Below, one piece after another: positions 1 to 64,000 of a stretch of DNA of 64,000 bases. Under the pieces are notes generated by a model that saw only the letters and a list, made by a program, of their open reading frames with translations, did not search any database and was not told where the DNA came from. The stretch covers positions 33,608 to 97,607 of the forward strand of contig CACJRK010000002.1 in assembly GCA_902595795.1 (NCBI GenBank), read 5' to 3'. Source of the stretch: an uncultured Pelagibacteraceae bacterium (GTDB lineage Bacteria; Pseudomonadota; Alphaproteobacteria; Pelagibacterales; Pelagibacteraceae). Position numbers and translations under genes: made by a program. Each line of letters opens with the position of its first letter. Position 1 is the stretch's first letter.

Positions 1-432
1 AGATCTATCACCAATGATACTACTAGCTCCTTTAACTCGAAGGTCTAAAACAGGAACAGTATTTATATTAACACCGATTGATTTAAGTAAATACGAAGTC
101 TTATCGATAAATAATTTATAAATAATATTAAATTTTTTCTTATCTTTTGTGAATAAATTACCAAAATATTCAGCAGTCAAATTATCAAATGAGATAATTT
201 TACTTAATCGATTTACACGTCCACCTTCTTGATCAATTAATATTGGGTATTTTTTATCTTTAAATATCTTTTTTATTCTATCAGTTAATTTTTTAGTTTG
301 TTCAATTGAACTTATGTTTCTTGAAAATAAAATAACACCCCATGGCTTATATTTTTTTAAAAAAGCTATTTCTTTATTTGATAATGTTGAGGATTTTAAA
401 CCAACAATAAAAGATCTTCTATTCTTAATCAT
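1..432 (-). CDS. nagZ: beta-N-acetylhexosaminidase NagZ (N-terminal part, runs off window start)
   Basis: Manual translation from ATG at 432 on the minus strand: MIKNRRSFIVGLKSSTLSNKEIAFLKKYKPWGVILFSRN...YPILIDQEGGRVNRL; DQEGGRVxRL is the GH3/NagZ signature. Not in the ORF track because it is truncated by the window edge. Confidence 0.9.
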   Translation of the reverse strand, partial: MIKNRRSFIVGLKSSTLSNKEIAFLKKYKPWGVILFSRNISSIEQTKKLTDRIKKIFKDKKYPILIDQEGGRVNRLSKIISFDNLTAEYFGNLFTKDKKKFNIIYKLFIDKTSYLLKSIGVNINTVPVLDLRVKGASSIIGDRS

Positions 433-685
433 TCTCTAAAAGTTTCCAAAAATTAAACTTTTTTTTCTTTTTTTTGTTTGTTTGCTTCACGTATTCAATT
501 ATATTTTGAGTATCATTTTCTAAAACAGGTAAATTTTTTGAATATAATTTAATTTTTTCATCGATATTTTTATATGATCTGTATGATTTCTTCTTATTTT
601 CATCTGAAAAATAATATCTACCAGTCAAAAAAATAAATAAAACAATTACAACAATGAAGATTAAATACTTAATTTCTTTTAGCAT
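425..685 (-). CDS. small single-TM protein between argS and nagZ; possible SPOR-protein remnant
   Basis: 86 aa, N-terminal hydrophobic segment then Lys-rich tail; position equals that of the SPOR-domain gene between argS and nagZ in other alphaproteobacteria; overlaps both neighbours. Confidence 0.6.
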   Translation of the reverse strand: MLKEIKYLIFIVVIVLFIFLTGRYYFSDENKKKSYRSYKNIDEKIKLYSKNLPVLENDTQNIIEYVKQTNKKKKKKFNFWKLLEND

Positions 686-2418
686 TACATTTTATCTGGT
701 GTATCTACACCAACTATATCCATTCCTAATTTTACAACGTTAGATATTGCTTTTAAAAAAATTAATTTATCTGGTGAAACTGTTTTTTGATCATTAATAA
801 ATCTTTTTTCTGGATGTTTTTTACCAAGATTCCAATACGAGTGAAATTCTGAGGCAAGATCATATAAATAAACAGGTATTCTATGTGGTTCTAATTTGGA
901 GCTAGCAGCATCAATACATTTAGGCCATTCTGAAATCTTTTTTAAAATTTTGATCTCATCATTTGAATATTCAAAACTAAAATCATCTAATTCAATGTTT
1001 GAATTTAAATCTTTATCAATATGTCTAAACACAGATGAAATTCTTGCATAACAATATTGAACATAATACAATGGATTATCTTTTGATTTTTCTTTAACAG
1101 CATCAAAATCAAAATCTAATTCTACATCACTACTTCTGTTAAGCATGATAAATCTAGTTGCATCTTTTCCTACTTCTTTAATTAAATCATCAACGGTAAT
1201 GTAGTCGCCCTTTCGTTTAGACATCTTAAATGGTTTGTTATCTTTAATTAATTTTACAAGCTGACTAATTTTGCAGATTAATTTATCTTTTTTTCCTGAT
1301 AGAGCCTCAACCGAGGATGAAATTCTTTTAATATAACCAGCATGATCAGCACCAAGAATGTTTATTAAATAATCAAATTTACGATCAACTTTATTTTTAT
1401 GATATGCAACATCGCTTGCAAAATAAGTCCATGCTCCATCTGATTTTTGTAATGCTCTATCTTTATCGTCACCAAAATCAGTTGATTTAAATAGTAGCTG
1501 TTCTCGTTCTACCCAGTTTTTACTATCTTCTCCTGCTGGAGCTTTTATCTTTCCTTTGTATACAAATTTATTTTTTTCTAAAAATTTTATTACATTCTCA
1601 ACTTCTTTGTTTAATACAATACTTTTTTCACTAACAAAATTATCATGATTAATTCCTAAGCTCTTAAGGTTCTTTTTAATTAAAAGTAACGCCTGTTCTA
1701 TAGATAAAGCTGTTAACTTATCCCTAATTTCATCATAATTATCAAAATTTAGATTTGAATTATTTGAAACTATATTTTTCGCAAAATCGATTAAATAATC
1801 TCCTGGATATAAATCAGGATTATCTTGAGGGAATGTTTCGTTAAATTTTACTTCTCTAATTCTAAAGTATACAGATTTAGTAAAATTTATAATCTGGTTA
1901 CCATAATCATTTACATAATATTCTCTTGTAACCTGGTGTTTATTAAATATTAAAACATTAGATATAACATCGCCTAAAATAGCTCCTCTGCAGTGACCTA
2001 CATGCAAGGGTCCTGTAGGGTTAGCTGATACGAATTCAACTAAATAATTATTTTTTTTCTCTTTTTCATTAATTCCAAATTTTTCAGCGTTATCAATTAT
2101 TTCTTTAATAAAGTTTGACCAAAATGATGGCTTAAATTTAATATTTATGAAACCAGGTTTAGCAATGGATATGTTTTCTATTTGATCGTCATTATTTTTT
2201 ATTTCAGGTGCAAGTTTTTCTGCCAATTCTATTGGAGAAGTTTTGTTTAGTTTTGATAAAACCATTGCAACATTAGTTGAAATATCACAATCAAATTTTG
2301 GGGGTGGTATTTCCGCATTAATACCATTAAAACTTTCTGGAACGATGATCTGATTTTTTTTACTAAGCTCAACAATAACAGATTTGATTTTATCTAGATA
2401 TAATTCAAAAATATTCAT
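685..2418 (-). CDS. argS: arginyl-tRNA synthetase
   Basis: 577 aa; VEFVSANPTGPLHVGHCRGAILGD class I HIGH region and KMSKRKGD motif. Confidence 0.97.
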   Translation of the reverse strand: MNIFELYLDKIKSVIVELSKKNQIIVPESFNGINAEIPPPKFDCDISTNVAMVLSKLNKTSPIELAEKLAPEIKNNDDQIENISIAKPGFINIKFKPSFWSNFIKEIIDNAEKFGINEKEKKNNYLVEFVSANPTGPLHVGHCRGAILGDVISNVLIFNKHQVTREYYVNDYGNQIINFTKSVYFRIREVKFNETFPQDNPDLYPGDYLIDFAKNIVSNNSNLNFDNYDEIRDKLTALSIEQALLLIKKNLKSLGINHDNFVSEKSIVLNKEVENVIKFLEKNKFVYKGKIKAPAGEDSKNWVEREQLLFKSTDFGDDKDRALQKSDGAWTYFASDVAYHKNKVDRKFDYLINILGADHAGYIKRISSSVEALSGKKDKLICKISQLVKLIKDNKPFKMSKRKGDYITVDDLIKEVGKDATRFIMLNRSSDVELDFDFDAVKEKSKDNPLYYVQYCYARISSVFRHIDKDLNSNIELDDFSFEYSNDEIKILKKISEWPKCIDAASSKLEPHRIPVYLYDLASEFHSYWNLGKKHPEKRFINDQKTVSPDKLIFLKAISNVVKLGMDIVGVDTPDKM

Positions 2419-3533
2419 TTATTATTGTTATATAGGTTAATTGCGTATCTATCTGTCATACCAGATATAAAATCTGAAATAGCTCTATATTTGTCTTTAG
2501 TCAATTGCTCTTTAGTAAGAAATTTTCTTGGATTTGATTTAATTATTTTAAATAATTTCTTAATTATCATTTTACCTCTTTGATTCTTATTAAGTACTGA
2601 TTTATTGTCATACATTCTATGTCTTAAAAATGATCTGATTTCTTGTTCTGAATTTTCTATTTTATCTGAAAAAGAAACTATTAATTGATTTGATTTTGAT
2701 ACATCTTTTAATGACTTAATTTTAAATTTTTTAATATTTTTTTTTGTATTACTTAGTAAATCTCTTATCATAATATCTATTGAGTCTCTTATGATTTGGT
2801 AAATAGCAATTTTATAATTTTTTTTATTAATTTTGTTTTTATATTTTTGGTAAATATTTTTGAAAAAATCTAATTCAACTAATTCCTCAAGTTTAAATAG
2901 GTTTGCTTTAATTCCATCCTGAATATCATGGTTATTATATGCAATATCATCTGATATAGCTGATATTTGAGCTTCTAATGATGGATAAGTATTAAAATTA
3001 ATTTTATTTTTGAAAACTTTTAAACCAATTAGTTTATTGATCATGCTTAGATCATCTACAGGTCCGTTATGTTTTAAAAGTCCTTCTAAAGTTTCAAGAG
3101 TTAAATTTAATCCAGCAAATTTAAAATATTTATTCTCTAAAAACATTACTATTCTTAGTGTCTGAAGATTGTGATCGAAACCTCCATAGTTTTGCATACA
3201 ATCATCTAAAGCATCCTCTCCTGCATGGCCAAAAGGGGTGTGACCTAAATCATGAGCAAGACTTAAGGTTTCAGCTAAATCTTCATTTAATTTTAGATAT
3301 TTTGCAATTGATCTTGCTATTTGAGCAACTTCAATTGAATGGGTAATCCTGGTTCTAAAATGATCCCCTTCGGTGTTAACAAATACTTGGGTTTTATGCT
3401 TTAATCTTCTAAATGATGCACTGTGAATTATCCGATCTCTGTCGCGTTGAAAAGGAGATCTATATTTTGAATTAGCTTCGTTATTAAGTCTACCTTTACT
3501 TTTAAATACGCCTAACAAAGTGTCTTTTTTCAT
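2415..3533 (-). CDS. dgt: deoxyguanosinetriphosphate triphosphohydrolase-like protein (HD domain)
   Basis: FRRLKHKTQVF...RTRITHSIEVAQIARSIA...LAHDLGHTPFGHAGEDAL HD-domain dGTPase motifs. Confidence 0.93.
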   Translation of the reverse strand: MKKDTLLGVFKSKGRLNNEANSKYRSPFQRDRDRIIHSASFRRLKHKTQVFVNTEGDHFRTRITHSIEVAQIARSIAKYLKLNEDLAETLSLAHDLGHTPFGHAGEDALDDCMQNYGGFDHNLQTLRIVMFLENKYFKFAGLNLTLETLEGLLKHNGPVDDLSMINKLIGLKVFKNKINFNTYPSLEAQISAISDDIAYNNHDIQDGIKANLFKLEELVELDFFKNIYQKYKNKINKKNYKIAIYQIIRDSIDIMIRDLLSNTKKNIKKFKIKSLKDVSKSNQLIVSFSDKIENSEQEIRSFLRHRMYDNKSVLNKNQRGKMIIKKLFKIIKSNPRKFLTKEQLTKDKYRAISDFISGMTDRYAINLYNNNK

Positions 3534-3583
3534 CCTTTAATTTAAATAATTAAGTATTATATTAGTAATAACAGTGTTCAGAC

Positions 3584-3901
3584 ATGATTAAAGAAATTAA
3601 ATTTACGGATAAAGCGTTAAAACAAATAGATAATTTGTTATCAAAAAAAGACAAAGGATCATTCTTCAGAATCGCTATCAAAGGTGGAGGATGTTCTGGT
3701 TTTCAATATGAATTTACATTTGATAAATCAAAACAAGATGATGATTTAAATTATCAAAATATTTTAATTGATAAAACTTCAGCTGATTTGCTTAAAGGAT
3801 CTGAAGTTGATTATGTGTCTGAACTTATAGGTGAACAATTCAAAATATCTAATCCACAAACCAAATCTTCATGTGGTTGTGGAGTTTCTTTCTCACTTTA
3901 A
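3584..3901 (+). CDS. erpA: iron-sulfur cluster insertion protein, ErpA/IscA (HesB) family
   Basis: 105 aa with conserved Cys pattern GGGCSGFQY...SSCGCGVSF. Confidence 0.9.
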   Translation: MIKEIKFTDKALKQIDNLLSKKDKGSFFRIAIKGGGCSGFQYEFTFDKSKQDDDLNYQNILIDKTSADLLKGSEVDYVSELIGEQFKISNPQTKSSCGCGVSFSL

Positions 3902-4677
3902 TGCTCATTTCATCTTGGAATGTAAACTCAGTGCGAGCAAGAATTGAAAATATCAAAAGCTATTTATTAAAATATAAACCTGATATTTTAATGATGCAGG
4001 AAATCAAAACTGAAGATGTTAATTTTCCATATGATGATTTTTCATCAATGGACTATGAAAGTCATGTGTTTGGTCAAAAAAGTTATAATGGTGTAGCAAT
4101 AATTTCTAAAATTAAATTTAAAAATGTCAAAACAGATTTGATTAAGGATAAGTTAAAACAATCTAGAATAATTTCAGCTGAATTTGAGCATAAGAAAAAA
4201 AATATACAATTAATAAATATTTACACGCCTAATGGTAATCCTGTAGATACAGAAAAATATGATTATAAGAAAGATTGGCTTAATCAATTAATAAAGCAAT
4301 TAAAAAATTTATCTAAAAAAAATTCTAACATTATTCTAGCTGGTGATTTTAACATCATTCCATCAGCAGAAGATGTTTATAATGTTAAAAGTTTTGAAGA
4401 CGATGCTTTATACAGACTTGAAATAAGAAAAAAATTTAGAGAAATGATTAATCTTGGGTTTAACGATGTCTACAGACATTTTCATGAAGATAAAGAAGGA
4501 TATACATTCTGGGATTATATGAGAGGTGCTTGGCAAAAAAATAATGGAATGCGTATTGATCATTTTTTAGTTTCAAACTCAATAATTAATCAAATTAAAG
4601 ATATTAATATTAATAAAGATCCACGTGGAAGAGAAAAGCCCTCTGATCACACACCTATTGAGATTAATTTAGCTTAA
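3901..4677 (+). CDS. xthA: exodeoxyribonuclease III
   Basis: MLISSWNVNSVRARIENI...MMQEIKTED...LAGDFNIIPS...RIDHFLVS...KPSDHTPIEI; ATG at 3901 overlaps the erpA stop (TAATG), so the 3871 start in the ORF track is probably too long. Confidence 0.93.
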   Translation: MLISSWNVNSVRARIENIKSYLLKYKPDILMMQEIKTEDVNFPYDDFSSMDYESHVFGQKSYNGVAIISKIKFKNVKTDLIKDKLKQSRIISAEFEHKKKNIQLINIYTPNGNPVDTEKYDYKKDWLNQLIKQLKNLSKKNSNIILAGDFNIIPSAEDVYNVKSFEDDALYRLEIRKKFREMINLGFNDVYRHFHEDKEGYTFWDYMRGAWQKNNGMRIDHFLVSNSIINQIKDININKDPRGREKPSDHTPIEINLA

Positions 4678-5667
4678 AGATTTAATTTTATTTACTAATT
4701 CCTGGTTAATATTTCTTGGGCCAGTATCCATTCTATTCTTATGACGTCTTTCTCCAGGTAATCTTACTTCACCCATTGATTTCATTTTTTCAAAAAATTC
4801 CTCAGCATGTTTTTGCCAATTAGTACCTGATGTTTTATCTGGATTGATAGCTAGTATGAATTCACCACCACTTGGGGGGCCACCATCATTATTATCTTTG
4901 GCAGCAGTTTCAAAACTAAAATTATCTCCAACTAATGCACCTGCCATTAATTCTACCATCATTGCAATTGCAGATCCTTTGTAACCACCAAAGGGTAATA
5001 AAACTCCACCATCTGCAATTTCCCCAGGATCAGTTGTTTCTTTACCATCTTTAGTTAATCCTGTTCCAAGTGGAACTTTATGCCCTTCTCTTTTAGCAAC
5101 TTGAACTTCTCCCATTGCCATTGAGGCTGTTGCCATATCATAAACAACTGGTGTTTTACCTGGACGTGGCCAAGCAAAAGAAATTGGGTTCGTTCCAAAT
5201 AATGGCTTTATAGCACCGGCAGGTGCAACAGCAGGTTTGTAAGATGTACAAGCAAATGCAACTAAACCATCCTCTGCTAATTTCTCTGTTTCGGGCCACA
5301 TAGCAGCCATATGATGTGAATTATTTATTGCTAATACAGCAACACCATTTTCTTTTGCGGCTTTTGCTAATTCGGGTAATCCTTTATTTAATACAACAGG
5401 TGCTAAACAATTATTTCCTTCAACTTTGATAACAGATGGAGATATTTTTTTTACCTCAGGTTTTCCTTTTCCATTAATCTTTCCACTTTTTAATCCAGTG
5501 ACATATGCTGGTAATCTAAATAGACCATGTGATACCGAGCCATCTCGTTCAGCATTTCTGATCAAGTCTGATAGTATTGATGCTGTTTCATCATCACAAC
5601 CGTTAGCTAAAAGAGTTTTTTTAGCTAGTTCAAATATTTCGTCTAAAGTTATAGATACAGTGCTCAT
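4669..5667 (-). CDS. Ldh/MDH2-family NAD(P)-dependent oxidoreductase (malate/L-lactate dehydrogenase or delta1-piperideine-2-carboxylate reductase-like)
   Basis: 332 aa; NSHHMAAMWPETEKLA, PLFGTNPISFAWPRP, DMATASMAMGEV, LPFGGYKGSAIAMMVELMAG are typical of the Ldh_2 family. Confidence 0.88.
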   Translation of the reverse strand: MSTVSITLDEIFELAKKTLLANGCDDETASILSDLIRNAERDGSVSHGLFRLPAYVTGLKSGKINGKGKPEVKKISPSVIKVEGNNCLAPVVLNKGLPELAKAAKENGVAVLAINNSHHMAAMWPETEKLAEDGLVAFACTSYKPAVAPAGAIKPLFGTNPISFAWPRPGKTPVVYDMATASMAMGEVQVAKREGHKVPLGTGLTKDGKETTDPGEIADGGVLLPFGGYKGSAIAMMVELMAGALVGDNFSFETAAKDNNDGGPPSGGEFILAINPDKTSGTNWQKHAEEFFEKMKSMGEVRLPGERRHKNRMDTGPRNINQELVNKIKSLS

Positions 5668-6065
5668 TATTTTGATTTACATTTCTTGCATAAACCAAAA
5701 AATTCTAAATTATATTTGCTATATTTCATTCCTGAATTGTCTGAAAAATTAGATAAATATTTAGAAAGTTTTGAATTACTTATTTCAGATACGTTTTCAC
5801 AACTTTCACAAATTGAAAAAGCAGTTGCTTTTGAAACCTGACAGCTAGAATTTTGACAAGCAATAAAAGCATTTCTACTTTCGATCTTATGAATTTTTCC
5901 AATTTCAACCAGCTTATCTAACGCTCTGTAAACTTGTAATGGAGCTTTAATTCCTTTTTTTTGAACATTAAATAAAATTGAATAAGCTTTCATAGGCCCA
6001 CCAAATTTATCAATGAGATCAAAAATTATTTTTTGATTTTTGGAAAGGATATGTTCTTTTTGCAT
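5667..6065 (-). CDS. zur: Fur-family regulator, probably zinc uptake regulator Zur
   Basis: 132 aa Fur-like winged helix with C-x2-C motifs (CESC...CKKC); co-directional with znuCB. Confidence 0.85.
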   Translation of the reverse strand: MQKEHILSKNQKIIFDLIDKFGGPMKAYSILFNVQKKGIKAPLQVYRALDKLVEIGKIHKIESRNAFIACQNSSCQVSKATAFSICESCENVSEISNSKLSKYLSNFSDNSGMKYSKYNLEFFGLCKKCKSK

Positions 6066-6089
6066 CTTTAAATTCTTATCAATAAGTTA

Positions 6090-6893
6090 TTAGTTTTTCA
6101 ATTTAATCGATTGTTTAATATTAAGTAAAGAGAGTATAAATAATACTAAAGCGGCCATGATTATTGAAGGTCCAGATGATGTATTAAATTCTAATGAAGA
6201 AAATAGCCCTAATAAAACTGATAAAAGACCACCAATAACAGAAAATAAAACCATCTTTTGAGGACTGTCTGATATGTTTCTAGCCATCGCAGCGGGTATA
6301 ATTAACATTCCAGTAATCAATAATAATCCAACCATTTTAATTGATATGGCTATTACAGCAGCCATGAGAATAGTAAATGTTGCTTTTGCTCTATCAGGAT
6401 TTAATCCCTCAGCCTCAGCTAATTCATAATTAACTGTCGATGCAAACAATGGTTTCCAAATTAATTTAAGAACTATTAAAATTACTGCTCCACCAGTCCA
6501 TATGATAAATATGTCATTTGTTGTTACAGCTAAGATGTCTCCAAATAAAAGCCCCATAATATCAAAACGAATAAAAGTTAGAAATCCAATTACTACTAAA
6601 CCAACTGCTAAAGAAGAGTGGGCTAACAGACCTAACAAAGCGTCTCCTGGTAAATTAGTTTTTTTTTGTAGCTGAATTAATATCAGTGCAATTACAGATG
6701 AAATTATGAACACAGACAGTGCAATATTAAGCTCAAACGAATAAGCTAACGTCACACCTAATAAAGCTGAATGAGATAAAGTATCACCAAAATAAGATAA
6801 TCTTCTCCAAACAACAAAACATCCAAGTGGTCCTGTTACTAAAGCAACACCAATACCAGCAATTAACGCTCTAACGAAAAAATCATCTAACAT
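6090..6893 (-). CDS. znuB: zinc ABC transporter permease
   Basis: 267 aa; FVVWRRLSYFGDTLSHSALLGV...EAEGLNPDRAK ABC-3 family permease. Confidence 0.93.
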   Translation of the reverse strand: MLDDFFVRALIAGIGVALVTGPLGCFVVWRRLSYFGDTLSHSALLGVTLAYSFELNIALSVFIISSVIALILIQLQKKTNLPGDALLGLLAHSSLAVGLVVIGFLTFIRFDIMGLLFGDILAVTTNDIFIIWTGGAVILIVLKLIWKPLFASTVNYELAEAEGLNPDRAKATFTILMAAVIAISIKMVGLLLITGMLIIPAAMARNISDSPQKMVLFSVIGGLLSVLLGLFSSLEFNTSSGPSIIMAALVLFILSLLNIKQSIKLKN

Positions 6894-6894
6894 A

Positions 6895-7641
6895 TTAATT
6901 TTTTTTTATTTGACCTTCGTCAGAATGAACATGGTCATGCTTATGTTCATAAACTGTTAAAATTTGAGAAGCTTGTTCACCAAATAGAGTTTTGTACTCG
7001 TTATTTTTTGCAACATCCATTGGTGTTCCTGAACAACATACATGTCCATTTAAACAAACAACATGATCTGTTGCGGTCATGACTGTGTGTAGATCGTGAG
7101 AAATTAGTAAAATTCCACAATTTAAAGTATCTGAAATTTTTTTAATAAGCTCATATAATGCAATCTCTCCAGTGTAATCAACACCTTGAACAGGTTCATC
7201 TAAGACTAATAACTCAGGTTTTTTAGAAATAGCTCTAGCTATTAAAACTCTCTGAAATTCACCTCCTGATAAATTCCCTAGATTTTTATTTTTAAGATGC
7301 ATTACACCTGTAAGCGTAAGAGCTTCATCAATTGCTTCATCTTTTATATCTTCTGTTAAAAGCATAAAATCATATACTCTTAATGGTAGTGTCCAATCAA
7401 TTGAGATTTTTTGAGGAACATAACCAACTTTGTTAGTATATTTTTCTACAGATCCTTCTATGTTTTTGTAAATTCCTAATGCAATTTTGGCTGTAGTACT
7501 TTTCCCAGAACCATTAGGTCCAATAAGGGTAACAATTTTTCCTCTTTCAACAGTTAATGAAACACCTTCCACTAGCCATTTATTATTTTGTTTAAAACCA
7601 GCGTTATTTAATTTTACTAATGTACTATTTTCTAAACTCAT
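6895..7641 (-). CDS. znuC: zinc ABC transporter ATP-binding protein
   Basis: GPNGSGKST Walker A, LSGGEFQRVLIARA signature, His-containing C-terminus EHKHDHVHSDE. Confidence 0.94.
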   Translation of the reverse strand: MSLENSTLVKLNNAGFKQNNKWLVEGVSLTVERGKIVTLIGPNGSGKSTTAKIALGIYKNIEGSVEKYTNKVGYVPQKISIDWTLPLRVYDFMLLTEDIKDEAIDEALTLTGVMHLKNKNLGNLSGGEFQRVLIARAISKKPELLVLDEPVQGVDYTGEIALYELIKKISDTLNCGILLISHDLHTVMTATDHVVCLNGHVCCSGTPMDVAKNNEYKTLFGEQASQILTVYEHKHDHVHSDEGQIKKN

Positions 7642-7648
7642 AAATTGC

Positions 7649-7677
7649 TTGACTTATAAATGTTATATTATTACATA
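7649..7677 (+). promoter_or_regulatory. candidate sigma70 promoter of znuA (TTGACT N17 TACATA)
   Basis: TTGACT at 7649-7654 and TACATA at 7672-7677 with 17-nt spacer; overlaps the first Zur-like box. Confidence 0.4.
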
Positions 7678-7693
7678 CTGTTATATTATAACA
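7661..7693. promoter_or_regulatory. tandem candidate Zur boxes in the znuA / znuC divergent promoter
   Basis: TGTTATATTATTACA (7661-7675) and the perfect palindrome TGTTATA-T-TATAACA (7679-7693), starts 18 bp apart; matches the known alphaproteobacterial Zur motif core TGTTATAnTATAACA. Confidence 0.75.
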
Positions 7694-7712
7694 ACTAATT
7701 AAATTACTTATT

Positions 7713-8765
7713 ATGAAAAATATTAAAAAAATACCACTTATATTCTCAATATTATCAATTATAACATTCTTTACACCAGCAAACGCTGAAATAAAAGTAG
7801 TAGCTTCTATTAAACCAATTCATTCATTAGCCAGTTATTTGATGGACGGTATTGCTAAGCCTGATCTCATAGTTGATGGATATGCATCTCCGCACGGATT
7901 TGCAATGAAACCTTCTCATGCAAAAATGCTCCAAAATGCAGATCTAATATTTTGGGTAGGTGAAGATTTAGAAAATTTTTTAGAAAAACCACTAAGCTCA
8001 ATTGCAAAAAAAGCAGAAAAAATTGAACTAATGGAAACTAAAGGATTACAGGTATTAAAATTTAGAGAAAGAAATATTTTTGACGAACATGATCATGACG
8101 ATCACGGACATGACGATCATGGTAAAAAAGAAGATGATCATGATGACCATGGACATGATGACCACGGTAAAAAGGAAGATGATCACGACCATGACGATCA
8201 TGGTAAAAAAGAAGATGATCATGATGATCACGGACATGACGATCATGATGGACATGCGCATGGTGAATTTGATCCACACATTTGGTTGGACCCAATTAAT
8301 GCAAAAGCTATTTTAAATGAAATGGCAGAACATTTAATTGAAAATGATCCAAAAAATGAAGCTAAATACAAAAGTAATTTAGCTAAAGCTTTAAAAGAAA
8401 TCGATAAACTTACAATTGATGTAATGACAGATTTAAGCAGCAGTGTTTCTTCAATTGTATTCCATGATGCTTATCAGTATTTTGAAGAAAGATTTAATGT
8501 TAAAGTATTAGGTGCATTTACTGTTAATACAGATGTGATGCCTGGAGCTGAACAACTTGCTGAAATTAGAGAAATTATCGAGCATGACAAAGTTGCATGT
8601 GTATTCTCTGAACCTCAATTTAACCCAGATATTATCAAAGCTGTAGCTAAAGATATGAAGATTAAAACTGGTGTTTTGGATCCATTAGGTGCAACTTTAG
8701 ATCCGGGTAAAGACTTGTATTTCAAATTAATTAGAAATATGTCCAATTCTTTCAAAGGTTGTTAA
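7713..8765 (+). CDS. znuA: zinc ABC transporter substrate-binding protein with His/Asp-rich loop
   Basis: Signal peptide, ASIKPIHSLASYLM, His-rich loop, FDPHIWLDPINAK, FHDAYQYFEERF. Confidence 0.94.
   Translation: MKNIKKIPLIFSILSIITFFTPANAEIKVVASIKPIHSLASYLMDGIAKPDLIVDGYASPHGFAMKPSHAKMLQNADLIFWVGEDLENFLEKPLSSIAKKAEKIELMETKGLQVLKFRERNIFDEHDHDDHGHDDHGKKEDDHDDHGHDDHGKKEDDHDHDDHGKKEDDHDDHGHDDHDGHAHGEFDPHIWLDPINAKAILNEMAEHLIENDPKNEAKYKSNLAKALKEIDKLTIDVMTDLSSSVSSIVFHDAYQYFEERFNVKVLGAFTVNTDVMPGAEQLAEIREIIEHDKVACVFSEPQFNPDIIKAVAKDMKIKTGVLDPLGATLDPGKDLYFKLIRNMSNSFKGC
8082..8262 (+). repeat. in-frame tandem repeat encoding (D)DHDDHGHDDHGKKE-type His/Asp-rich units in ZnuA
   Basis: Repeated 'gatgatcatgatgaccatggacatgatgaccacggtaaaaaagaa'-like units; about three imperfect copies plus partial units. 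Confidence 0.85.
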
Positions 8766-8836
8766 GATACTATTTATTGATATTAGTATTTCTTGAATTG
8801 TAATTAGTTATTAAATTTACAAGAAAGGAAAAAATA

Positions 8837-9058
8837 ATGTTCATAAAAAAGTATCTTAAATGGATAAGTACATTTCTCGTTCTAGTTGGTATTCTTTTAA
8901 CAAATCTAAACGTATATCCATTGAATATCTACTTTCACGGATTAGGAGTTGTAGGATGGACTATCGCTGGATTTATCAGCAAAGATAAAGCGATCCTAAC
9001 TAATTTTGGATTGCAAATACCATTATTTGTAATTGGTATATATAAAATAATATTTTAA
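8837..9058 (+). CDS. small two/three-TM hypothetical membrane protein
   Basis: 73 aa hydrophobic ORF with upstream SD-like AGAAAGGA; no recognised domain from sequence alone. Confidence 0.65.
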   Translation: MFIKKYLKWISTFLVLVGILLTNLNVYPLNIYFHGLGVVGWTIAGFISKDKAILTNFGLQIPLFVIGIYKIIF

Positions 9059-9077
9059 TTTTTTTATATAGACTTTG

Positions 9078-9109
9078 AACTAAATTAGTTTAGTTGTAGA
9101 TGAATCTAC
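9078..9109 (+). ncRNA. two abutting stem-loops in the 3'/5' UTR between the 73-aa ORF and the PiT-like gene
   Basis: AACTAAA-ttag-TTTAGTT (9078-9095) immediately followed by GTAGA-tgaa-TCTAC (9096-9109). Confidence 0.4.
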
Positions 9110-9224
9110 TCTCTGATTCTTTAATAAATAAATTTATACGTAGAAAAATTCTTTGACCTACATTAAACACTCCTCAAGTCATAAAACGATTGAACCGAAA
9201 ACAATAATATTTAGGAGATAAAAA

Positions 9225-10190
9225 ATGGAAATGACTTTAATTTACACGGTTATAGGGTTTGCCCTTGCCGGTTATAGTGTAATCGCTAACGACTCAATCC
9301 AAACACTTGGTACCTTTATTGCTTCAAAAAAGAAGTGGTTTAAATGGTATGTACTTGCTGGATCAGCTTCAGCTGTTATGATTTTAGCACTTGGATGGGG
9401 TTGGTATTCTTATGATGGAGATATTTCTTATGGAAGATTAAATAGAATACCTTATCAAGAAATTCAATGGTATCATGCAGTAGCTCCTGCAATACTATTA
9501 TTATTAACAAGAATTGGAATACCAGTATCAACAACCTTTTTAGTTCTTTCGGCATTTGCTTCAACCGTTGTGCTTGAAAAAATGCTATTGAAAAGTGTGG
9601 TTGGTTATGGATTAGCAGCAATGGTTGCTTACATAGCCTGGATAGCTGTATCTAAATTTATTAATGAAAAATTTGATGAAGTAGATGAAAAATGGATATC
9701 ATTCTGGAGAAATGCTGTTTGGGTTTCGTCAGGTTGGTTATGGTGGGTTTGGTTATCTCACGATGTAGCTAATATAGCTGTATATCTACCTAGACAATTA
9801 GATTTAACATTGCTTTTAATTGTAATGGGTTACTTTACAGCATTATTATTTTATATTTTCTACATTCAAGGTGGACCAATTCAAAAAGTTGTTCTTGAAA
9901 AAACAGGAACAAGATATGCAAGATCAGCTACAATTATTAATGTGATTTATGCTGGTGTTTTATTCTACTTTAAAGAGCTTAATGATTTGCCAATGTCAAC
10001 AACATGGGTGTTCGTTGGGTTATTGTGTGGAAGAGAGCTTGCAATATCTACAATGAATAAGGACTATAAATTTAAGTATGTCTTCCCATTAATTGGTAAA
10101 GACTTTCTTAAAATGATCTTTGGATTAAGTGTTTCAGTAGGTATCGTTTTAGCGATCCACTACATAATTATTCCAAATAATTGGTTTTAA
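9225..10190 (+). CDS. multi-TM protein with divergent PiT (inorganic phosphate transporter)-like inverted-repeat motifs
   Basis: Two halves each with a PiT-like signature pair: ANDSIQTLGTFIAS ... IPVSTTFLVLSAFAS and SHDVANIAVYLPRQL ... LPMSTTWVFVGLLCGRE. Confidence 0.6.
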   Translation: MEMTLIYTVIGFALAGYSVIANDSIQTLGTFIASKKKWFKWYVLAGSASAVMILALGWGWYSYDGDISYGRLNRIPYQEIQWYHAVAPAILLLLTRIGIPVSTTFLVLSAFASTVVLEKMLLKSVVGYGLAAMVAYIAWIAVSKFINEKFDEVDEKWISFWRNAVWVSSGWLWWVWLSHDVANIAVYLPRQLDLTLLLIVMGYFTALLFYIFYIQGGPIQKVVLEKTGTRYARSATIINVIYAGVLFYFKELNDLPMSTTWVFVGLLCGRELAISTMNKDYKFKYVFPLIGKDFLKMIFGLSVSVGIVLAIHYIIIPNNWF

Positions 10191-10200
10191 ATAAATCTTT

Positions 10201-10231
10201 ATGGTCGTGTTATATTATTTAACACGGCCAT
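10201..10231. terminator. shared hairpin between convergent PiT-like gene and manC
   Basis: ATGGTCGTGTTA (10201-10212) ... TAACACGGCCAT (10220-10231), 12-bp stem with one G-U/mismatch; contains the manC stop codon. Confidence 0.6.
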
Positions 10232-11420
10232 ATACATCTTGATATCTAACAATATCACTTTCCTTCAAAATTGAGCCAATTTGAGCTTCGACAATTTTTA
10301 CAGGTTTTTTTCCTGAGTTTTGAACTCTATGGATTGCCTCTAACGGAATGAATATATGTTCACCTGGTTTTTTAATTATAATATCTTTGTTAAGAGTTAT
10401 TTTAGCATTACCTTGGGTGACTAACCAATGTTCCGCTCGGTGATGGTGTTTTTGTAAACTTAAAATACCTTTTGGTTTTACGTATAGTTCTTTTATTAAA
10501 AACTCTTTTCCTTCAAATAAATTAGTGTATCTGCCCCATGGACGGTAATACACGTTTTTTTTCTTAATATATTTGTTTTTATTTTTATCATACATTTTCA
10601 GAATTTCTTTCCAACTACCAAGATCTGACCAAGGTATATCTAGTTTGATAGCGTTAATTTGTTTGGTTTTTTCTAGAATTGCATAATCAAAAGATTTAGC
10701 AGTAGCTTTTATAAATGAAGCTTTATTTAAATAATATGTATTAGCCTTATATTTTGCCTTATTAACTGCATTTAAACAATTTCTGTAAGTTTTAGGCTGA
10801 TATTTTTTAAAGTTATTAATAATGGAATCTTTTCTAAGAAAAAACATTCCTGAATTCCAATAACCTTTTTTCTTTATAATTTGTTTAGCTTTAGCTTCTT
10901 TTGGTTTTTCAATAAATCTAGTTACTTTATTAATATTTCCTTTAATTTTTTTGGTTAAAAAATAACCATATTCGCTAGATGGTGAATTTGGTTTTATTCC
11001 AAATATAAATATATTTTGATCACTTAAGTTCTTTTTGTTTTTATTAATTGCCCTATTAAAAATACTCATCTTTTCAATTAAATGGTCTGCTGTAAAAAAC
11101 ATTAAAGGTTGATTGTCAGGAATATCTTTAATTAAAGCTGTACTTAATATAGCTGGTGCAGTATTTTTTTTTGCTGGTTCAAGAACAATTTTATATTTAC
11201 TTATTTTGAGTTTTTTAAGATGTTGTTTAACTTGTTTAAGATATTTTTTATTTGTACTTATAACTGGAGCATCAAATATTGATGCTTTTGTTCTATCAAG
11301 TGTTTTACCAAGCAAAGTCCAATTACCAAAATCAATGAACTGTTTAGCTTGATGATTTTTAGAATTTGGCCAAAGTCGAGTTCCAGCACCTCCACATAAA
11401 ATAACTGGACGAATTTTCAT
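10215..11420 (-). CDS. manC: mannose-1-phosphate guanylyltransferase / mannose-6-phosphate isomerase-type protein
   Basis: PVILCGGAGTRLWPNS, EYGYF, FIEKP, C-terminal cupin RPWGRYTNL...LSLQKHHHRAEHWLVTQG. Confidence 0.9.
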   Translation of the reverse strand: MKIRPVILCGGAGTRLWPNSKNHQAKQFIDFGNWTLLGKTLDRTKASIFDAPVISTNKKYLKQVKQHLKKLKISKYKIVLEPAKKNTAPAILSTALIKDIPDNQPLMFFTADHLIEKMSIFNRAINKNKKNLSDQNIFIFGIKPNSPSSEYGYFLTKKIKGNINKVTRFIEKPKEAKAKQIIKKKGYWNSGMFFLRKDSIINNFKKYQPKTYRNCLNAVNKAKYKANTYYLNKASFIKATAKSFDYAILEKTKQINAIKLDIPWSDLGSWKEILKMYDKNKNKYIKKKNVYYRPWGRYTNLFEGKEFLIKELYVKPKGILSLQKHHHRAEHWLVTQGNAKITLNKDIIIKKPGEHIFIPLEAIHRVQNSGKKPVKIVEAQIGSILKESDIVRYQDVYGRVK

Positions 11421-13138
11421 TAAATCTCTGAATAATCCTTAACTTCTTTTTTCTTACCTGGATGTGTTGGTGCACCTAAATATGCTGGTCCAACTGTTTG
11501 TGCATATTTCCATAAAGTGCCTGATCCAAAATCTGATTTTCTAGCTTTCCATTTTCTTTTTCTTGCAGCTAATTCTTTTTTAGAAAGCCTTACATTGATA
11601 GTTCCTTTTCTGGCATCGATATCAATAATATCTCCAGTACGTAAAAGGCCTATAGGACCCCCTAGAGCGGCCTCAGGGCCCACGTGACCAACACAAAAGC
11701 CTCTTGTAGCCCCAGAGAACCTGCCATCAGTGATAAGAGCTACTTTCTCCCCTTTTCCCTGTCCATAGATTGCACCTGTTGTCGATAACATTTCTCTCAT
11801 ACCAGGACCACCAACGGGTCCTTCGTATCTAATTATAATTACATCACCATCTTTATACTTTCTGCTTTGAACAGCTTTCATTGCACTTTCTTCATTATCA
11901 AAGCATCTTGCTTTTCCAGTAAATTGTAATTTTTTAAGTCCAGCAACTTTAACAATTGCACCTTCTGGTGCTAAGTTTCCTTTTAACCCAACAACACCAC
12001 CAGTTGGAGATAATGGATTTTTATAAGATCTCATTACTTTTTGTTTTGGATTAAATTTAATACTTTTTAAATTTTCCTTCATAGTTTTTCCAGTAACAGT
12101 CATGCATTCTCCATGAATATATCCACCTTCATATAAAGTTTTTAATAACATTGGAACACCACCTGCTAACCACATATCTTTTGCAACATATTTTCCACCT
12201 GGTTTTAAATCTGCAAGATAAGGTGTTTTTTTAAAAATTTTAGCAACGTCCATTAAATCAAATTTAATTCCTGCTTCGTTTGCAATAGCAGGTAAATGTA
12301 ATCCTGCATTAGTAGATCCACCAGTTGCAGCTACAATCGTTGCAGCATTTTCTAAAGCTTTTCTTGTAACTATATCTCTTGGTTTAATTCCTTTTTTTAA
12401 AAGGTTCATAACCATTTTACCACTCGCTTTCGCGTATTTATCTCTTTCTTCATATGGAGCTGGTGTTCCAGCTGAATAAGGTAAAGCTAATCCAATAGCT
12501 TCAGATACACATGCCATTGTATTTGCTGTAAATTGACCACCACAAGCACCTGCACTTGGACAAGCAACTAATTCTAATTTTCTAAGTTCTGCAGCTGACA
12601 TTTGACCAGATGAATGTTTTCCAACAGCTTCAAATACATCTACTACTGTTACATCTTTACCTTTGTATCTACCTGGAAGAATTGAACCACCATATATAAA
12701 CACACTTGGTACATTTAATCTAACCATTGACATCATCAAACCTGGTAAAGATTTATCACACCCAGCAATCCCTACTAAAGCATCATAACAATGACCTCTA
12801 ACCGTAAGTTCAGCAGAATCAGCAATTACCTCTCTAGAAATCAATGAGGATTTCATTCCTTCGTGACCCATTGCGATACCATCTGTTACAGTGATTGTAC
12901 AAAATTCTCTTGGAGTTCCACCATTAGCTCTAACTCCTTTTTTAACTGATTGAGCTTGTCTCATTAGGGCAATATTACAAGGAGCTGCCTCATTCCATGT
13001 GGAAACGACACCAACAAATGGTTTTGCTACATCTTTCTCAGTTTCTCCCATGGCATAATAAAAAGATCTATGTGGAGCTCTGTCTGCTCCTAATGATGTG
13101 TGTCTGCTTGGAAGTTTCTTTTTATTAAATTTAGACAT
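11420..13138 (-). CDS. ilvD: dihydroxy-acid dehydratase
   Basis: 572 aa; [63 protein letters not shown]. Confidence 0.97.
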
Positions 13139-15765
13139 TATATACCCTTTATTGTTACTGATATTTTCTCAATATCATTCTTTAAATTATTATAATTATT
13201 TTTTTCTTGTTCAACAATCTCTTTTGGAGCTCGATCTACAAAACTCTTATTATCCAATCTTTGAGATATTTTATTCATCTCTTGCTCTAATCTACTTTGT
13301 TTATTTGTTAAATTTTCTTTTATTAATTTTAAATCAACATCTTTATCAAAATAAATCTTAAACAAATCACCAGAAACAACCATTGTGGCAGCTGGTTTGT
13401 CTAAATCATTATCTAATATGGTGTTTATTCTTCCTAGTTTTTTTAGAATAATTTCATTTGTATTAATGAATTTTTTTTGATTTTTATTAATATTGCTTAT
13501 TGATATATCAATAAATGAACCTGGACTCACATTTAGCTCATTTTTAAACGATCTAATCTCTGAAATAATATTAATAATATTCTCAACCTGCTCAGTGCTA
13601 CTATCCTTATTTATCTCACCAGATAACCAATTTTTTAGCATCAAATAATCATTACCGTCATTATCAAATTTATTTTTAAGCCAAATTTCTTCTGTAACAA
13701 AAGGAATAAAGGGATGTAGCAAAATCAAAATTTGTTTGAATACAAAAGATGATACTTTTTTAACCTCTGCTTTAGCTTTTTCATCTTCTGAAAATAATAT
13801 TGTTTTAGATAGTTCTAAATACCAATCACAATACGAATGCCATGCAAATTGATAGGCATTTTTAGCAGCCTCATCAAATCTATAATCATTAAGGTTTTTT
13901 TCTATCTTGTTTTTAGTTTCAACAAGTTCTGAATGAATCCATTTATTAATATTTACATTTAAACTAGGAACTTTGTCTATATCTTTAAAATCACATTCAT
14001 TAGTGATTAAAAAATTATTTGCATTCCATAATTTGTTTAAAAAATTTCTATAACCTTTTACTCTATCCTCAGAAAGCTTAACATCTGTACCTGGTGATGC
14101 CATTGATAACAAAGTAAATCTAAGAGCATCTGCACTATATTTTTCAATTAAATCTAAAGGATCAATTACATTTCCTTTCGATTTAGACATTTTTTGTCCC
14201 TTCTCGTCTCTAACCAATGCGTGAACATAAATATCTTTAAATGGTTCTTTATTTAAAAACTCTGTACCAAACATAATCATTCTAGCTACCCAAAAAAATA
14301 TAATATCAAAACCTGTAACCAATACTGATGTTGGATAAAATTTATCTACATAATTTTTATCATCAGGCCAACCCAATGTTGCAAAGGGCCATAAGCCAGA
14401 CGAAAACCAAGTATCTAAAACATCCGGATCACGATTTAATTCAACATCTTTACCATAATGGTTTTTAGCTTGTTGCTTTGCATCATCTTCATTTTCTGCA
14501 ACAAAAATTTTTTCATCAGGACCATACCAAGCAGGTATTTGATGGCCCCACCAAAGCTGTCTTGAAATACACCAAGGCTCTATATTGTTCATCCACTGGA
14601 AATAAGTTTTTGACCAATTCTCAGGAAAGAAATTTGTTTTTTTTGAGTTAACAACTTCTTTAGCTTTGACTGATAATTTACCAGCATCAGCAAACCATTG
14701 TTCTGTTAAAAAAGGTTCTATTATTGAATTAGATCTATCTCCATAAGGAACTTTGTTTTTAATATTTTCTTCTTTTACAAAAAATTCTTTTTCTTTAAGT
14801 TCTTTTAAAATTCTTTTTCTAGCTTCAAACCTATCAAGACCTACATAATTTTCTGGAGCGTTTTCATTTATTTTACCGGCTTCAGTGAAAATATTAATTA
14901 TTTCAAGATTATTTCTTTGACCAACATCATAGTCATTGAAATCATGTGCAGGAGTTATTTTTAATGCTCCTGTTCCTTGCTCAGGATCTGCGTAATCATC
15001 TTCAATTATTTTTATTTTTCTTTCAACAATTGGAATAGTAACTGTTTTTCCAACAAAGGATTTAAATCTTTGGTCTTTTGGATTAACTGCTATTGCTGTG
15101 TCACCGAGCATTGTTTCGGGTCTTGTGGTTGCAATTGTTATAAATTCATCTGTTCCATCTATAGGATATCTTATGTAATAAATTTTAGAGTTTACCTCTC
15201 TTTGATCAACTTCAAGATCTGAAATTGCAGTTTTTAAAACGGTATCCCAATTAACTAATTTCTTGTCTTTGTAGATCAAACCTTTGTTATAAAGATCTAC
15301 AAAAACCTTAATTACTGACTTAGATAAGTTCTCATCCATTGTGAAAGCATTTCTTGACCAATCACAAGAACAACCTAGTTTTTTCAATTGATTAATTATT
15401 ATGTCCCCGTATTGATCTTTCCATTCCCAAACTTTTTCAATGAATTTTTCTCTTCCGATTTCGTTTTTATCTATTTTTTCAGAGCTTAGTTTTTTTTCTA
15501 CTAAGGCTTGAGTAGCTATTCCGGCGTGATCTGTACCTGGTTGCCATAAAGTTTCAAAATTATTCATTCTATGATAACGAACTAATAAATCTTGAATAGA
15601 ATTATTAAGAGCATGACCCATATGCAAACTACCTGTTACGTTTGGCGGGGGTATTACAATTGAGAATTTTTTTGAATTTTCTTTAGGTTTAAAAAGTCCA
15701 TTTTTTTCCCAATAAGAATAAATCCTATTTTCAACATCAGAATGTATATATTTATCGCTACTCAT
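13138..15765 (-). CDS. valS: valyl-tRNA synthetase
   Basis: 875 aa; [42 protein letters not shown]. Confidence 0.97.
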
Positions 15766-15889
15766 TGATGTTAAAGTTTATAATTTAATAATCTAAATTA
15801 ACAATCATCAATTTGGTTCGTTATTTAATAGACTAATAGAAAATATTTAATATAAAAAGGCATCTGTAGCTATTAGCTAAAAATAAGAT

Positions 15890-15963
15890 GGCAACGTGGC
15901 GGAATGGTTACGCAGAGGATTGCAAATCCTTGTATCCCGGTTCGATTCCGGGCGTTGCCTCCA
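15890..15963 (+). tRNA. tRNA-Cys (GCA)
   Basis: GGCAACG...CGTTGCC acceptor stem, anticodon loop TTGCAAA, encoded CCA. Confidence 0.95.
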
Positions 15964-16012
15964 AAAAAATCTTGTTTTAGTTATAAAAAAAAGTATGTTG
16001 GCTTTTTTACAT

Positions 16013-16088
16013 TCCTCGGTAGCTCAGTTGGTAGAGCAGTTGACTGTTAATCAATTGGTCGCAGGTTCGAGTCCTGCCCGAGGAGCCA
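16013..16088 (+). tRNA. tRNA-Asn (GTT)
   Basis: TCCTCGG...CCGAGGA acceptor stem, anticodon GTT in GACTGTTAATC, GGTTCGAGTCC T-loop, encoded CCA. Confidence 0.95.
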
Positions 16089-16154
16089 AAAAATAAAATA
16101 CAGAAATTAAAACTTCTCTTAAATACAATTATTGGGTCTTAATTAAAAATTTAA

Positions 16155-16526
16155 TTAAACTGCTTTTGAAATTCCTGATCCTGAAATTTGTAAAGATTTA
16201 TTAAATTTTAATTTTTGGTCAGCATTAAGCTCTGAATATACTTTAACTAAAAAATTATAGTTAATATTCAAATGACCTTCTTGTGATTTTTCTAAATTTA
16301 CCAAATATTCTGAAAAATCTTCAAAAAAATAATTAATCGGTACTTTTAAATAATTAGCTAGTTGAAGTAGTCTAATTGAACTTACTCCATTAGTACCTTT
16401 TTCGTATTTTTGAATTTGTTGGAATGTCACATTTATTGCTTTTGCTACTTTAGTTTGTGTTAAACCTAAAGCTAACCTTCTTAGCTTAAGCTTGCTGCCT
16501 AAGTGTTTGTTGAAATTATCTTCCAT
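16155..16526 (-). CDS. XRE-family helix-turn-helix transcriptional regulator
   Basis: LGSKLKLRRLALGLTQTKVAKAINVTFQQIQKYEKGTNGVSSIRLLQLANYLKVPINYFFEDF. Confidence 0.9.
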   Translation of the reverse strand: MEDNFNKHLGSKLKLRRLALGLTQTKVAKAINVTFQQIQKYEKGTNGVSSIRLLQLANYLKVPINYFFEDFSEYLVNLEKSQEGHLNINYNFLVKVYSELNADQKLKFNKSLQISGSGISKAV

Positions 16527-16714
16527 TAAGACCCCTCTTAATTAAATTATAAAAGACCATTGAACAAATTTATTAATGTTACTGCAATAAAAAAATTTAT
16601 TTATTTTTATTAAAAATTTAAAATAATCAAAATACTGTCAAGCATTAGTTGAATGTAAAACAAACATATTTAATTTGTTATAATCTTACATTTCGCCTTA
16701 AAAAGTATATACTT

Positions 16715-17449
16715 TTATAATATTTGACTTAAAAATAGCTTAGTTCTGTCACTCTTAGGGTTAGCAAAAAACTCTTTAGTATTAGCTTTTTCTACAATCA
16801 TTCCTTCGTCCATAAATATCATTTCATCTGCCACTTCTTTAGCAAATCCCATTTCATGGGTAACAACTATCATTGTCATACCTTGGTTAGCTAAATTTAC
16901 CATTACATCTAACACTTCCTTAATCATCTCAGGATCGAGAGCTGAAGTTGGTTCGTCGAATAGCATTATTTTTGGTTCCATACAAAGTGCTCTTGCTATA
17001 GCTACTCTTTGTTGTTGACCACCTGATAACTGACCAGGATATTTTTGTGCCTGATCAAGAATTTGAACTCTCTCTAAATGTTTTAAAGCCAACTCTTCGG
17101 CTTCTTTTTTAGGCATTTTTTTTACCCAAATTGGAGCAAGTGTGCAATTATCAACAATCGATAAATGTGGAAATAAATTAAATTGCTGAAATACCATTCC
17201 TACTTCAGCTCTTATTTGTTCAATATTTTTTGTATCTTCCGTTAAAGTGTTTCCATCAACAATAATATCACCTTCCTGATGTTCCTCTAATCTGTTTATA
17301 CATCTGATTAAAGTCGATTTACCAGACCCTGATGGACCACAAACAACAATTTTTTCTTTTGGTTTAACTTCTAAATTTATATCTTTTAAAACTTGGAAAT
17401 CTCCAAACCATTTATTTACATTTTTTATTTCAATAATGCTGTCAGACAT
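16715..17449 (-). CDS. aapP: polar amino-acid ABC transporter ATP-binding protein (AapP/YhdZ-like)
   Basis: [39 protein letters not shown]. Confidence 0.92.
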
Positions 17450-17452
17450 AGT

Positions 17453-18895
17453 TTATCGCTCTGTTTTATATTTCTGTTCTAGATTATAGCTATACTTACT
17501 CATTGCATAACAAATAATCCAGAAAATTATTGCAGCAAATACGTAGCCTTCCATTGCAAAACCTAACCACTCTGGATTAGTTTTTGCCAAATTTAACATC
17601 CCTACTATCTCAAGCAGACCAACTACAAATATTAAAGGTGTATCTTTAACTAAAGCTAAAAATGTATTGGCAATTCCTGGAATTACCAATTTTAAAGCTT
17701 GGGGAAGAATTACAAAAATATGCATTTTCCAATAACCCATTCCAAGTGATTTTGCGGCCTCATATTGGCCACGTGGTAACGCTTGTAAGCCTCCTCTAAT
17801 TACTTCAGCAACATAAGCAGCTTCAAATAAAGAAATAGCTATTATACATCTTACCAATTTATCTATAAAAAAATCTGCTGGTAAAAACATTGGAAACATT
17901 ACAGCAGACATAAATAAAACTGTAATTAATGGAACCCCTCTCCAGAACTCAATAAATCCTATTGATATATATCTAATTAAAGGAAAATCAGATCTTCTGC
18001 CTAATGCAAATGCCATTCCAATAGGAAAACAAAATATTAAACAGAAAAATGAAATTATAAATGTAAGAGATAAACCACCCCAAGCACCTGTTTCAACCCA
18101 ATTCAATCCATCAAGTTTACCTAGTTCAATTAATTCTTCATAAAAGATGAAATATTTTAAAGCAATATAAAGAGTAATTGGCACAAATATAAAATAATAA
18201 AATTTAAATCTACTTGGAATAAAGAAGCCAACAATTATTGAAATTACTGCCGCAATAATCCCATATGAAAAATCAAAAAATACAGGACCACCTGATATAA
18301 AAAAGAAGATAAATAAAAATGCTATAAATGGATAAATTACAACATAATATAAAGTTAAATATTTTTTAAATTTCTCAGTCGCAAAATATCCAACAGAACC
18401 AAGTAATGCTAATGCCACAAAAGAAAGGTTTATTCTCCATTGCTCAGCATTAGGATACATGCCATACATAAATCTTCTCATCCAAACTTTAATATAAGTC
18501 CAACAAGCTCCAGATCCAGAACATATATCTTTACTATCTCCAGCAAAACTAGCATCTATTACAAACCAGCTAAGTATTGGTGGTGTTGACTTTATTATCA
18601 CAAAAATGATGAACAAAGATAAGATAGCATTAAAATTATTTGTGTTTATGTGTTTATTAATGAGATCTAAATTTTTTATTCCACTGAATTCAATTCTTAT
18701 AAAGTAAAGTCCTATAAATCCTAAAATTAAAGGTAATAAGAAACTTATAAAGCTAGGTAAGAAACTTGTTAAATTTATTCTAAAAAATGAGTTTAAAAAA
18801 ACATCAATCACACTGATAAAAAATAAAAAAGAACCAGTATACAAAAAAGTACTTAAATTTGATTTATCAGGTTTTAAAAAATTAATTTTAGACAT
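17453..18895 (-). CDS. aapM: amino-acid ABC transporter permease (AapM/YhdY-like)
   Basis: 480 aa multi-TM; RGGLQALPRGQYEAAKSLGMGYWKMHIFVILPQALKLVIP EAA loop. Confidence 0.92.
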   Translation of the reverse strand: MSKINFLKPDKSNLSTFLYTGSFLFFISVIDVFLNSFFRINLTSFLPSFISFLLPLILGFIGLYFIRIEFSGIKNLDLINKHINTNNFNAILSLFIIFVIIKSTPPILSWFVIDASFAGDSKDICSGSGACWTYIKVWMRRFMYGMYPNAEQWRINLSFVALALLGSVGYFATEKFKKYLTLYYVVIYPFIAFLFIFFFISGGPVFFDFSYGIIAAVISIIVGFFIPSRFKFYYFIFVPITLYIALKYFIFYEELIELGKLDGLNWVETGAWGGLSLTFIISFFCLIFCFPIGMAFALGRRSDFPLIRYISIGFIEFWRGVPLITVLFMSAVMFPMFLPADFFIDKLVRCIIAISLFEAAYVAEVIRGGLQALPRGQYEAAKSLGMGYWKMHIFVILPQALKLVIPGIANTFLALVKDTPLIFVVGLLEIVGMLNLAKTNPEWLGFAMEGYVFAAIIFWIICYAMSKYSYNLEQKYKTER

Positions 18896-20046
18896 TATTT
18901 TTCCTGAATTGCTATTTTTTTATTGTACCAATTCATCAAAATTGAAATTGAAATACTTAAAGTTAGATAAGTAAACATTGTAATAGAAACTATTTCAATT
19001 GCTTTACCTGTTTGCATTAAAGCTGTTCCAGCAAAAACTAAAACTAAATCGGGATAAGCTATTGCTGCAGCCAACGAAGAATTTTTAGTAAGATTTAAAT
19101 ACTGGTTAGTTGTTGGTGGAATTATTATTCTAAGTGCTTGTGGCATAACAACTAATTTCAAAACTTGATTAGGATTAAGACCAATTGATGCAGCTGCCTC
19201 TTTTTGACCTTTACCAACACCTTGAATACCTGCTCTAACACATTCAGCTATAAAAGTTGCAGTATATAAGGACAGAGATAATGCTAAAGCTATTAATTCT
19301 GGAGGTAAACTTACACCGCCTTCATAAATAAATGAGGTTGTTGCTAACTGTTTTAAAACAGGAACCTCAAATGATAATCTTACACCACCAATTAAAAAAC
19401 TTAAAAGAGGTAAAATTAAAATTAAACCTATTGATATTAACAAAACTGGTGTTTGTTTACCTTGATTTTCTTGAACTTTTTTTGCGTAAGTTCGAATTAC
19501 TATTATTGCTATAACTGCTGCGACTACTGAATAAAAGAAAATATTATAATTTTGCCAAATAAAAGCAGGTACATATAAACCTTTTATTGTTAAATAAGAA
19601 ACTCCAAACATTGGCTCAGCATCTTGTGGAAGTGGTAAAGCTCTAAGAGCAGCAAAATACCAAAAAAATATTTGCAAAAGTAATGGTATATTTCTAAAAA
19701 ATTCTACATAAAAAGCTGCAAATTTATTTATCAAATAATTTGGAGATAATCTTGCTATGCCTACAATTACACCAAGTATAGTTGCAATAACAATTCCTAT
19801 AACTGAAACAAGTATAGTGTTTAATAAACCAACTAAATATGCTCTAAAATAAGAGTGAGATCCGTCATACTCTATTAAAGAAAACTGAACATCAAATGAA
19901 GATTCTTGTGATAAGAATCCATACCCAAAATCAATACCTCTATTCTCCATATTGACTTGTGCGTTATAAGTAAAAAAACCAAAAACAAGAACAACAGCTA
20001 AAACTGTTATTAATTGTGGACCTATATCTTTAAGTTTAAAATTCAC
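18895..20046 (-). CDS. aapQ: amino-acid ABC transporter permease (AapQ/YhdX-like)
   Basis: 383 aa; RAGIQGVGKGQKEAAASIGLNPNQVLKLVVMPQALRIIIPP. Confidence 0.92.
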   Translation of the reverse strand: MNFKLKDIGPQLITVLAVVLVFGFFTYNAQVNMENRGIDFGYGFLSQESSFDVQFSLIEYDGSHSYFRAYLVGLLNTILVSVIGIVIATILGVIVGIARLSPNYLINKFAAFYVEFFRNIPLLLQIFFWYFAALRALPLPQDAEPMFGVSYLTIKGLYVPAFIWQNYNIFFYSVVAAVIAIIVIRTYAKKVQENQGKQTPVLLISIGLILILPLLSFLIGGVRLSFEVPVLKQLATTSFIYEGGVSLPPELIALALSLSLYTATFIAECVRAGIQGVGKGQKEAAASIGLNPNQVLKLVVMPQALRIIIPPTTNQYLNLTKNSSLAAAIAYPDLVLVFAGTALMQTGKAIEIVSITMFTYLTLSISISILMNWYNKKIAIQEK

Positions 20047-20073
20047 AGCGTGGTCAATATATGAGTTTATAAA

Positions 20074-20103
20074 AAAAAGGGCTAGAAAAATCTAGCCCTT
20101 TTT
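20074..20103. terminator. intergenic hairpin between aapJ and aapQ (partial terminator/processing element)
   Basis: AAAAAGGGCTAGA-aaaa-TCTAGCCCTTTTT, 13-bp perfect stem; transcript (minus strand) has a U-tract after the stem. Confidence 0.85.
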
Positions 20104-20122
20104 AATTAATTGATAACTATAA

Positions 20123-21163
20123 TTATCTTGATGGTGGAACGTATAAAATACCACCTTTAGTCCATAATTCGTTTGGACCTCTGTCTGGTAATATACCAGT
20201 GTCAGCTATATTTCTCTTATAGCTTTCACCATAGTTTCCAACTTGTTTGATAATTCTTAAGTTCCACTCATTGTCTAGACCGAATGCAGCACCTAATTCA
20301 CCTTCAGCACCAACTAGTCTTTTAACAGCTGGGTTATCTGAAGTTTTCATAGAGTCAGCATTAGCAGAAGTTATTCCTAACTCCTCAGCTTCAATCATAG
20401 TATTTAAAGACCATCTTACGATATCTTCCCATACTGAGTCACCTTGTCTAACAACTGGGCCTAATGGCTCTTTTGAAATAGTTTCAGGTAACACGATGTG
20501 CTCATCTGGATTAGACATTTTTGTTCTTTGTGCAGCTAAACCTGATTTATCTGTAGTGTAAGTATCACATCTACCAGCATCATAAGCAGCTACGACTTCA
20601 TCAGCTTTTTCGAAAGCAACTGGCTCATAAGAAATTCCTTTAGAGTTAAAGAAGTCTCTCATATTTAACTCAGTTGTTGTACCAATGTTCGTACAAGCTG
20701 AGATACCATCTTTGAATTGGCTTGTTGAAGTAATACCAGAACTTTTTCTAACCATGAAACCTTGACCATCATAGAAGTTTACTCCTACGAAAGTAAGTCC
20801 AATATCAGCATCTCTAGAAAGAGTCCAAGTTGTGTTTCTTGATAAGATATCAATCTCACCAGATGTTAAAGCTGTAAATCTTTCTTTAGCACTTAATGGT
20901 GTAAACTTAACTTTGTTTGCATCACCTAGTACTGCAGCAGCTACCGCTCTACATACATCAACGTCAACACCAGTCCAATTTCCTGCAGCATCAGCGTTAG
21001 AAAATCCTGGAAGACCTTGAGATACTCCACATCTTACAAAACCCTTCTTTTGAGTGTTTTTAAGTGTTTTAGATTTTTTAGCAGCCATAGTTTCTGTTGT
21101 AAAAGTAAACAACACCGCAACCATAGCAACTAATGAAGTTAATTGTTTTAAGTATTTAAACAT
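20123..21163 (-). CDS. aapJ: general L-amino-acid ABC transporter substrate-binding protein (AapJ/YhdW-like)
   Basis: 346 aa with signal peptide; GFVRCGVSQGLPGFSNADAAGNWTGVDVDVCRAVAAAVLGD, C-terminal GESYKRNIADTGILPDRGPNELWTKGG. Confidence 0.93.
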   Translation of the reverse strand: MFKYLKQLTSLVAMVAVLFTFTTETMAAKKSKTLKNTQKKGFVRCGVSQGLPGFSNADAAGNWTGVDVDVCRAVAAAVLGDANKVKFTPLSAKERFTALTSGEIDILSRNTTWTLSRDADIGLTFVGVNFYDGQGFMVRKSSGITSTSQFKDGISACTNIGTTTELNMRDFFNSKGISYEPVAFEKADEVVAAYDAGRCDTYTTDKSGLAAQRTKMSNPDEHIVLPETISKEPLGPVVRQGDSVWEDIVRWSLNTMIEAEELGITSANADSMKTSDNPAVKRLVGAEGELGAAFGLDNEWNLRIIKQVGNYGESYKRNIADTGILPDRGPNELWTKGGILYVPPSR

Positions 21164-21186
21164 TATTCTTCCTTTTAGTTATTTTT

Positions 21187-21221
21187 ATTTGTTAACAAAT
21201 AATTCAAAACGTATTTTGAAT
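21187..21221. promoter_or_regulatory. two adjacent inverted repeats upstream of aapJ
   Basis: ATTTGTTAACAAAT (21187-21200, perfect 14-bp palindrome) and ATTCAAAA-cgta-TTTTGAAT (21202-21221). Confidence 0.55.
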
Positions 21222-21339
21222 ATTCTTAATTTAAGCATGTAAGAAAATACTGTTCAAGAAAAATTAATTTAAAATTGAGTTCATTATAAAATCTCGTCAA
21301 GCAAAATTTCAAATAATTAGTGGCTAAAAAAGTAAGAAA

Positions 21340-21416
21340 TGGCGCGCCCTGGAGGATTCGAACCTCCGACCCTCGGTTTAGAAAACCGATGCTCTATCCA
21401 GCTGAGCTAAGGGCGC
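21340..21416 (-). tRNA. tRNA-Arg (TCT)
   Basis: Minus strand GCGCCCTTAGCTCAGCTGGATAGAGCATCGGTTTTCTAAACCGAGGGTCGGAGGTTCGAATCCTCCAGGGCGCGCCA; anticodon TCT; encoded CCA. Confidence 0.95.
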
Positions 21417-21450
21417 ATAGTTTAAATATTCATACATATATAATACTTAA

Positions 21451-22857
21451 TTAATTTTTAAATAGAAATTTTTTAGCTATTAACAACAATGATAAAAGCT
21501 CAACTCTTCCGATAATCATAAAAAAAATAAGAAAATATTTAGTTAAAAAATGTAGGTTATTAAAATCAAAATCATTTAATCCATATGCTGTGGAATTCAC
21601 TGTATTCATAAGAGTTAAAATGGCTAATTTGAATGAACTTTCAAAATCAATATCACCTAAGGTTAATAAAGTTGTTAAGAAAAATAAAGAAATTACAAAA
21701 ATAATTATTGTTAAAAAATATTTATTTATCTCGTCAAAGTTAAAAATAATTTTTGAAAACATCAGCTTATTCATAAAAACATTCTTAGGCTTACTAAATG
21801 ATAAAATTTGATTAATTGAATATTTTGTCAACGAATAAATTTTTAAAAATCTTATTCCAGAACTTGTTGAAAAAAAAGAACCACCTATAATTACTAAAAT
21901 TAGATAAATAAAAGTTAAATTACTTTTTTCTAGATTCAATGAAATACCAATATTAGACATACTACTTACCAGTGTTAAGAAACTATAAATAAAATTTTTA
22001 TCATAACTAAAAAAAACAAAAAAAATACTCACAACAACTACAAAATATAGAAATAAATGAATATCTTCATAAAAAAAATTAAGGTTTTTATTTCTTAAAA
22101 AAATTAGATTGTAAGTAAAGAAAATACTAAAAAAAGAAATCATCATTAAAAGAGAAAAAATAATTACTTGTGAATTATAAATTAAAATAGATGAAAGATC
22201 ATTTACAGGTAAAAAACCACCTGAAGAAATAATTGTCATTGCTAAATTTAATGAATTAAAAGATCTTATTCCAAAAATGTTCAAAATTATAAAAATAGCA
22301 ATTGTTAAACTAGAATATAAGAAAAATATTTTAATTGACTGTTTTAAAACTTCTGAACTATTAAAAGACAAAAAATTTGTTAAAGTTTTTTTTAAACTTT
22401 CATCATATATATCAATAAGAAATATTATAGAGTATAAAAAATACAAACCTCCTATCCATTGAATTGAAGATCTCCACAAAATTAAACCTTGATCAATATG
22501 TTTTATATTTTCAAATATAGTAAACCCTGTAGAGGTAAAACCTGATACTGCTTCAAAGTATGCGCTTAAGAAAGTCAAGTTATATATGCTTAAATACAAT
22601 GGAATAGACAAAATCATTGGCATTAAAAAATAGCCTAGAAGAACAGTTAATATTTTTTCAAATATAGTTGTTTTTTTTTCAGGAGTTTTTAACTTATAAA
22701 AAGCTAAACCTATAAAAGCTGAAATAATTAAACTGAAATAATAGGTATTTAAATTTAGATACAAATTGAAATAGTAAGAATAAATAATATTAAAAAATGA
22801 AAAAAAAGAAATCAGTATAAAAAAAAAACTTAAATATTTTACTCTAAAAAATGACAT
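21451..22857 (-). CDS. trkH: Trk potassium uptake membrane protein
   Basis: 468 aa; SGFTSTGFTIFENI, QWIGGL, GGSFFSTSSGIRFLK. Confidence 0.88.
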   Translation of the reverse strand: MSFFRVKYLSFFFILISFFSFFNIIYSYYFNLYLNLNTYYFSLIISAFIGLAFYKLKTPEKKTTIFEKILTVLLGYFLMPMILSIPLYLSIYNLTFLSAYFEAVSGFTSTGFTIFENIKHIDQGLILWRSSIQWIGGLYFLYSIIFLIDIYDESLKKTLTNFLSFNSSEVLKQSIKIFFLYSSLTIAIFIILNIFGIRSFNSLNLAMTIISSGGFLPVNDLSSILIYNSQVIIFSLLMMISFFSIFFTYNLIFLRNKNLNFFYEDIHLFLYFVVVVSIFFVFFSYDKNFIYSFLTLVSSMSNIGISLNLEKSNLTFIYLILVIIGGSFFSTSSGIRFLKIYSLTKYSINQILSFSKPKNVFMNKLMFSKIIFNFDEINKYFLTIIIFVISLFFLTTLLTLGDIDFESSFKLAILTLMNTVNSTAYGLNDFDFNNLHFLTKYFLIFFMIIGRVELLSLLLIAKKFLFKN

Positions 22858-22861
22858 TTAA

Positions 22862-24253
22862 TTAAATAGAACTAATGCTAAATATATTTTCTACTACTGA
22901 AATTGAGTCTTTTTTTGCTAAAAAAACAACCTTGTCTTTTTTTTGAAAAACAAAATTTGATCTTGGTATAATAACTTTATTTTCTCTCAAAAGAGCTCCG
23001 ATTCTTATCTCCTCTGGTAAATTAGAATTTTTTAGCTCTTTATTAATCAATTCAGATGTCTCAATAATTTCAGCTTCAATTACCTCATATTCACCTTTCA
23101 TAATAGTATAAGCTGTTTCAATTGTTCCTTTGTGCACATGCTTTAAAATACTTGAAACAGTATTCATTCGAGGATCAATTAAATCATCAATTTTTAAAGA
23201 ACCTTGTAATAATGAATAATTAGGTTTGTTGATTAATGCCATTGTTCTTTTATCATCAATTTCTTTTTCATCTTTTGCAAATTTTTCTACAAGAACACTT
23301 ACCATTAGGTTGTCCTCATCATCATTCGTTAAAGCAAGTACCGTTTCTGCTTCTTCTAAATTAGCTTCAGCTAAAACCTCTTCATCCAAAGCATCTCCAT
23401 TTATAACTATTGTATTGTTTAATTCATTTGCGAGAAACTCCGCTCTATCTTTGTTTTTTTCGATAATTTTAACTCTTGATGCATCTAAGCTTTCTTCTAA
23501 ATTTTTTGCCAAATTGAAGCCAATATTTCCACCTCCAACAATTAAAATTTTTTTAGAAACTTTTTCATTATGACCAAATGCCTCTAAAGTTTCAGACATT
23601 TGAGAGGAGTTAATAATAACATAAATTTTATCATCTTTCCTTACTTCATCATTTTTCTTTGGAATTAAAAATTTATCATCTCTTATAATACCAATAATAT
23701 TAGCATCTAAATTTGGAAATTTTTTTGTCAACTCATTAAGTTTAATATTGCTTAATTTGCAATTTTCATTAATTAAAATTTCTAATAATCTTATTTTATT
23801 ATTGGCAAAAGGAACGCTATCTAATGCTCCTGGAGCCTCAAGTTTTCTTTGAATTGATTTTGCAATTTCAATTTCAGGAGAAATAATTACGTCAATTGGT
23901 AAGTTTTCTTTATTATATACTCTTGTAAATTTTGGGTTTAAATAATCTTGCGATCTAATCCTGGCTATTTTTTTTGGAATATTAAAAATTGAAAATGCTA
24001 TCTGGCAAATAACCATATTAATTTCATCATTTCTTGTTACTGCAATAATCATATCTGTCTCTGCTGCATTAGCTTTTTCAAGTATGGAGGGGTATGTTCC
24101 TTTACCAACTATTGCTTTGACATCTAAAGCTTCATCAATTTTTTGAATATCTTCACTAGATGGATCTATAACAGTTATAGAGTGACCTTGTTCACTTAGC
24201 TGTTTAGCTATAGTGAACCCTACTCTTCCAGCCCCACAAATGATTATATTCAT
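22862..24253 (-). CDS. trkA: Trk potassium uptake NAD-binding protein
   Basis: 463 aa; GAGRVGFTIAKQLSEQGHSITVID and second GGGNIGFNLAKNLE Rossmann motif. Confidence 0.94.
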   Translation of the reverse strand: MNIIICGAGRVGFTIAKQLSEQGHSITVIDPSSEDIQKIDEALDVKAIVGKGTYPSILEKANAAETDMIIAVTRNDEINMVICQIAFSIFNIPKKIARIRSQDYLNPKFTRVYNKENLPIDVIISPEIEIAKSIQRKLEAPGALDSVPFANNKIRLLEILINENCKLSNIKLNELTKKFPNLDANIIGIIRDDKFLIPKKNDEVRKDDKIYVIINSSQMSETLEAFGHNEKVSKKILIVGGGNIGFNLAKNLEESLDASRVKIIEKNKDRAEFLANELNNTIVINGDALDEEVLAEANLEEAETVLALTNDDEDNLMVSVLVEKFAKDEKEIDDKRTMALINKPNYSLLQGSLKIDDLIDPRMNTVSSILKHVHKGTIETAYTIMKGEYEVIEAEIIETSELINKELKNSNLPEEIRIGALLRENKVIIPRSNFVFQKKDKVVFLAKKDSISVVENIFSISSI

Positions 24254-25609
24254 TTAATTAAATTCTTTAATTCCTAAACCTTTTAATTTACGATGTAAGG
24301 CACTTCTTTCCATTCCAACAAAATTTGCAGTTTTTGAAATATTTCCATTAAATTTTTTTAATTGAATAGTTAAATACTCTTTTTCAAATTTTTCTCTAGC
24401 TTCTTTTAATGGCACAGATAGGCTGTTTTCAGCAATTTGATCATCAAAATTATCATTTTTAAGAGATTCTTTTATTATATTTGAAATCTTTTCTCTACTA
24501 TCAGGTTGTAATATAGCGATCCTTTCAATTAAATTTCTTAATTCTCTTACATTTCCTTTCCAGTTATGATTTAAAATATAACTATTGTTTTCATCAATAT
24601 CTAACTCATTAATATTATAATTTTGTGATATTTTTTTTGAAAAATATTTTATCAAAAGTGGTATATCCGAAATTCTTTGACTTAGTGATTCAATATTAAT
24701 CTCAAAAACGTTAATACGATGAAATAAATCTTCTCTAAAGTTTCCAATTTGAATTTCTTTTTTCAAGTCTTTGCTAGATGAGCAAATTAGCCTAACATCA
24801 ACTGTAATATCATTATTACCATTAACTCTTTTAAATTTTTGATCTATCAAAACCCTTAAAATTTTTGATTGAATATCTAATGGTATTTCAGAAATTTGAT
24901 CTATAAGAAGAGTTCCTTTATTTGCTTTTTCAAGTGCGCCATAAGAAATTGAACCATTTTCTTTTTCTTCACCAAATAATTCTAGCTCATATTTATTAAA
25001 GTCTAATAAGGCTCCATTTAATATTATAAATGGTCTCTTATTTCTCAAAGAGTTTTTATGTATTTTTCTTGCAACTAGCTCTTTACCTGATCCTGAAGGA
25101 CCATTTATAAGAACTCTACTTTCTGTTAATGATATTTTTTTAATTTGATCAATTATATTTGTAGTGTTTTTACTATCACCTATTAAATCATATGATGAAA
25201 ATAATTTACTTTCATACTCTTTATTTTGTTTTTTTAAATCATAATTTTCGACAGCTCGACTTATAAAATTTAATAATCTGTTTTGATCAAATGGCTTTTC
25301 GATAAATTCAAAAGCTCCATATTTTAGAGATTTTACTGCCATCTCAATATTTGCATGTCCTGAAATTATTATTACTGGAAGATCTTTATCTTTTGTTTTT
25401 ATATGAGATAAAAGTTCAATACCATCATTATCTCCTTTGTCTAATTTCACATCTAATATAGCAACATCAGGTAATTTTTTATCAATTTCTGTTAAAGCCT
25501 GATTATAGTTAGCAGCAACTCTTGTTTTATATCCTGCGTCAATAATTAATTCATTAATTATATTTCTAATATCGGCATTATCATCAACAATTAATATCTC
25601 AGCGCTCAT
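24254..25609 (-). CDS. ntrX: two-component response regulator NtrX
   Basis: 451 aa; receiver (LDVKLD), AAA+ domain (GPSGSGKE), Fis-type HTH (NISKTANFVGMERSALHRKLKGLGI); adjacent to ntrY. Confidence 0.92.
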   Translation of the reverse strand: MSAEILIVDDNADIRNIINELIIDAGYKTRVAANYNQALTEIDKKLPDVAILDVKLDKGDNDGIELLSHIKTKDKDLPVIIISGHANIEMAVKSLKYGAFEFIEKPFDQNRLLNFISRAVENYDLKKQNKEYESKLFSSYDLIGDSKNTTNIIDQIKKISLTESRVLINGPSGSGKELVARKIHKNSLRNKRPFIILNGALLDFNKYELELFGEEKENGSISYGALEKANKGTLLIDQISEIPLDIQSKILRVLIDQKFKRVNGNNDITVDVRLICSSSKDLKKEIQIGNFREDLFHRINVFEINIESLSQRISDIPLLIKYFSKKISQNYNINELDIDENNSYILNHNWKGNVRELRNLIERIAILQPDSREKISNIIKESLKNDNFDDQIAENSLSVPLKEAREKFEKEYLTIQLKKFNGNISKTANFVGMERSALHRKLKGLGIKEFN

Positions 25610-27390
25610 TATTTAATAAATGTAATTTTTACTTTAGCTCCATCATTAGTTGATATGAAATCAATAACTCCATTATGATCATTAATAATTTTACTCACTA
25701 TGGATAGTCCAAGTCCTGTTCCATTTTTTTTTGTTGTAAAATATGGGTTTAATATATCCTTAATATTATTTTCTAATTTTTTAAATCCAATTCCTGTATC
25801 ATCAATTATGAGATTGATATGATCATTTTTGTTAAATAGTTCAATAGTTATGTTTTTATTGCTATTGCTTGATTTTTCTAATTTTTGATGGATGCTTTCA
25901 ATAGAATTTTTAATGAGATTTAATATTACCCTACTTAATTGTTCTTTATCACTACTGAAATAAATTTTTTCAGCATTGCTTGTAAAAGTAATTTTTATAG
26001 AACTATCTAATTCTTGAAGTAATTTAATATTTTCTTTTATGAGTGTAACTAAATTATTTTTTTGAAATACAGGCTTTGGCATTCTTGCAAAATCAGAAAA
26101 TTCATTTACTAATTTTTCGATTTGTTTAATTTGATTATTAATAATCTTTAAATTTTCTCTAAAATTTACTTTATCTTCTTCAACAAGTTGGGTTGAATAT
26201 TTGCTTTTTAATCTATCGATTGTTAATTGTATTGGAGTAAGAGGATTCTTAATTTCATGTGCCATCTTTCTAGCTAAACTACCCCAAGCTTCATGTCTTT
26301 CATTAAGGATAAGCTTTTCTTGTTGGTTTTTTAATTTATCAATCATTTGATTAAAATTTTTATTTAAAATTTCTAAATCTTTATCAGTTTTAACCTCTGG
26401 AACTTTTGTATCTAAATTACCCATACCAATTGAAGTTGATGCCAAAATTAAATTATTTATAGATCTAAAAAATCTTGAAGAAAATCTAATTGCAATTGAT
26501 ATAGAGATAAACAAAAGTAAAGAGACTATTATTATATAAATAATTGCGAATGAAATTTTTATACCAGTGCTTTTTTCCTCAACTGTATAATAAAAATTAA
26601 TGGCTTCTTCAGATTCTGTAAGATATTTAGAAATATTTTTATCTAAATATTTTATTACATAAAGAAATTGATCATCGAAATTTTGTAACCGCATAATTGC
26701 TGCTGATCTATTTTCAAAAGCATTAATAATTTTTAATGGACGATCATCCTCTAAAACAAGATTTAAAGCTCTGTCTATTGGAGGTAAATATAATTTATTG
26801 TCATCAAGAGAGCTAAATAACAATTTTTTGTTAATATCAATTATGTGTATTTCATCGACTCTTCTTATTATTTTTTGAGTTTTTAAAAATCTTTTATATT
26901 CGATAATATTATTATTTAAAAAATTTTTACTTTTATTTATGTCAAAAGCAATAAGAACTATTTCTGATTTAATTTTGTCTCTTAATTGATCAACATAATC
27001 TTGTGCTAATTCATACGAATTATTAACAACGGTTGTTACTTTTTTGTCAAAATATTTTTCTAAAGCAAATGAAAATAAAAATAATGAAAATATAGAAATT
27101 AATAATGAAGGAATAAAAGTGAATAAAGCAAAATATGTTATATATTTTTTATTTGATTTAATACCTTCTGTATCAATATCATTTTTGATAGCTTTGTTAA
27201 TTTCTAAAAAAATAAAAAGGAAAAGTAGAAATAATAAAATAATATTTAAAATTAATAAATATTGTAAATTTTTATTTGAAAGTTCAACAAAACTTTTATC
27301 AATGAATGTTAAAAAAGTTAAAAACCCTACAAATAATGTAATAATAAATAGGAATATTAAATATATATTTTTTTTGATAAAATCGTACAT
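25609..27390 (-). CDS. ntrY: sensor histidine kinase NtrY
   Basis: 593 aa; N-terminal TMs, HAMP, MAHEIKNPLTPIQLTIDRL H-box, NLIKNSIESI N-box, GTGLGLSIV G-box. Confidence 0.92.
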   Translation of the reverse strand: MYDFIKKNIYLIFLFIITLFVGFLTFLTFIDKSFVELSNKNLQYLLILNIILLFLLFLFIFLEINKAIKNDIDTEGIKSNKKYITYFALFTFIPSLLISIFSLFLFSFALEKYFDKKVTTVVNNSYELAQDYVDQLRDKIKSEIVLIAFDINKSKNFLNNNIIEYKRFLKTQKIIRRVDEIHIIDINKKLLFSSLDDNKLYLPPIDRALNLVLEDDRPLKIINAFENRSAAIMRLQNFDDQFLYVIKYLDKNISKYLTESEEAINFYYTVEEKSTGIKISFAIIYIIIVSLLLFISISIAIRFSSRFFRSINNLILASTSIGMGNLDTKVPEVKTDKDLEILNKNFNQMIDKLKNQQEKLILNERHEAWGSLARKMAHEIKNPLTPIQLTIDRLKSKYSTQLVEEDKVNFRENLKIINNQIKQIEKLVNEFSDFARMPKPVFQKNNLVTLIKENIKLLQELDSSIKITFTSNAEKIYFSSDKEQLSRVILNLIKNSIESIHQKLEKSSNSNKNITIELFNKNDHINLIIDDTGIGFKKLENNIKDILNPYFTTKKNGTGLGLSIVSKIINDHNGVIDFISTNDGAKVKITFIK

Positions 27391-27412
27391 TCTTTATAAA
27401 TAATCACCATTA

Positions 27413-28516
27413 ATGATAAATAATTATTTTATAATACTTGCCTCAGGACAAAGCAAAAGATTTAATTCTGCAAAACAAAAACAGTTCATTAAGTATAAAA
27501 ATAGAGCTCTTTTTGAACATTCCATACTTAAAGGTGTAAAATCAAAACTATTTAAGAAAATAATCTTAGTAATTAATAATAAAAATAAAATTAAAAAAAA
27601 ATATTCGAAAGATGTTCTGATTATTAAAGGAGGTAAAGAAAGATCAGACTCCTCATTAATAGCTTTAAAATATATTAAGAAATTCAAACCTGGTAACGTT
27701 TTAATTCATGATGCGGCAAGACCCGATTTTTCTATAAAGCTTTTATTTAATATAATTAAAAATCTTAAAAAAAACCAAGCGGTTATTCCTTATTTAAAAG
27801 CAAAAGATACTGTTAAATACAAAATTAAAAATGAATATTATAATTTACAAAGAAATAATTCATTACTTACTCAAACACCTCAAGGATTTAAATTTAATAA
27901 ATTATTTAATTTATCAATTAAGAATAAAAATAAAATTACAGATGAAGCTACATTATTTATTAATAATAATGAAAAAGTAAAATTTATAAAAGGTGAAATT
28001 TTAAATAATAAAATTACTTTCAAAGAGGATATTAAAATTAACAAAATCTACTACGGAATAGGATTTGATATTCATAGATTGATAAAAGATAAAAAACTTT
28101 ATCTGGGTGGAATAAAAATTCCTTTTCACTCTGGTCTTAAAGGACATTCAGACGGTGATGTTATTATTCATTCTGTAATTGACTCACTTTTAGGAGCAAT
28201 GAGAAAAAAAGATATCGGTTCTATTTTTCCAGATAACCAAAAAAAATTTAAGAATATTAGATCATCAAAAATGCTTAAAACTGTTATTGAAATGTTAAAT
28301 AAAAACAATCTATACATAAACAATTTAGATATAAATTTAATTTGTGAGCAGCCCAAGGTTTCAATTTATAGAGATAGAATAATTAAATCTTTAACAAGTC
28401 TATTAGACATTGATAGAGGTATTATTAATTTAAAAGGTAAAACTGTTGAAAAACTAGGATTAATTGGAAAGGAAAAAGCAATAGCTTGTGAAGTTATTTG
28501 CTCAATATCTGAATGA
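27413..28516 (+). CDS. ispDF: bifunctional IspD/IspF (MEP cytidylyltransferase / MECDP synthase)
   Basis: 367 aa; IILASGQSKRF...QKQFIKYKNRALFEHS...HDAARPDF then GIGFDIHRL...LGGIKIPFHSGLKGHSDGDVIIHSV. Confidence 0.93.
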   Translation: MINNYFIILASGQSKRFNSAKQKQFIKYKNRALFEHSILKGVKSKLFKKIILVINNKNKIKKKYSKDVLIIKGGKERSDSSLIALKYIKKFKPGNVLIHDAARPDFSIKLLFNIIKNLKKNQAVIPYLKAKDTVKYKIKNEYYNLQRNNSLLTQTPQGFKFNKLFNLSIKNKNKITDEATLFINNNEKVKFIKGEILNNKITFKEDIKINKIYYGIGFDIHRLIKDKKLYLGGIKIPFHSGLKGHSDGDVIIHSVIDSLLGAMRKKDIGSIFPDNQKKFKNIRSSKMLKTVIEMLNKNNLYINNLDINLICEQPKVSIYRDRIIKSLTSLLDIDRGIINLKGKTVEKLGLIGKEKAIACEVICSISE

Positions 28517-29004
28517 AAAAAATAAATATATTATTGTCTACTTTTTTTGGTTGTGGATATTTAACAAAGATTCCTGGAACAGCTACGTCAGCAGTGACAA
28601 CTATTTTTATTTATATAGCTTATGAAATACTTGAATACGCCAATCTTAAATTTTCAATAATTATTTTTATTCTTTTATTTTTTTACTCTTTTTATGCTGT
28701 AAAAGACTCAGAATCTGAATTTGAAAATAAAGATCCTCGTCAAATTGTAATAGATGAAGTTTTGGGTCAATCAATGCCTTTAATATTATTATTGTATTTA
28801 AATCAAGCTAATCAAATCTATATATCTATTGAGGTTTGTTATATTTTAGCTTTTTTATTTTTTAGATTTTTTGATATTTTAAAACCTTTTCCAGTAAGTT
28901 ATTTTGATAAAAATCATAAAAACTATTTTGGGATAATTATGGATGATATAATAGCTGGATTGTATTCGATGATATTAATTTACTTAATAAGTCTAAAATT
29001 TTAA
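28513..29004 (+). CDS. pgpA: phosphatidylglycerophosphatase A
   Basis: TKIPGTATSAVTT, DPRQIVIDEVLGQ, FFRFFDILKPFPV. Confidence 0.92.
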   Translation: MKKINILLSTFFGCGYLTKIPGTATSAVTTIFIYIAYEILEYANLKFSIIIFILLFFYSFYAVKDSESEFENKDPRQIVIDEVLGQSMPLILLLYLNQANQIYISIEVCYILAFLFFRFFDILKPFPVSYFDKNHKNYFGIIMDDIIAGLYSMILIYLISLKF

Positions 29005-29468
29005 TGAGCATTCAAGCGCTTCATAAAAAACTAGTTAAAAAAAAATTAACTATATCTGTAGCTGAATCTTGTACCGGTGGACTACTGGCTAGCAATTTAA
29101 CTAAATTAGCTAACTCATCAAAATACTTTCAAATGGGTCTAATAACATACTCTAATCAAGCAAAAATAAAGATATTAAAGGTTAATAAAAATATTATAGG
29201 TAAATATGGTGCAGTAAGCAATGAGTGTTGCAAAGCGATGGTTTTAAGTTTATCAAAAATTTCAAAGAGTAAAATAAATGTGTCAATAACAGGAATTGCT
29301 GGTCCAGGTGGAGGCTCAAAAGAAAAACCAGTTGGTCTTGTTTATATTGGGGTCAAAAAAGGAAAAAATTTAATTATTAAAGAAAATAAATTTAAATCAA
29401 AAAATCGTAATTCAATTCAAAAATCAACAGTTCGTACTGTTATTAAGATAATCAGTAAAATTATTTAA
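29004..29468 (+). CDS. CinA C-terminal domain protein (nicotinamide-nucleotide amidase PncC-like)
   Basis: 154 aa; VAESCTGGLLASNLTKLANSSKYFQMGLITYSNQAK...SITGIAGPGGGSKEKPVGLVYIG. Confidence 0.93.
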   Translation: MSIQALHKKLVKKKLTISVAESCTGGLLASNLTKLANSSKYFQMGLITYSNQAKIKILKVNKNIIGKYGAVSNECCKAMVLSLSKISKSKINVSITGIAGPGGGSKEKPVGLVYIGVKKGKNLIIKENKFKSKNRNSIQKSTVRTVIKIISKII

Positions 29469-29916
29469 TACTTTCAGCTCTTTTTTGAAACGCGTCTGCT
29501 ATCTTTTCCAAACCAAATTGAAAAGATTTGGTCATTAAAATATTTAAAAACTTATTTTCGATTTCAAAATCAATATCAAACATAACCTCAGTTTTGTAAC
29601 CATCAGTATCATTTCCTACTTCAATAAATTTCCAATTATTTTCTAAATGATTTAATGGTCCACCTAAATTAACAACTTGAATATGATCATTTTTTTTATT
29701 TAATTTAACATCACTTTTAAAAGTATCCTTAAACGGCCCCTTGCCTATTGTAAGATCAGCAATTATATTTATGATATCACCGTTATCACTTCTCTCATAA
29801 ACCTTTGAATTATCGCAAAAAGGAATAAATTCTGGGTATTTTTCAATATCTAAAACAAACTCAATTAGCTTATCTTTTCTGTTATCAATTAAACGCTTAA
29901 CTGATGCTTTTGGCAT
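29461..29916 (-). CDS. COQ10/RatA-family START-domain protein
   Basis: 151 aa; VLDIEKYPEFIPFCDNSKVYER. Confidence 0.88.
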   Translation of the reverse strand: MPKASVKRLIDNRKDKLIEFVLDIEKYPEFIPFCDNSKVYERSDNGDIINIIADLTIGKGPFKDTFKSDVKLNKKNDHIQVVNLGGPLNHLENNWKFIEVGNDTDGYKTEVMFDIDFEIENKFLNILMTKSFQFGLEKIADAFQKRAESIK

Positions 29917-30836
29917 TAATTATTTTTTAATCTGTTTTGTTGAAGTTTCGCAAAATCTTCATCAGCATGATATGATGATCTAGTTAAAGGAGATGAAGAC
30001 ACTAACAAAAATCCTTTGGCTTTTGCTATTGTTCCTAAATCTTCAAACTCTTTTGGTGTATAATATCGATCTAATGGATAATGTTTAGTTGATGGTTGTA
30101 AATATTGACCGATCGTTATGAAATCAACATCTGCAGCTCTTAAATCATCCATGACTTGTAAAATTTCATCTCTTATCTCTCCCAAGCCGACCATTACTCC
30201 AGATTTTGTAAAAATATTTTTATTAACTTTTTTAGCATTTTTCAAAAGTTCTAATGATGCGAAATATCTAGAACCTGGTCTCACTTTTAAATAAAGACTA
30301 GGGACGGTTTCAATATTATGATTAAAAACATCAGGTTTAGCGGCTAAAACTTTTTTATATGCATCTCCTTTTCTTAAAAAATCAGGTGTGAGAACTTCAA
30401 TAGTTGTATTTGGGTTTGTTTTTCTAGTTTGGTTAATTACTTCAAAAAAATGTTCTGATCCACCATCATCTAAATCATCTCTATCCACTGAAGTAATCAC
30501 AACATGCTTTAAATTTAATTTTTTTACTGCTTCTGCAATCTTAACAGGTTCAAGTTGATCCAATTTTCCTGGCACACCAGTTTTAACATCACAAAAAGCA
30601 CAAGCTCTTGTACAGGTATCTCCCATAATCATAAAAGTTGCATGTCGCTTACTCCAACATTCGGTTATATTTGGGCAGTTTGCTTCCTGACAAACAGTTA
30701 CAAGATTATTTTTATTTACTATTGTTTTAGTTAAAAAAAATTCCTTACTATTTGTAAGTTTTGATCTAATCCATTCTGGTTTTTTTTTAATTGGATTGAC
30801 CGGTTTGTTTTCTTTTTCTGGATGTCTACTTTTCAT
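29916..30836 (-). CDS. lipA: lipoyl synthase
   Basis: 306 aa; [37 protein letters not shown] radical SAM cysteines. Confidence 0.97.
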
Positions 30837-31128
30837 CTTTTTTAATTATATAAATTGTCTCATTTTTTCTACCAAATAAAAATCGTTCTCTAATTAAAGT
30901 CTCAATATAATCAAGATCTAAATTAGTACTTAGAAGTGAATTTTTATGATCCATATCTTCTATTTTACTAGTTAGGGTTAATTCTTCTTTTTTCAAGTTA
31001 GACAAAAGTTCCTTTTTTTCTATATACGAAAAAAGACCCCTTTCTCCAGATACTAAGTTAAAACCAAAATAGAAAATAAGAAAAACAGAAATTAATAAAA
31101 AATAATTTCTTTTTATTAATCGAAGCAT
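30826..31128 (-). CDS. ftsB: septum formation initiator FtsB/DivIC-like
   Basis: 100 aa; N-terminal TM, coiled coil, [20 protein letters not shown]. Confidence 0.85.
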
Positions 31129-32384
31129 TAATTGATCTTATTCATCCTCGCTTTTTTTCCAAGTTCTTCTTCAATACGGATTAATTGATTATATTTTGCA
31201 ACCCTTTCAGATCTAGCTAGAGATCCGGTTTTAATTTGATTTGAATTAGTACCTACTGCTAAATCAGCAATAAATGTATCTTCACTGTCACCTGATCGGT
31301 GAGATATAATTGTTTTATATCCAATAGTTTGAGCAAATTTAATTACATCTATCGTTTCTGAAACAGTGCCAATTTGATTAAGCTTAATTAAGATGGAGTT
31401 TGAGGTAGTATTCAAGAAACCTTTTTTTAATCTTTCAAGATTTGTTACATATAAATCATCTCCGACGATCTGAACTTTTTTTATTGATTTCATTAATTTA
31501 TTCCATGCCAACCAATCATTTTCAGCAAATGGATCCTCAATAGACTTGATTTTATATTTTTTAATAATTTTTTGATATTCTTTAATGGATTTCTCTACTG
31601 AAATATAATTTTTTGAATGAATAGAGTATTTGTTCTTTTTATATAATTCATTAGCAGCCACATCTAGGCAAATAGAAACATCTTTACCATTAATAAATCC
31701 TGATTTTTTAATTGCACTCACAATTAAATCTAAGGCTTGATTATTACTACTGATCATGGGTGCAAAACCACCTTCATCACCTACTGAAGTTGATAAACCT
31801 TTGTCCTTAATTAATTTGCTTAAGTTTTTAATGACAACAAAACAAATCCGCATCGCCTCAGAAAAACTTTTTGCTCGATCAGGTCTAATCATAAACTCTT
31901 GAATTCTAAGACCATTATTTGCATGCGCTCCACCGTTAATAATGTTCATTAATGGATAAGGTAATTGAAAGTTATTTTTTTGAGAAAAAGTTTTATACAA
32001 AGGTAATTTTTTTGCTTTTGCAGACAGTTTTTTTACAGCCATTGAAACAGCTAACATCGCATTAGCTCCTAAATTAGTTTTTTGTCTTGTACCATCCAAG
32101 TTAATCAACAAAGCATCAACTCTTTCTTGATTGTGAATATTTTGACCTTTTAATTTTTTTGAAATTTTTGTGTTTACTAAATTAACTGCATTTAAAACAC
32201 TTTTTCCTAAATAACGTTTATTGTTCTTATCTCTTTTTTCAAAAGCTTCAAAAGTTCCAGTGGAAGCTCCTGATGGACAAATAGCAGATGCACTATTGTT
32301 TTTTATATAAACCTCAGCCTCAACGGTTGGATTTCCTCTGCTGTCAAAAACTTGACGTGCTTTAACTTTTAAAATTTTGCTCAC
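31128..32384 (-). CDS. eno: enolase
   Basis: 418 aa; ARQVFDSRGNPTVEAEV, PLMNIINGGAHANN, GDDLYVTN, IISHRSGDSEDTFIADLAV. Confidence 0.97.
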   Translation of the reverse strand: MSKILKVKARQVFDSRGNPTVEAEVYIKNNSASAICPSGASTGTFEAFEKRDKNNKRYLGKSVLNAVNLVNTKISKKLKGQNIHNQERVDALLINLDGTRQKTNLGANAMLAVSMAVKKLSAKAKKLPLYKTFSQKNNFQLPYPLMNIINGGAHANNGLRIQEFMIRPDRAKSFSEAMRICFVVIKNLSKLIKDKGLSTSVGDEGGFAPMISSNNQALDLIVSAIKKSGFINGKDVSICLDVAANELYKKNKYSIHSKNYISVEKSIKEYQKIIKKYKIKSIEDPFAENDWLAWNKLMKSIKKVQIVGDDLYVTNLERLKKGFLNTTSNSILIKLNQIGTVSETIDVIKFAQTIGYKTIISHRSGDSEDTFIADLAVGTNSNQIKTGSLARSERVAKYNQLIRIEEELGKKARMNKIN

Positions 32385-33208
32385 TATTTTTTAATTAGAT
32401 TGTCTATATCGTGCAATTGTTTTAATAAATTTTCTAATTTATTCAATGGTACCATGTTAGGCCCATCTGAAGGTGCATTGTCTGGATCTTGATGAGTTTC
32501 AATAAAAACTCCTGCAACACCAACGGCTACCGCAGCTCTTGCTAAATATTCTACAAATTCTCTTTGACCACCTGATGATTCTCCTTGCCCACCTGGTTGT
32601 TGAACAGAATGTGTTGCATCAAAAATTACAGGATAACCATTCTTTGCCATTATTGGTAATGATCTCATATCAGAAACTAAAGTATTGTAACCAAAACTTG
32701 CTCCTCTTTCAGTTACCAAAATATTTTCATTTCCAGAATCTGAAATTTTTTTAGTTACATTAACCATGTCCCATGGTGCTAAGAACTGACCTTTTTTTAC
32801 ATTAATTATTTTGTTTGTTTTCGCTGCAGCTATCAATAAATCTGTTTGTCTGCATAAAAAAGCTGGTATCTGAAGCACATCAACGTGATTTGCTACCACA
32901 GAACATTGTTCAGCGTTATGAATGTCTGTTAAAATAGGAACATCTAGTTCTTTTCTAATTTTATCAAAAACTGGTAATGATGCTTCAAGACCTGCACCTC
33001 TTTTACCTTTTAAGCTAGTTCTATTTGCTTTATCAAATGAGGTTTTATAAATAAATCCAAGTCCAAATTTTTTTGTAATTTCTTTGATTTTGCCAGCCAT
33101 ATCCATTGCATGTTGCTCTGTTTCAAGCTGGCAGGGTCCAGCAATAATACAAATTCTATTATCGTTTGAAATTTCTATATTTCCGCAATTTACTTTAATA
33201 CTACTCAT
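32384..33208 (-). CDS. kdsA: 3-deoxy-8-phosphooctulonate (KDO-8-P) synthase
   Basis: 274 aa; [50 protein letters not shown]. Confidence 0.97.
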
Positions 33209-34821
33209 TTATGATTTTTTGATGCCTTGATAAATGAAGAGAATAAAGGATGAGGTGTCAAAGGTCTAGATTTAAATTCTGGATGAAATTGAACACCTAT
33301 AAACCAAGGATGATTTTCTAGCTCTATGATCTCTGGAAGCTTATTATCTGGTGATAAACCTGAAAAAATCATACCTTTTTTTTCAAATTTATCTTTGAAA
33401 GCAATGTTAACTTCATACCTGTGTCTATGTCTCTCTTTTATTAACCTTGATTTATATATTTTTCTTATTTTTGAATGTTCTTTTAATTTAGCATCATAAG
33501 AACCTAGTCTCATCGTACCACCTAGATCTTTATCTGTACCTTTTATTTTTTTACCATCTTTTGTCCACTCGTTTATTAGACCTATAATAGGTAAACCTTT
33601 CTTATCAAATTCACTTGATGTTGCTTTTTTTAAATTTAACTGGTTTCTAGCAAATTCAATTATTGCCATTTGCATTCCATAACAAATCCCTAAAAAAGGT
33701 ATCTTATTCCTTCTAGCATGTTTTATTGCCTCTATTTTTCCATCAGTTCCTCTTTTACCAAAACCGCCTGGAATTAAAATTCCTGAAATATTGATAAGCT
33801 TTTTCTTTATTTCAGAAACTTTCAATTTTTCAGAGTCAATTCTTACTAAATTTACTTTAATATTATTTTCAATACCCCCATGGGTAAGTGCTTCATCCAA
33901 AGATTTATATGCATCTTTAAGCTCCACATACTTTCCAATTATTGCAATATTCACTTGTTTTTTGTTTTGTAAAATAATTTTTGTAATTTTTTTCCAAGGT
34001 TTTAAATTTGCAGGTTTTTTAGATTTTAATTTAAAATAATTTAAAACTTGGATGTCTAATTTTTGATTAAAGAAACTAATTGGTGCTTCATATATAGTTT
34101 TAACATCTACTGTTTCAATTACATTCTTTATATCTACATTACAAAACAATGAAATTTTCTTTCTATGCTCTAAAGGTATAGGTCTTTCTGATCTACAAAT
34201 TATTATATCTGGTTGAATACCAATGCTTCTTAATTCTTTAACTGAATGTTGAGTTGGTTTTGTTTTTATTTCATCCGATGCTTTCAAGTATGGCACTAAT
34301 GTTAAATGAATAAATAAGGCATTCTTTTTGCCAACATCGTTTGCAAATTGTCTTATTGCTTCTACAAACGGTAAGCTTTCTATATCTCCTACAATTCCAC
34401 CAATTTCACAAATTACAAAATCTTCTTTAGATGAATCGTTTTTTATAAACTGTTTTATACGATCAGTTATATGGGGAATGACTTGAACTGTTTTACCTAA
34501 ATACTCCCCTTTACGTTCTTTTTTTAGAACATCATTATAAATTTTTCCTGTAGTAATATTATCTGATTTTTTAGCTGATACTCCTGAAAATCTCTCATAA
34601 TGACCAAGATCTAAATCTGTTTCAGCTCCATCATCAGTGACATATACCTCGCCATGCTGAAACGGGCTCATTGTTCCTGGATCAACATTTAGATAAGGAT
34701 CTAATTTTCTTAATCTAACTTTATAACCTCTAGATTGTAATAAATAAGCTAGTGATGCTGAAGAGAGACCTTTACCAAGGGAAGAAACCACGCCGCCGGT
34801 GACAAATATATATCGCGCCAT
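33205..34821 (-). CDS. pyrG: CTP synthase
   Basis: 538 aa; [46 protein letters not shown]. Confidence 0.98.
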
Positions 34822-34865
34822 GGAAGTATCTTATAGCGAATAAAAAATGAATTGAAAAGTATTAA

Positions 34866-35165
34866 TTAATTATTTTCTGGAATTGAAGGTGTATCTTCAG
34901 TTTTTTCTTCTACAGTATCTAATACAGAGCCAGTTGGAGTAAGTTCTGCTCTAGAAATTATTGTTAAAGCTAAACTACAAATAATAAAAAGAGTTGCAAC
35001 TATTGCAGTAGTTTTTGTCATAAAGCTACCTGCTGATCTAGATAGCATGAAATTTTCTTGAGAAACTCCAATACCAAGCGCACCTCCCTCAGATTTCTGT
35101 AATAAAACTAATATAACTAAAATAACTGCTAATGTGATGTTAACTACAAGTAATAAAGTTTCCAT
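34866..35165 (-). CDS. secG: preprotein translocase subunit SecG
   Basis: 99 aa; LVLLQKSEGGALGIGVSQENFMLSRSAGSFMTKTTAI. Confidence 0.92.
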   Translation of the reverse strand: METLLLVVNITLAVILVILVLLQKSEGGALGIGVSQENFMLSRSAGSFMTKTTAIVATLFIICSLALTIISRAELTPTGSVLDTVEEKTEDTPSIPENN

Positions 35166-35171
35166 GAAAGT

Positions 35172-35912
35172 CTAGATAATGGTTTTTTGAATTATATCAA
35201 TAAATTTCTTTGAACTCTGTGATGCTCCTCCAATTAAAAAACCATCTATGTTGGGTATTTTTTTTAATTTTTCAACATTCTTATTATTTACAGATCCACC
35301 ATATAAAATTTTAGGATATTTTTTAGCAAATCTACTTTTTATAAATGAAATAGTCTGAGTTAAAGCCGCCTCTTTTGGAATTGCACCGGTACCAATAGAC
35401 CATACTGGTTCATAGGCTATAATAATTTTAGATTTATTTTTTATCGATTTTAATCCTTTTTCAATTTGTCTCTTTAAAATTTGATTAGTTTTTTTGGATC
35501 TTTTTTCTTTCAAAGTTTCACCAATACAAAATATAATTTTTAGACCTGATTTAATTGCACTTTTAATTTTTAAATTAATTAAATTATCTGTTTCACCTAT
35601 TTGCCTATTTTCTGAATGTCCCAAAATAACATACTTTGCACCAACACTTTTTATCATACTTGAGTTTACTTGGCCTGTGTAAGCACCAAACTCATAAGTA
35701 TGATGACAATTTTGAGCACCAACCTGAATTGTAGTTTTTTTAAGCCTTTTAGACATAGGGCGAATAAGTGTATTAGGTGGACAATAAATTATTTTATATT
35801 TTTTTTTTTTATTGGTTTTTGAAAACTTTATAACCTTATCTAGGGAGTTTAGACTTCTTAAATTACCAAACATTTTCCAATTAGCTACAAAATATATATA
35901 TTTATTTGTCAT
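35172..35912 (-). CDS. tpiA: triosephosphate isomerase
   Basis: 246 aa; VANWKMFGN, VILGHSENRQ, IIAYEPVWSIGTG, ILYGGSVNNKN. Confidence 0.96.
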   Translation of the reverse strand: MTNKYIYFVANWKMFGNLRSLNSLDKVIKFSKTNKKKKYKIIYCPPNTLIRPMSKRLKKTTIQVGAQNCHHTYEFGAYTGQVNSSMIKSVGAKYVILGHSENRQIGETDNLINLKIKSAIKSGLKIIFCIGETLKEKRSKKTNQILKRQIEKGLKSIKNKSKIIIAYEPVWSIGTGAIPKEAALTQTISFIKSRFAKKYPKILYGGSVNNKNVEKLKKIPNIDGFLIGGASQSSKKFIDIIQKTII

Positions 35913-35968
35913 AATTGACTTTTTAATCTATAGATTTGTTTTTTACAGATCAATAAATTTATAACGTG

Positions 35969-37390
35969 ATGATTGAAAAAATAAAAAAATTAGGGTGGAA
36001 ACAATTTGGTGGATTAGTACTGATTGTAATAATTGTTATTGCTTTTGGCTTTGGGGGCTTCGGTGGTGGATTTAGCACTAATAATCAAAACAATATTGCA
36101 AAAATAAATAAAGCAAACATAACAACCCAAGATTTTATTGACTATGTGAATCAAAGTGGGATTTCTCAAGAAGCTATTAGAGACAATATAGAAAATAATA
36201 TTATTGAAGAACTTTTATCAGGATTAATTTCAACTAAAATAATTGACTTAGAAATAAAAGACTTCAACCTTTCAATAAATAAAAAAACAATATTAAAAAA
36301 TATCAAAGAAAATAAAAATTTTCACGATGAAAATGGCAAATTTCAAAGAGTAAAATATGAAAAATTTTTATTATCAAACAATATGAGTGCTGCAATGTTT
36401 GAATTAAAACTAAAAAATAAAGAACTACAAAAGCACCTATTTGATTTTATTGGAGCTGGGACTATTACACCTGAATTTTTAGTTAATAAAAAATTTGAAG
36501 AAAATAACAAATCTTTAGACATTGAATACTTTGATATGGAGAGTCTATACAAAATGAAATCTGAGTATACTGATAATGAAATAAAGGTATTTATAGAAGA
36601 AAATAAAGATCAATTAAAAAGACAATATATTGATTTTAAATATGTAGCTTTAACTCCTAAAAATTTAATTGGTATAGAAGAATTTAATCAAGAATTTTTC
36701 GATAGAATTGATGAAATTGAAAACAAAATATCTCAAGGGCATACATTTGATGTTATATTGGAAAGTATAAATATAAATGCCACAAAAGTTACTGAATTTG
36801 CTCCAAGTTCAAATAAACAAATAAATGAAGATTTGATATATTCAAAAAAAGTTACAAAATTAGACTTAATTGAAAGTGGTGATGAATTTTTACTTTACAA
36901 CATTGAAAAAGAATATGATCGAGCTCCAGATTTAAATGATGAGATAATAAAAGATGAAATTGCTGAATTAATTTATCAGAAAGGAAAGTTTGATTATAAT
37001 AGAAAAATATTAGAAGACATTCAAAATAACAAATTTAGCAATACAGAATTTGAAGAGTTAAGCAATCTAAATAAAAAAAATATGTCAATTAGTTCTATTA
37101 ATGATGATAAAGTTTTTGAAATAAATTCTGTAAAAATGCTTTATTCATTACCTATCAATTCATTTACTTTGGTTAATAATAGTAAAAATAAAATTTATTT
37201 AGTAAAAATTATTGGTTCAAATAAAAACCTATTTAACAAATCAGATACTAATTATTTAGAGTTTGTGAATAATGAAAATACAAATAATAGAAAAAATATT
37301 TTGCAAACCTATGACCAATTAATGAATACAAAGTACAAAGTACATTTAAATCAAAAAACTTTAGATAGAGTTAAAAATTACTTCAAATGA
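35969..37390 (+). CDS. SurA/PpiD-like periplasmic folding factor (peptidyl-prolyl isomerase family)
   Basis: N-terminal TM and SurA_N-like helical region; position between tpiA and trpE equals ppiD in other alphaproteobacteria. True start probably ATG 35969. Confidence 0.75.
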   Translation: MIEKIKKLGWKQFGGLVLIVIIVIAFGFGGFGGGFSTNNQNNIAKINKANITTQDFIDYVNQSGISQEAIRDNIENNIIEELLSGLISTKIIDLEIKDFNLSINKKTILKNIKENKNFHDENGKFQRVKYEKFLLSNNMSAAMFELKLKNKELQKHLFDFIGAGTITPEFLVNKKFEENNKSLDIEYFDMESLYKMKSEYTDNEIKVFIEENKDQLKRQYIDFKYVALTPKNLIGIEEFNQEFFDRIDEIENKISQGHTFDVILESININATKVTEFAPSSNKQINEDLIYSKKVTKLDLIESGDEFLLYNIEKEYDRAPDLNDEIIKDEIAELIYQKGKFDYNRKILEDIQNNKFSNTEFEELSNLNKKNMSISSINDDKVFEINSVKMLYSLPINSFTLVNNSKNKIYLVKIIGSNKNLFNKSDTNYLEFVNNENTNNRKNILQTYDQLMNTKYKVHLNQKTLDRVKNYFK

Positions 37391-38847
37391 TTATTAATCG
37401 AGGCTTCAAAGATTTTAAGTTTCGACACAGAAGCAAAAAAAATCAAATCATATACACATCAAAAAAAGTAAAAAATGACGAAGAGGTACTAAACTTAATT
37501 GATAATTTTCTTGATGAGAAAAATAGTTTTATATTTGAATCTGTTGAAAAAGGTAAAATCAAAGGTAGATATACGATATTTGGTAAAAATCCTGATAAAA
37601 TTTGGGAATTTAATAACAAAAATTCCTACCTAATTCAAAAAAGTAAAAAGATTAAGTTAAGTCAAAAACCTGAAATATTAATTGAAAAAATAATAGAAGA
37701 TTTCAAATTTGATACTCCAAAAAATTTACCTAAAATTTGTTCTTTAATATCTGGTTATTTTTCTTACGATTCAATTAGATATATAGAAAAAATTCCAAAT
37801 AGTTGCAAAAATGATCTCAACTTACCTGATGTGAGACTTTTGCGTCCAAGAACCTTAATAATTCATGATAATTTAAAAAAAGAAATTTTTTTTATATGTA
37901 ATATTTTTAAAGATGAAAAAATTTCCAATTACCAAAAAAAATATAACCAGATTAAATCTGAATTATTTAAAATATTAATCCAATCATCAATTAAAAATAT
38001 TGATAAGAAAATAATTTATAAATCAAAAAATATTAGAGTTAAATCAAACACCTCAAAAAATAAATTTTTAGCAATGGTAAATAAGGCTAAAAAATACATT
38101 AAATTAGGCGATATTTTTCAAGTTGTTTTAAGTCAAAGATTTGAAGCAAAATTATCTAAAAAACCTATAGATATTTATAAAAAACTTAGAGTGACTAACC
38201 CCTCACCTTTTATGTTTTTCTTTAATTTTGATGATTTTCAAATAATAGGTGCAAGTCCTGAAATACTAGTGAGACTTAGGAATAATAAAATTACTGTTAG
38301 ACCAATTGCAGGAACTAGACCAAGAGGTAAAAATAAAAAAGAAGATCTTTTTTATGAAAAAGACCTACTTAAAGATAAAAAAGAACTTTCAGAACATCTA
38401 ATGTTGCTTGATTTAGGTAGAAATGATGCTGGTAAAGTTTCAAAGATAAATTCTATAAAAGTGACAGAAAGTTTTATCATTGAACGATATTCTCATGTCA
38501 TGCATATAGTTTCAAATGTAATTGGTGAATATAATAAAAAATTTTCAAAATTTAAATCACTCTTGGCTGGTTTTCCAGCTGGAACTGTTTCTGGAGCTCC
38601 AAAAATCCGTGCTATGGAAATTATAGATGAATTAGAAACATCAAAAAGAAAAGTTTACGCAGGTGGTATTGGATATTTTGCTGCAAATGGAGAATTTGAT
38701 ACTTGTATAGCTTTAAGAACTGCTGTTGCTAAAAATAAAAAATTCTATGTTCAAGCTGGTGCAGGTATAGTTGCAGATAGTAAACCTAAAAATGAATACG
38801 AGGAAACAGTTAATAAAGCAAAAGCTTTAATTAATGCTTTAAGATAA
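37387..38847 (+). CDS. trpE: anthranilate synthase component I
   Basis: 486 aa; FQVVLSQRFE, NPSPFMFFFN, IAGTRPRGK, AGFPAGTVSGAPKIRAMEII, QAGAGIVADS. Confidence 0.97.
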   Translation: MIINRGFKDFKFRHRSKKNQIIYTSKKVKNDEEVLNLIDNFLDEKNSFIFESVEKGKIKGRYTIFGKNPDKIWEFNNKNSYLIQKSKKIKLSQKPEILIEKIIEDFKFDTPKNLPKICSLISGYFSYDSIRYIEKIPNSCKNDLNLPDVRLLRPRTLIIHDNLKKEIFFICNIFKDEKISNYQKKYNQIKSELFKILIQSSIKNIDKKIIYKSKNIRVKSNTSKNKFLAMVNKAKKYIKLGDIFQVVLSQRFEAKLSKKPIDIYKKLRVTNPSPFMFFFNFDDFQIIGASPEILVRLRNNKITVRPIAGTRPRGKNKKEDLFYEKDLLKDKKELSEHLMLLDLGRNDAGKVSKINSIKVTESFIIERYSHVMHIVSNVIGEYNKKFSKFKSLLAGFPAGTVSGAPKIRAMEIIDELETSKRKVYAGGIGYFAANGEFDTCIALRTAVAKNKKFYVQAGAGIVADSKPKNEYEETVNKAKALINALR

Positions 38848-39413
38848 TGAAAATATTATTGATAGATAATTATGATAGTTTTACTTTTAATTTGTATCAC
38901 TATATTTCTTCGTTAAACACAAAAGTTGACGTTGTTAGAAACGATAAAATTAATTCAAAAGAAATAAAAATAAAAAATTACGATAGAATAGTTATTTCAC
39001 CTGGACCAGGTAATCCAAATCAATCTGGAAACTGTATTAATATTTTAAAATCTTTGCATAAGGAATTACCTTTTTTAGGAGTTTGTCTAGGTCATCAAAT
39101 TATTGGTCAAGTTTTTGGATCAAAAATTGTCCAAGCAAGAAAGTTAATGCACGGCAAAACGAGTAAAATAAAATCTAAAAAAATTGGTATCCTTAAAAAT
39201 CTTCCAAGTTCTTTTGAAGCAACAAGATATCATAGTTTGATAATTGATAAGAAAACGCTGTCTGAGGATCTAGTGATTACAGCAGAGACAGAAGATGGAG
39301 TGATAATGGGTGTTCAGCATAAAAAATTTAATATTCATGGTGTACAATTCCATCCAGAAAGCATTAAAACAAAATTTGGGATGAAAATATTAAAAAACTT
39401 TATAAATTATTAA
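38847..39413 (+). CDS. trpG: anthranilate synthase component II (glutamine amidotransferase)
   Basis: 188 aa; LIDNYDSFTFNLYHY, SPGPGNP, GVCLGHQ, GVQFHPES. Confidence 0.97.
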   Translation: MKILLIDNYDSFTFNLYHYISSLNTKVDVVRNDKINSKEIKIKNYDRIVISPGPGNPNQSGNCINILKSLHKELPFLGVCLGHQIIGQVFGSKIVQARKLMHGKTSKIKSKKIGILKNLPSSFEATRYHSLIIDKKTLSEDLVITAETEDGVIMGVQHKKFNIHGVQFHPESIKTKFGMKILKNFINY

Positions 39414-39417
39414 ATTT

Positions 39418-40410
39418 ATGGATCAAATTTTAGATAAACTAAAAAATAAACAAGATTTAACATTTGAAGAAAGTAAGTCGGCATTTGAAATTTTAATGAC
39501 GGGAAAAGCCAGTGATGAACAAATTTTTAGTTTTTTAACACTGTTGTCTGCAAAAGGTGAAGTTTCTGACGAAATAGCAGGTGGAGTTTTTGTTCTAAGA
39601 GAGAAATCAAAAAGAGTATCTGTAAGCAATTGTATTGATACTTGTGGCACTGGTGGCGATGGTATGAATACGCTTAATATTTCAACAGCATCAGCTCTAC
39701 TTTTAGCTAGTATGGGAATTAAAGTAGCTAAACATGGTAATAAAGCTGTTTCTTCAAAATGTGGATCTGGTGATGTTTTGGAAGCTCTTAAGATTAAAAT
39801 TGATTTAGAGCCACAAGATATTGAGAAGGAAATTAATACTAATAATTTTGGGTTTATGTTTGCTCCAAATTATCATAGTGCAATGAAATTTGTTGGACCT
39901 GTAAGAAAGAAAATTGGAAAAAGAACCATTTTTAATATGATTGGTCCATTAAGTAATCCAGCTCTTGTAGAGAGACAAGTTGTAGGTGTTTTTGATAAAA
40001 AATTATTAAAAATTTTTGCAGAAGGACTTAAAAATTTAGATTTAAAATTTGCTTGGATTGTTAATAGTGAAGATGGATTGGATGAAATATCTCCATATTC
40101 AAAAACTAATGTTATTCAATTAAAAAATAGTCAAATATCTGAAATTAAAATAGATCCAAATGATTTAGGGGTTAATGCAGATAATTTTAAAAATTTAGTA
40201 GGTGATGATGCAAAATTTAATGCTGAAAAAATGATTGAAATATTTAAAGGTGAAGATAATGATTTTTCAAAAGCAGTTTGTCTAAATGCTGCGGCAGGTT
40301 TAATTGTTGGAGAAAAATTTTCTGAATTTTCTGAAGCATATACACATGCAAGAGAATTTATTCTTTCTGGAAAAACTTTTTCACATCTAGAAAAGATTCA
40401 AAATGTCTGA
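39418..40410 (+). CDS. trpD: anthranilate phosphoribosyltransferase
   Basis: 330 aa; DTCGTGGDGMNTLNISTASA, KHGNKAVSSKCGSGDVLEAL. Confidence 0.97.
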   Translation: MDQILDKLKNKQDLTFEESKSAFEILMTGKASDEQIFSFLTLLSAKGEVSDEIAGGVFVLREKSKRVSVSNCIDTCGTGGDGMNTLNISTASALLLASMGIKVAKHGNKAVSSKCGSGDVLEALKIKIDLEPQDIEKEINTNNFGFMFAPNYHSAMKFVGPVRKKIGKRTIFNMIGPLSNPALVERQVVGVFDKKLLKIFAEGLKNLDLKFAWIVNSEDGLDEISPYSKTNVIQLKNSQISEIKIDPNDLGVNADNFKNLVGDDAKFNAEKMIEIFKGEDNDFSKAVCLNAAAGLIVGEKFSEFSEAYTHAREFILSGKTFSHLEKIQNV

Positions 40411-41194
40411 AAATATACTTCAAAATATAATTCAAAAAAAAATTGAAAAAGTTGATAAATTAAAAAAAACTTTAGATCTTAAAGTTTTAAATGAGTTAAT
40501 AAATAAAAATAATAGCTATATTAATTTTAAAGAGAAAATAGAAAATAATATAAAAAATAATAAAACTTCAATTATTGCTGAAATTAAAAAAGCAAGTCCC
40601 TCGGCAGGTATAATAGTTGAAAATTACAACCCAGTAGATATTGCTCAAATTTATTTAAATAATAAAGCAACTTGTCTTTCAGTTTTAACTGAAGAAGATT
40701 ATTTTTTAGGAAATTTAATTCACATCAGCAAAATAAAAGATAAAATAAATTTACCTGTATTGTGTAAGGATTTTTTTATCGATAAATTTCAAATACCTTT
40801 GGCAAAAAGTTTTGGCGCAGATGCTATTTTAATTATTTTGGCTGGAGTTTCGGATGACCTTGCCTCTGAATTATATAATGAAGCTTTGAAATATAATATG
40901 TCGGTTATTGTTGAAGTTCATACAGTAAATGAAGCAAAAAAGGCTTTAAATTTTAAAGATGCATTAATTGGAATAAACAATAGAAATTTAAAAACACTTA
41001 AAACCGATATACATACAACCTATGATATTTATGATGTTGTAAAAAATCACAAATGTCCTTTGATATCTGAAAGTGGAATTAAGACTAAAGAAGAGTTGTT
41101 GGAGCTGAATAATAAAACATCAATTAATACTTTTTTAATTGGTGAATCACTTTTAAAAAATTTAGATAAAAATTCTATTTTTTCTATTTTATAG
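40403..41194 (+). CDS. trpC: indole-3-glycerol-phosphate synthase
   Basis: 263 aa; SIIAEIKKASPSAGII, VLCKDFFIDKFQI, ISESGIKTKEEL. Confidence 0.96.
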   Translation: MSENILQNIIQKKIEKVDKLKKTLDLKVLNELINKNNSYINFKEKIENNIKNNKTSIIAEIKKASPSAGIIVENYNPVDIAQIYLNNKATCLSVLTEEDYFLGNLIHISKIKDKINLPVLCKDFFIDKFQIPLAKSFGADAILIILAGVSDDLASELYNEALKYNMSVIVEVHTVNEAKKALNFKDALIGINNRNLKTLKTDIHTTYDIYDVVKNHKCPLISESGIKTKEELLELNNKTSINTFLIGESLLKNLDKNSIFSIL

Positions 41195-41244
41195 TCAAAT
41201 AAAGCCTAATTTCATTGGTTATTTTTAGTATTGTTAATTTAAAA

Positions 41245-41281
41245 GAACTTTTATAGAACATTGTTTGTACGATATTTGTTC
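41245..41281. promoter_or_regulatory. candidate LexA/SOS operator array upstream of lexA
   Basis: GAAC-N7-GAAC-N7-GTAC-N7-GTTC at 41245/41256/41267/41278; GAACN7GAAC is the reverse complement of the alphaproteobacterial SOS box GTTCN7GTTC. Confidence 0.75.
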
Positions 41282-41283
41282 TT

Positions 41284-41961
41284 ATGCTAACAAAAAAACA
41301 AAAAAACCTACTTTTATTTATCAACAAGAAGTTGAGAAGTTCAGGTGTGTCTCCTTCTTATGAAGAGATGAAGCAATCACTTAATTTAAAATCTAAATCA
41401 GGAATTCACAGATTAATTAGTGCTTTAGAAGAAAGAGGATTTATTAAAAGGTTAGCTCACAAAGCAAGAGCTTTAGAAGTAATTAAATTACCAGAGACAG
41501 CTTCAGCAAATGATATTTATAACAGTTTTTCACCAAGCGTAATTAAAGGTGGATTAGATGAAGAACAAACTAATTCTGATGAAATTGAAGTTCCTGTTCT
41601 TGGAAAAATTGCTGCAGGAACACCTGTAGAAGCGATACAAAATGAAGTTTCAAGAATTCCCTTACCTAATAACTTAGAAAAAAATGGAGATTACTTTGGA
41701 TTGAAAGTTCAAGGTGACTCTATGATAGAAGCGGGTATTCATGAAGGTGATACGGTTATCATAAAAAGAACCGACACTGCTGATAATGGTAAAATTGTTG
41801 TTGCACTAATTGATGAACATGAGGCTATGTTAAAAAGAATTCGAAAAAAAGGTAAAGTTGTAGCACTCGAAAGTGCTAACAGGAACTATGAAACTAAGAT
41901 TTTTGGACCTGACAGAGTAAAAGTTCAAGGAGTTTTAGTATCTTTATATAGAAACTTCTAA
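41284..41961 (+). CDS. lexA: LexA repressor
   Basis: 225 aa; N-terminal wHTH, Ala-Gly cleavage region GKIAAGTPVEA, GDSMIEAGI Ser and ALIDEHEAMLKRI Lys dyad region. Confidence 0.96.
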   Translation: MLTKKQKNLLLFINKKLRSSGVSPSYEEMKQSLNLKSKSGIHRLISALEERGFIKRLAHKARALEVIKLPETASANDIYNSFSPSVIKGGLDEEQTNSDEIEVPVLGKIAAGTPVEAIQNEVSRIPLPNNLEKNGDYFGLKVQGDSMIEAGIHEGDTVIIKRTDTADNGKIVVALIDEHEAMLKRIRKKGKVVALESANRNYETKIFGPDRVKVQGVLVSLYRNF

Positions 41962-41983
41962 AAAAATAGTCTAAACAACATTG

Positions 41984-43381
41984 ATGTCAAAAATAGCAAC
42001 TCGTTTTGCTCCATCTCCTACTGGAGCTCTTCATATTGGAGGGGTTAGAACCGCTTTATTTAATTGGTTATTCTCTAAAAATCAAAAAGGGACATTTCAC
42101 CTAAGAATTGAAGATACTGATAAAGAAAGATCTAAGGATGAGCATAAAGTACAAATTATTAAATCATTAAAGTGGATAGGAATTGAGCATGATGGTGAAG
42201 AGTACATTCAGTCAAAAAAAATAGATGATCACATTAAAATTGCTAATGAATTATTAAAAAATGGTAATGCATATAAGTGCTACTGCTCTACAGAAGAAAT
42301 TGAAGAGCAAAAAAAAAGAGCTAAGCAAAAAAAGATTCCTTATATTTATAATAGAAAATGGAGAGATGCTGATGAAAAAGATGCTCCTAAAGATATAAAG
42401 CCTGTAATTAGATTTAAAAGTAAAATTGAAGGAAGTTCTAAACTTAATGATTTAGTTCAAGGAGATGTTGAGATTGAAAATAATACAATAGAAGACTTTA
42501 TAATTTTAAGAAATGATGGAACACCAACTTATAATTTATCTGCAACTGTTGACGATCATCAAATGGGAATGACACACATAATTAGAGGAGATGATCATAA
42601 GATAAATACTTTTAAACAAATGCAAATATACCAAGCAATGAATTGGGATGTTCCAGAATTTGCTCATATTCCATTAATTCATACAATTGAAGGTAAAAAA
42701 TTATCAAAAAGAGACAATGCTTCAACTTTGGATGATTACTCAAAAGTAGGTATAATGGCCGATGCACTAAGAAATTATCTGCTTAGACTTGGATGGTCAT
42801 ATCAAGATAAAGAAATCTTTACTTTAGAAGAAAGTATTAAGTACTTTAATTTAGAAGGTATTGGTAAATCACCGTCAAAACTAGATATTAGTAGAATATT
42901 ATCAATCAATGAGCACTATATAAAATCAATTGATGAGAATGATCTTTACAAAAATTTAGTTGAATATTGTAAAATCTATAAAGAAAAAATTAATAGTAAT
43001 AAAGAAACAAAAATTAAATCCTCATTATCATTTTTAAAAAATAAGGCAAAAACACTAGAAGATATTTATAATAATGCGAAATTTATTATTGATGATGAAA
43101 TTAATTATAATCAAGATGATTTTAAATTAATTGATGACAAAGCAAAAAAAATTATTTCAGAATTTAAGAAAGATCTTTCGGATATAGAAAAAATAAATAA
43201 AGCGAACTTAGAACCTATAGTTAATAATTTAATTAAAAAAAATGAAACAAATTTTAAGGGAGTTGGTCAACCAATACGAATAGCTTTAACAGGTTCAAAA
43301 TTTGGACCGGGTTTATATGATATAGTTATGTCCTTGGGCAAAGAAGAGGTTGGCAAAAGACTAGCTAAGATAATTTCTTAA
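41984..43381 (+). CDS. gltX: glutamyl-tRNA synthetase
   Basis: ATRFAPSPTGALHIGGVRTALFNW; KKLSKRDNAS. ATG at 41984 preferred to the TTG at 41981. Confidence 0.96.
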   Translation: MSKIATRFAPSPTGALHIGGVRTALFNWLFSKNQKGTFHLRIEDTDKERSKDEHKVQIIKSLKWIGIEHDGEEYIQSKKIDDHIKIANELLKNGNAYKCYCSTEEIEEQKKRAKQKKIPYIYNRKWRDADEKDAPKDIKPVIRFKSKIEGSSKLNDLVQGDVEIENNTIEDFIILRNDGTPTYNLSATVDDHQMGMTHIIRGDDHKINTFKQMQIYQAMNWDVPEFAHIPLIHTIEGKKLSKRDNASTLDDYSKVGIMADALRNYLLRLGWSYQDKEIFTLEESIKYFNLEGIGKSPSKLDISRILSINEHYIKSIDENDLYKNLVEYCKIYKEKINSNKETKIKSSLSFLKNKAKTLEDIYNNAKFIIDDEINYNQDDFKLIDDKAKKIISEFKKDLSDIEKINKANLEPIVNNLIKKNETNFKGVGQPIRIALTGSKFGPGLYDIVMSLGKEEVGKRLAKIIS

Positions 43382-44494
43382 AACTAGACAAGTTTCATCT
43401 GAAGAAGACGTTCTAGATCTAATACCTTCTAATGTTTTTGAACAATCATTTAATTGTTTGTTAATTAGCTCTGGATTTTTTAAAAAATAAATTACGGATT
43501 TATAGATTTCATTTGCGTTACATTCTTTTTGTAACAATTCAGGTATAACTTCACGATTATTAATTATATTTATAATATTCGCAAATTTTACATTGACTAA
43601 CATTTTGAATATAAAAAAATTTATAAAACTTAGTTTGTAAATAATTATAGATGGTATATTTAAACTACAAATTTGTAACGAAACAGTACCAGATTTAGAA
43701 ACAGCAAAAATTGAATTAGATAATATTTTATTTTTAATATTTTCTTCTGAAGCTACATCTACATTATCTATATTCAATTTTTTAATTAATGAAAAAATAA
43801 AATCTTTATTATCATCAGTTGCGTGAAAGTAAAAATGATATCCATCATGTCTTTTATTCATAAGCTTTATAAAATCAATTAAGATTGGTAATAATACATC
43901 TGTTTCAAATTTTCTGCTGCCTGGAAAAATAGATATAATTTTTTTATCTTTAGGAATTAAATTTTCAATTATAATATTATTATTTTCATTATTTTCAATT
44001 AGTGGGTGACCAACAAAAGTATTTTTTATATTTTCTTCATCAAAGTATTTTTTTTCAAAATTAAATAATAAAATTATATGATCAATAAACTTCTTGATCT
44101 TTTTAACTCTATTTTTTCTCCAAATCCAAACTTGAGGAGCTACATAGTGAATTGTTTTAATATTATTGTTAATTTTTTTTACTTTTTCAGCCACCCTCAT
44201 TGTAAAATCAGGACTATCAACAGAAAATAAAATATCAGGATTAAATTTTATTATTTCATTAACTGTTTGATCAATTTTTTTTCTTATTTTAAATAAATTA
44301 AGAACAACACTCGTAAAACCAAGAAAAGTAATTTCACTTAAATTAAAAATTGATTTAATGCCTATTTTTTTTAAATGATTTCCTCCTACACATAAATATT
44401 CAATATCTGGACTTTGAGACTTTAGCTTTGAAATAACAGTTGAAGCTAATTTATCTCCTGATGGTTCACCTGTTAGTATAAAAATTTTTTTCAT
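43361..44494 (-). CDS. lpxB: lipid-A-disaccharide synthase
   Basis: 377 aa; ILTGEPSGDKLASTVI, HYVAPQVWIWRKNRVKKI, FVGHPLIE, IFPGSRKFE. Confidence 0.95.
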   Translation of the reverse strand: MKKIFILTGEPSGDKLASTVISKLKSQSPDIEYLCVGGNHLKKIGIKSIFNLSEITFLGFTSVVLNLFKIRKKIDQTVNEIIKFNPDILFSVDSPDFTMRVAEKVKKINNNIKTIHYVAPQVWIWRKNRVKKIKKFIDHIILLFNFEKKYFDEENIKNTFVGHPLIENNENNNIIIENLIPKDKKIISIFPGSRKFETDVLLPILIDFIKLMNKRHDGYHFYFHATDDNKDFIFSLIKKLNIDNVDVASEENIKNKILSNSIFAVSKSGTVSLQICSLNIPSIIIYKLSFINFFIFKMLVNVKFANIINIINNREVIPELLQKECNANEIYKSVIYFLKNPELINKQLNDCSKTLEGIRSRTSSSDETCLVLRNYLS

Positions 44495-45276
44495 ATAATA
44501 TAAATAAATATCTTGTTTTTATTTGCAAAATTAATGCATTTATTTTTATTTAAACAAATATTTTTTTTAGACCGCATAACTACACCCTTTAATTTATATT
44601 TTTTTATATCTTTTAAAGTTTGTAAACCTATTGTTGGTAAATCCATTCTTAGATCTTGCTTCTTTTTAGGAAGTTTTATTAAAATTCCACCTGTTTTTTT
44701 TTTTAATTTTGATAACATTTTTTTTGTTCCTTCTCTTCCTTCTTTGGCTAAAATTTTATGATCTTTAACAACAAGTGCTTGCACATGATCTAAACTTTTT
44801 GTTTTATTGAAAAAAACTTTACCTTTTTTTATTGAAATAAAGTCCTGTTTATTAGGTTTCAATTTGGTATAAATTCCTTTTTTTAATGATAGCTCTGGGT
44901 TAAAAAATATAGAACTTATAACTTTAATTCCTTCTTTATTTAAAATATTTATAATTGATTTAATAATTGCTGCATCACCTATTTTCGCTGCTTTAATAAC
45001 TCCTGGCATATAATAAATCCCTTTAAAATCTAATCTTAAAGATGAAAAATTCGGTTTTGCAATTTTTCCAGCAAATAAAACTTTTTTACATTTTTTTTGT
45101 TTTATAAGATCTATTATTGCTCCAAATTTTCCAATACTTATTCTGAAAGAATTTTTATCTTTTTGAAATTTATTATTTTTTGAAAAATCAATTATAAAAT
45201 ATTTTTTATGTAATTTTTTTATTTTGTTAAGTACTATTTGTGAAAAATCTGTGTCACCTAAAAATAATCCAATCAT
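44491..45276 (-). CDS. lpxI: UDP-2,3-diacylglucosamine pyrophosphatase LpxI
   Basis: 261 aa, DUF1009/LpxI-type: DLPTIGLQTLKDIKKYKLKGVVMRSKKN; located between lpxB and lpxA. Confidence 0.88.
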   Translation of the reverse strand: MIGLFLGDTDFSQIVLNKIKKLHKKYFIIDFSKNNKFQKDKNSFRISIGKFGAIIDLIKQKKCKKVLFAGKIAKPNFSSLRLDFKGIYYMPGVIKAAKIGDAAIIKSIINILNKEGIKVISSIFFNPELSLKKGIYTKLKPNKQDFISIKKGKVFFNKTKSLDHVQALVVKDHKILAKEGREGTKKMLSKLKKKTGGILIKLPKKKQDLRMDLPTIGLQTLKDIKKYKLKGVVMRSKKNICLNKNKCINFANKNKIFIYII

Positions 45277-45277
45277 T

Positions 45278-46060
45278 TTATTTAAAAAATGGGGTACAAA
45301 TTGGTCTTTTTTTATCCTTTTCTATAAAGTTAATAATCTCTTTAACTAATTCATTAGCTCTATACTCATCTGATAAATTTTTTAAATTATCAGTTAAATT
45401 TTCACTTTTAAAAATTTCTTTATAAGCATCACTTAAAATCATTATTTTCTTGTTAGGAATATTATTTCTTCTCAAACCTATTAGATTTAGTCCTTGTAAT
45501 ACACTCCTATTTCCATGAACTATTCCATAAGGTATTATGTCTCTTACTACACCGCACATACCACCAATCATTGCTGATTTACCTACTCTTGTAAATTGTT
45601 GCACAGCTGAATTTCCTCCAATTATTGCGTTATCATCTATATGGGCATGACCTCCTAAAGGAACATTGTTGGCTAAAATAACATTATCACCAACTAAACA
45701 ATCATGGGCGATGTGGGCTGAAACCATAAATAAGCAATTGTTACCTACCCTAGTTAATCCACCTCCACCTTTCGTACCTGGGTTAATAGTCACGTATTCT
45801 CTTATTTTATTATTATCACCAATCTCTAATTTTGTTTCTTCACCCTGAAATTTTAAATCCTGCGGATCATTTCCAATAGAAGCAAATGGATAAATTATAT
45901 TTTTTTTTCCGATTTTTGTGTTTCCTGTAATAATAACATGAGACTGAATTTCTGTTTCTTCGTCTATTTGTACATTAGGTCCAACTACAACATAAGGACC
46001 AATTTTTACATTATTAGAAATTTTTGCATTTTTATCAATTATTGCAGTCTTATGTATCAT
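45278..46060 (-). CDS. lpxA: UDP-N-acetylglucosamine acyltransferase
   Basis: 260 aa hexapeptide repeats; HVIITGNTKIGKKNIIYPFASIGNDPQDLKF. Confidence 0.96.
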   Translation of the reverse strand: MIHKTAIIDKNAKISNNVKIGPYVVVGPNVQIDEETEIQSHVIITGNTKIGKKNIIYPFASIGNDPQDLKFQGEETKLEIGDNNKIREYVTINPGTKGGGGLTRVGNNCLFMVSAHIAHDCLVGDNVILANNVPLGGHAHIDDNAIIGGNSAVQQFTRVGKSAMIGGMCGVVRDIIPYGIVHGNRSVLQGLNLIGLRRNNIPNKKIMILSDAYKEIFKSENLTDNLKNLSDEYRANELVKEIINFIEKDKKRPICTPFFK

Positions 46061-47040
46061 GATTTATTGTCTCTTAAAAATTCTCTAATATTTTTTGCTG
46101 GATAACCCATCACTTTAGAATTATCGGGAATGTTTCTTATTACACCTGATCCACCTCCTATCTCTACATTGTCCCCAATTTTTAAGTGTCCTGAAATACC
46201 AGCTTGTCCACCAATTTTAACATTTTTACCAATGAATGAGCTTCCTGCTATTCCAACTTGGCCCGCTAAAATTGAATTTTCACCTATTTTGACATTATGA
46301 GCAATGTGAATTTGGTTATCTAAGTAAGTATTTTTTCCTATAACTGTGTTAGACATTGAACCTCTGTCAATAGTGGCCCCACACCCAATTTCACAATTAT
46401 CATCAATTAAAACTGTTCCAATATGCGGGTATCTTAAATTTTTATTCTTAATTGGAAAAAAACCAAAGCCATGTTTTCCAATTACACAATTATCTAATAT
46501 TTTAACATTGTTTTTAATTAAGGTGTTTCTAATTATGTTGTTTGAACCTATAGAACAGTTATCTCCAATAACAACATTCTTTTCTATAATTGTGTTATGT
46601 CCAATTTTACAATTAATTCCAATTGAAACATTTCTTCCTATTAAAATATTTTTACCAAAACTAACTTTGTCTTTAAATTTTGTATCTTCAATATTTATTG
46701 TGGTTTCATCAAAATCATCATTTATAGAATCTGGATAAAATATTGAGGTAATTTTTGATGTAGAAACCAAAACATTTTCAACAACTATAGCTGTACAATT
46801 TTTTGGTAATTCATTTTTTAAAGCTTCGGTAGTTAAGCATAAAGATGCTTTAGTTTTTTTCGCAACATCTTTATATTTTTTTGAGTGAAAAAAGCTTATA
46901 TCATTTTTGCCAGATGATATTAGGTCCTTGATATCTTGGATTTCTTGATCCTTATTTAATTTATCATCATTCAAATTAAGAGATTTGATTATATCTATAA
47001 TTTTTATTGGTCCATGATTTTTAAAAAAAGGATTTGACAT
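46057..47040 (-). CDS. lpxD: UDP-3-O-acylglucosamine N-acyltransferase
   Basis: Hexapeptide repeats; KHGFGF, DNQIHIAHNVKIG, GYPAKNIREFLRD. MSNPFFKNHG start (47040) preferred to 47055. Confidence 0.94.
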   Translation of the reverse strand: MSNPFFKNHGPIKIIDIIKSLNLNDDKLNKDQEIQDIKDLISSGKNDISFFHSKKYKDVAKKTKASLCLTTEALKNELPKNCTAIVVENVLVSTSKITSIFYPDSINDDFDETTINIEDTKFKDKVSFGKNILIGRNVSIGINCKIGHNTIIEKNVVIGDNCSIGSNNIIRNTLIKNNVKILDNCVIGKHGFGFFPIKNKNLRYPHIGTVLIDDNCEIGCGATIDRGSMSNTVIGKNTYLDNQIHIAHNVKIGENSILAGQVGIAGSSFIGKNVKIGGQAGISGHLKIGDNVEIGGGSGVIRNIPDNSKVMGYPAKNIREFLRDNKS

Positions 47041-47091
47041 AATTGCTTTTAACAAAGCATTAAAAAAAAAGTTATCAATATTTATTGCTAT

Positions 47092-47538
47092 TTATTTCTT
47101 ATCTACAATAGTGGCAGACCATATAGCATCAGCCATTTTTTTATCTTTTACAAAAGCTTCACCTTTATATTTCCAAACTTTTCCGTGTGATCTAATTGCT
47201 TCAATTTTAAGTAAGAGTTTACAATCAGGCATAACTGGATTCCTAAACCTGGCTTTTTCAACACCCATCAGAAAAACAAGTTTATTTTTGTATGTTTCTT
47301 TATCAATACCATGAGCTGTTAGTGCGGCAGCTGTTTGACCAAAAGCTTCTACAATTAAAACACCGGGCATAACTGGTTGATCTGGAAAATGACCTTGAAC
47401 AAAAAAACTATCCTTTTTTACTTGGACAACACCTGTGGCTGAAGTTAATTTTTTAATATCATAAAGTTCTTCAATTAAAAGCATTGGTTCTCTATGAGGT
47501 AACAAGTTTTTAATTTGATTTTTATCTAATCTGTCCAT
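47092..47538 (-). CDS. fabZ: 3-hydroxyacyl-[acyl-carrier-protein] dehydratase FabZ
   Basis: 148 aa; LLPHREPMLLI, VQGHFPDQPVMPGVLIVEAFGQTAA. Confidence 0.97.
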   Translation of the reverse strand: MDRLDKNQIKNLLPHREPMLLIEELYDIKKLTSATGVVQVKKDSFFVQGHFPDQPVMPGVLIVEAFGQTAAALTAHGIDKETYKNKLVFLMGVEKARFRNPVMPDCKLLLKIEAIRSHGKVWKYKGEAFVKDKKMADAIWSATIVDKK

Positions 47539-48068
47539 TATTCGTTTATTTTAAAGTTTTGTATATTTTTATTTATATTTTCTATAACGATTTGTGTAAT
47601 GTCATAATTAGATTTTGCAATAAATATATTTTTTTTTTCAAATAAAATATCTATAGAATTGTCCTCCATAATTTTTTCTATTATTGGATTAACTAGTTTA
47701 AAAAAACGTAGGATTTCTGTATTTCTAATTTTTTTCAGATTTTCAATATCTTGATTTTTTACATTTTTAAAATTATCAACTTTTTTTTTAAAATTATTAA
47801 CATTTTTATTATATTCCTCATTTGAAATTATATTTTTTGTACTTAAAATCTTCTTTTCTTCTTCTTTTAACTTTAATTCATCGTTTTTTAATTTTTTAAG
47901 TTTTTTTTCTTCGATTTCTTTAAGTTGTAAAAAAAGAAATTTTGAAGGTTTTGACTCTGACAAAATCAAATCTACATCGATATAAGCTATTTTATTATCA
48001 GCAAATGAATATGATGAAACAAAAAAAATACAAATAATAATAAAAAAAAAATTTACAAATTTTTGCAT
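47538..48068 (-). CDS. OmpH/Skp family periplasmic chaperone
   Basis: 176 aa; signal peptide, coiled-coil Lys/Glu-rich; between bamA and fabZ. Confidence 0.85.
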   Translation of the reverse strand: MQKFVNFFFIIICIFFVSSYSFADNKIAYIDVDLILSESKPSKFLFLQLKEIEEKKLKKLKNDELKLKEEEKKILSTKNIISNEEYNKNVNNFKKKVDNFKNVKNQDIENLKKIRNTEILRFFKLVNPIIEKIMEDNSIDILFEKKNIFIAKSNYDITQIVIENINKNIQNFKINE

Positions 48069-50311
48069 TAAAATGTAGTTCCTAGTTGAAATCTAAAAGT
48101 TTCTGTTTTGTCAGTATCTTTTTTTGTTATAGGAAGAGATAATGAAAAATTTAAAGGTCCAATTGGTGTGAACCAGTCTAATGCTATACCTGTAGAACTT
48201 CTTATAGTACCATCGTCATCTAAACTACTATCATAATCTACCCCCCAAAGATTGGCTGCATCAAGAAAAAATAAAAAATCTATATTCTGAGATTCTTCAA
48301 AAATTTGCGGCATAGTTGAAGAAAAATTCATTGCTGCTGCGTAATTACCACCAATAAAATCTTCTCCATCTTTAGGTCCAACTCTTCCAGCTTCAAAACC
48401 TCTTAATTTCCTTGATGGTATATTTATTCTTTCTGATAATTTAATATCATCATTTGTTATTGAGTTTGCAGTTTTCAACATCAATGAAAATGTAGATATA
48501 TTTCGATCAAATAAGTCAAAATAATGTGAATAATTGTAAAGATTTTTTAAAGTATTTTTTTCACTTATAATAGGTAGATCTAAAGAATAATATGATTTAA
48601 ATCCAGATGATGTTTGAAATTTTTGATTTCTTTTATCATAATTGAAATCAAAATTTAAAAAAGAATCCCAGTAATTTCCTTTTTGATTTTGTTGTGACTT
48701 TGATGCAGTACTATCTGTTTTTATTACTTCATAAAAATTAGATGTTCCTACTCCCAATCTAAAGTCGTCTAAATACTCAAAATTAGTGCCGATATCAATT
48801 CCTGTTTTATTTGATTTGTAACCAAACTTTTCCATATTATCATTTTCTATAGCTAAAAAACTAACATATAAAGATTTATCACTATTTCTATAATTGGGGT
48901 TATTTAGAGAAAACTTTCCTTTAAAAGACTCTTCCGTCAATAAAAAATTACTATCAAGAGAAACACCTTTTCCAATAAAATTATTTTCTTTTATACCAAA
49001 ACCTATAGATCCACCAGACGTTCCAATACCAGCGGTAGCAGAAATTTCACCTGTTGGTTTTTCTTCAATAAAAATATCTAATATATTTGTATTTAAATCA
49101 TCGTTTTCAGAAACATTATAATTTACAGTTTTAAAAAAATTTAAGCTTTTTATATTGTTAATTGATTTATTAAATAAAATTTCATTAAATGGGTCTCCTT
49201 CGTCCAGCTCCAATTGATTACGTATTACACTTTCTTCAGTAACTGAATTACCATATATATTAATTTTTTTTACATAAATCTTTTCAGTTTCGTTTATCTT
49301 AAATGTTAAGTTAATTTTATCTAAAACTAAATTTTCTAGTACTGTTGCATTTATAAATTGATATTGTTCTAATGCAGTAATTTTATCAATTTCATTTAAA
49401 ATTTTACTTATTATATTTATAGAATATGGTTCATTTTTAACTTTTTTAAATAAATTATTTATATTTTCAAAATTTTCTTTTTCAAAATCAACCGGTAATT
49501 CTAATTTAAGGTCACCAAAATAAATTTTGTTTTTTGCATCAATATTAAAAATTAATTCAAATTCATTATTGTTAATTAATCTTGCAAATGACGAGTTAAT
49601 TGAAACATTGTAATAACCATTATTTAAATAATAATTTTTTAATAATCTTTGATCTATATCAACTAAACTAGGATTTAAATATTTTTTACCTGAAATAAAT
49701 TTCCAATATTTGTATTCAGTGCTAGCTATTAATCTTTTAAGTTTGCTGTCCTTAAAAATTTTATTACCAATAAATGATATCTTTTTAATTTTAGCTTTTT
49801 CACCTAATTCAATATTAAAATTTATACTAACAAGATTTTCATCTAAACTTTCTACTGTTATTTCAATATTAGAATCGTAATAACCTATTTCTTTTATTTT
49901 TTTAGATAATCTATTTTTTTCATTCTCAAGTGTAATTAAGTTATATGGTGATTTTTCTCTAATTAATTTTTCAGAATTAATTTCTTGTAATAAAGATTTT
50001 GATTTGATTCCAATATAATTAATATTCTGTATAATAGGGTATTCTTTTACAGAAATAGTTAAAGTATTTTTTTCAAATGAAACTTTTACATCTTCAAAAA
50101 AAGTAGTTTCATATAAATCTTTTAATATTGAATTAAGTTTTGTATCTGAGATCTCATCTTCTAATTCAATATTAGAAAACATTAGAATTGTTTTATTTGA
50201 TATACGCTCATTTCCTTTGATTGAAATTTTATTAATAATTTCAGAATAAACAGATGTTGAAAAAAATATACAAAATAGAGTGATTTTAAGAATGGTAACT
50301 AATATATTCAT
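48068..50311 (-). CDS. bamA: outer membrane assembly factor BamA
   Basis: 747 aa; POTRA repeats, RKLRGFEAGRVGP, C-terminal beta-signal FRFQLGTTF. Confidence 0.95.
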   Translation of the reverse strand: MNILVTILKITLFCIFFSTSVYSEIINKISIKGNERISNKTILMFSNIELEDEISDTKLNSILKDLYETTFFEDVKVSFEKNTLTISVKEYPIIQNINYIGIKSKSLLQEINSEKLIREKSPYNLITLENEKNRLSKKIKEIGYYDSNIEITVESLDENLVSINFNIELGEKAKIKKISFIGNKIFKDSKLKRLIASTEYKYWKFISGKKYLNPSLVDIDQRLLKNYYLNNGYYNVSINSSFARLINNNEFELIFNIDAKNKIYFGDLKLELPVDFEKENFENINNLFKKVKNEPYSINIISKILNEIDKITALEQYQFINATVLENLVLDKINLTFKINETEKIYVKKINIYGNSVTEESVIRNQLELDEGDPFNEILFNKSINNIKSLNFFKTVNYNVSENDDLNTNILDIFIEEKPTGEISATAGIGTSGGSIGFGIKENNFIGKGVSLDSNFLLTEESFKGKFSLNNPNYRNSDKSLYVSFLAIENDNMEKFGYKSNKTGIDIGTNFEYLDDFRLGVGTSNFYEVIKTDSTASKSQQNQKGNYWDSFLNFDFNYDKRNQKFQTSSGFKSYYSLDLPIISEKNTLKNLYNYSHYFDLFDRNISTFSLMLKTANSITNDDIKLSERINIPSRKLRGFEAGRVGPKDGEDFIGGNYAAAMNFSSTMPQIFEESQNIDFLFFLDAANLWGVDYDSSLDDDGTIRSSTGIALDWFTPIGPLNFSLSLPITKKDTDKTETFRFQLGTTF

Positions 50312-50317
50312 AATTAT

Positions 50318-51481
50318 TTATACACTCAATTTGCTGATTTTTAAACGAACATATGAATTTAGTTTTTCGATAGTATTAATTTTTTTTGGTTTTATTAATT
50401 TATATTTTGCGAATTCAGGCAAAGTTATAAAGCTATAAATTTTATTAGACAATTCGTTAAATTTTATTTTATTATTTAAATATAATTGTACAAACGCATC
50501 ATTAGTTGCAACAATAACTGTTTCAAACAAAGATTCTGAATTGGGTAATTTAGATAAAATTTTAATTAAAGGAAATTTTTTTTTATTAATTTTTTGAAAA
50601 TTAAGGTTGTTTAATTTATTAATATCTAATTCTTTAGTTTTTAAAATAAAATTTTTTTTGAATAATAAAGAATTGTAAATTGGTATTTTCATATCAGTAT
50701 CATGTGCTATAATTTTAATCATACCATCATTAAACTTTAATAAAGCATGAACATAAGATTTTGGATGAATTAAAATTTTCAATTTTTTGTAAGGTATATT
50801 AAATATTTTTTTGGCTTCAATAACTTCAAAAACTTTATTCATTAAGGTAGCAGAATCAATTGATATTTTTTTTCCCATTTTCCAATTAGGATGTTTTAAA
50901 ACATCTGAAATTTTAATATTTTTAAATTTGCTCAAAGGAACATTATGCAATGGGCCACCCGAGGCTGTTAAATAAATGCTATTTACATTAAAATTTAAAT
51001 TATTTTTTAAAGCATAGTTTATAGAAAAGTGTTCAGAATCTACGGGAATAAATTTAGTATTATTTTTTTTAAGTTCTGCATTTAAAATATTCCAACCACA
51101 AATAATAGTTTCTTTATTTGCAATAGCAATAGATTTTGTATACTTTATAATATTAACTGTTGGGCTCAGACCCTCTAAACCTGAAATCGAACACATTGCA
51201 TAGTCTATTTTTTTTTTAAAAATTTTATTATATGACTGAAAATTATTAAAAATATTTACTTTTTTTGAAATATTATTTTGTTTTAATTTTATAAAACTAT
51301 TTTTATTTGTAATAATTAAATTTTTAACATTTAATATTTTAGCCTGCCTTATTAATTCATTATAATTTTTATTAGCAGTTAATAAAACTATTTCAAAATT
51401 TTTTATATCTTTTTTTAAAATCTTGATTAATGTTTTTCCAATTGATCCTGTTGAACCTAATATTGCAATTTTGTTTTTCAT
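50318..51481 (-). CDS. dxr: 1-deoxy-D-xylulose 5-phosphate reductoisomerase
   Basis: 387 aa; AILGSTGSIGKTLIKIL, ANKETIICGW, PVDSEHF, LTASGGP, HPNWKMGKKISIDSATLMNK. Confidence 0.97.
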   Translation of the reverse strand: MKNKIAILGSTGSIGKTLIKILKKDIKNFEIVLLTANKNYNELIRQAKILNVKNLIITNKNSFIKLKQNNISKKVNIFNNFQSYNKIFKKKIDYAMCSISGLEGLSPTVNIIKYTKSIAIANKETIICGWNILNAELKKNNTKFIPVDSEHFSINYALKNNLNFNVNSIYLTASGGPLHNVPLSKFKNIKISDVLKHPNWKMGKKISIDSATLMNKVFEVIEAKKIFNIPYKKLKILIHPKSYVHALLKFNDGMIKIIAHDTDMKIPIYNSLLFKKNFILKTKELDINKLNNLNFQKINKKKFPLIKILSKLPNSESLFETVIVATNDAFVQLYLNNKIKFNELSNKIYSFITLPEFAKYKLIKPKKINTIEKLNSYVRLKISKLSV

Positions 51482-52158
51482 AAACTTAAAAATAAAATAA
51501 AATATATTAAAACACCAAAAGGGATTGCAAATATAATTCCATCAACTCTATCTAGAATTCCGCCATGTCCTGGTAAAATTTTTCCTGTATCTTTTATGTT
51601 AGCTTTTCTTTTCATATATGAGATAAATAAATCTCCTATTTGACAAAATATGGACATTGAAATTAACCATATATAAAATCTAAAAGAAAATTCTAATTTA
51701 ATCGAATAAGTGTCTATTTTATTTAAAATAAGTATAAAAATAGTTGTCCCTATAATTGTAAAGATAATTGACCCAAGAGCACCTGATATTGTTTTATTAG
51801 GACTTAAGCTTGTTAATTTTGGTCCCCCAATTGTTTTACCAACAAAATATCCACCTATATCTGAAAAAAAACATGTTATTAATAATATAAGAATTATTTC
51901 TTCTCCATAATCTGCTCTTATTTTAATTAAAATAAAATAAAAAAAATATAAATATAAAATAACTAAAAAAAGTAAAATTATAATAATAAGTTTATTTTTA
52001 TAAATTTTACATAAAAGGTTGTTAAACTCATAGAAACATAATATTGAAAATAAAATAACCAAAGTTTGCCAACTTAGCTCATTAAAAAAAAGGCCAATAA
52101 ATAAAATTACTATTAAAATAAATGATGTAATTGTTCTTTTTAATAAATTACTAAGCAT
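51478..52158 (-). CDS. cdsA: phosphatidate cytidylyltransferase
   Basis: 226 aa; FFSDIGGYFVGKTIGGPKLTSLSPNKTISGALG; PGHGGILDRVDGI. Confidence 0.95.
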   Translation of the reverse strand: MLSNLLKRTITSFILIVILFIGLFFNELSWQTLVILFSILCFYEFNNLLCKIYKNKLIIIILLFLVILYLYFFYFILIKIRADYGEEIILILLITCFFSDIGGYFVGKTIGGPKLTSLSPNKTISGALGSIIFTIIGTTIFILILNKIDTYSIKLEFSFRFYIWLISMSIFCQIGDLFISYMKRKANIKDTGKILPGHGGILDRVDGIIFAIPFGVLIYFILFLSL

Positions 52159-52835
52159 TAAATATTCCCGAAATTTCTTTTTATTAATTTAAACTTTTTT
52201 ATAATCTTTAAGTAATCATTTTCATTAAAATCAGGCCACATTTTTTTTTCAAAGAAAATTTCTGAATATGCAATTTGCCATAAAAGAAAATTACTCAATC
52301 GATTAGTGCCACCAGTTCTTATCAAAATATCTGGGTTGGGAATATTTTTAGTATATAAATTTTTTTGAATATTTTTTTCATTTATATTAATTTTTTTTTT
52401 TACAATCGATTTTAAAGATTGAATTAATTCATATTTAGAACCATAATTAAGTGCAAGATTCACCTGTAATTTTTTATTTTTGTAAGTTTTTTTTTCGGAT
52501 AAATTTAGTAAATAGTTCAATCTTTTTGAAAAATTTTTTTTTTTACCAATTACTTTTAATTTAATGTTTTTTTTATGAAGATCTTCAATTTTGTCTTTTA
52601 AAAAACTTTCTAATAAATTGAATAAAAAGTTTATTTCTTCTTTAGGTCTTTTCCAATTTTCTGTAGAAAATACATAGAGCGTTAAATATTTAATTTTCTG
52701 ATCTATCGTTTGTCTAATTATTTTTTCCAATGCAACCAAACCAGCCTTATGGCCCTCGTTTCTTGAGTTTTTATTTTTTAGTCCCCATCTGCCATTACCA
52801 TCCATTATAATGGCTACATGATTAATTGGGTTCAT
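52158..52835 (-). CDS. uppS: undecaprenyl diphosphate synthase
   Basis: 225 aa; HVAIIMDGNGRWG...GHKAG; LYVFSTENWKRP; DILIRTGGTNRLSNFLLWQIAYSE. Confidence 0.97.
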   Translation of the reverse strand: MNPINHVAIIMDGNGRWGLKNKNSRNEGHKAGLVALEKIIRQTIDQKIKYLTLYVFSTENWKRPKEEINFLFNLLESFLKDKIEDLHKKNIKLKVIGKKKNFSKRLNYLLNLSEKKTYKNKKLQVNLALNYGSKYELIQSLKSIVKKKININEKNIQKNLYTKNIPNPDILIRTGGTNRLSNFLLWQIAYSEIFFEKKMWPDFNENDYLKIIKKFKLIKRNFGNI

Positions 52836-52836
52836 T

Positions 52837-53388
52837 TTATATGGTCATTATTTCTTTTTCTTTTAAAGAAACCTTTTCTTCAACAATTTTAATATGATCA
52901 TCAGTAATTGTCTGAACAATTTTTTCCGAGGACTTTTCTTCATCCTCACCAATTTCTTTTAATTTTAAAAGTTTTTTTAATTCTTCATTTGCTTCTCTAC
53001 GAATATTTCTAATTGAAACTTTGCATTTTTCACCAATTGATTTTATAATTTTTTTTAATTCTGTTCTACGTTCTTCATTTAGTTCTGGCACTGGTAGTCT
53101 TATCAACTGACCATCTATTTGTGGATTTAGACCTAAATCAGACTTTTTAATTGCTGCATCTACCATTGTAACATTATTTGAATCCCAAACTTGGATATTT
53201 ATTGTTCTAGGTTCAGGTGTTGTTATGCTACCAATTTGATTTATAGGCATTTGTTGACCGTAAACATCAACTTTAATCAAATCTAGGATTGATGCATTTG
53301 CTCTACCTGTTCTTAGAGAAGATAGCTCTTTTGAGAATACTTCAATGGCTTTATCCATCTTAATATTGTATGACTTTTCGTCAAACAT
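52837..53388 (-). CDS. frr: ribosome recycling factor
   Basis: 183 aa; LSSLRTGRANASILDLIKVDVYG...INIQVWDSNNVTMVDAAI. Confidence 0.97.
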   Translation of the reverse strand: MFDEKSYNIKMDKAIEVFSKELSSLRTGRANASILDLIKVDVYGQQMPINQIGSITTPEPRTINIQVWDSNNVTMVDAAIKKSDLGLNPQIDGQLIRLPVPELNEERRTELKKIIKSIGEKCKVSIRNIRREANEELKKLLKLKEIGEDEEKSSEKIVQTITDDHIKIVEEKVSLKEKEIMTI

Positions 53389-54240
53389 TTACTCTCCGAT
53401 CTTAATTCTATAAAACTCTTTTATCTTTAAATCAGCAATTGAAAGTTCTTTGACTATATCTTGCACCTTCTTTTTGGGTTCCATAACCCAAGATTGAGAT
53501 AAAAGAGAGTTTTCCTCTTTAAATTTGTTCATTTTACCTAAGCTAATTTTTTTTGCAATATCATCTGGTTTACCTGAATTTTTTAGCTCTTCATTTACAA
53601 GCTCTTGTTCTTTTTTAATAATTGATTTGTCTATTAGATCGGATGTCAATGCCAAAGGGTTAGAGGCAGCAATATGCATGGATAATTGTTTACCAAAGTT
53701 TTTAACATCATCTGAATTTTCTTTAGTTTCCAATGATACAATAACAGCTAATTTAGAAATATTATCTTTCACAATAGTATGTAAGTAATGACTGTTTATT
53801 GTTCCGGTATTTTCTATAGTTTTTACTTTTCCTATAGAAATTTTTTCACCAATTTTAGCGATCAAAGATACGACATTATTTTCAACAGTTTCACCATTTT
53901 TCATTTTGGTATTTTTTAATTCATCTAAATTAGAATTTTTTTCATTATTTAATTCACTAACCTCTTTAACAAAATTTGTAAAATCTTCGTTTTTTGCAAC
54001 AAAATCGGTTTCACAATTTACTTCAATAACCGATGTTTTATTTTCATTACCACTTACAGCGACAACACCTTCTTTAGCATCTCTAGACATTTTTTTAGAC
54101 GCCTTTGAAATTCCTTTAACTCTTAAAATTTCAATAGCTTTTTCAACATCTCCACCAGACTCTCTAATAGCTAAATTACAATCTTTAAATCCTGCACCTG
54201 TTAATTCTCTTAATTTCTTAACATTTTCAATATTACTCAT
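53389..54240 (-). CDS. tsf: elongation factor Ts
   Basis: 283 aa; [34 protein letters not shown]. Confidence 0.97.
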
Positions 54241-55058
54241 TAATTTAGTGACTCCTTTTTTTCTTTTGAAAATTTTTGTTCAAGTTTTTCTCTATCTATT
54301 TCTTGAATAGTTTTTTCTTTATCTGTTACTTTATTTTTCTCTGAGGTATCTTTTTTAATTTCAGGTGATGGAATTGAATTTTTTGCATTATTAATCGTTT
54401 CTTTTATTAAACTACAATATAGATCTATGGATCTACGTGCATCATCATTTCCAGGTATTGGATAATCGATATTATCTGGATTAGAATTACTGTCAAGAAT
54501 TGCGATTATAGGTATACCTAATTTTACAGACTCTGCAATTGCCAATGATTCATAATTTGTATCAATTATAAAAACTAAATCAGGAGTTTTTTTCATCTCT
54601 ACTATTCCTCCTAATGATCTTTCAAGTTTATCTTTTTTAACACTCATTTTTAAAAGTTCTTTTTTAGTGAAACCTCTATTTTCAGCTGCAAGATCAGATT
54701 CGTATTTTTTCATTTTTTTGATTGATCCAGATATTGTCCCCCAATTAGTTAACATGCCGCCTAACCATCTGTAGTTTACATAATATTGATCTGTTTCTTT
54801 AGCTATCTCAGCAATAGCTTCTGATGCTTGTTTTTTTGTTGATACAAACAAAATTTTTCCGTTATTTGCAATTGTTGAATATATTTTTTCCAATGCAACT
54901 TTAGTTAGCTCTAAAGTCTGTGTTAAGTCTAATATATGAATAGAGTCTCTTTTTCCAAAAATATATTTTTTCATTTTTGGATTCCATCTTAAGGTTTTAT
55001 GACCAAGATGAACTCCTGCTTCTAATAATTGTTGTATTGTTATGTTAGGTATTTTCAT
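54240..55058 (-). CDS. rpsB: 30S ribosomal protein S2
   Basis: 272 aa; [50 protein letters not shown]. Confidence 0.97.
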
Positions 55059-55066
55059 ATTTATTC

Positions 55067-55127
55067 CCGGTTAAGCCACCACAGTAATTTCCAATTAAGG
55101 ACCGGAGGTATAAAACCAACAACTGTG
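55067..55127 (-). ncRNA. candidate rpsB mRNA leader with H-type pseudoknot
   Basis: Interleaved pairings on the rpsB strand: CACAGT (55122-55127) with ACTGTG (55080-55085), and CCGGT (55101-55105) with ACCGG (55067-55071), directly upstream of the rpsB ATG. Confidence 0.7.
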
Positions 55128-55188
55128 TGCGTGTTAATTTAATTTATGCAGTATTTACAAATATTTGTGATGATTAACAAGGTATTAA

Positions 55189-58100
55189 TTACTTAATAAT
55201 TGCTTGAATTTCTTGATTTCTTAAAAGATTTAGGGATTTTCTGTCTAATTTACGTGAATTTTTCAATCTAAATTTAAGGATATTATCCTCAGTAAATAGA
55301 TTAATATTAACTATTGTTTTTCCATCATTTTTTAACATTTTTGATATTTTTTCAATTTGACCTTGAGATTTAAGATCGAATGAAATTTCTTTTATAGGGC
55401 TATTAAATAAATCTTGAAGTGAAGCTATTTTTTGGACATTAATTCTTGTTAACCTATTTTCATCATTAGAAACATTTTTAAATAATGTCAAAATTAGTGA
55501 ACTTCCCTCATTTAAAATTTCCCTATTAAATTCTAAAACGTCAGAAAAAATAAATAGCTCAAATACACTAGATAAATCAGTTAATTTCAAAACGGCATAA
55601 GAATTTCCTTTTGCAGTTTTTCTTTCTTGAACCTTTAATAATGTTGCTGCTATATTAGAATCTTTTAAGTCATCTTTGGAAATAAAGCTAGAATAATCAG
55701 TAATTTTATAATCGTCAAAAATTTCAGTAAATTGATTTAATGGGTGATCAGAAATAAAAAAACCTATCGCTTCAAATTCTTTTGACAATCTTTCTTCAAA
55801 TTTCCAATCTTCGATTTTAATTAAAATATCATCTTGAATATTTGTATCTTCAGAAAATAAATCAATTTGATTAGCTGATTTGTTCTCAAATATATTCTTA
55901 TTTTTAAGAATTATACTTGGGATTGAAGCAAATAATGCTTGTCTATTTGAATTTAAATTATCAAAAGCACCAGCCTTAACTAGTCCTTCTAATTGAAGTT
56001 TATTTATATCTTTAGGATTTACCCTATTCATAAAATCATGAATTGAATCAAATTTTCCATTAGAAATTCTTTCTTCAACTATGTTGGATATTGCCTCGTA
56101 CCCAACAGCTTTAATACCACCCAAAGCATAATAAAATTTATTATCAATTGTTCTAAAATCAGCAAAACATTCATTAATATCAGGACGAACAATTTCGATA
56201 TTTAATCTTTTTAGTTCTTCATAAAATTCACTTAATTTATTTTGATTTGAAATATCCATAGTCATTGATGCTGCTATAAATTCTTTTGGATAATATGTTT
56301 TTAAAAAAGCAGTCTGATAAGAAATAATTGCATATGCCGCTGCATGACTTTTATTAAACCCATATTCAGCAAAAGGTTCTATTTTTAAAAAAATACCTGC
56401 AGCAACATCTTTTGCTATTCCATTTTTAACAGCTCCTTCAATAAATCCCTGTTTCTGTTTTTCAAGCTCTGCACGTTTCTTTTTTCCCATTGCCCTTCTT
56501 AAAAGATCCGCCTGTCCCGCAGTAAAACCTGATAATTTTTGTGCAATTTGCATTACCTGTTCTTGATAAATAATTACTCCATAAGTTGGCTTTAAAATAT
56601 CTTCTAAAAGTGGGTGTAAATAATCGGGTGATTGTTTTCCGTGTTTACAATCATTATAAGTTGGAATGTTACTCATAGGTCCTGGTCTATACAAAGCCAC
56701 CAATGCAATAATGTCTTCAATATGATTAGGCTTCATTTGAATTAAAGCCTCACGCATTCCTGCACTTTCAATTTGGAACAATCCAACTGTTTTACCAGAT
56801 GATAATAGATCAAAAACTTTTTGATCTTCGTAACTAATTTTTTCTATATTAAAATCTTTAATTTTTTTTCTTACAAGCTTTTGTGTATTGTTAATTACTG
56901 TAAGTGTTTTTAAACCCAAGAAATCAAATTTTACTAAACCTGCATTTTCTGCAGAGTACATATCGAATTGAGTTGATGGTAATAACAAATCTGCTGATGC
57001 ATCTTTATATAATGGAACAACTTCAGTGAGTTTTTTATCTGCAATTACAACCCCAGCAGCATGGGTTGCTACATTTCTATTAAGTCCCTCTAATTTTAAA
57101 GATAAATCTGTTAATTTTTTGACTCTAGGATCTTCATTAATAAGTTTTTGTAATCTAGGTTCACCAGCAATACATTGTGTTAGATTTTGTGGTCTAGATG
57201 GATCAAATGGGATCATTTTAGATATACTGTCTACAAAGCCATAGGCTAAACCGAGCACACGCCCCACATCTCTAATTACCATTCGTGCTTTCAGTTTACC
57301 GAAAGTGATTATGTGAGCTACACTTTTTTTGTATTTATTTGTTAAATATTCAAATACTTGATCTCTTTTTTCCTCACAAAAATCGATATCAAAATCTGGC
57401 ATAGAAATTCTATCTGGGTTTAAAAATCTTTCAAAAATAAGATTAAATTTTATTGGATCTACATCGGTAATTGATAAACACCAAGCCACTAAAGAACCAG
57501 CTCCTGAACCTCTTCCAGGACCTACAGGAATATCATTACTTTTAGCCCACTTTATATAGTCAGCGACTATAAGAAAATAACTAGAATATTTCATTTCTAT
57601 AATAATAGAAAGTTCATGATCAAGTCTATCTTTATACTCTTTAAAAGAATTATTATTTTCTAATTCTTCATCACTTAGACTAAAGATTCTGTTGAATTTA
57701 AGTTTTAATCCTTCTATTGAATCTTTTTTTAAAATTTCATCTGCATTTCCGTCTTTATCGCTACTTATATTTGGCAGTATTGGGTTTGAAAATAATGGCC
57801 TGTAATTACATCTTAATGGAAAATTATAATTATTTTCTAAAGCCTCAGGCAAATCTGCAAATAATTCGGACATCTCTGAATTTGTTTTTAAATAATGCTG
57901 GTTAGTTAATCTTAATCTATTTTTTTCATTCACGTATGTTTTGTTACCAATACAAGTTAATGCATCATGTGCTTCATGCATTTCTTTGTCTAAATAAAAA
58001 ACTTCATTGGTTGCAATAATAGGTATTTTTAGATCTAAAGATTTTTTTAAATTAAATTTTTCAAATCCAATTTCATTTTGATCATTGTGTCTTTGAATTT

Positions 58101-58605
58101 CTAAATAAAATCTATCACCAAAAATATTTTTAATTTTACTATAAAGTTCATCAATTTCTGAAAGTTTTCCTTTATCAAATAATTTACCAAATAGACCAAA
58201 CACTGTTCCCGAAAATACAGAAACACCTTCAGAATTTTTTAATAGTAATTCAAAATCTACATGTGGATCAGACAATTCATCGTTTTCTAAATAAGAAAAA
58301 GATGAAAGTTCTATTATATTTTTATATCCAATTTCATTTAAAGCAAATAAAGGAAGTAAACCTGTTGTTTCTCTGATTTTAAAATTAATTTGAGTTCCAA
58401 TAATTGGTTGGGTACCTGACTTTGAGATTTTTTCAGCAAATTCAAGTGCGCCACACAAATTTGAGGTGTCACACAAACCTAATGATTTTATTTTATTTTT
58501 TTTTGAATATTCTTGTAAATCATCAATCCTAGCTGCTCCTTCGCAAATAGAATATTGAGTGTGAATTTTAAGATGATTAAAATTTTGAGAATGAGACTCA
58601 GCCAT
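55189..58605 (-). CDS. dnaE: DNA polymerase III alpha subunit
   Basis: 1138 aa; PHP domain start FNHLKIHTQYSICEGA; VGPGRGSGAGSLVAWCL; PDFDIDFCEEKR; ALYRPGPMSNIPTY. Confidence 0.98.
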   Translation of the reverse strand: MAESHSQNFNHLKIHTQYSICEGAARIDDLQEYSKKNKIKSLGLCDTSNLCGALEFAEKISKSGTQPIIGTQINFKIRETTGLLPLFALNEIGYKNIIELSSFSYLENDELSDPHVDFELLLKNSEGVSVFSGTVFGLFGKLFDKGKLSEIDELYSKIKNIFGDRFYLEIQRHNDQNEIGFEKFNLKKSLDLKIPIIATNEVFYLDKEMHEAHDALTCIGNKTYVNEKNRLRLTNQHYLKTNSEMSELFADLPEALENNYNFPLRCNYRPLFSNPILPNISSDKDGNADEILKKDSIEGLKLKFNRIFSLSDEELENNNSFKEYKDRLDHELSIIIEMKYSSYFLIVADYIKWAKSNDIPVGPGRGSGAGSLVAWCLSITDVDPIKFNLIFERFLNPDRISMPDFDIDFCEEKRDQVFEYLTNKYKKSVAHIITFGKLKARMVIRDVGRVLGLAYGFVDSISKMIPFDPSRPQNLTQCIAGEPRLQKLINEDPRVKKLTDLSLKLEGLNRNVATHAAGVVIADKKLTEVVPLYKDASADLLLPSTQFDMYSAENAGLVKFDFLGLKTLTVINNTQKLVRKKIKDFNIEKISYEDQKVFDLLSSGKTVGLFQIESAGMREALIQMKPNHIEDIIALVALYRPGPMSNIPTYNDCKHGKQSPDYLHPLLEDILKPTYGVIIYQEQVMQIAQKLSGFTAGQADLLRRAMGKKKRAELEKQKQGFIEGAVKNGIAKDVAAGIFLKIEPFAEYGFNKSHAAAYAIISYQTAFLKTYYPKEFIAASMTMDISNQNKLSEFYEELKRLNIEIVRPDINECFADFRTIDNKFYYALGGIKAVGYEAISNIVEERISNGKFDSIHDFMNRVNPKDINKLQLEGLVKAGAFDNLNSNRQALFASIPSIILKNKNIFENKSANQIDLFSEDTNIQDDILIKIEDWKFEERLSKEFEAIGFFISDHPLNQFTEIFDDYKITDYSSFISKDDLKDSNIAATLLKVQERKTAKGNSYAVLKLTDLSSVFELFIFSDVLEFNREILNEGSSLILTLFKNVSNDENRLTRINVQKIASLQDLFNSPIKEISFDLKSQGQIEKISKMLKNDGKTIVNINLFTEDNILKFRLKNSRKLDRKSLNLLRNQEIQAIIK

Positions 58606-59275
58606 TGGATGATTTTATACTACCATCTATCATCTCCAATAGGCAATCTGCCTTATTAGCAAAGAATCTATTATGAGTTGCAAATATAATTAGTCTATCC
58701 GACCTTTTTTGTTTGTTTAAAAGTTCAAAAACATCCTTTGCAGTTTTCATATCCAAACTTCCAGTTGGTTCATCTGCTAAAATAATTTCAGGATCATTTA
58801 CAATTGCTCTTGCTATCGCAACTCTTTGGGCCTCGCCACCTGATAATTGAGATGGAAAATGATCAGCCCTATCTGAAAGACCAATTTTTTCTAGCAATTT
58901 TTGAGCATTTGAAATTGCTGAAACTTTACTGTTATTGACTGCAAGTGAAGCCAAATATATATTTTCTAAAGCTGTAAAATCAGGGAGAAGATTGTTTTGT
59001 TGATAAATAATTCCTATTTTTTTTGATCTAAAAACATCATTTTTTTCTGACTCTTCATAATTTACTTTATATTCATTAAAGTTAATTGATCCAGATGTTG
59101 GTCTATCGATCAAAGAAATTAAATTTAATAGAGTTGATTTACCAGATCCAGAGGGTCCCATTATAGAATATGTTTTACCTTTATAAAATTTTTGAGAAAG
59201 ATTTTTTAATACTTTAACTATTTTTTCAGTTTTAAAACTTTTAGATATTTTTTTTAATTCAAGGTAATTATTCAT
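58598..59275 (-). CDS. lolD: lipoprotein-releasing ABC transporter ATP-binding protein
   Basis: 225 aa; [29 protein letters not shown]; adjacent to lolC/E. Confidence 0.94.
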   Translation of the reverse strand: MNNYLELKKISKSFKTEKIVKVLKNLSQKFYKGKTYSIMGPSGSGKSTLLNLISLIDRPTSGSINFNEYKVNYEESEKNDVFRSKKIGIIYQQNNLLPDFTALENIYLASLAVNNSKVSAISNAQKLLEKIGLSDRADHFPSQLSGGEAQRVAIARAIVNDPEIILADEPTGSLDMKTAKDVFELLNKQKRSDRLIIFATHNRFFANKADCLLEMIDGSIKSSNG

Positions 59276-60497
59276 ATTTTAATGATTTAATTGGGTCTAA
59301 TTTAGCAGCCTTAAAAGCTGGAAAAATTGATACAATAATTGTTATAAGTATTGAACAAATTGAAATTAAAAAAATTGATGTGGGGTTTATTTCAGAGGGC
59401 ATCTTACTTAAAAAATATATTTCTTCTGGAAATAAACTAATATTAAATGTTGAGCTTAAAAACTGTCTAAAACTTTCTATGTAAAGAGAAAAAATTACAC
59501 CTAAGAAAATTCCAAAAATGGTAGCTGATGTTCCTATAATTACCCCTACTAAAAAAAATATTTTTACAATTGATTTATTTAAAACACCAATTGATTTCAA
59601 AATTGCGATATCTCTTGTTTTATTTTTAACTAAAATTGTTAATCCCGAAATTATATTAAAGGCTGCAACAATAATTATTAAAGATAAGATAATAAACATT
59701 ACATTTCTTTCTACTTTTAAAGCAGAAAATAACGAACTATTCGTATCAGCCCAGCTAAAGACAAATTCTTCATCAAAAATTTCTTGAACAATGAATTTTT
59801 GCTCTTCAATTTTATTTGGATTCTTTAAATATATTTCTAAATTTCTATCTTCTGACTTATAGTTAAAAAAATCTTCAAGAGTACTTAAATTAATAAATGC
59901 TATATTGTTATCAAATTCAGCCAATCCACTATTATAAATTGATGTCACCAGAAACGTTTTTTGTTTTGGCATACTGCCAATAATTGTTTCTACCCCTGAT
60001 GGTGACATTAAAGTTAATTCATCACCTATTTTAAGATCTAAAGAAAAACTTAATTCGTTTCCTATAGATATAAAATTTCTATTTAATTGTTTCTTTCCTT
60101 TAAATTTATCATTTTTAACGATTTCCAAACTTGAAAAATTATCTGTTTCATATCCACGTAAAATTATTCCTTTTGAAGTATTGTTTTTAAGTATAATAGC
60201 TTCACCTGAGTTACTAAAAATAATATTTTCTGAAATTAATTCTAAATTATTATTATGTATTTTGTTTTCATTAATTGAATTTCCATAAGTTTGTACAGTG
60301 ATGTGTGAATTAAAGCCTACAATTTTATCAATCAGTTCTGTCCTAAATCCATTCATTACTGACATCACTATGATAAGAACTGCAACTCCAAGACTTATAC
60401 CAATAAAAGAAAAAATAGATATTACATTCAAAAAACCATCTTTTTTTCTGGCTTTTAAAAATCTAAAAGTAATTTCTTTTTCTAAAGTAGAAATCAA
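59268..60497 (-). CDS. lolC: lipoprotein-releasing ABC transporter permease (LolC/LolE family)
   Basis: 409 aa; FLKARKKDGFLNVISIFSFIGISLGVAVLIIVMSVMNGFRTEL. Confidence 0.93.
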   Translation of the reverse strand: MISTLEKEITFRFLKARKKDGFLNVISIFSFIGISLGVAVLIIVMSVMNGFRTELIDKIVGFNSHITVQTYGNSINENKIHNNNLELISENIIFSNSGEAIILKNNTSKGIILRGYETDNFSSLEIVKNDKFKGKKQLNRNFISIGNELSFSLDLKIGDELTLMSPSGVETIIGSMPKQKTFLVTSIYNSGLAEFDNNIAFINLSTLEDFFNYKSEDRNLEIYLKNPNKIEEQKFIVQEIFDEEFVFSWADTNSSLFSALKVERNVMFIILSLIIIVAAFNIISGLTILVKNKTRDIAILKSIGVLNKSIVKIFFLVGVIIGTSATIFGIFLGVIFSLYIESFRQFLSSTFNISLFPEEIYFLSKMPSEINPTSIFLISICSILITIIVSIFPAFKAAKLDPIKSLKYE

Positions 60498-61828
60498 ATT
60501 GAATTTTTCTGTTTATTTATAATTTCTATAATTTTACTTAGTTGTAAATTTTGAGTTTCTCTACCAGTTTCTTTGAACTCTAATAAATCACCTTCACTTT
60601 TTTTACCGATAATAATCTGGTACGGAGCGCCAATTAAATTCATTTTTTTAATTTTTGATGAGAAATTTTCATCTGTATCATCAATAATTGCATCAATATT
60701 ATTATTGAGTAATTCTTTATTAATATTATTTGCTTTTTCTAAAGCAGAGGCATCATTTTTATTTATCATAGGTATTAAAGCAATATCATAAGGAGCAACA
60801 GACAATGGCCATTTCATGATTTCATTTTTCTCATCATATTTAGCCTCAATTATAGCACCTACGAGCCTTGATACACCAACTCCATAAGAACCCATTTTAA
60901 CAAAATCTTTTTTTCCTCCTGGCAAATCAACAGATGCACCCATTGGTTTTGAATACTTGTCACCAAAATAAAATATATGACCTACTTCTATACCTTTTGT
61001 GATCAATTGATTTTCTTTAGAAACAGTTTTTTCAAATTCTTCTTTATTAAACTTTTCATCAGTTACAGCATAAAACTGTTCATATTTTTTTCTCATACTT
61101 TCTAGTGATGCTTTTTCTAATTGAGTATCATCGCTATTAAGGTCAAATATTCTTTTATCTGTGAAAATTTTGCTTTCACCTGTATCAGCAAGAATAATAA
61201 ATTCATGAGATAAATTTCCACCAATTGGTCCTGTATCAGCAGCCATGGGTATTGCTATTAGAGATAATCTTTTAAATGTTCTTAAATATGAAAGAAAAAA
61301 TTTATTATAAGAATAAAATGCTTCTTCATCAGATACATCAAATGAATAGGCATCTTTCATATAAAACTCTCTACCACGCATAATTCCAAATCTAGGTCTA
61401 ATTTCATCTCTGAACTTCCATTGTATGTGGTACAAAAGTTGTGGAAGTGATTTATAAGATTTTAGTGAAGATCTAAAAATTTCAGTAACTTGCTCTTCAT
61501 TAGTTGGTCCATACAACATTTCTCTATTTTGGCGATCAGTTATTCTAAGCATCTCCTCACCATAGTCTTCATAACGACCACTTTCTTTCCAAATTTCACT
61601 AGATTGAATTGTTGGCATTAATATTTCTTGAGCTCCAATTTTATTTTGCTCTTGTCTAACAATATCTTCTATTTTTTTCATTACCTTAAAACCTAAAGGT
61701 AACCATGAATAAATTCCTGCTGACGCTTGCTTAATCATACCTACTCTCAACATTAATTGATGAGACTTAATTTTTGCTTCTGAAGGATTATTTTTTAATA
61801 TTGGTATAAATGAATTTGATAAAAGCAT
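60494..61828 (-). CDS. proS: prolyl-tRNA synthetase (short, alphaproteobacterial type)
   Basis: 444 aa; RVGMIKQASAGIYSWLPLGFKVMKKIEDIVRQE; WKFRDEIRPRFGIMRGREFYMKDAYSFD. Confidence 0.97.
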   Translation of the reverse strand: MLLSNSFIPILKNNPSEAKIKSHQLMLRVGMIKQASAGIYSWLPLGFKVMKKIEDIVRQEQNKIGAQEILMPTIQSSEIWKESGRYEDYGEEMLRITDRQNREMLYGPTNEEQVTEIFRSSLKSYKSLPQLLYHIQWKFRDEIRPRFGIMRGREFYMKDAYSFDVSDEEAFYSYNKFFLSYLRTFKRLSLIAIPMAADTGPIGGNLSHEFIILADTGESKIFTDKRIFDLNSDDTQLEKASLESMRKKYEQFYAVTDEKFNKEEFEKTVSKENQLITKGIEVGHIFYFGDKYSKPMGASVDLPGGKKDFVKMGSYGVGVSRLVGAIIEAKYDEKNEIMKWPLSVAPYDIALIPMINKNDASALEKANNINKELLNNNIDAIIDDTDENFSSKIKKMNLIGAPYQIIIGKKSEGDLLEFKETGRETQNLQLSKIIEIINKQKNSI

Positions 61829-61829
61829 C

Positions 61830-62075
61830 TTAATTAATCATATTTCTTAAATTTAAATATTCAAATTTAATTAATAAGTAAATTATGATGAAAATGACAG
61901 TAGTAATTCCAGTACAATATAAGAATTTTTTCAACATTTTTGGATTTTCAGGTGATCCAGGATCCTCACCATCGATTTTTACAGTCTTTGTTCGATTCAC
62001 ATCAATAGGTAAAATAGCAAAAAAAACTATCCACCATATAATTATATAGATAATAGCTAAGCCTGTTGTGCTCAT
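61830..62075 (-). CDS. DUF1467 family membrane protein
   Basis: 81 aa; IYIIIWWIVFFAILPI...DPGSPENPKMLKKFL; conserved position between rnj and proS. Confidence 0.85.
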   Translation of the reverse strand: MSTTGLAIIYIIIWWIVFFAILPIDVNRTKTVKIDGEDPGSPENPKMLKKFLYCTGITTVIFIIIYLLIKFEYLNLRNMIN

Positions 62076-63733
62076 TAAATTCTTACTAAATTAATATTGG
62101 TAAAAGGTTTTTTTCCTGTTCTCTCTTTAGAAAATTTTCTACAGGTAATTTTTAATGCATCAATAAGATTGTGTTCTTGTTGTTTGCTTCCTATTTTAAA
62201 AGTTCTAGAGGTTTTCTCTATTTCCTCCTCTAATCCATAAACGAAATCATCACGATCATCTACAGGCAAACCACGAAATGAAATTATAGGGTTGTTGTGC
62301 ATATTTCCTTTAGGTGTAATCATTATTGTTACCTCAAGATATCCATTTGCACTTAAATTTTTCCTATCTTTTATCGATTGTGAATCTGGATCAACACTAA
62401 CACTGCCATCTAAATAGAGTCTACCACTTGGAGCCTTGTCATATACTTCAGGTTTCTCACCTGGATATAACTTAACGATATCACCATTTTCTACTTGAAC
62501 TGGATTTGGCACTTGCATTTCTTTTGCAAAATTAATGTGTTCTATCATGTGCCTATGTTCACCGTGTACAGGTATTACACATCTAGGTTTTACCCATTGA
62601 TACATTTCTTTAAGGTCTTCTCTATTTGGATGTCCAGAAACATGAACAAATTCAGTTTCTTCAGATATCACCTCTATTCCATCCTTAACAAGTTGATTGT
62701 GAAGTTTATAAAGTTTTTTTTCATTACCAGGTATAATTTTTGAAGAAAAAATTACAGCATCACCTTTTTCAATAAAAACATCTGGATGTACATAACTTGA
62801 AATTCTCATCATTGCACCCATTGGTTCACCTTGACTTCCAGTACATAAATATACAATTTTTTCTCTTGAGAAATTTTTAGCTTCTCTTGGATCAATTGGT
62901 TCAATTGTATTTTTTAAATATCCACATTGACGTGCAGCTTTATAAATACGATGCATTGACCTCCCAACTAACGAGATTTGTCTTCCTGTTTGTTCTGCAC
63001 AATAAAAAGCTGTCTCCATTCTAGCTACATTTGAAGCAAAAGACGTTATGATAATTCTTTTTTTTAATCGAGACATAACGTTTAACATACTTTTTCTTAC
63101 ATCTAATTCTGAACCTGACCTACCAGCGCTAAAAACATTTGTTGAGTCACAAATCATTGCTAGCACACCTTCTTCACCTATTTCCTTTAATCTTTTTTCG
63201 TTTATATTGTCTCCAATCAAAGGATTTGGATCTACCTTCCAATCTCCAGTATGCAAAATAACTCCTGCAGGAGTTTTTATCCTAAGTCCGTTTGGTTCTA
63301 ATATGGAATGAGTTAAAGTAATGTATTCAATTTCAAATGGATCCAAAGAAACCTTTCCATTTAACTCAACAATCTGTAAATCTTTGGTTATATCGATTTG
63401 TTTTTCTCTAAACTTTTCTCGAATTAATACAGCTGTAAAAGGAGTTGCAAAAATTTTACATTGTAATTTTGGCCATAGATGAGCAATAGCACCTATGTGA
63501 TCCTCATGAGCATGTGTTAAAACAATTCCTAATAAATTATCTTTTCTTTCAACTATAAATCCAGGATCTGGATAAATTAAATCAACACCTGGAATAGTAT
63601 CATCTGCAAATGTTACCCCTATGTCGACCATAATCCATTTATGATCACTAGGCTGTCCATAGCCGAACAAATTCATGTTCATACCTATTTCGCCTGATCC
63701 GCCTAAGGGACAAAATAATAGTTCATCTTTCAT
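62075..63733 (-). CDS. rnj: ribonuclease J
   Basis: 552 aa; PLGGSGEIGMNMNLFGYG; LTHAHEDHIGAIAHL; CTGSQGEPMGAMMRIS; HVSGHPNREDL. Confidence 0.95.
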   Translation of the reverse strand: MKDELLFCPLGGSGEIGMNMNLFGYGQPSDHKWIMVDIGVTFADDTIPGVDLIYPDPGFIVERKDNLLGIVLTHAHEDHIGAIAHLWPKLQCKIFATPFTAVLIREKFREKQIDITKDLQIVELNGKVSLDPFEIEYITLTHSILEPNGLRIKTPAGVILHTGDWKVDPNPLIGDNINEKRLKEIGEEGVLAMICDSTNVFSAGRSGSELDVRKSMLNVMSRLKKRIIITSFASNVARMETAFYCAEQTGRQISLVGRSMHRIYKAARQCGYLKNTIEPIDPREAKNFSREKIVYLCTGSQGEPMGAMMRISSYVHPDVFIEKGDAVIFSSKIIPGNEKKLYKLHNQLVKDGIEVISEETEFVHVSGHPNREDLKEMYQWVKPRCVIPVHGEHRHMIEHINFAKEMQVPNPVQVENGDIVKLYPGEKPEVYDKAPSGRLYLDGSVSVDPDSQSIKDRKNLSANGYLEVTIMITPKGNMHNNPIISFRGLPVDDRDDFVYGLEEEIEKTSRTFKIGSKQQEHNLIDALKITCRKFSKERTGKKPFTNINLVRI

Positions 63734-63999
63734 TATTTAATTAATTTTGAAATCTTGATTAAGCCTTTAATTGTAATATCTTGGTTATGACTTGCTTTCG
63801 TTTTAATTGATTTTTTAAATAAATTTGAAAATCCTCCAGTAATAATTACTTTAAAAGATTTTCCGGTCTCTTTCTTAATTAAATTAATAATATTGTCAAT
63901 TAAACCCGCATAACCCCAAAAAAAACCCGATCTAACAGCTGAGATTGTATTATTGCCAATGACTTTATTTATTTTTTTTAAATTTATTTTAGGAATCAA
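63733..63999 (-). CDS. coaX: type III pantothenate kinase, C-terminal part (runs off window end)
   Basis: NNTISAVRSGFFWGYAGLIDNIINLIKKETGKSFKVIITGGFSNLF is CoaX-like; adjacent to rnj as in other alphaproteobacteria; truncated by window. Confidence 0.85.
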   Translation of the reverse strand: MIPKINLKKINKVIGNNTISAVRSGFFWGYAGLIDNIINLIKKETGKSFKVIITGGFSNLFKKSIKTKASHNQDITIKGLIKISKLIK

Positions 64000-64000
64000 A

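Follow-up and report, generated by a model that had tools for sequence, protein, structure and literature searches.

SAR11 bacteria rank with the most abundant cells of the ocean, much of which is limited by phosphate. The locus described here raises the question of whether a solitary gene for a PiT-like membrane protein, here called T, could supply SAR11 cells with phosphate. The gene lies in a stretch of 64,000 nucleotides (the window) from an uncultured Pelagibacteraceae bacterium; going by the relatives of T, the nearest of which (94 to 99% identical) come from uncultured Pelagibacteraceae, the source of the genome is SAR11. A first-pass annotation, made from the letters alone, had proposed a remote relative of the phosphate transporter (PiT) family with two-fold organization and altered signature residues, and had left the substrate as phosphate or something else.

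Kinship with PiT transporters

The open reading frame on the forward strand is intact and runs from ATG to stop over exactly the 321 amino acids first assigned to it, and the opposite strand is riddled with stops (Table 1). The motifs ANDSIQ, PVSTTF, SHDVAN and PMSTTW were found at PiT-like positions, where the first-pass annotation had placed them. The two GANDxxN signatures of PiT are not present in T, which has IANDSIQ and LSHDVAN instead. The hairpins, which in PiT read PxS[ST]T followed by His or Gln, retain PVST and PMSTT, and the next residue is Phe and Trp, respectively, in all 28 diverse homologues compared (58 to 89% identical to T). In the same set, N22, D23, Q26, P100 to T103, F105, H179, D180, N183 and P256 to W261 are invariant. 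The altered residues HDVAN and STTF/STTW are thereby real features of the family, invariant or nearly so across diverse relatives, and the second Asn of NDxxN in repeat 1 is likewise changed (NDSIQ), a substitution absent from the earlier account. A codon comparison gave a dN/dS of ~0.05 to 0.1 for cellular and viral copies alike, indicative of strong purifying selection on both. Because the altered motifs are invariant in 28 homologues and dN/dS is this low, they are maintained and not noise.

Table 1. Features of the T locus, in window coordinates
Feature	Position	Strand	Description	Basis
T	9225..10190	+	321-aa PiT-related membrane transporter, putative phosphate importer	ORF, conservation, fold match, profile alignment, presence/absence
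ANDSIQTLGTFIAS (A21 to S34)	9285..9326	+	Repeat-1 signature, residues 21-34; counterpart of PiT GANDxxN	hhalign placement, conservation
PVSTTF (P100 to F105)	9522..9539	+	Repeat-1 hairpin signature, residues 100-105; counterpart of PiT PVSTTH/Q	hhalign placement, conservation
SHDVAN (S178 to N183)	9756..9773	+	Repeat-2 signature, residues 178-183; first Asn of NDxxN replaced by His	hhalign placement, conservation
PMSTTW (P256 to W261)	9990..10007	+	Repeat-2 hairpin signature, residues 256-261; counterpart of PiT P[VI]S[ST]TH/Q	hhalign placement, conservation
DUF6552	8837..9058	+	Small membrane protein, 73 aa (PF20189, E 2.3e-10); one of two constant flanks of the phosphate locus	
manC-like	10215..11420	-	Mannose-1-phosphate guanylyltransferase (TIGR01479, E 9e-111, just under cutoff); other constant flank	
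Interval between flanks	9059..10214		T here; phoR-pstS-pstC-pstA-pstB-phoU-phoB in Pst-containing relatives	Gene order comparison, gene names

By itself, T matched PHO4 (PF01384) with an E value of 0.45 (9.9 bits). Its relatives reached E 2.6e-7 and 30.4 bits at best, and none of the family members scanned attained the curated cutoff of 33.7 bits. An hhalign comparison of 18 T sequences with 20 alphaproteobacterial PiTs gave an E value of 5.6e-7 at 92% probability, collinear over residues 1 to 289, versus an E value of 0.57 for a reversed control that was run against the smaller of two PiT alignments. The alignment paired ANDSIQ with ANDxxN, PVSTT with PVSTT, SHDVAN with GANxxAN, and PMSTT with PVSxT. 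HMMER profiles of T against a small PiT set gave no match. The T profile did find a bona fide alphaproteobacterial PiT with a DUF47 neighbour (locus L199 of genome G862) at E 1.8e-5, which is itself a clear member of PHO4 (E 1.3e-61) and matches the solved PiT structure 6L85 by sequence (E 8.9e-25). An AlphaFold model of T, built from 28 sequences (mean pLDDT 82.8, pTM 0.80), had 6L85 as its sole confident Foldseek match in the PDB (E 3e-5, probability 1.00, TM 0.66 by query); PDB sequence searches with T and with T profiles gave no match, and 6L85 was reached by structure comparison only. We looked both for a lack of PF01384 homology and for an assignment to another family, and neither was the outcome. 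The proposal of a remote PiT relative is well supported by these comparisons, which indicate that T is homologous to PiT and shares its superfamily and, as modeled, its fold.

Five predicted helices in one half of T have similar counterparts in the other, but a direct hhalign comparison of the two halves did not rise above its control (E 0.037 versus 0.026), and an inverted repeat is what homology to PiT would predict for T. Swapped halves (a circular permutation) were suggested by Pfam, in which the N-terminal half matched the C-terminal part of PHO4 and vice versa. This arrangement was rejected: because the profile-profile alignment is collinear, the crossed matches reflect the internal repeat of PHO4.

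T thus resembles the PiT/PHO4 family (PF01384, TC 2.A.20, with 6L85 a sodium-dependent phosphate transporter) in predicted fold, in the order of its two motif pairs, and in collinear profiles. It differs in being ~80 residues shorter than 6L85, in scoring below the cutoff, in IANDSIQ and LSHDVAN for GANDxxN and STTF/STTW for STTH/STTQ, and in standing without a DUF47/PhoU partner. The first-pass annotation was right on this last point. The nearest recognized PiT relatives are alphaproteobacterial proteins of ~350 amino acids paired with DUF47, such as that of L199 (GANNIAN and STTQ/SSSQ motifs), which has DUF6552 and arsC neighbours as T does, but which is a clear PHO4 member and has the DUF47 partner. 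Because T lies below the PHO4 cutoff and has altered signature residues, we treat it as a PiT-related family of its own. It is unlikely that T is an ordinary PitA (PF01384) altered by drift in a genome that is low in GC and evolves fast. Its homology and fold are indeed those of PiT, and a published survey names the Pst replacement of offshore SAR11 "pitA" (PMC12636525), but not one scanned member reaches the cutoff, and drift fails to explain residues that are invariant, held by purifying selection, and common to an alphaproteobacterium of ~50% GC and to phages.

T and Pst across Pelagibacterales

The presence of T and of PstC (TIGR02138, counted at E < 1e-20) was scored in one set of 297 Pelagibacterales genomes, a draw from the order. 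The two were almost mutually exclusive, with PstC missing from 54 of the 57 genomes that have T and present in 210 of the 240 that lack it; 3 genomes had both and 30 had neither. Fisher's test, which ignores relatedness, gave a p value of 1.2e-33 for all 297 genomes and 1.0e-17 among those at least 90% complete, and the exclusion ran in the same direction inside each of five genera from two families (g1, g2, g3, g219, and g220). One of the three genomes with both, G657, has T only as a 27-residue fragment. Among the 30 genomes with neither, 10 are at least 90% complete, and incompleteness is a partial explanation of this group; some SAR11 may do without T and Pst, or the assemblies may miss a flexible island. 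No alternative importer was found in these genomes by searches for PF01384 in all 30 and for PF02690 and PhoU in four. The Na/Pi cotransporter NptA (PF02690) was not a Pfam match for T, and none was found in 19 Pelagibacterales genomes. In the window's own genome neither PstC (best E 4.6e-6) nor PhoU, PF02690, or PF01384 was found, at a completeness of only 84% (G000). Four other genomes of the window's genus, estimated at 97% complete (G477, G479, G488, and G498), gave no T, PstC, PhoU, PF02690, or PF01384; loss of the island in assembly is possible for these.

A one-sentence statement of 2025 has Pst-less offshore SAR11 relying on "pitA" (PMC12636525). That gene is reported, like T, from offshore Pelagibacteraceae where pst is missing, and it is very likely T. 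The main text of that survey gives the annotation only and is silent on motifs, structure, exchange at the locus, and viral copies. The complementarity of T and Pst was reached here independently; to that main text the present analysis adds the divergence from PiT, the use of one slot by both systems, genomes that hold both, the phoB-T scar, and the copies in viruses.

The gene order in the window is znuA, DUF6552, and T, followed on the opposite strand by manC and an ilvD-like gene. In Pst-containing relatives (G459, G012, and G460), the slot adjoining manC holds the seven-gene cassette given in Table 1, its genes named by NCBIfam models. DUF6552 comes directly after the cassette in G459 and G012, and an aquaporin and arsC intervene in G460. 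Across 86 T loci, DUF6552 was present in 78 and manC was in reach in 67. Two genomes (G463 and G708) hold both systems, with T adjacent to and divergent from the phoR of an intact cassette; from such a dual state, loss of either system would yield the two common layouts. In G657, the final 22 codons of T, SLSVSVGIVLAIHYIIIPNNWF, begin directly after the phoB stop codon (L235 8305-8385), likely the scar of a T-to-pst replacement by recombination.

Two minor features of this neighbourhood deserve mention. DUF6552 adjoins three kinds of importer (T, Pst, and PiT with DUF47) despite differences in the other flanks (window 8837-9058, L199 484-708, and L242 6569-6793), and it may be functionally linked to phosphate importers. 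The ZnuA protein contains, at about 8085-8310 of the window, a long run of DDHGHDDHGKKEDDHD repeats that is probably a metal-binding loop and whose repeat number may vary among strains.

Phosphate as the probable substrate

Arsenate enters cells via phosphate transporters. Upstream of T on the same strand, an aquaporin (MIP) was usual (74 of 86 loci), joined in 52 of the 86 by a homologue of the LMWPc-type arsenate reductase (arsC) that scores under its equivalog cutoff. Given that route of arsenate entry, the arsC/aquaporin association points to phosphate as the substrate of T. Aquaporin and arsC also adjoin pst in G460, G037, and G050, and L199 has arsC and DUF6552 next to its PiT-DUF47 pair; the window lacks aquaporin and arsC, and DUF6552 directly precedes T. 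A published account treats the arsC of SAR11, together with the aquaporin gene next to it, as a module for arsenate resistance whose frequency is higher where phosphate is low (PMC6426599).

The strongest support for phosphate is genomic, namely the exclusion between T and PstC and their common site. Because of these two patterns, the dual genomes, the phoB-T scar, and the arsC/aquaporin neighbours, along with the homology and fold of T, the purifying selection on it, and the failure to find another known phosphate importer in the window's genome, import of phosphate by T in place of Pst is the best explanation and, in our judgment, a highly probable one. The substrate, earlier left as phosphate or another compound, now leans clearly to phosphate on presence/absence, locus comparison, and neighbours; the direction of transport would be inward. 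T would be a stand-alone secondary transporter of PiT fold that takes up inorganic phosphate by an ion gradient, with arsenate as an unwanted look-alike, and it would stand in as the phosphate uptake system of SAR11 lineages from which PstSCAB, PhoU, and PhoBR have been lost. The coupling ion would be Na+ or H+, and the transport cycle would use two alternating-access hairpins as in PiT. Expression may well be free of Pho control, since the phoBR genes are gone from the T locus. The PstSCAB-PhoU-PhoBR cassette shares with T the chromosomal slot and presumably the job in SAR11, but it is ATP-driven, dependent on a binding protein, and Pho-regulated, with seven genes versus one.

The specificity of T could have shifted, because residues at positions that possibly touch the substrate differ from those of PiT (the second Asn to Gln, Asn to His, and His to Phe and Trp). 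CysP, a sulfate permease, is a member of the PiT family. Import of another oxyanion, such as sulfate, would accord with these altered motifs and with the weak contact of 2 of 18 T members with the CysP model NF053884 (best E 0.0067). We regard it as very improbable: T itself has no match to that model, a sulfate importer would be of little use to SAR11, in which assimilatory sulfate reduction is missing (PMC5069961), and sulfate leaves the exclusion with Pst, the common site, and the arsenate reductase neighbour unexplained. There is an equally slim chance that T is unrelated to phosphate and merely shares an island hot spot with pst, the Pst-less cells living on phosphonates, organic phosphorus, or an importer yet to be named. 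The pst cassette is known to sit in a flexible genomic island (PMC7318151), and T and PstC are both missing in some genomes. However, mutual exclusion in five genera is unexpected for unlinked island cargo, the fold of T is that of phosphate transporters, the PF01384 and PF02690 searches found no canonical alternative importer, and arsenate genes accompany the phosphate importer at T, Pst, and PiT loci.

If T, as a phosphate importer, is the sole one in much of SAR11, then counts of pst genes misread the phosphorus strategy of these cells, and one unstudied protein sets their competition for phosphate. The exchange at one locus of a seven-gene regulated system for a one-gene importer that is putatively without Pho control would also let the streamlining of genomes be studied as a clean natural experiment.

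Viral copies of T

A profile scan found relatives of T encoded by at least 578 IMG/VR stretches, which are uncultured viral contigs. None of 50,697 deposited phage records contained T, and searches of INPHARED, PHROGs, and BFVD, at the sensitivities applied, and of plasmids likewise did not find it. In contig L083, T lies between the major head protein and tail-tube genes, after the portal and head protease, and the capsid protein is closest (74%) to that of Pelagibacter phage Mosig EXVC030M. Elsewhere T adjoins a T4-type DNA polymerase (L119), is near a gp32-like single-stranded-DNA-binding protein (L087) or a DNA end protector (L110), or shares its contig with baseplate genes (L125). Contigs in IMG/VR are viral by prediction, and T is absent from deposited phage records, as would be the case if host DNA had been missorted as viral and there were no phage family; but with T amid phage structural and replication genes in these five contigs, and with viral copies forming several deep clades of their own, we give that explanation almost no credence.

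In a tree of 55 T sequences, the cellular copies do not form a single cluster. Those of SAR11 and of two other alphaproteobacteria cluster with viral L129, a placement that is unsure given the long L129 branch, and those of a second Pelagibacterales family join viral L110 and L125. The fewest changes of the label "viral" on the tree is four, and the starred branches force at least two. From these label changes it follows that T has been exchanged between phages and hosts. We regard as moderately probable a broader reading in which phosphate importers of PiT fold, forming a family of their own that deposited phage records do not show, pass between Pelagibacterales and uncultured phages (many of them T4-like), and in which SAR11 has repeatedly exchanged this single-gene allele and the whole Pst-Pho cassette for one another in the same slot.

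Other viruses are known to carry phosphate genes, with pstS and phoH in cyanophages and PHO4 in algal viruses. Viral T would be a further case of virus-borne phosphorus acquisition but is a distinct family, here seen among viruses only in uncultured contigs. In the open-licence literature we found neither a description of viral T copies nor any mention of PiT-type importers in ocean bacteriophages. By the same logic as in the host, phage copies would raise the phosphate supply during infection, and if uncultured phages commonly carry T, phosphate uptake in infection has an actor unseen in phage isolates.

Some T contigs, the longest of them about 110 kb (L162, L163, L164, and L181), do not look like pelagiphages. 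Judged by eye, they have FolE- and QueD-like open reading frames and Bacteroidetes-like leader peptides, and by PHROGs a T4-type polymerase, suggesting hosts other than pelagibacteria. In the T-bearing phage contig L087, positions 145-1419 encode, also by eye, an apparent class III adenylate cyclase.
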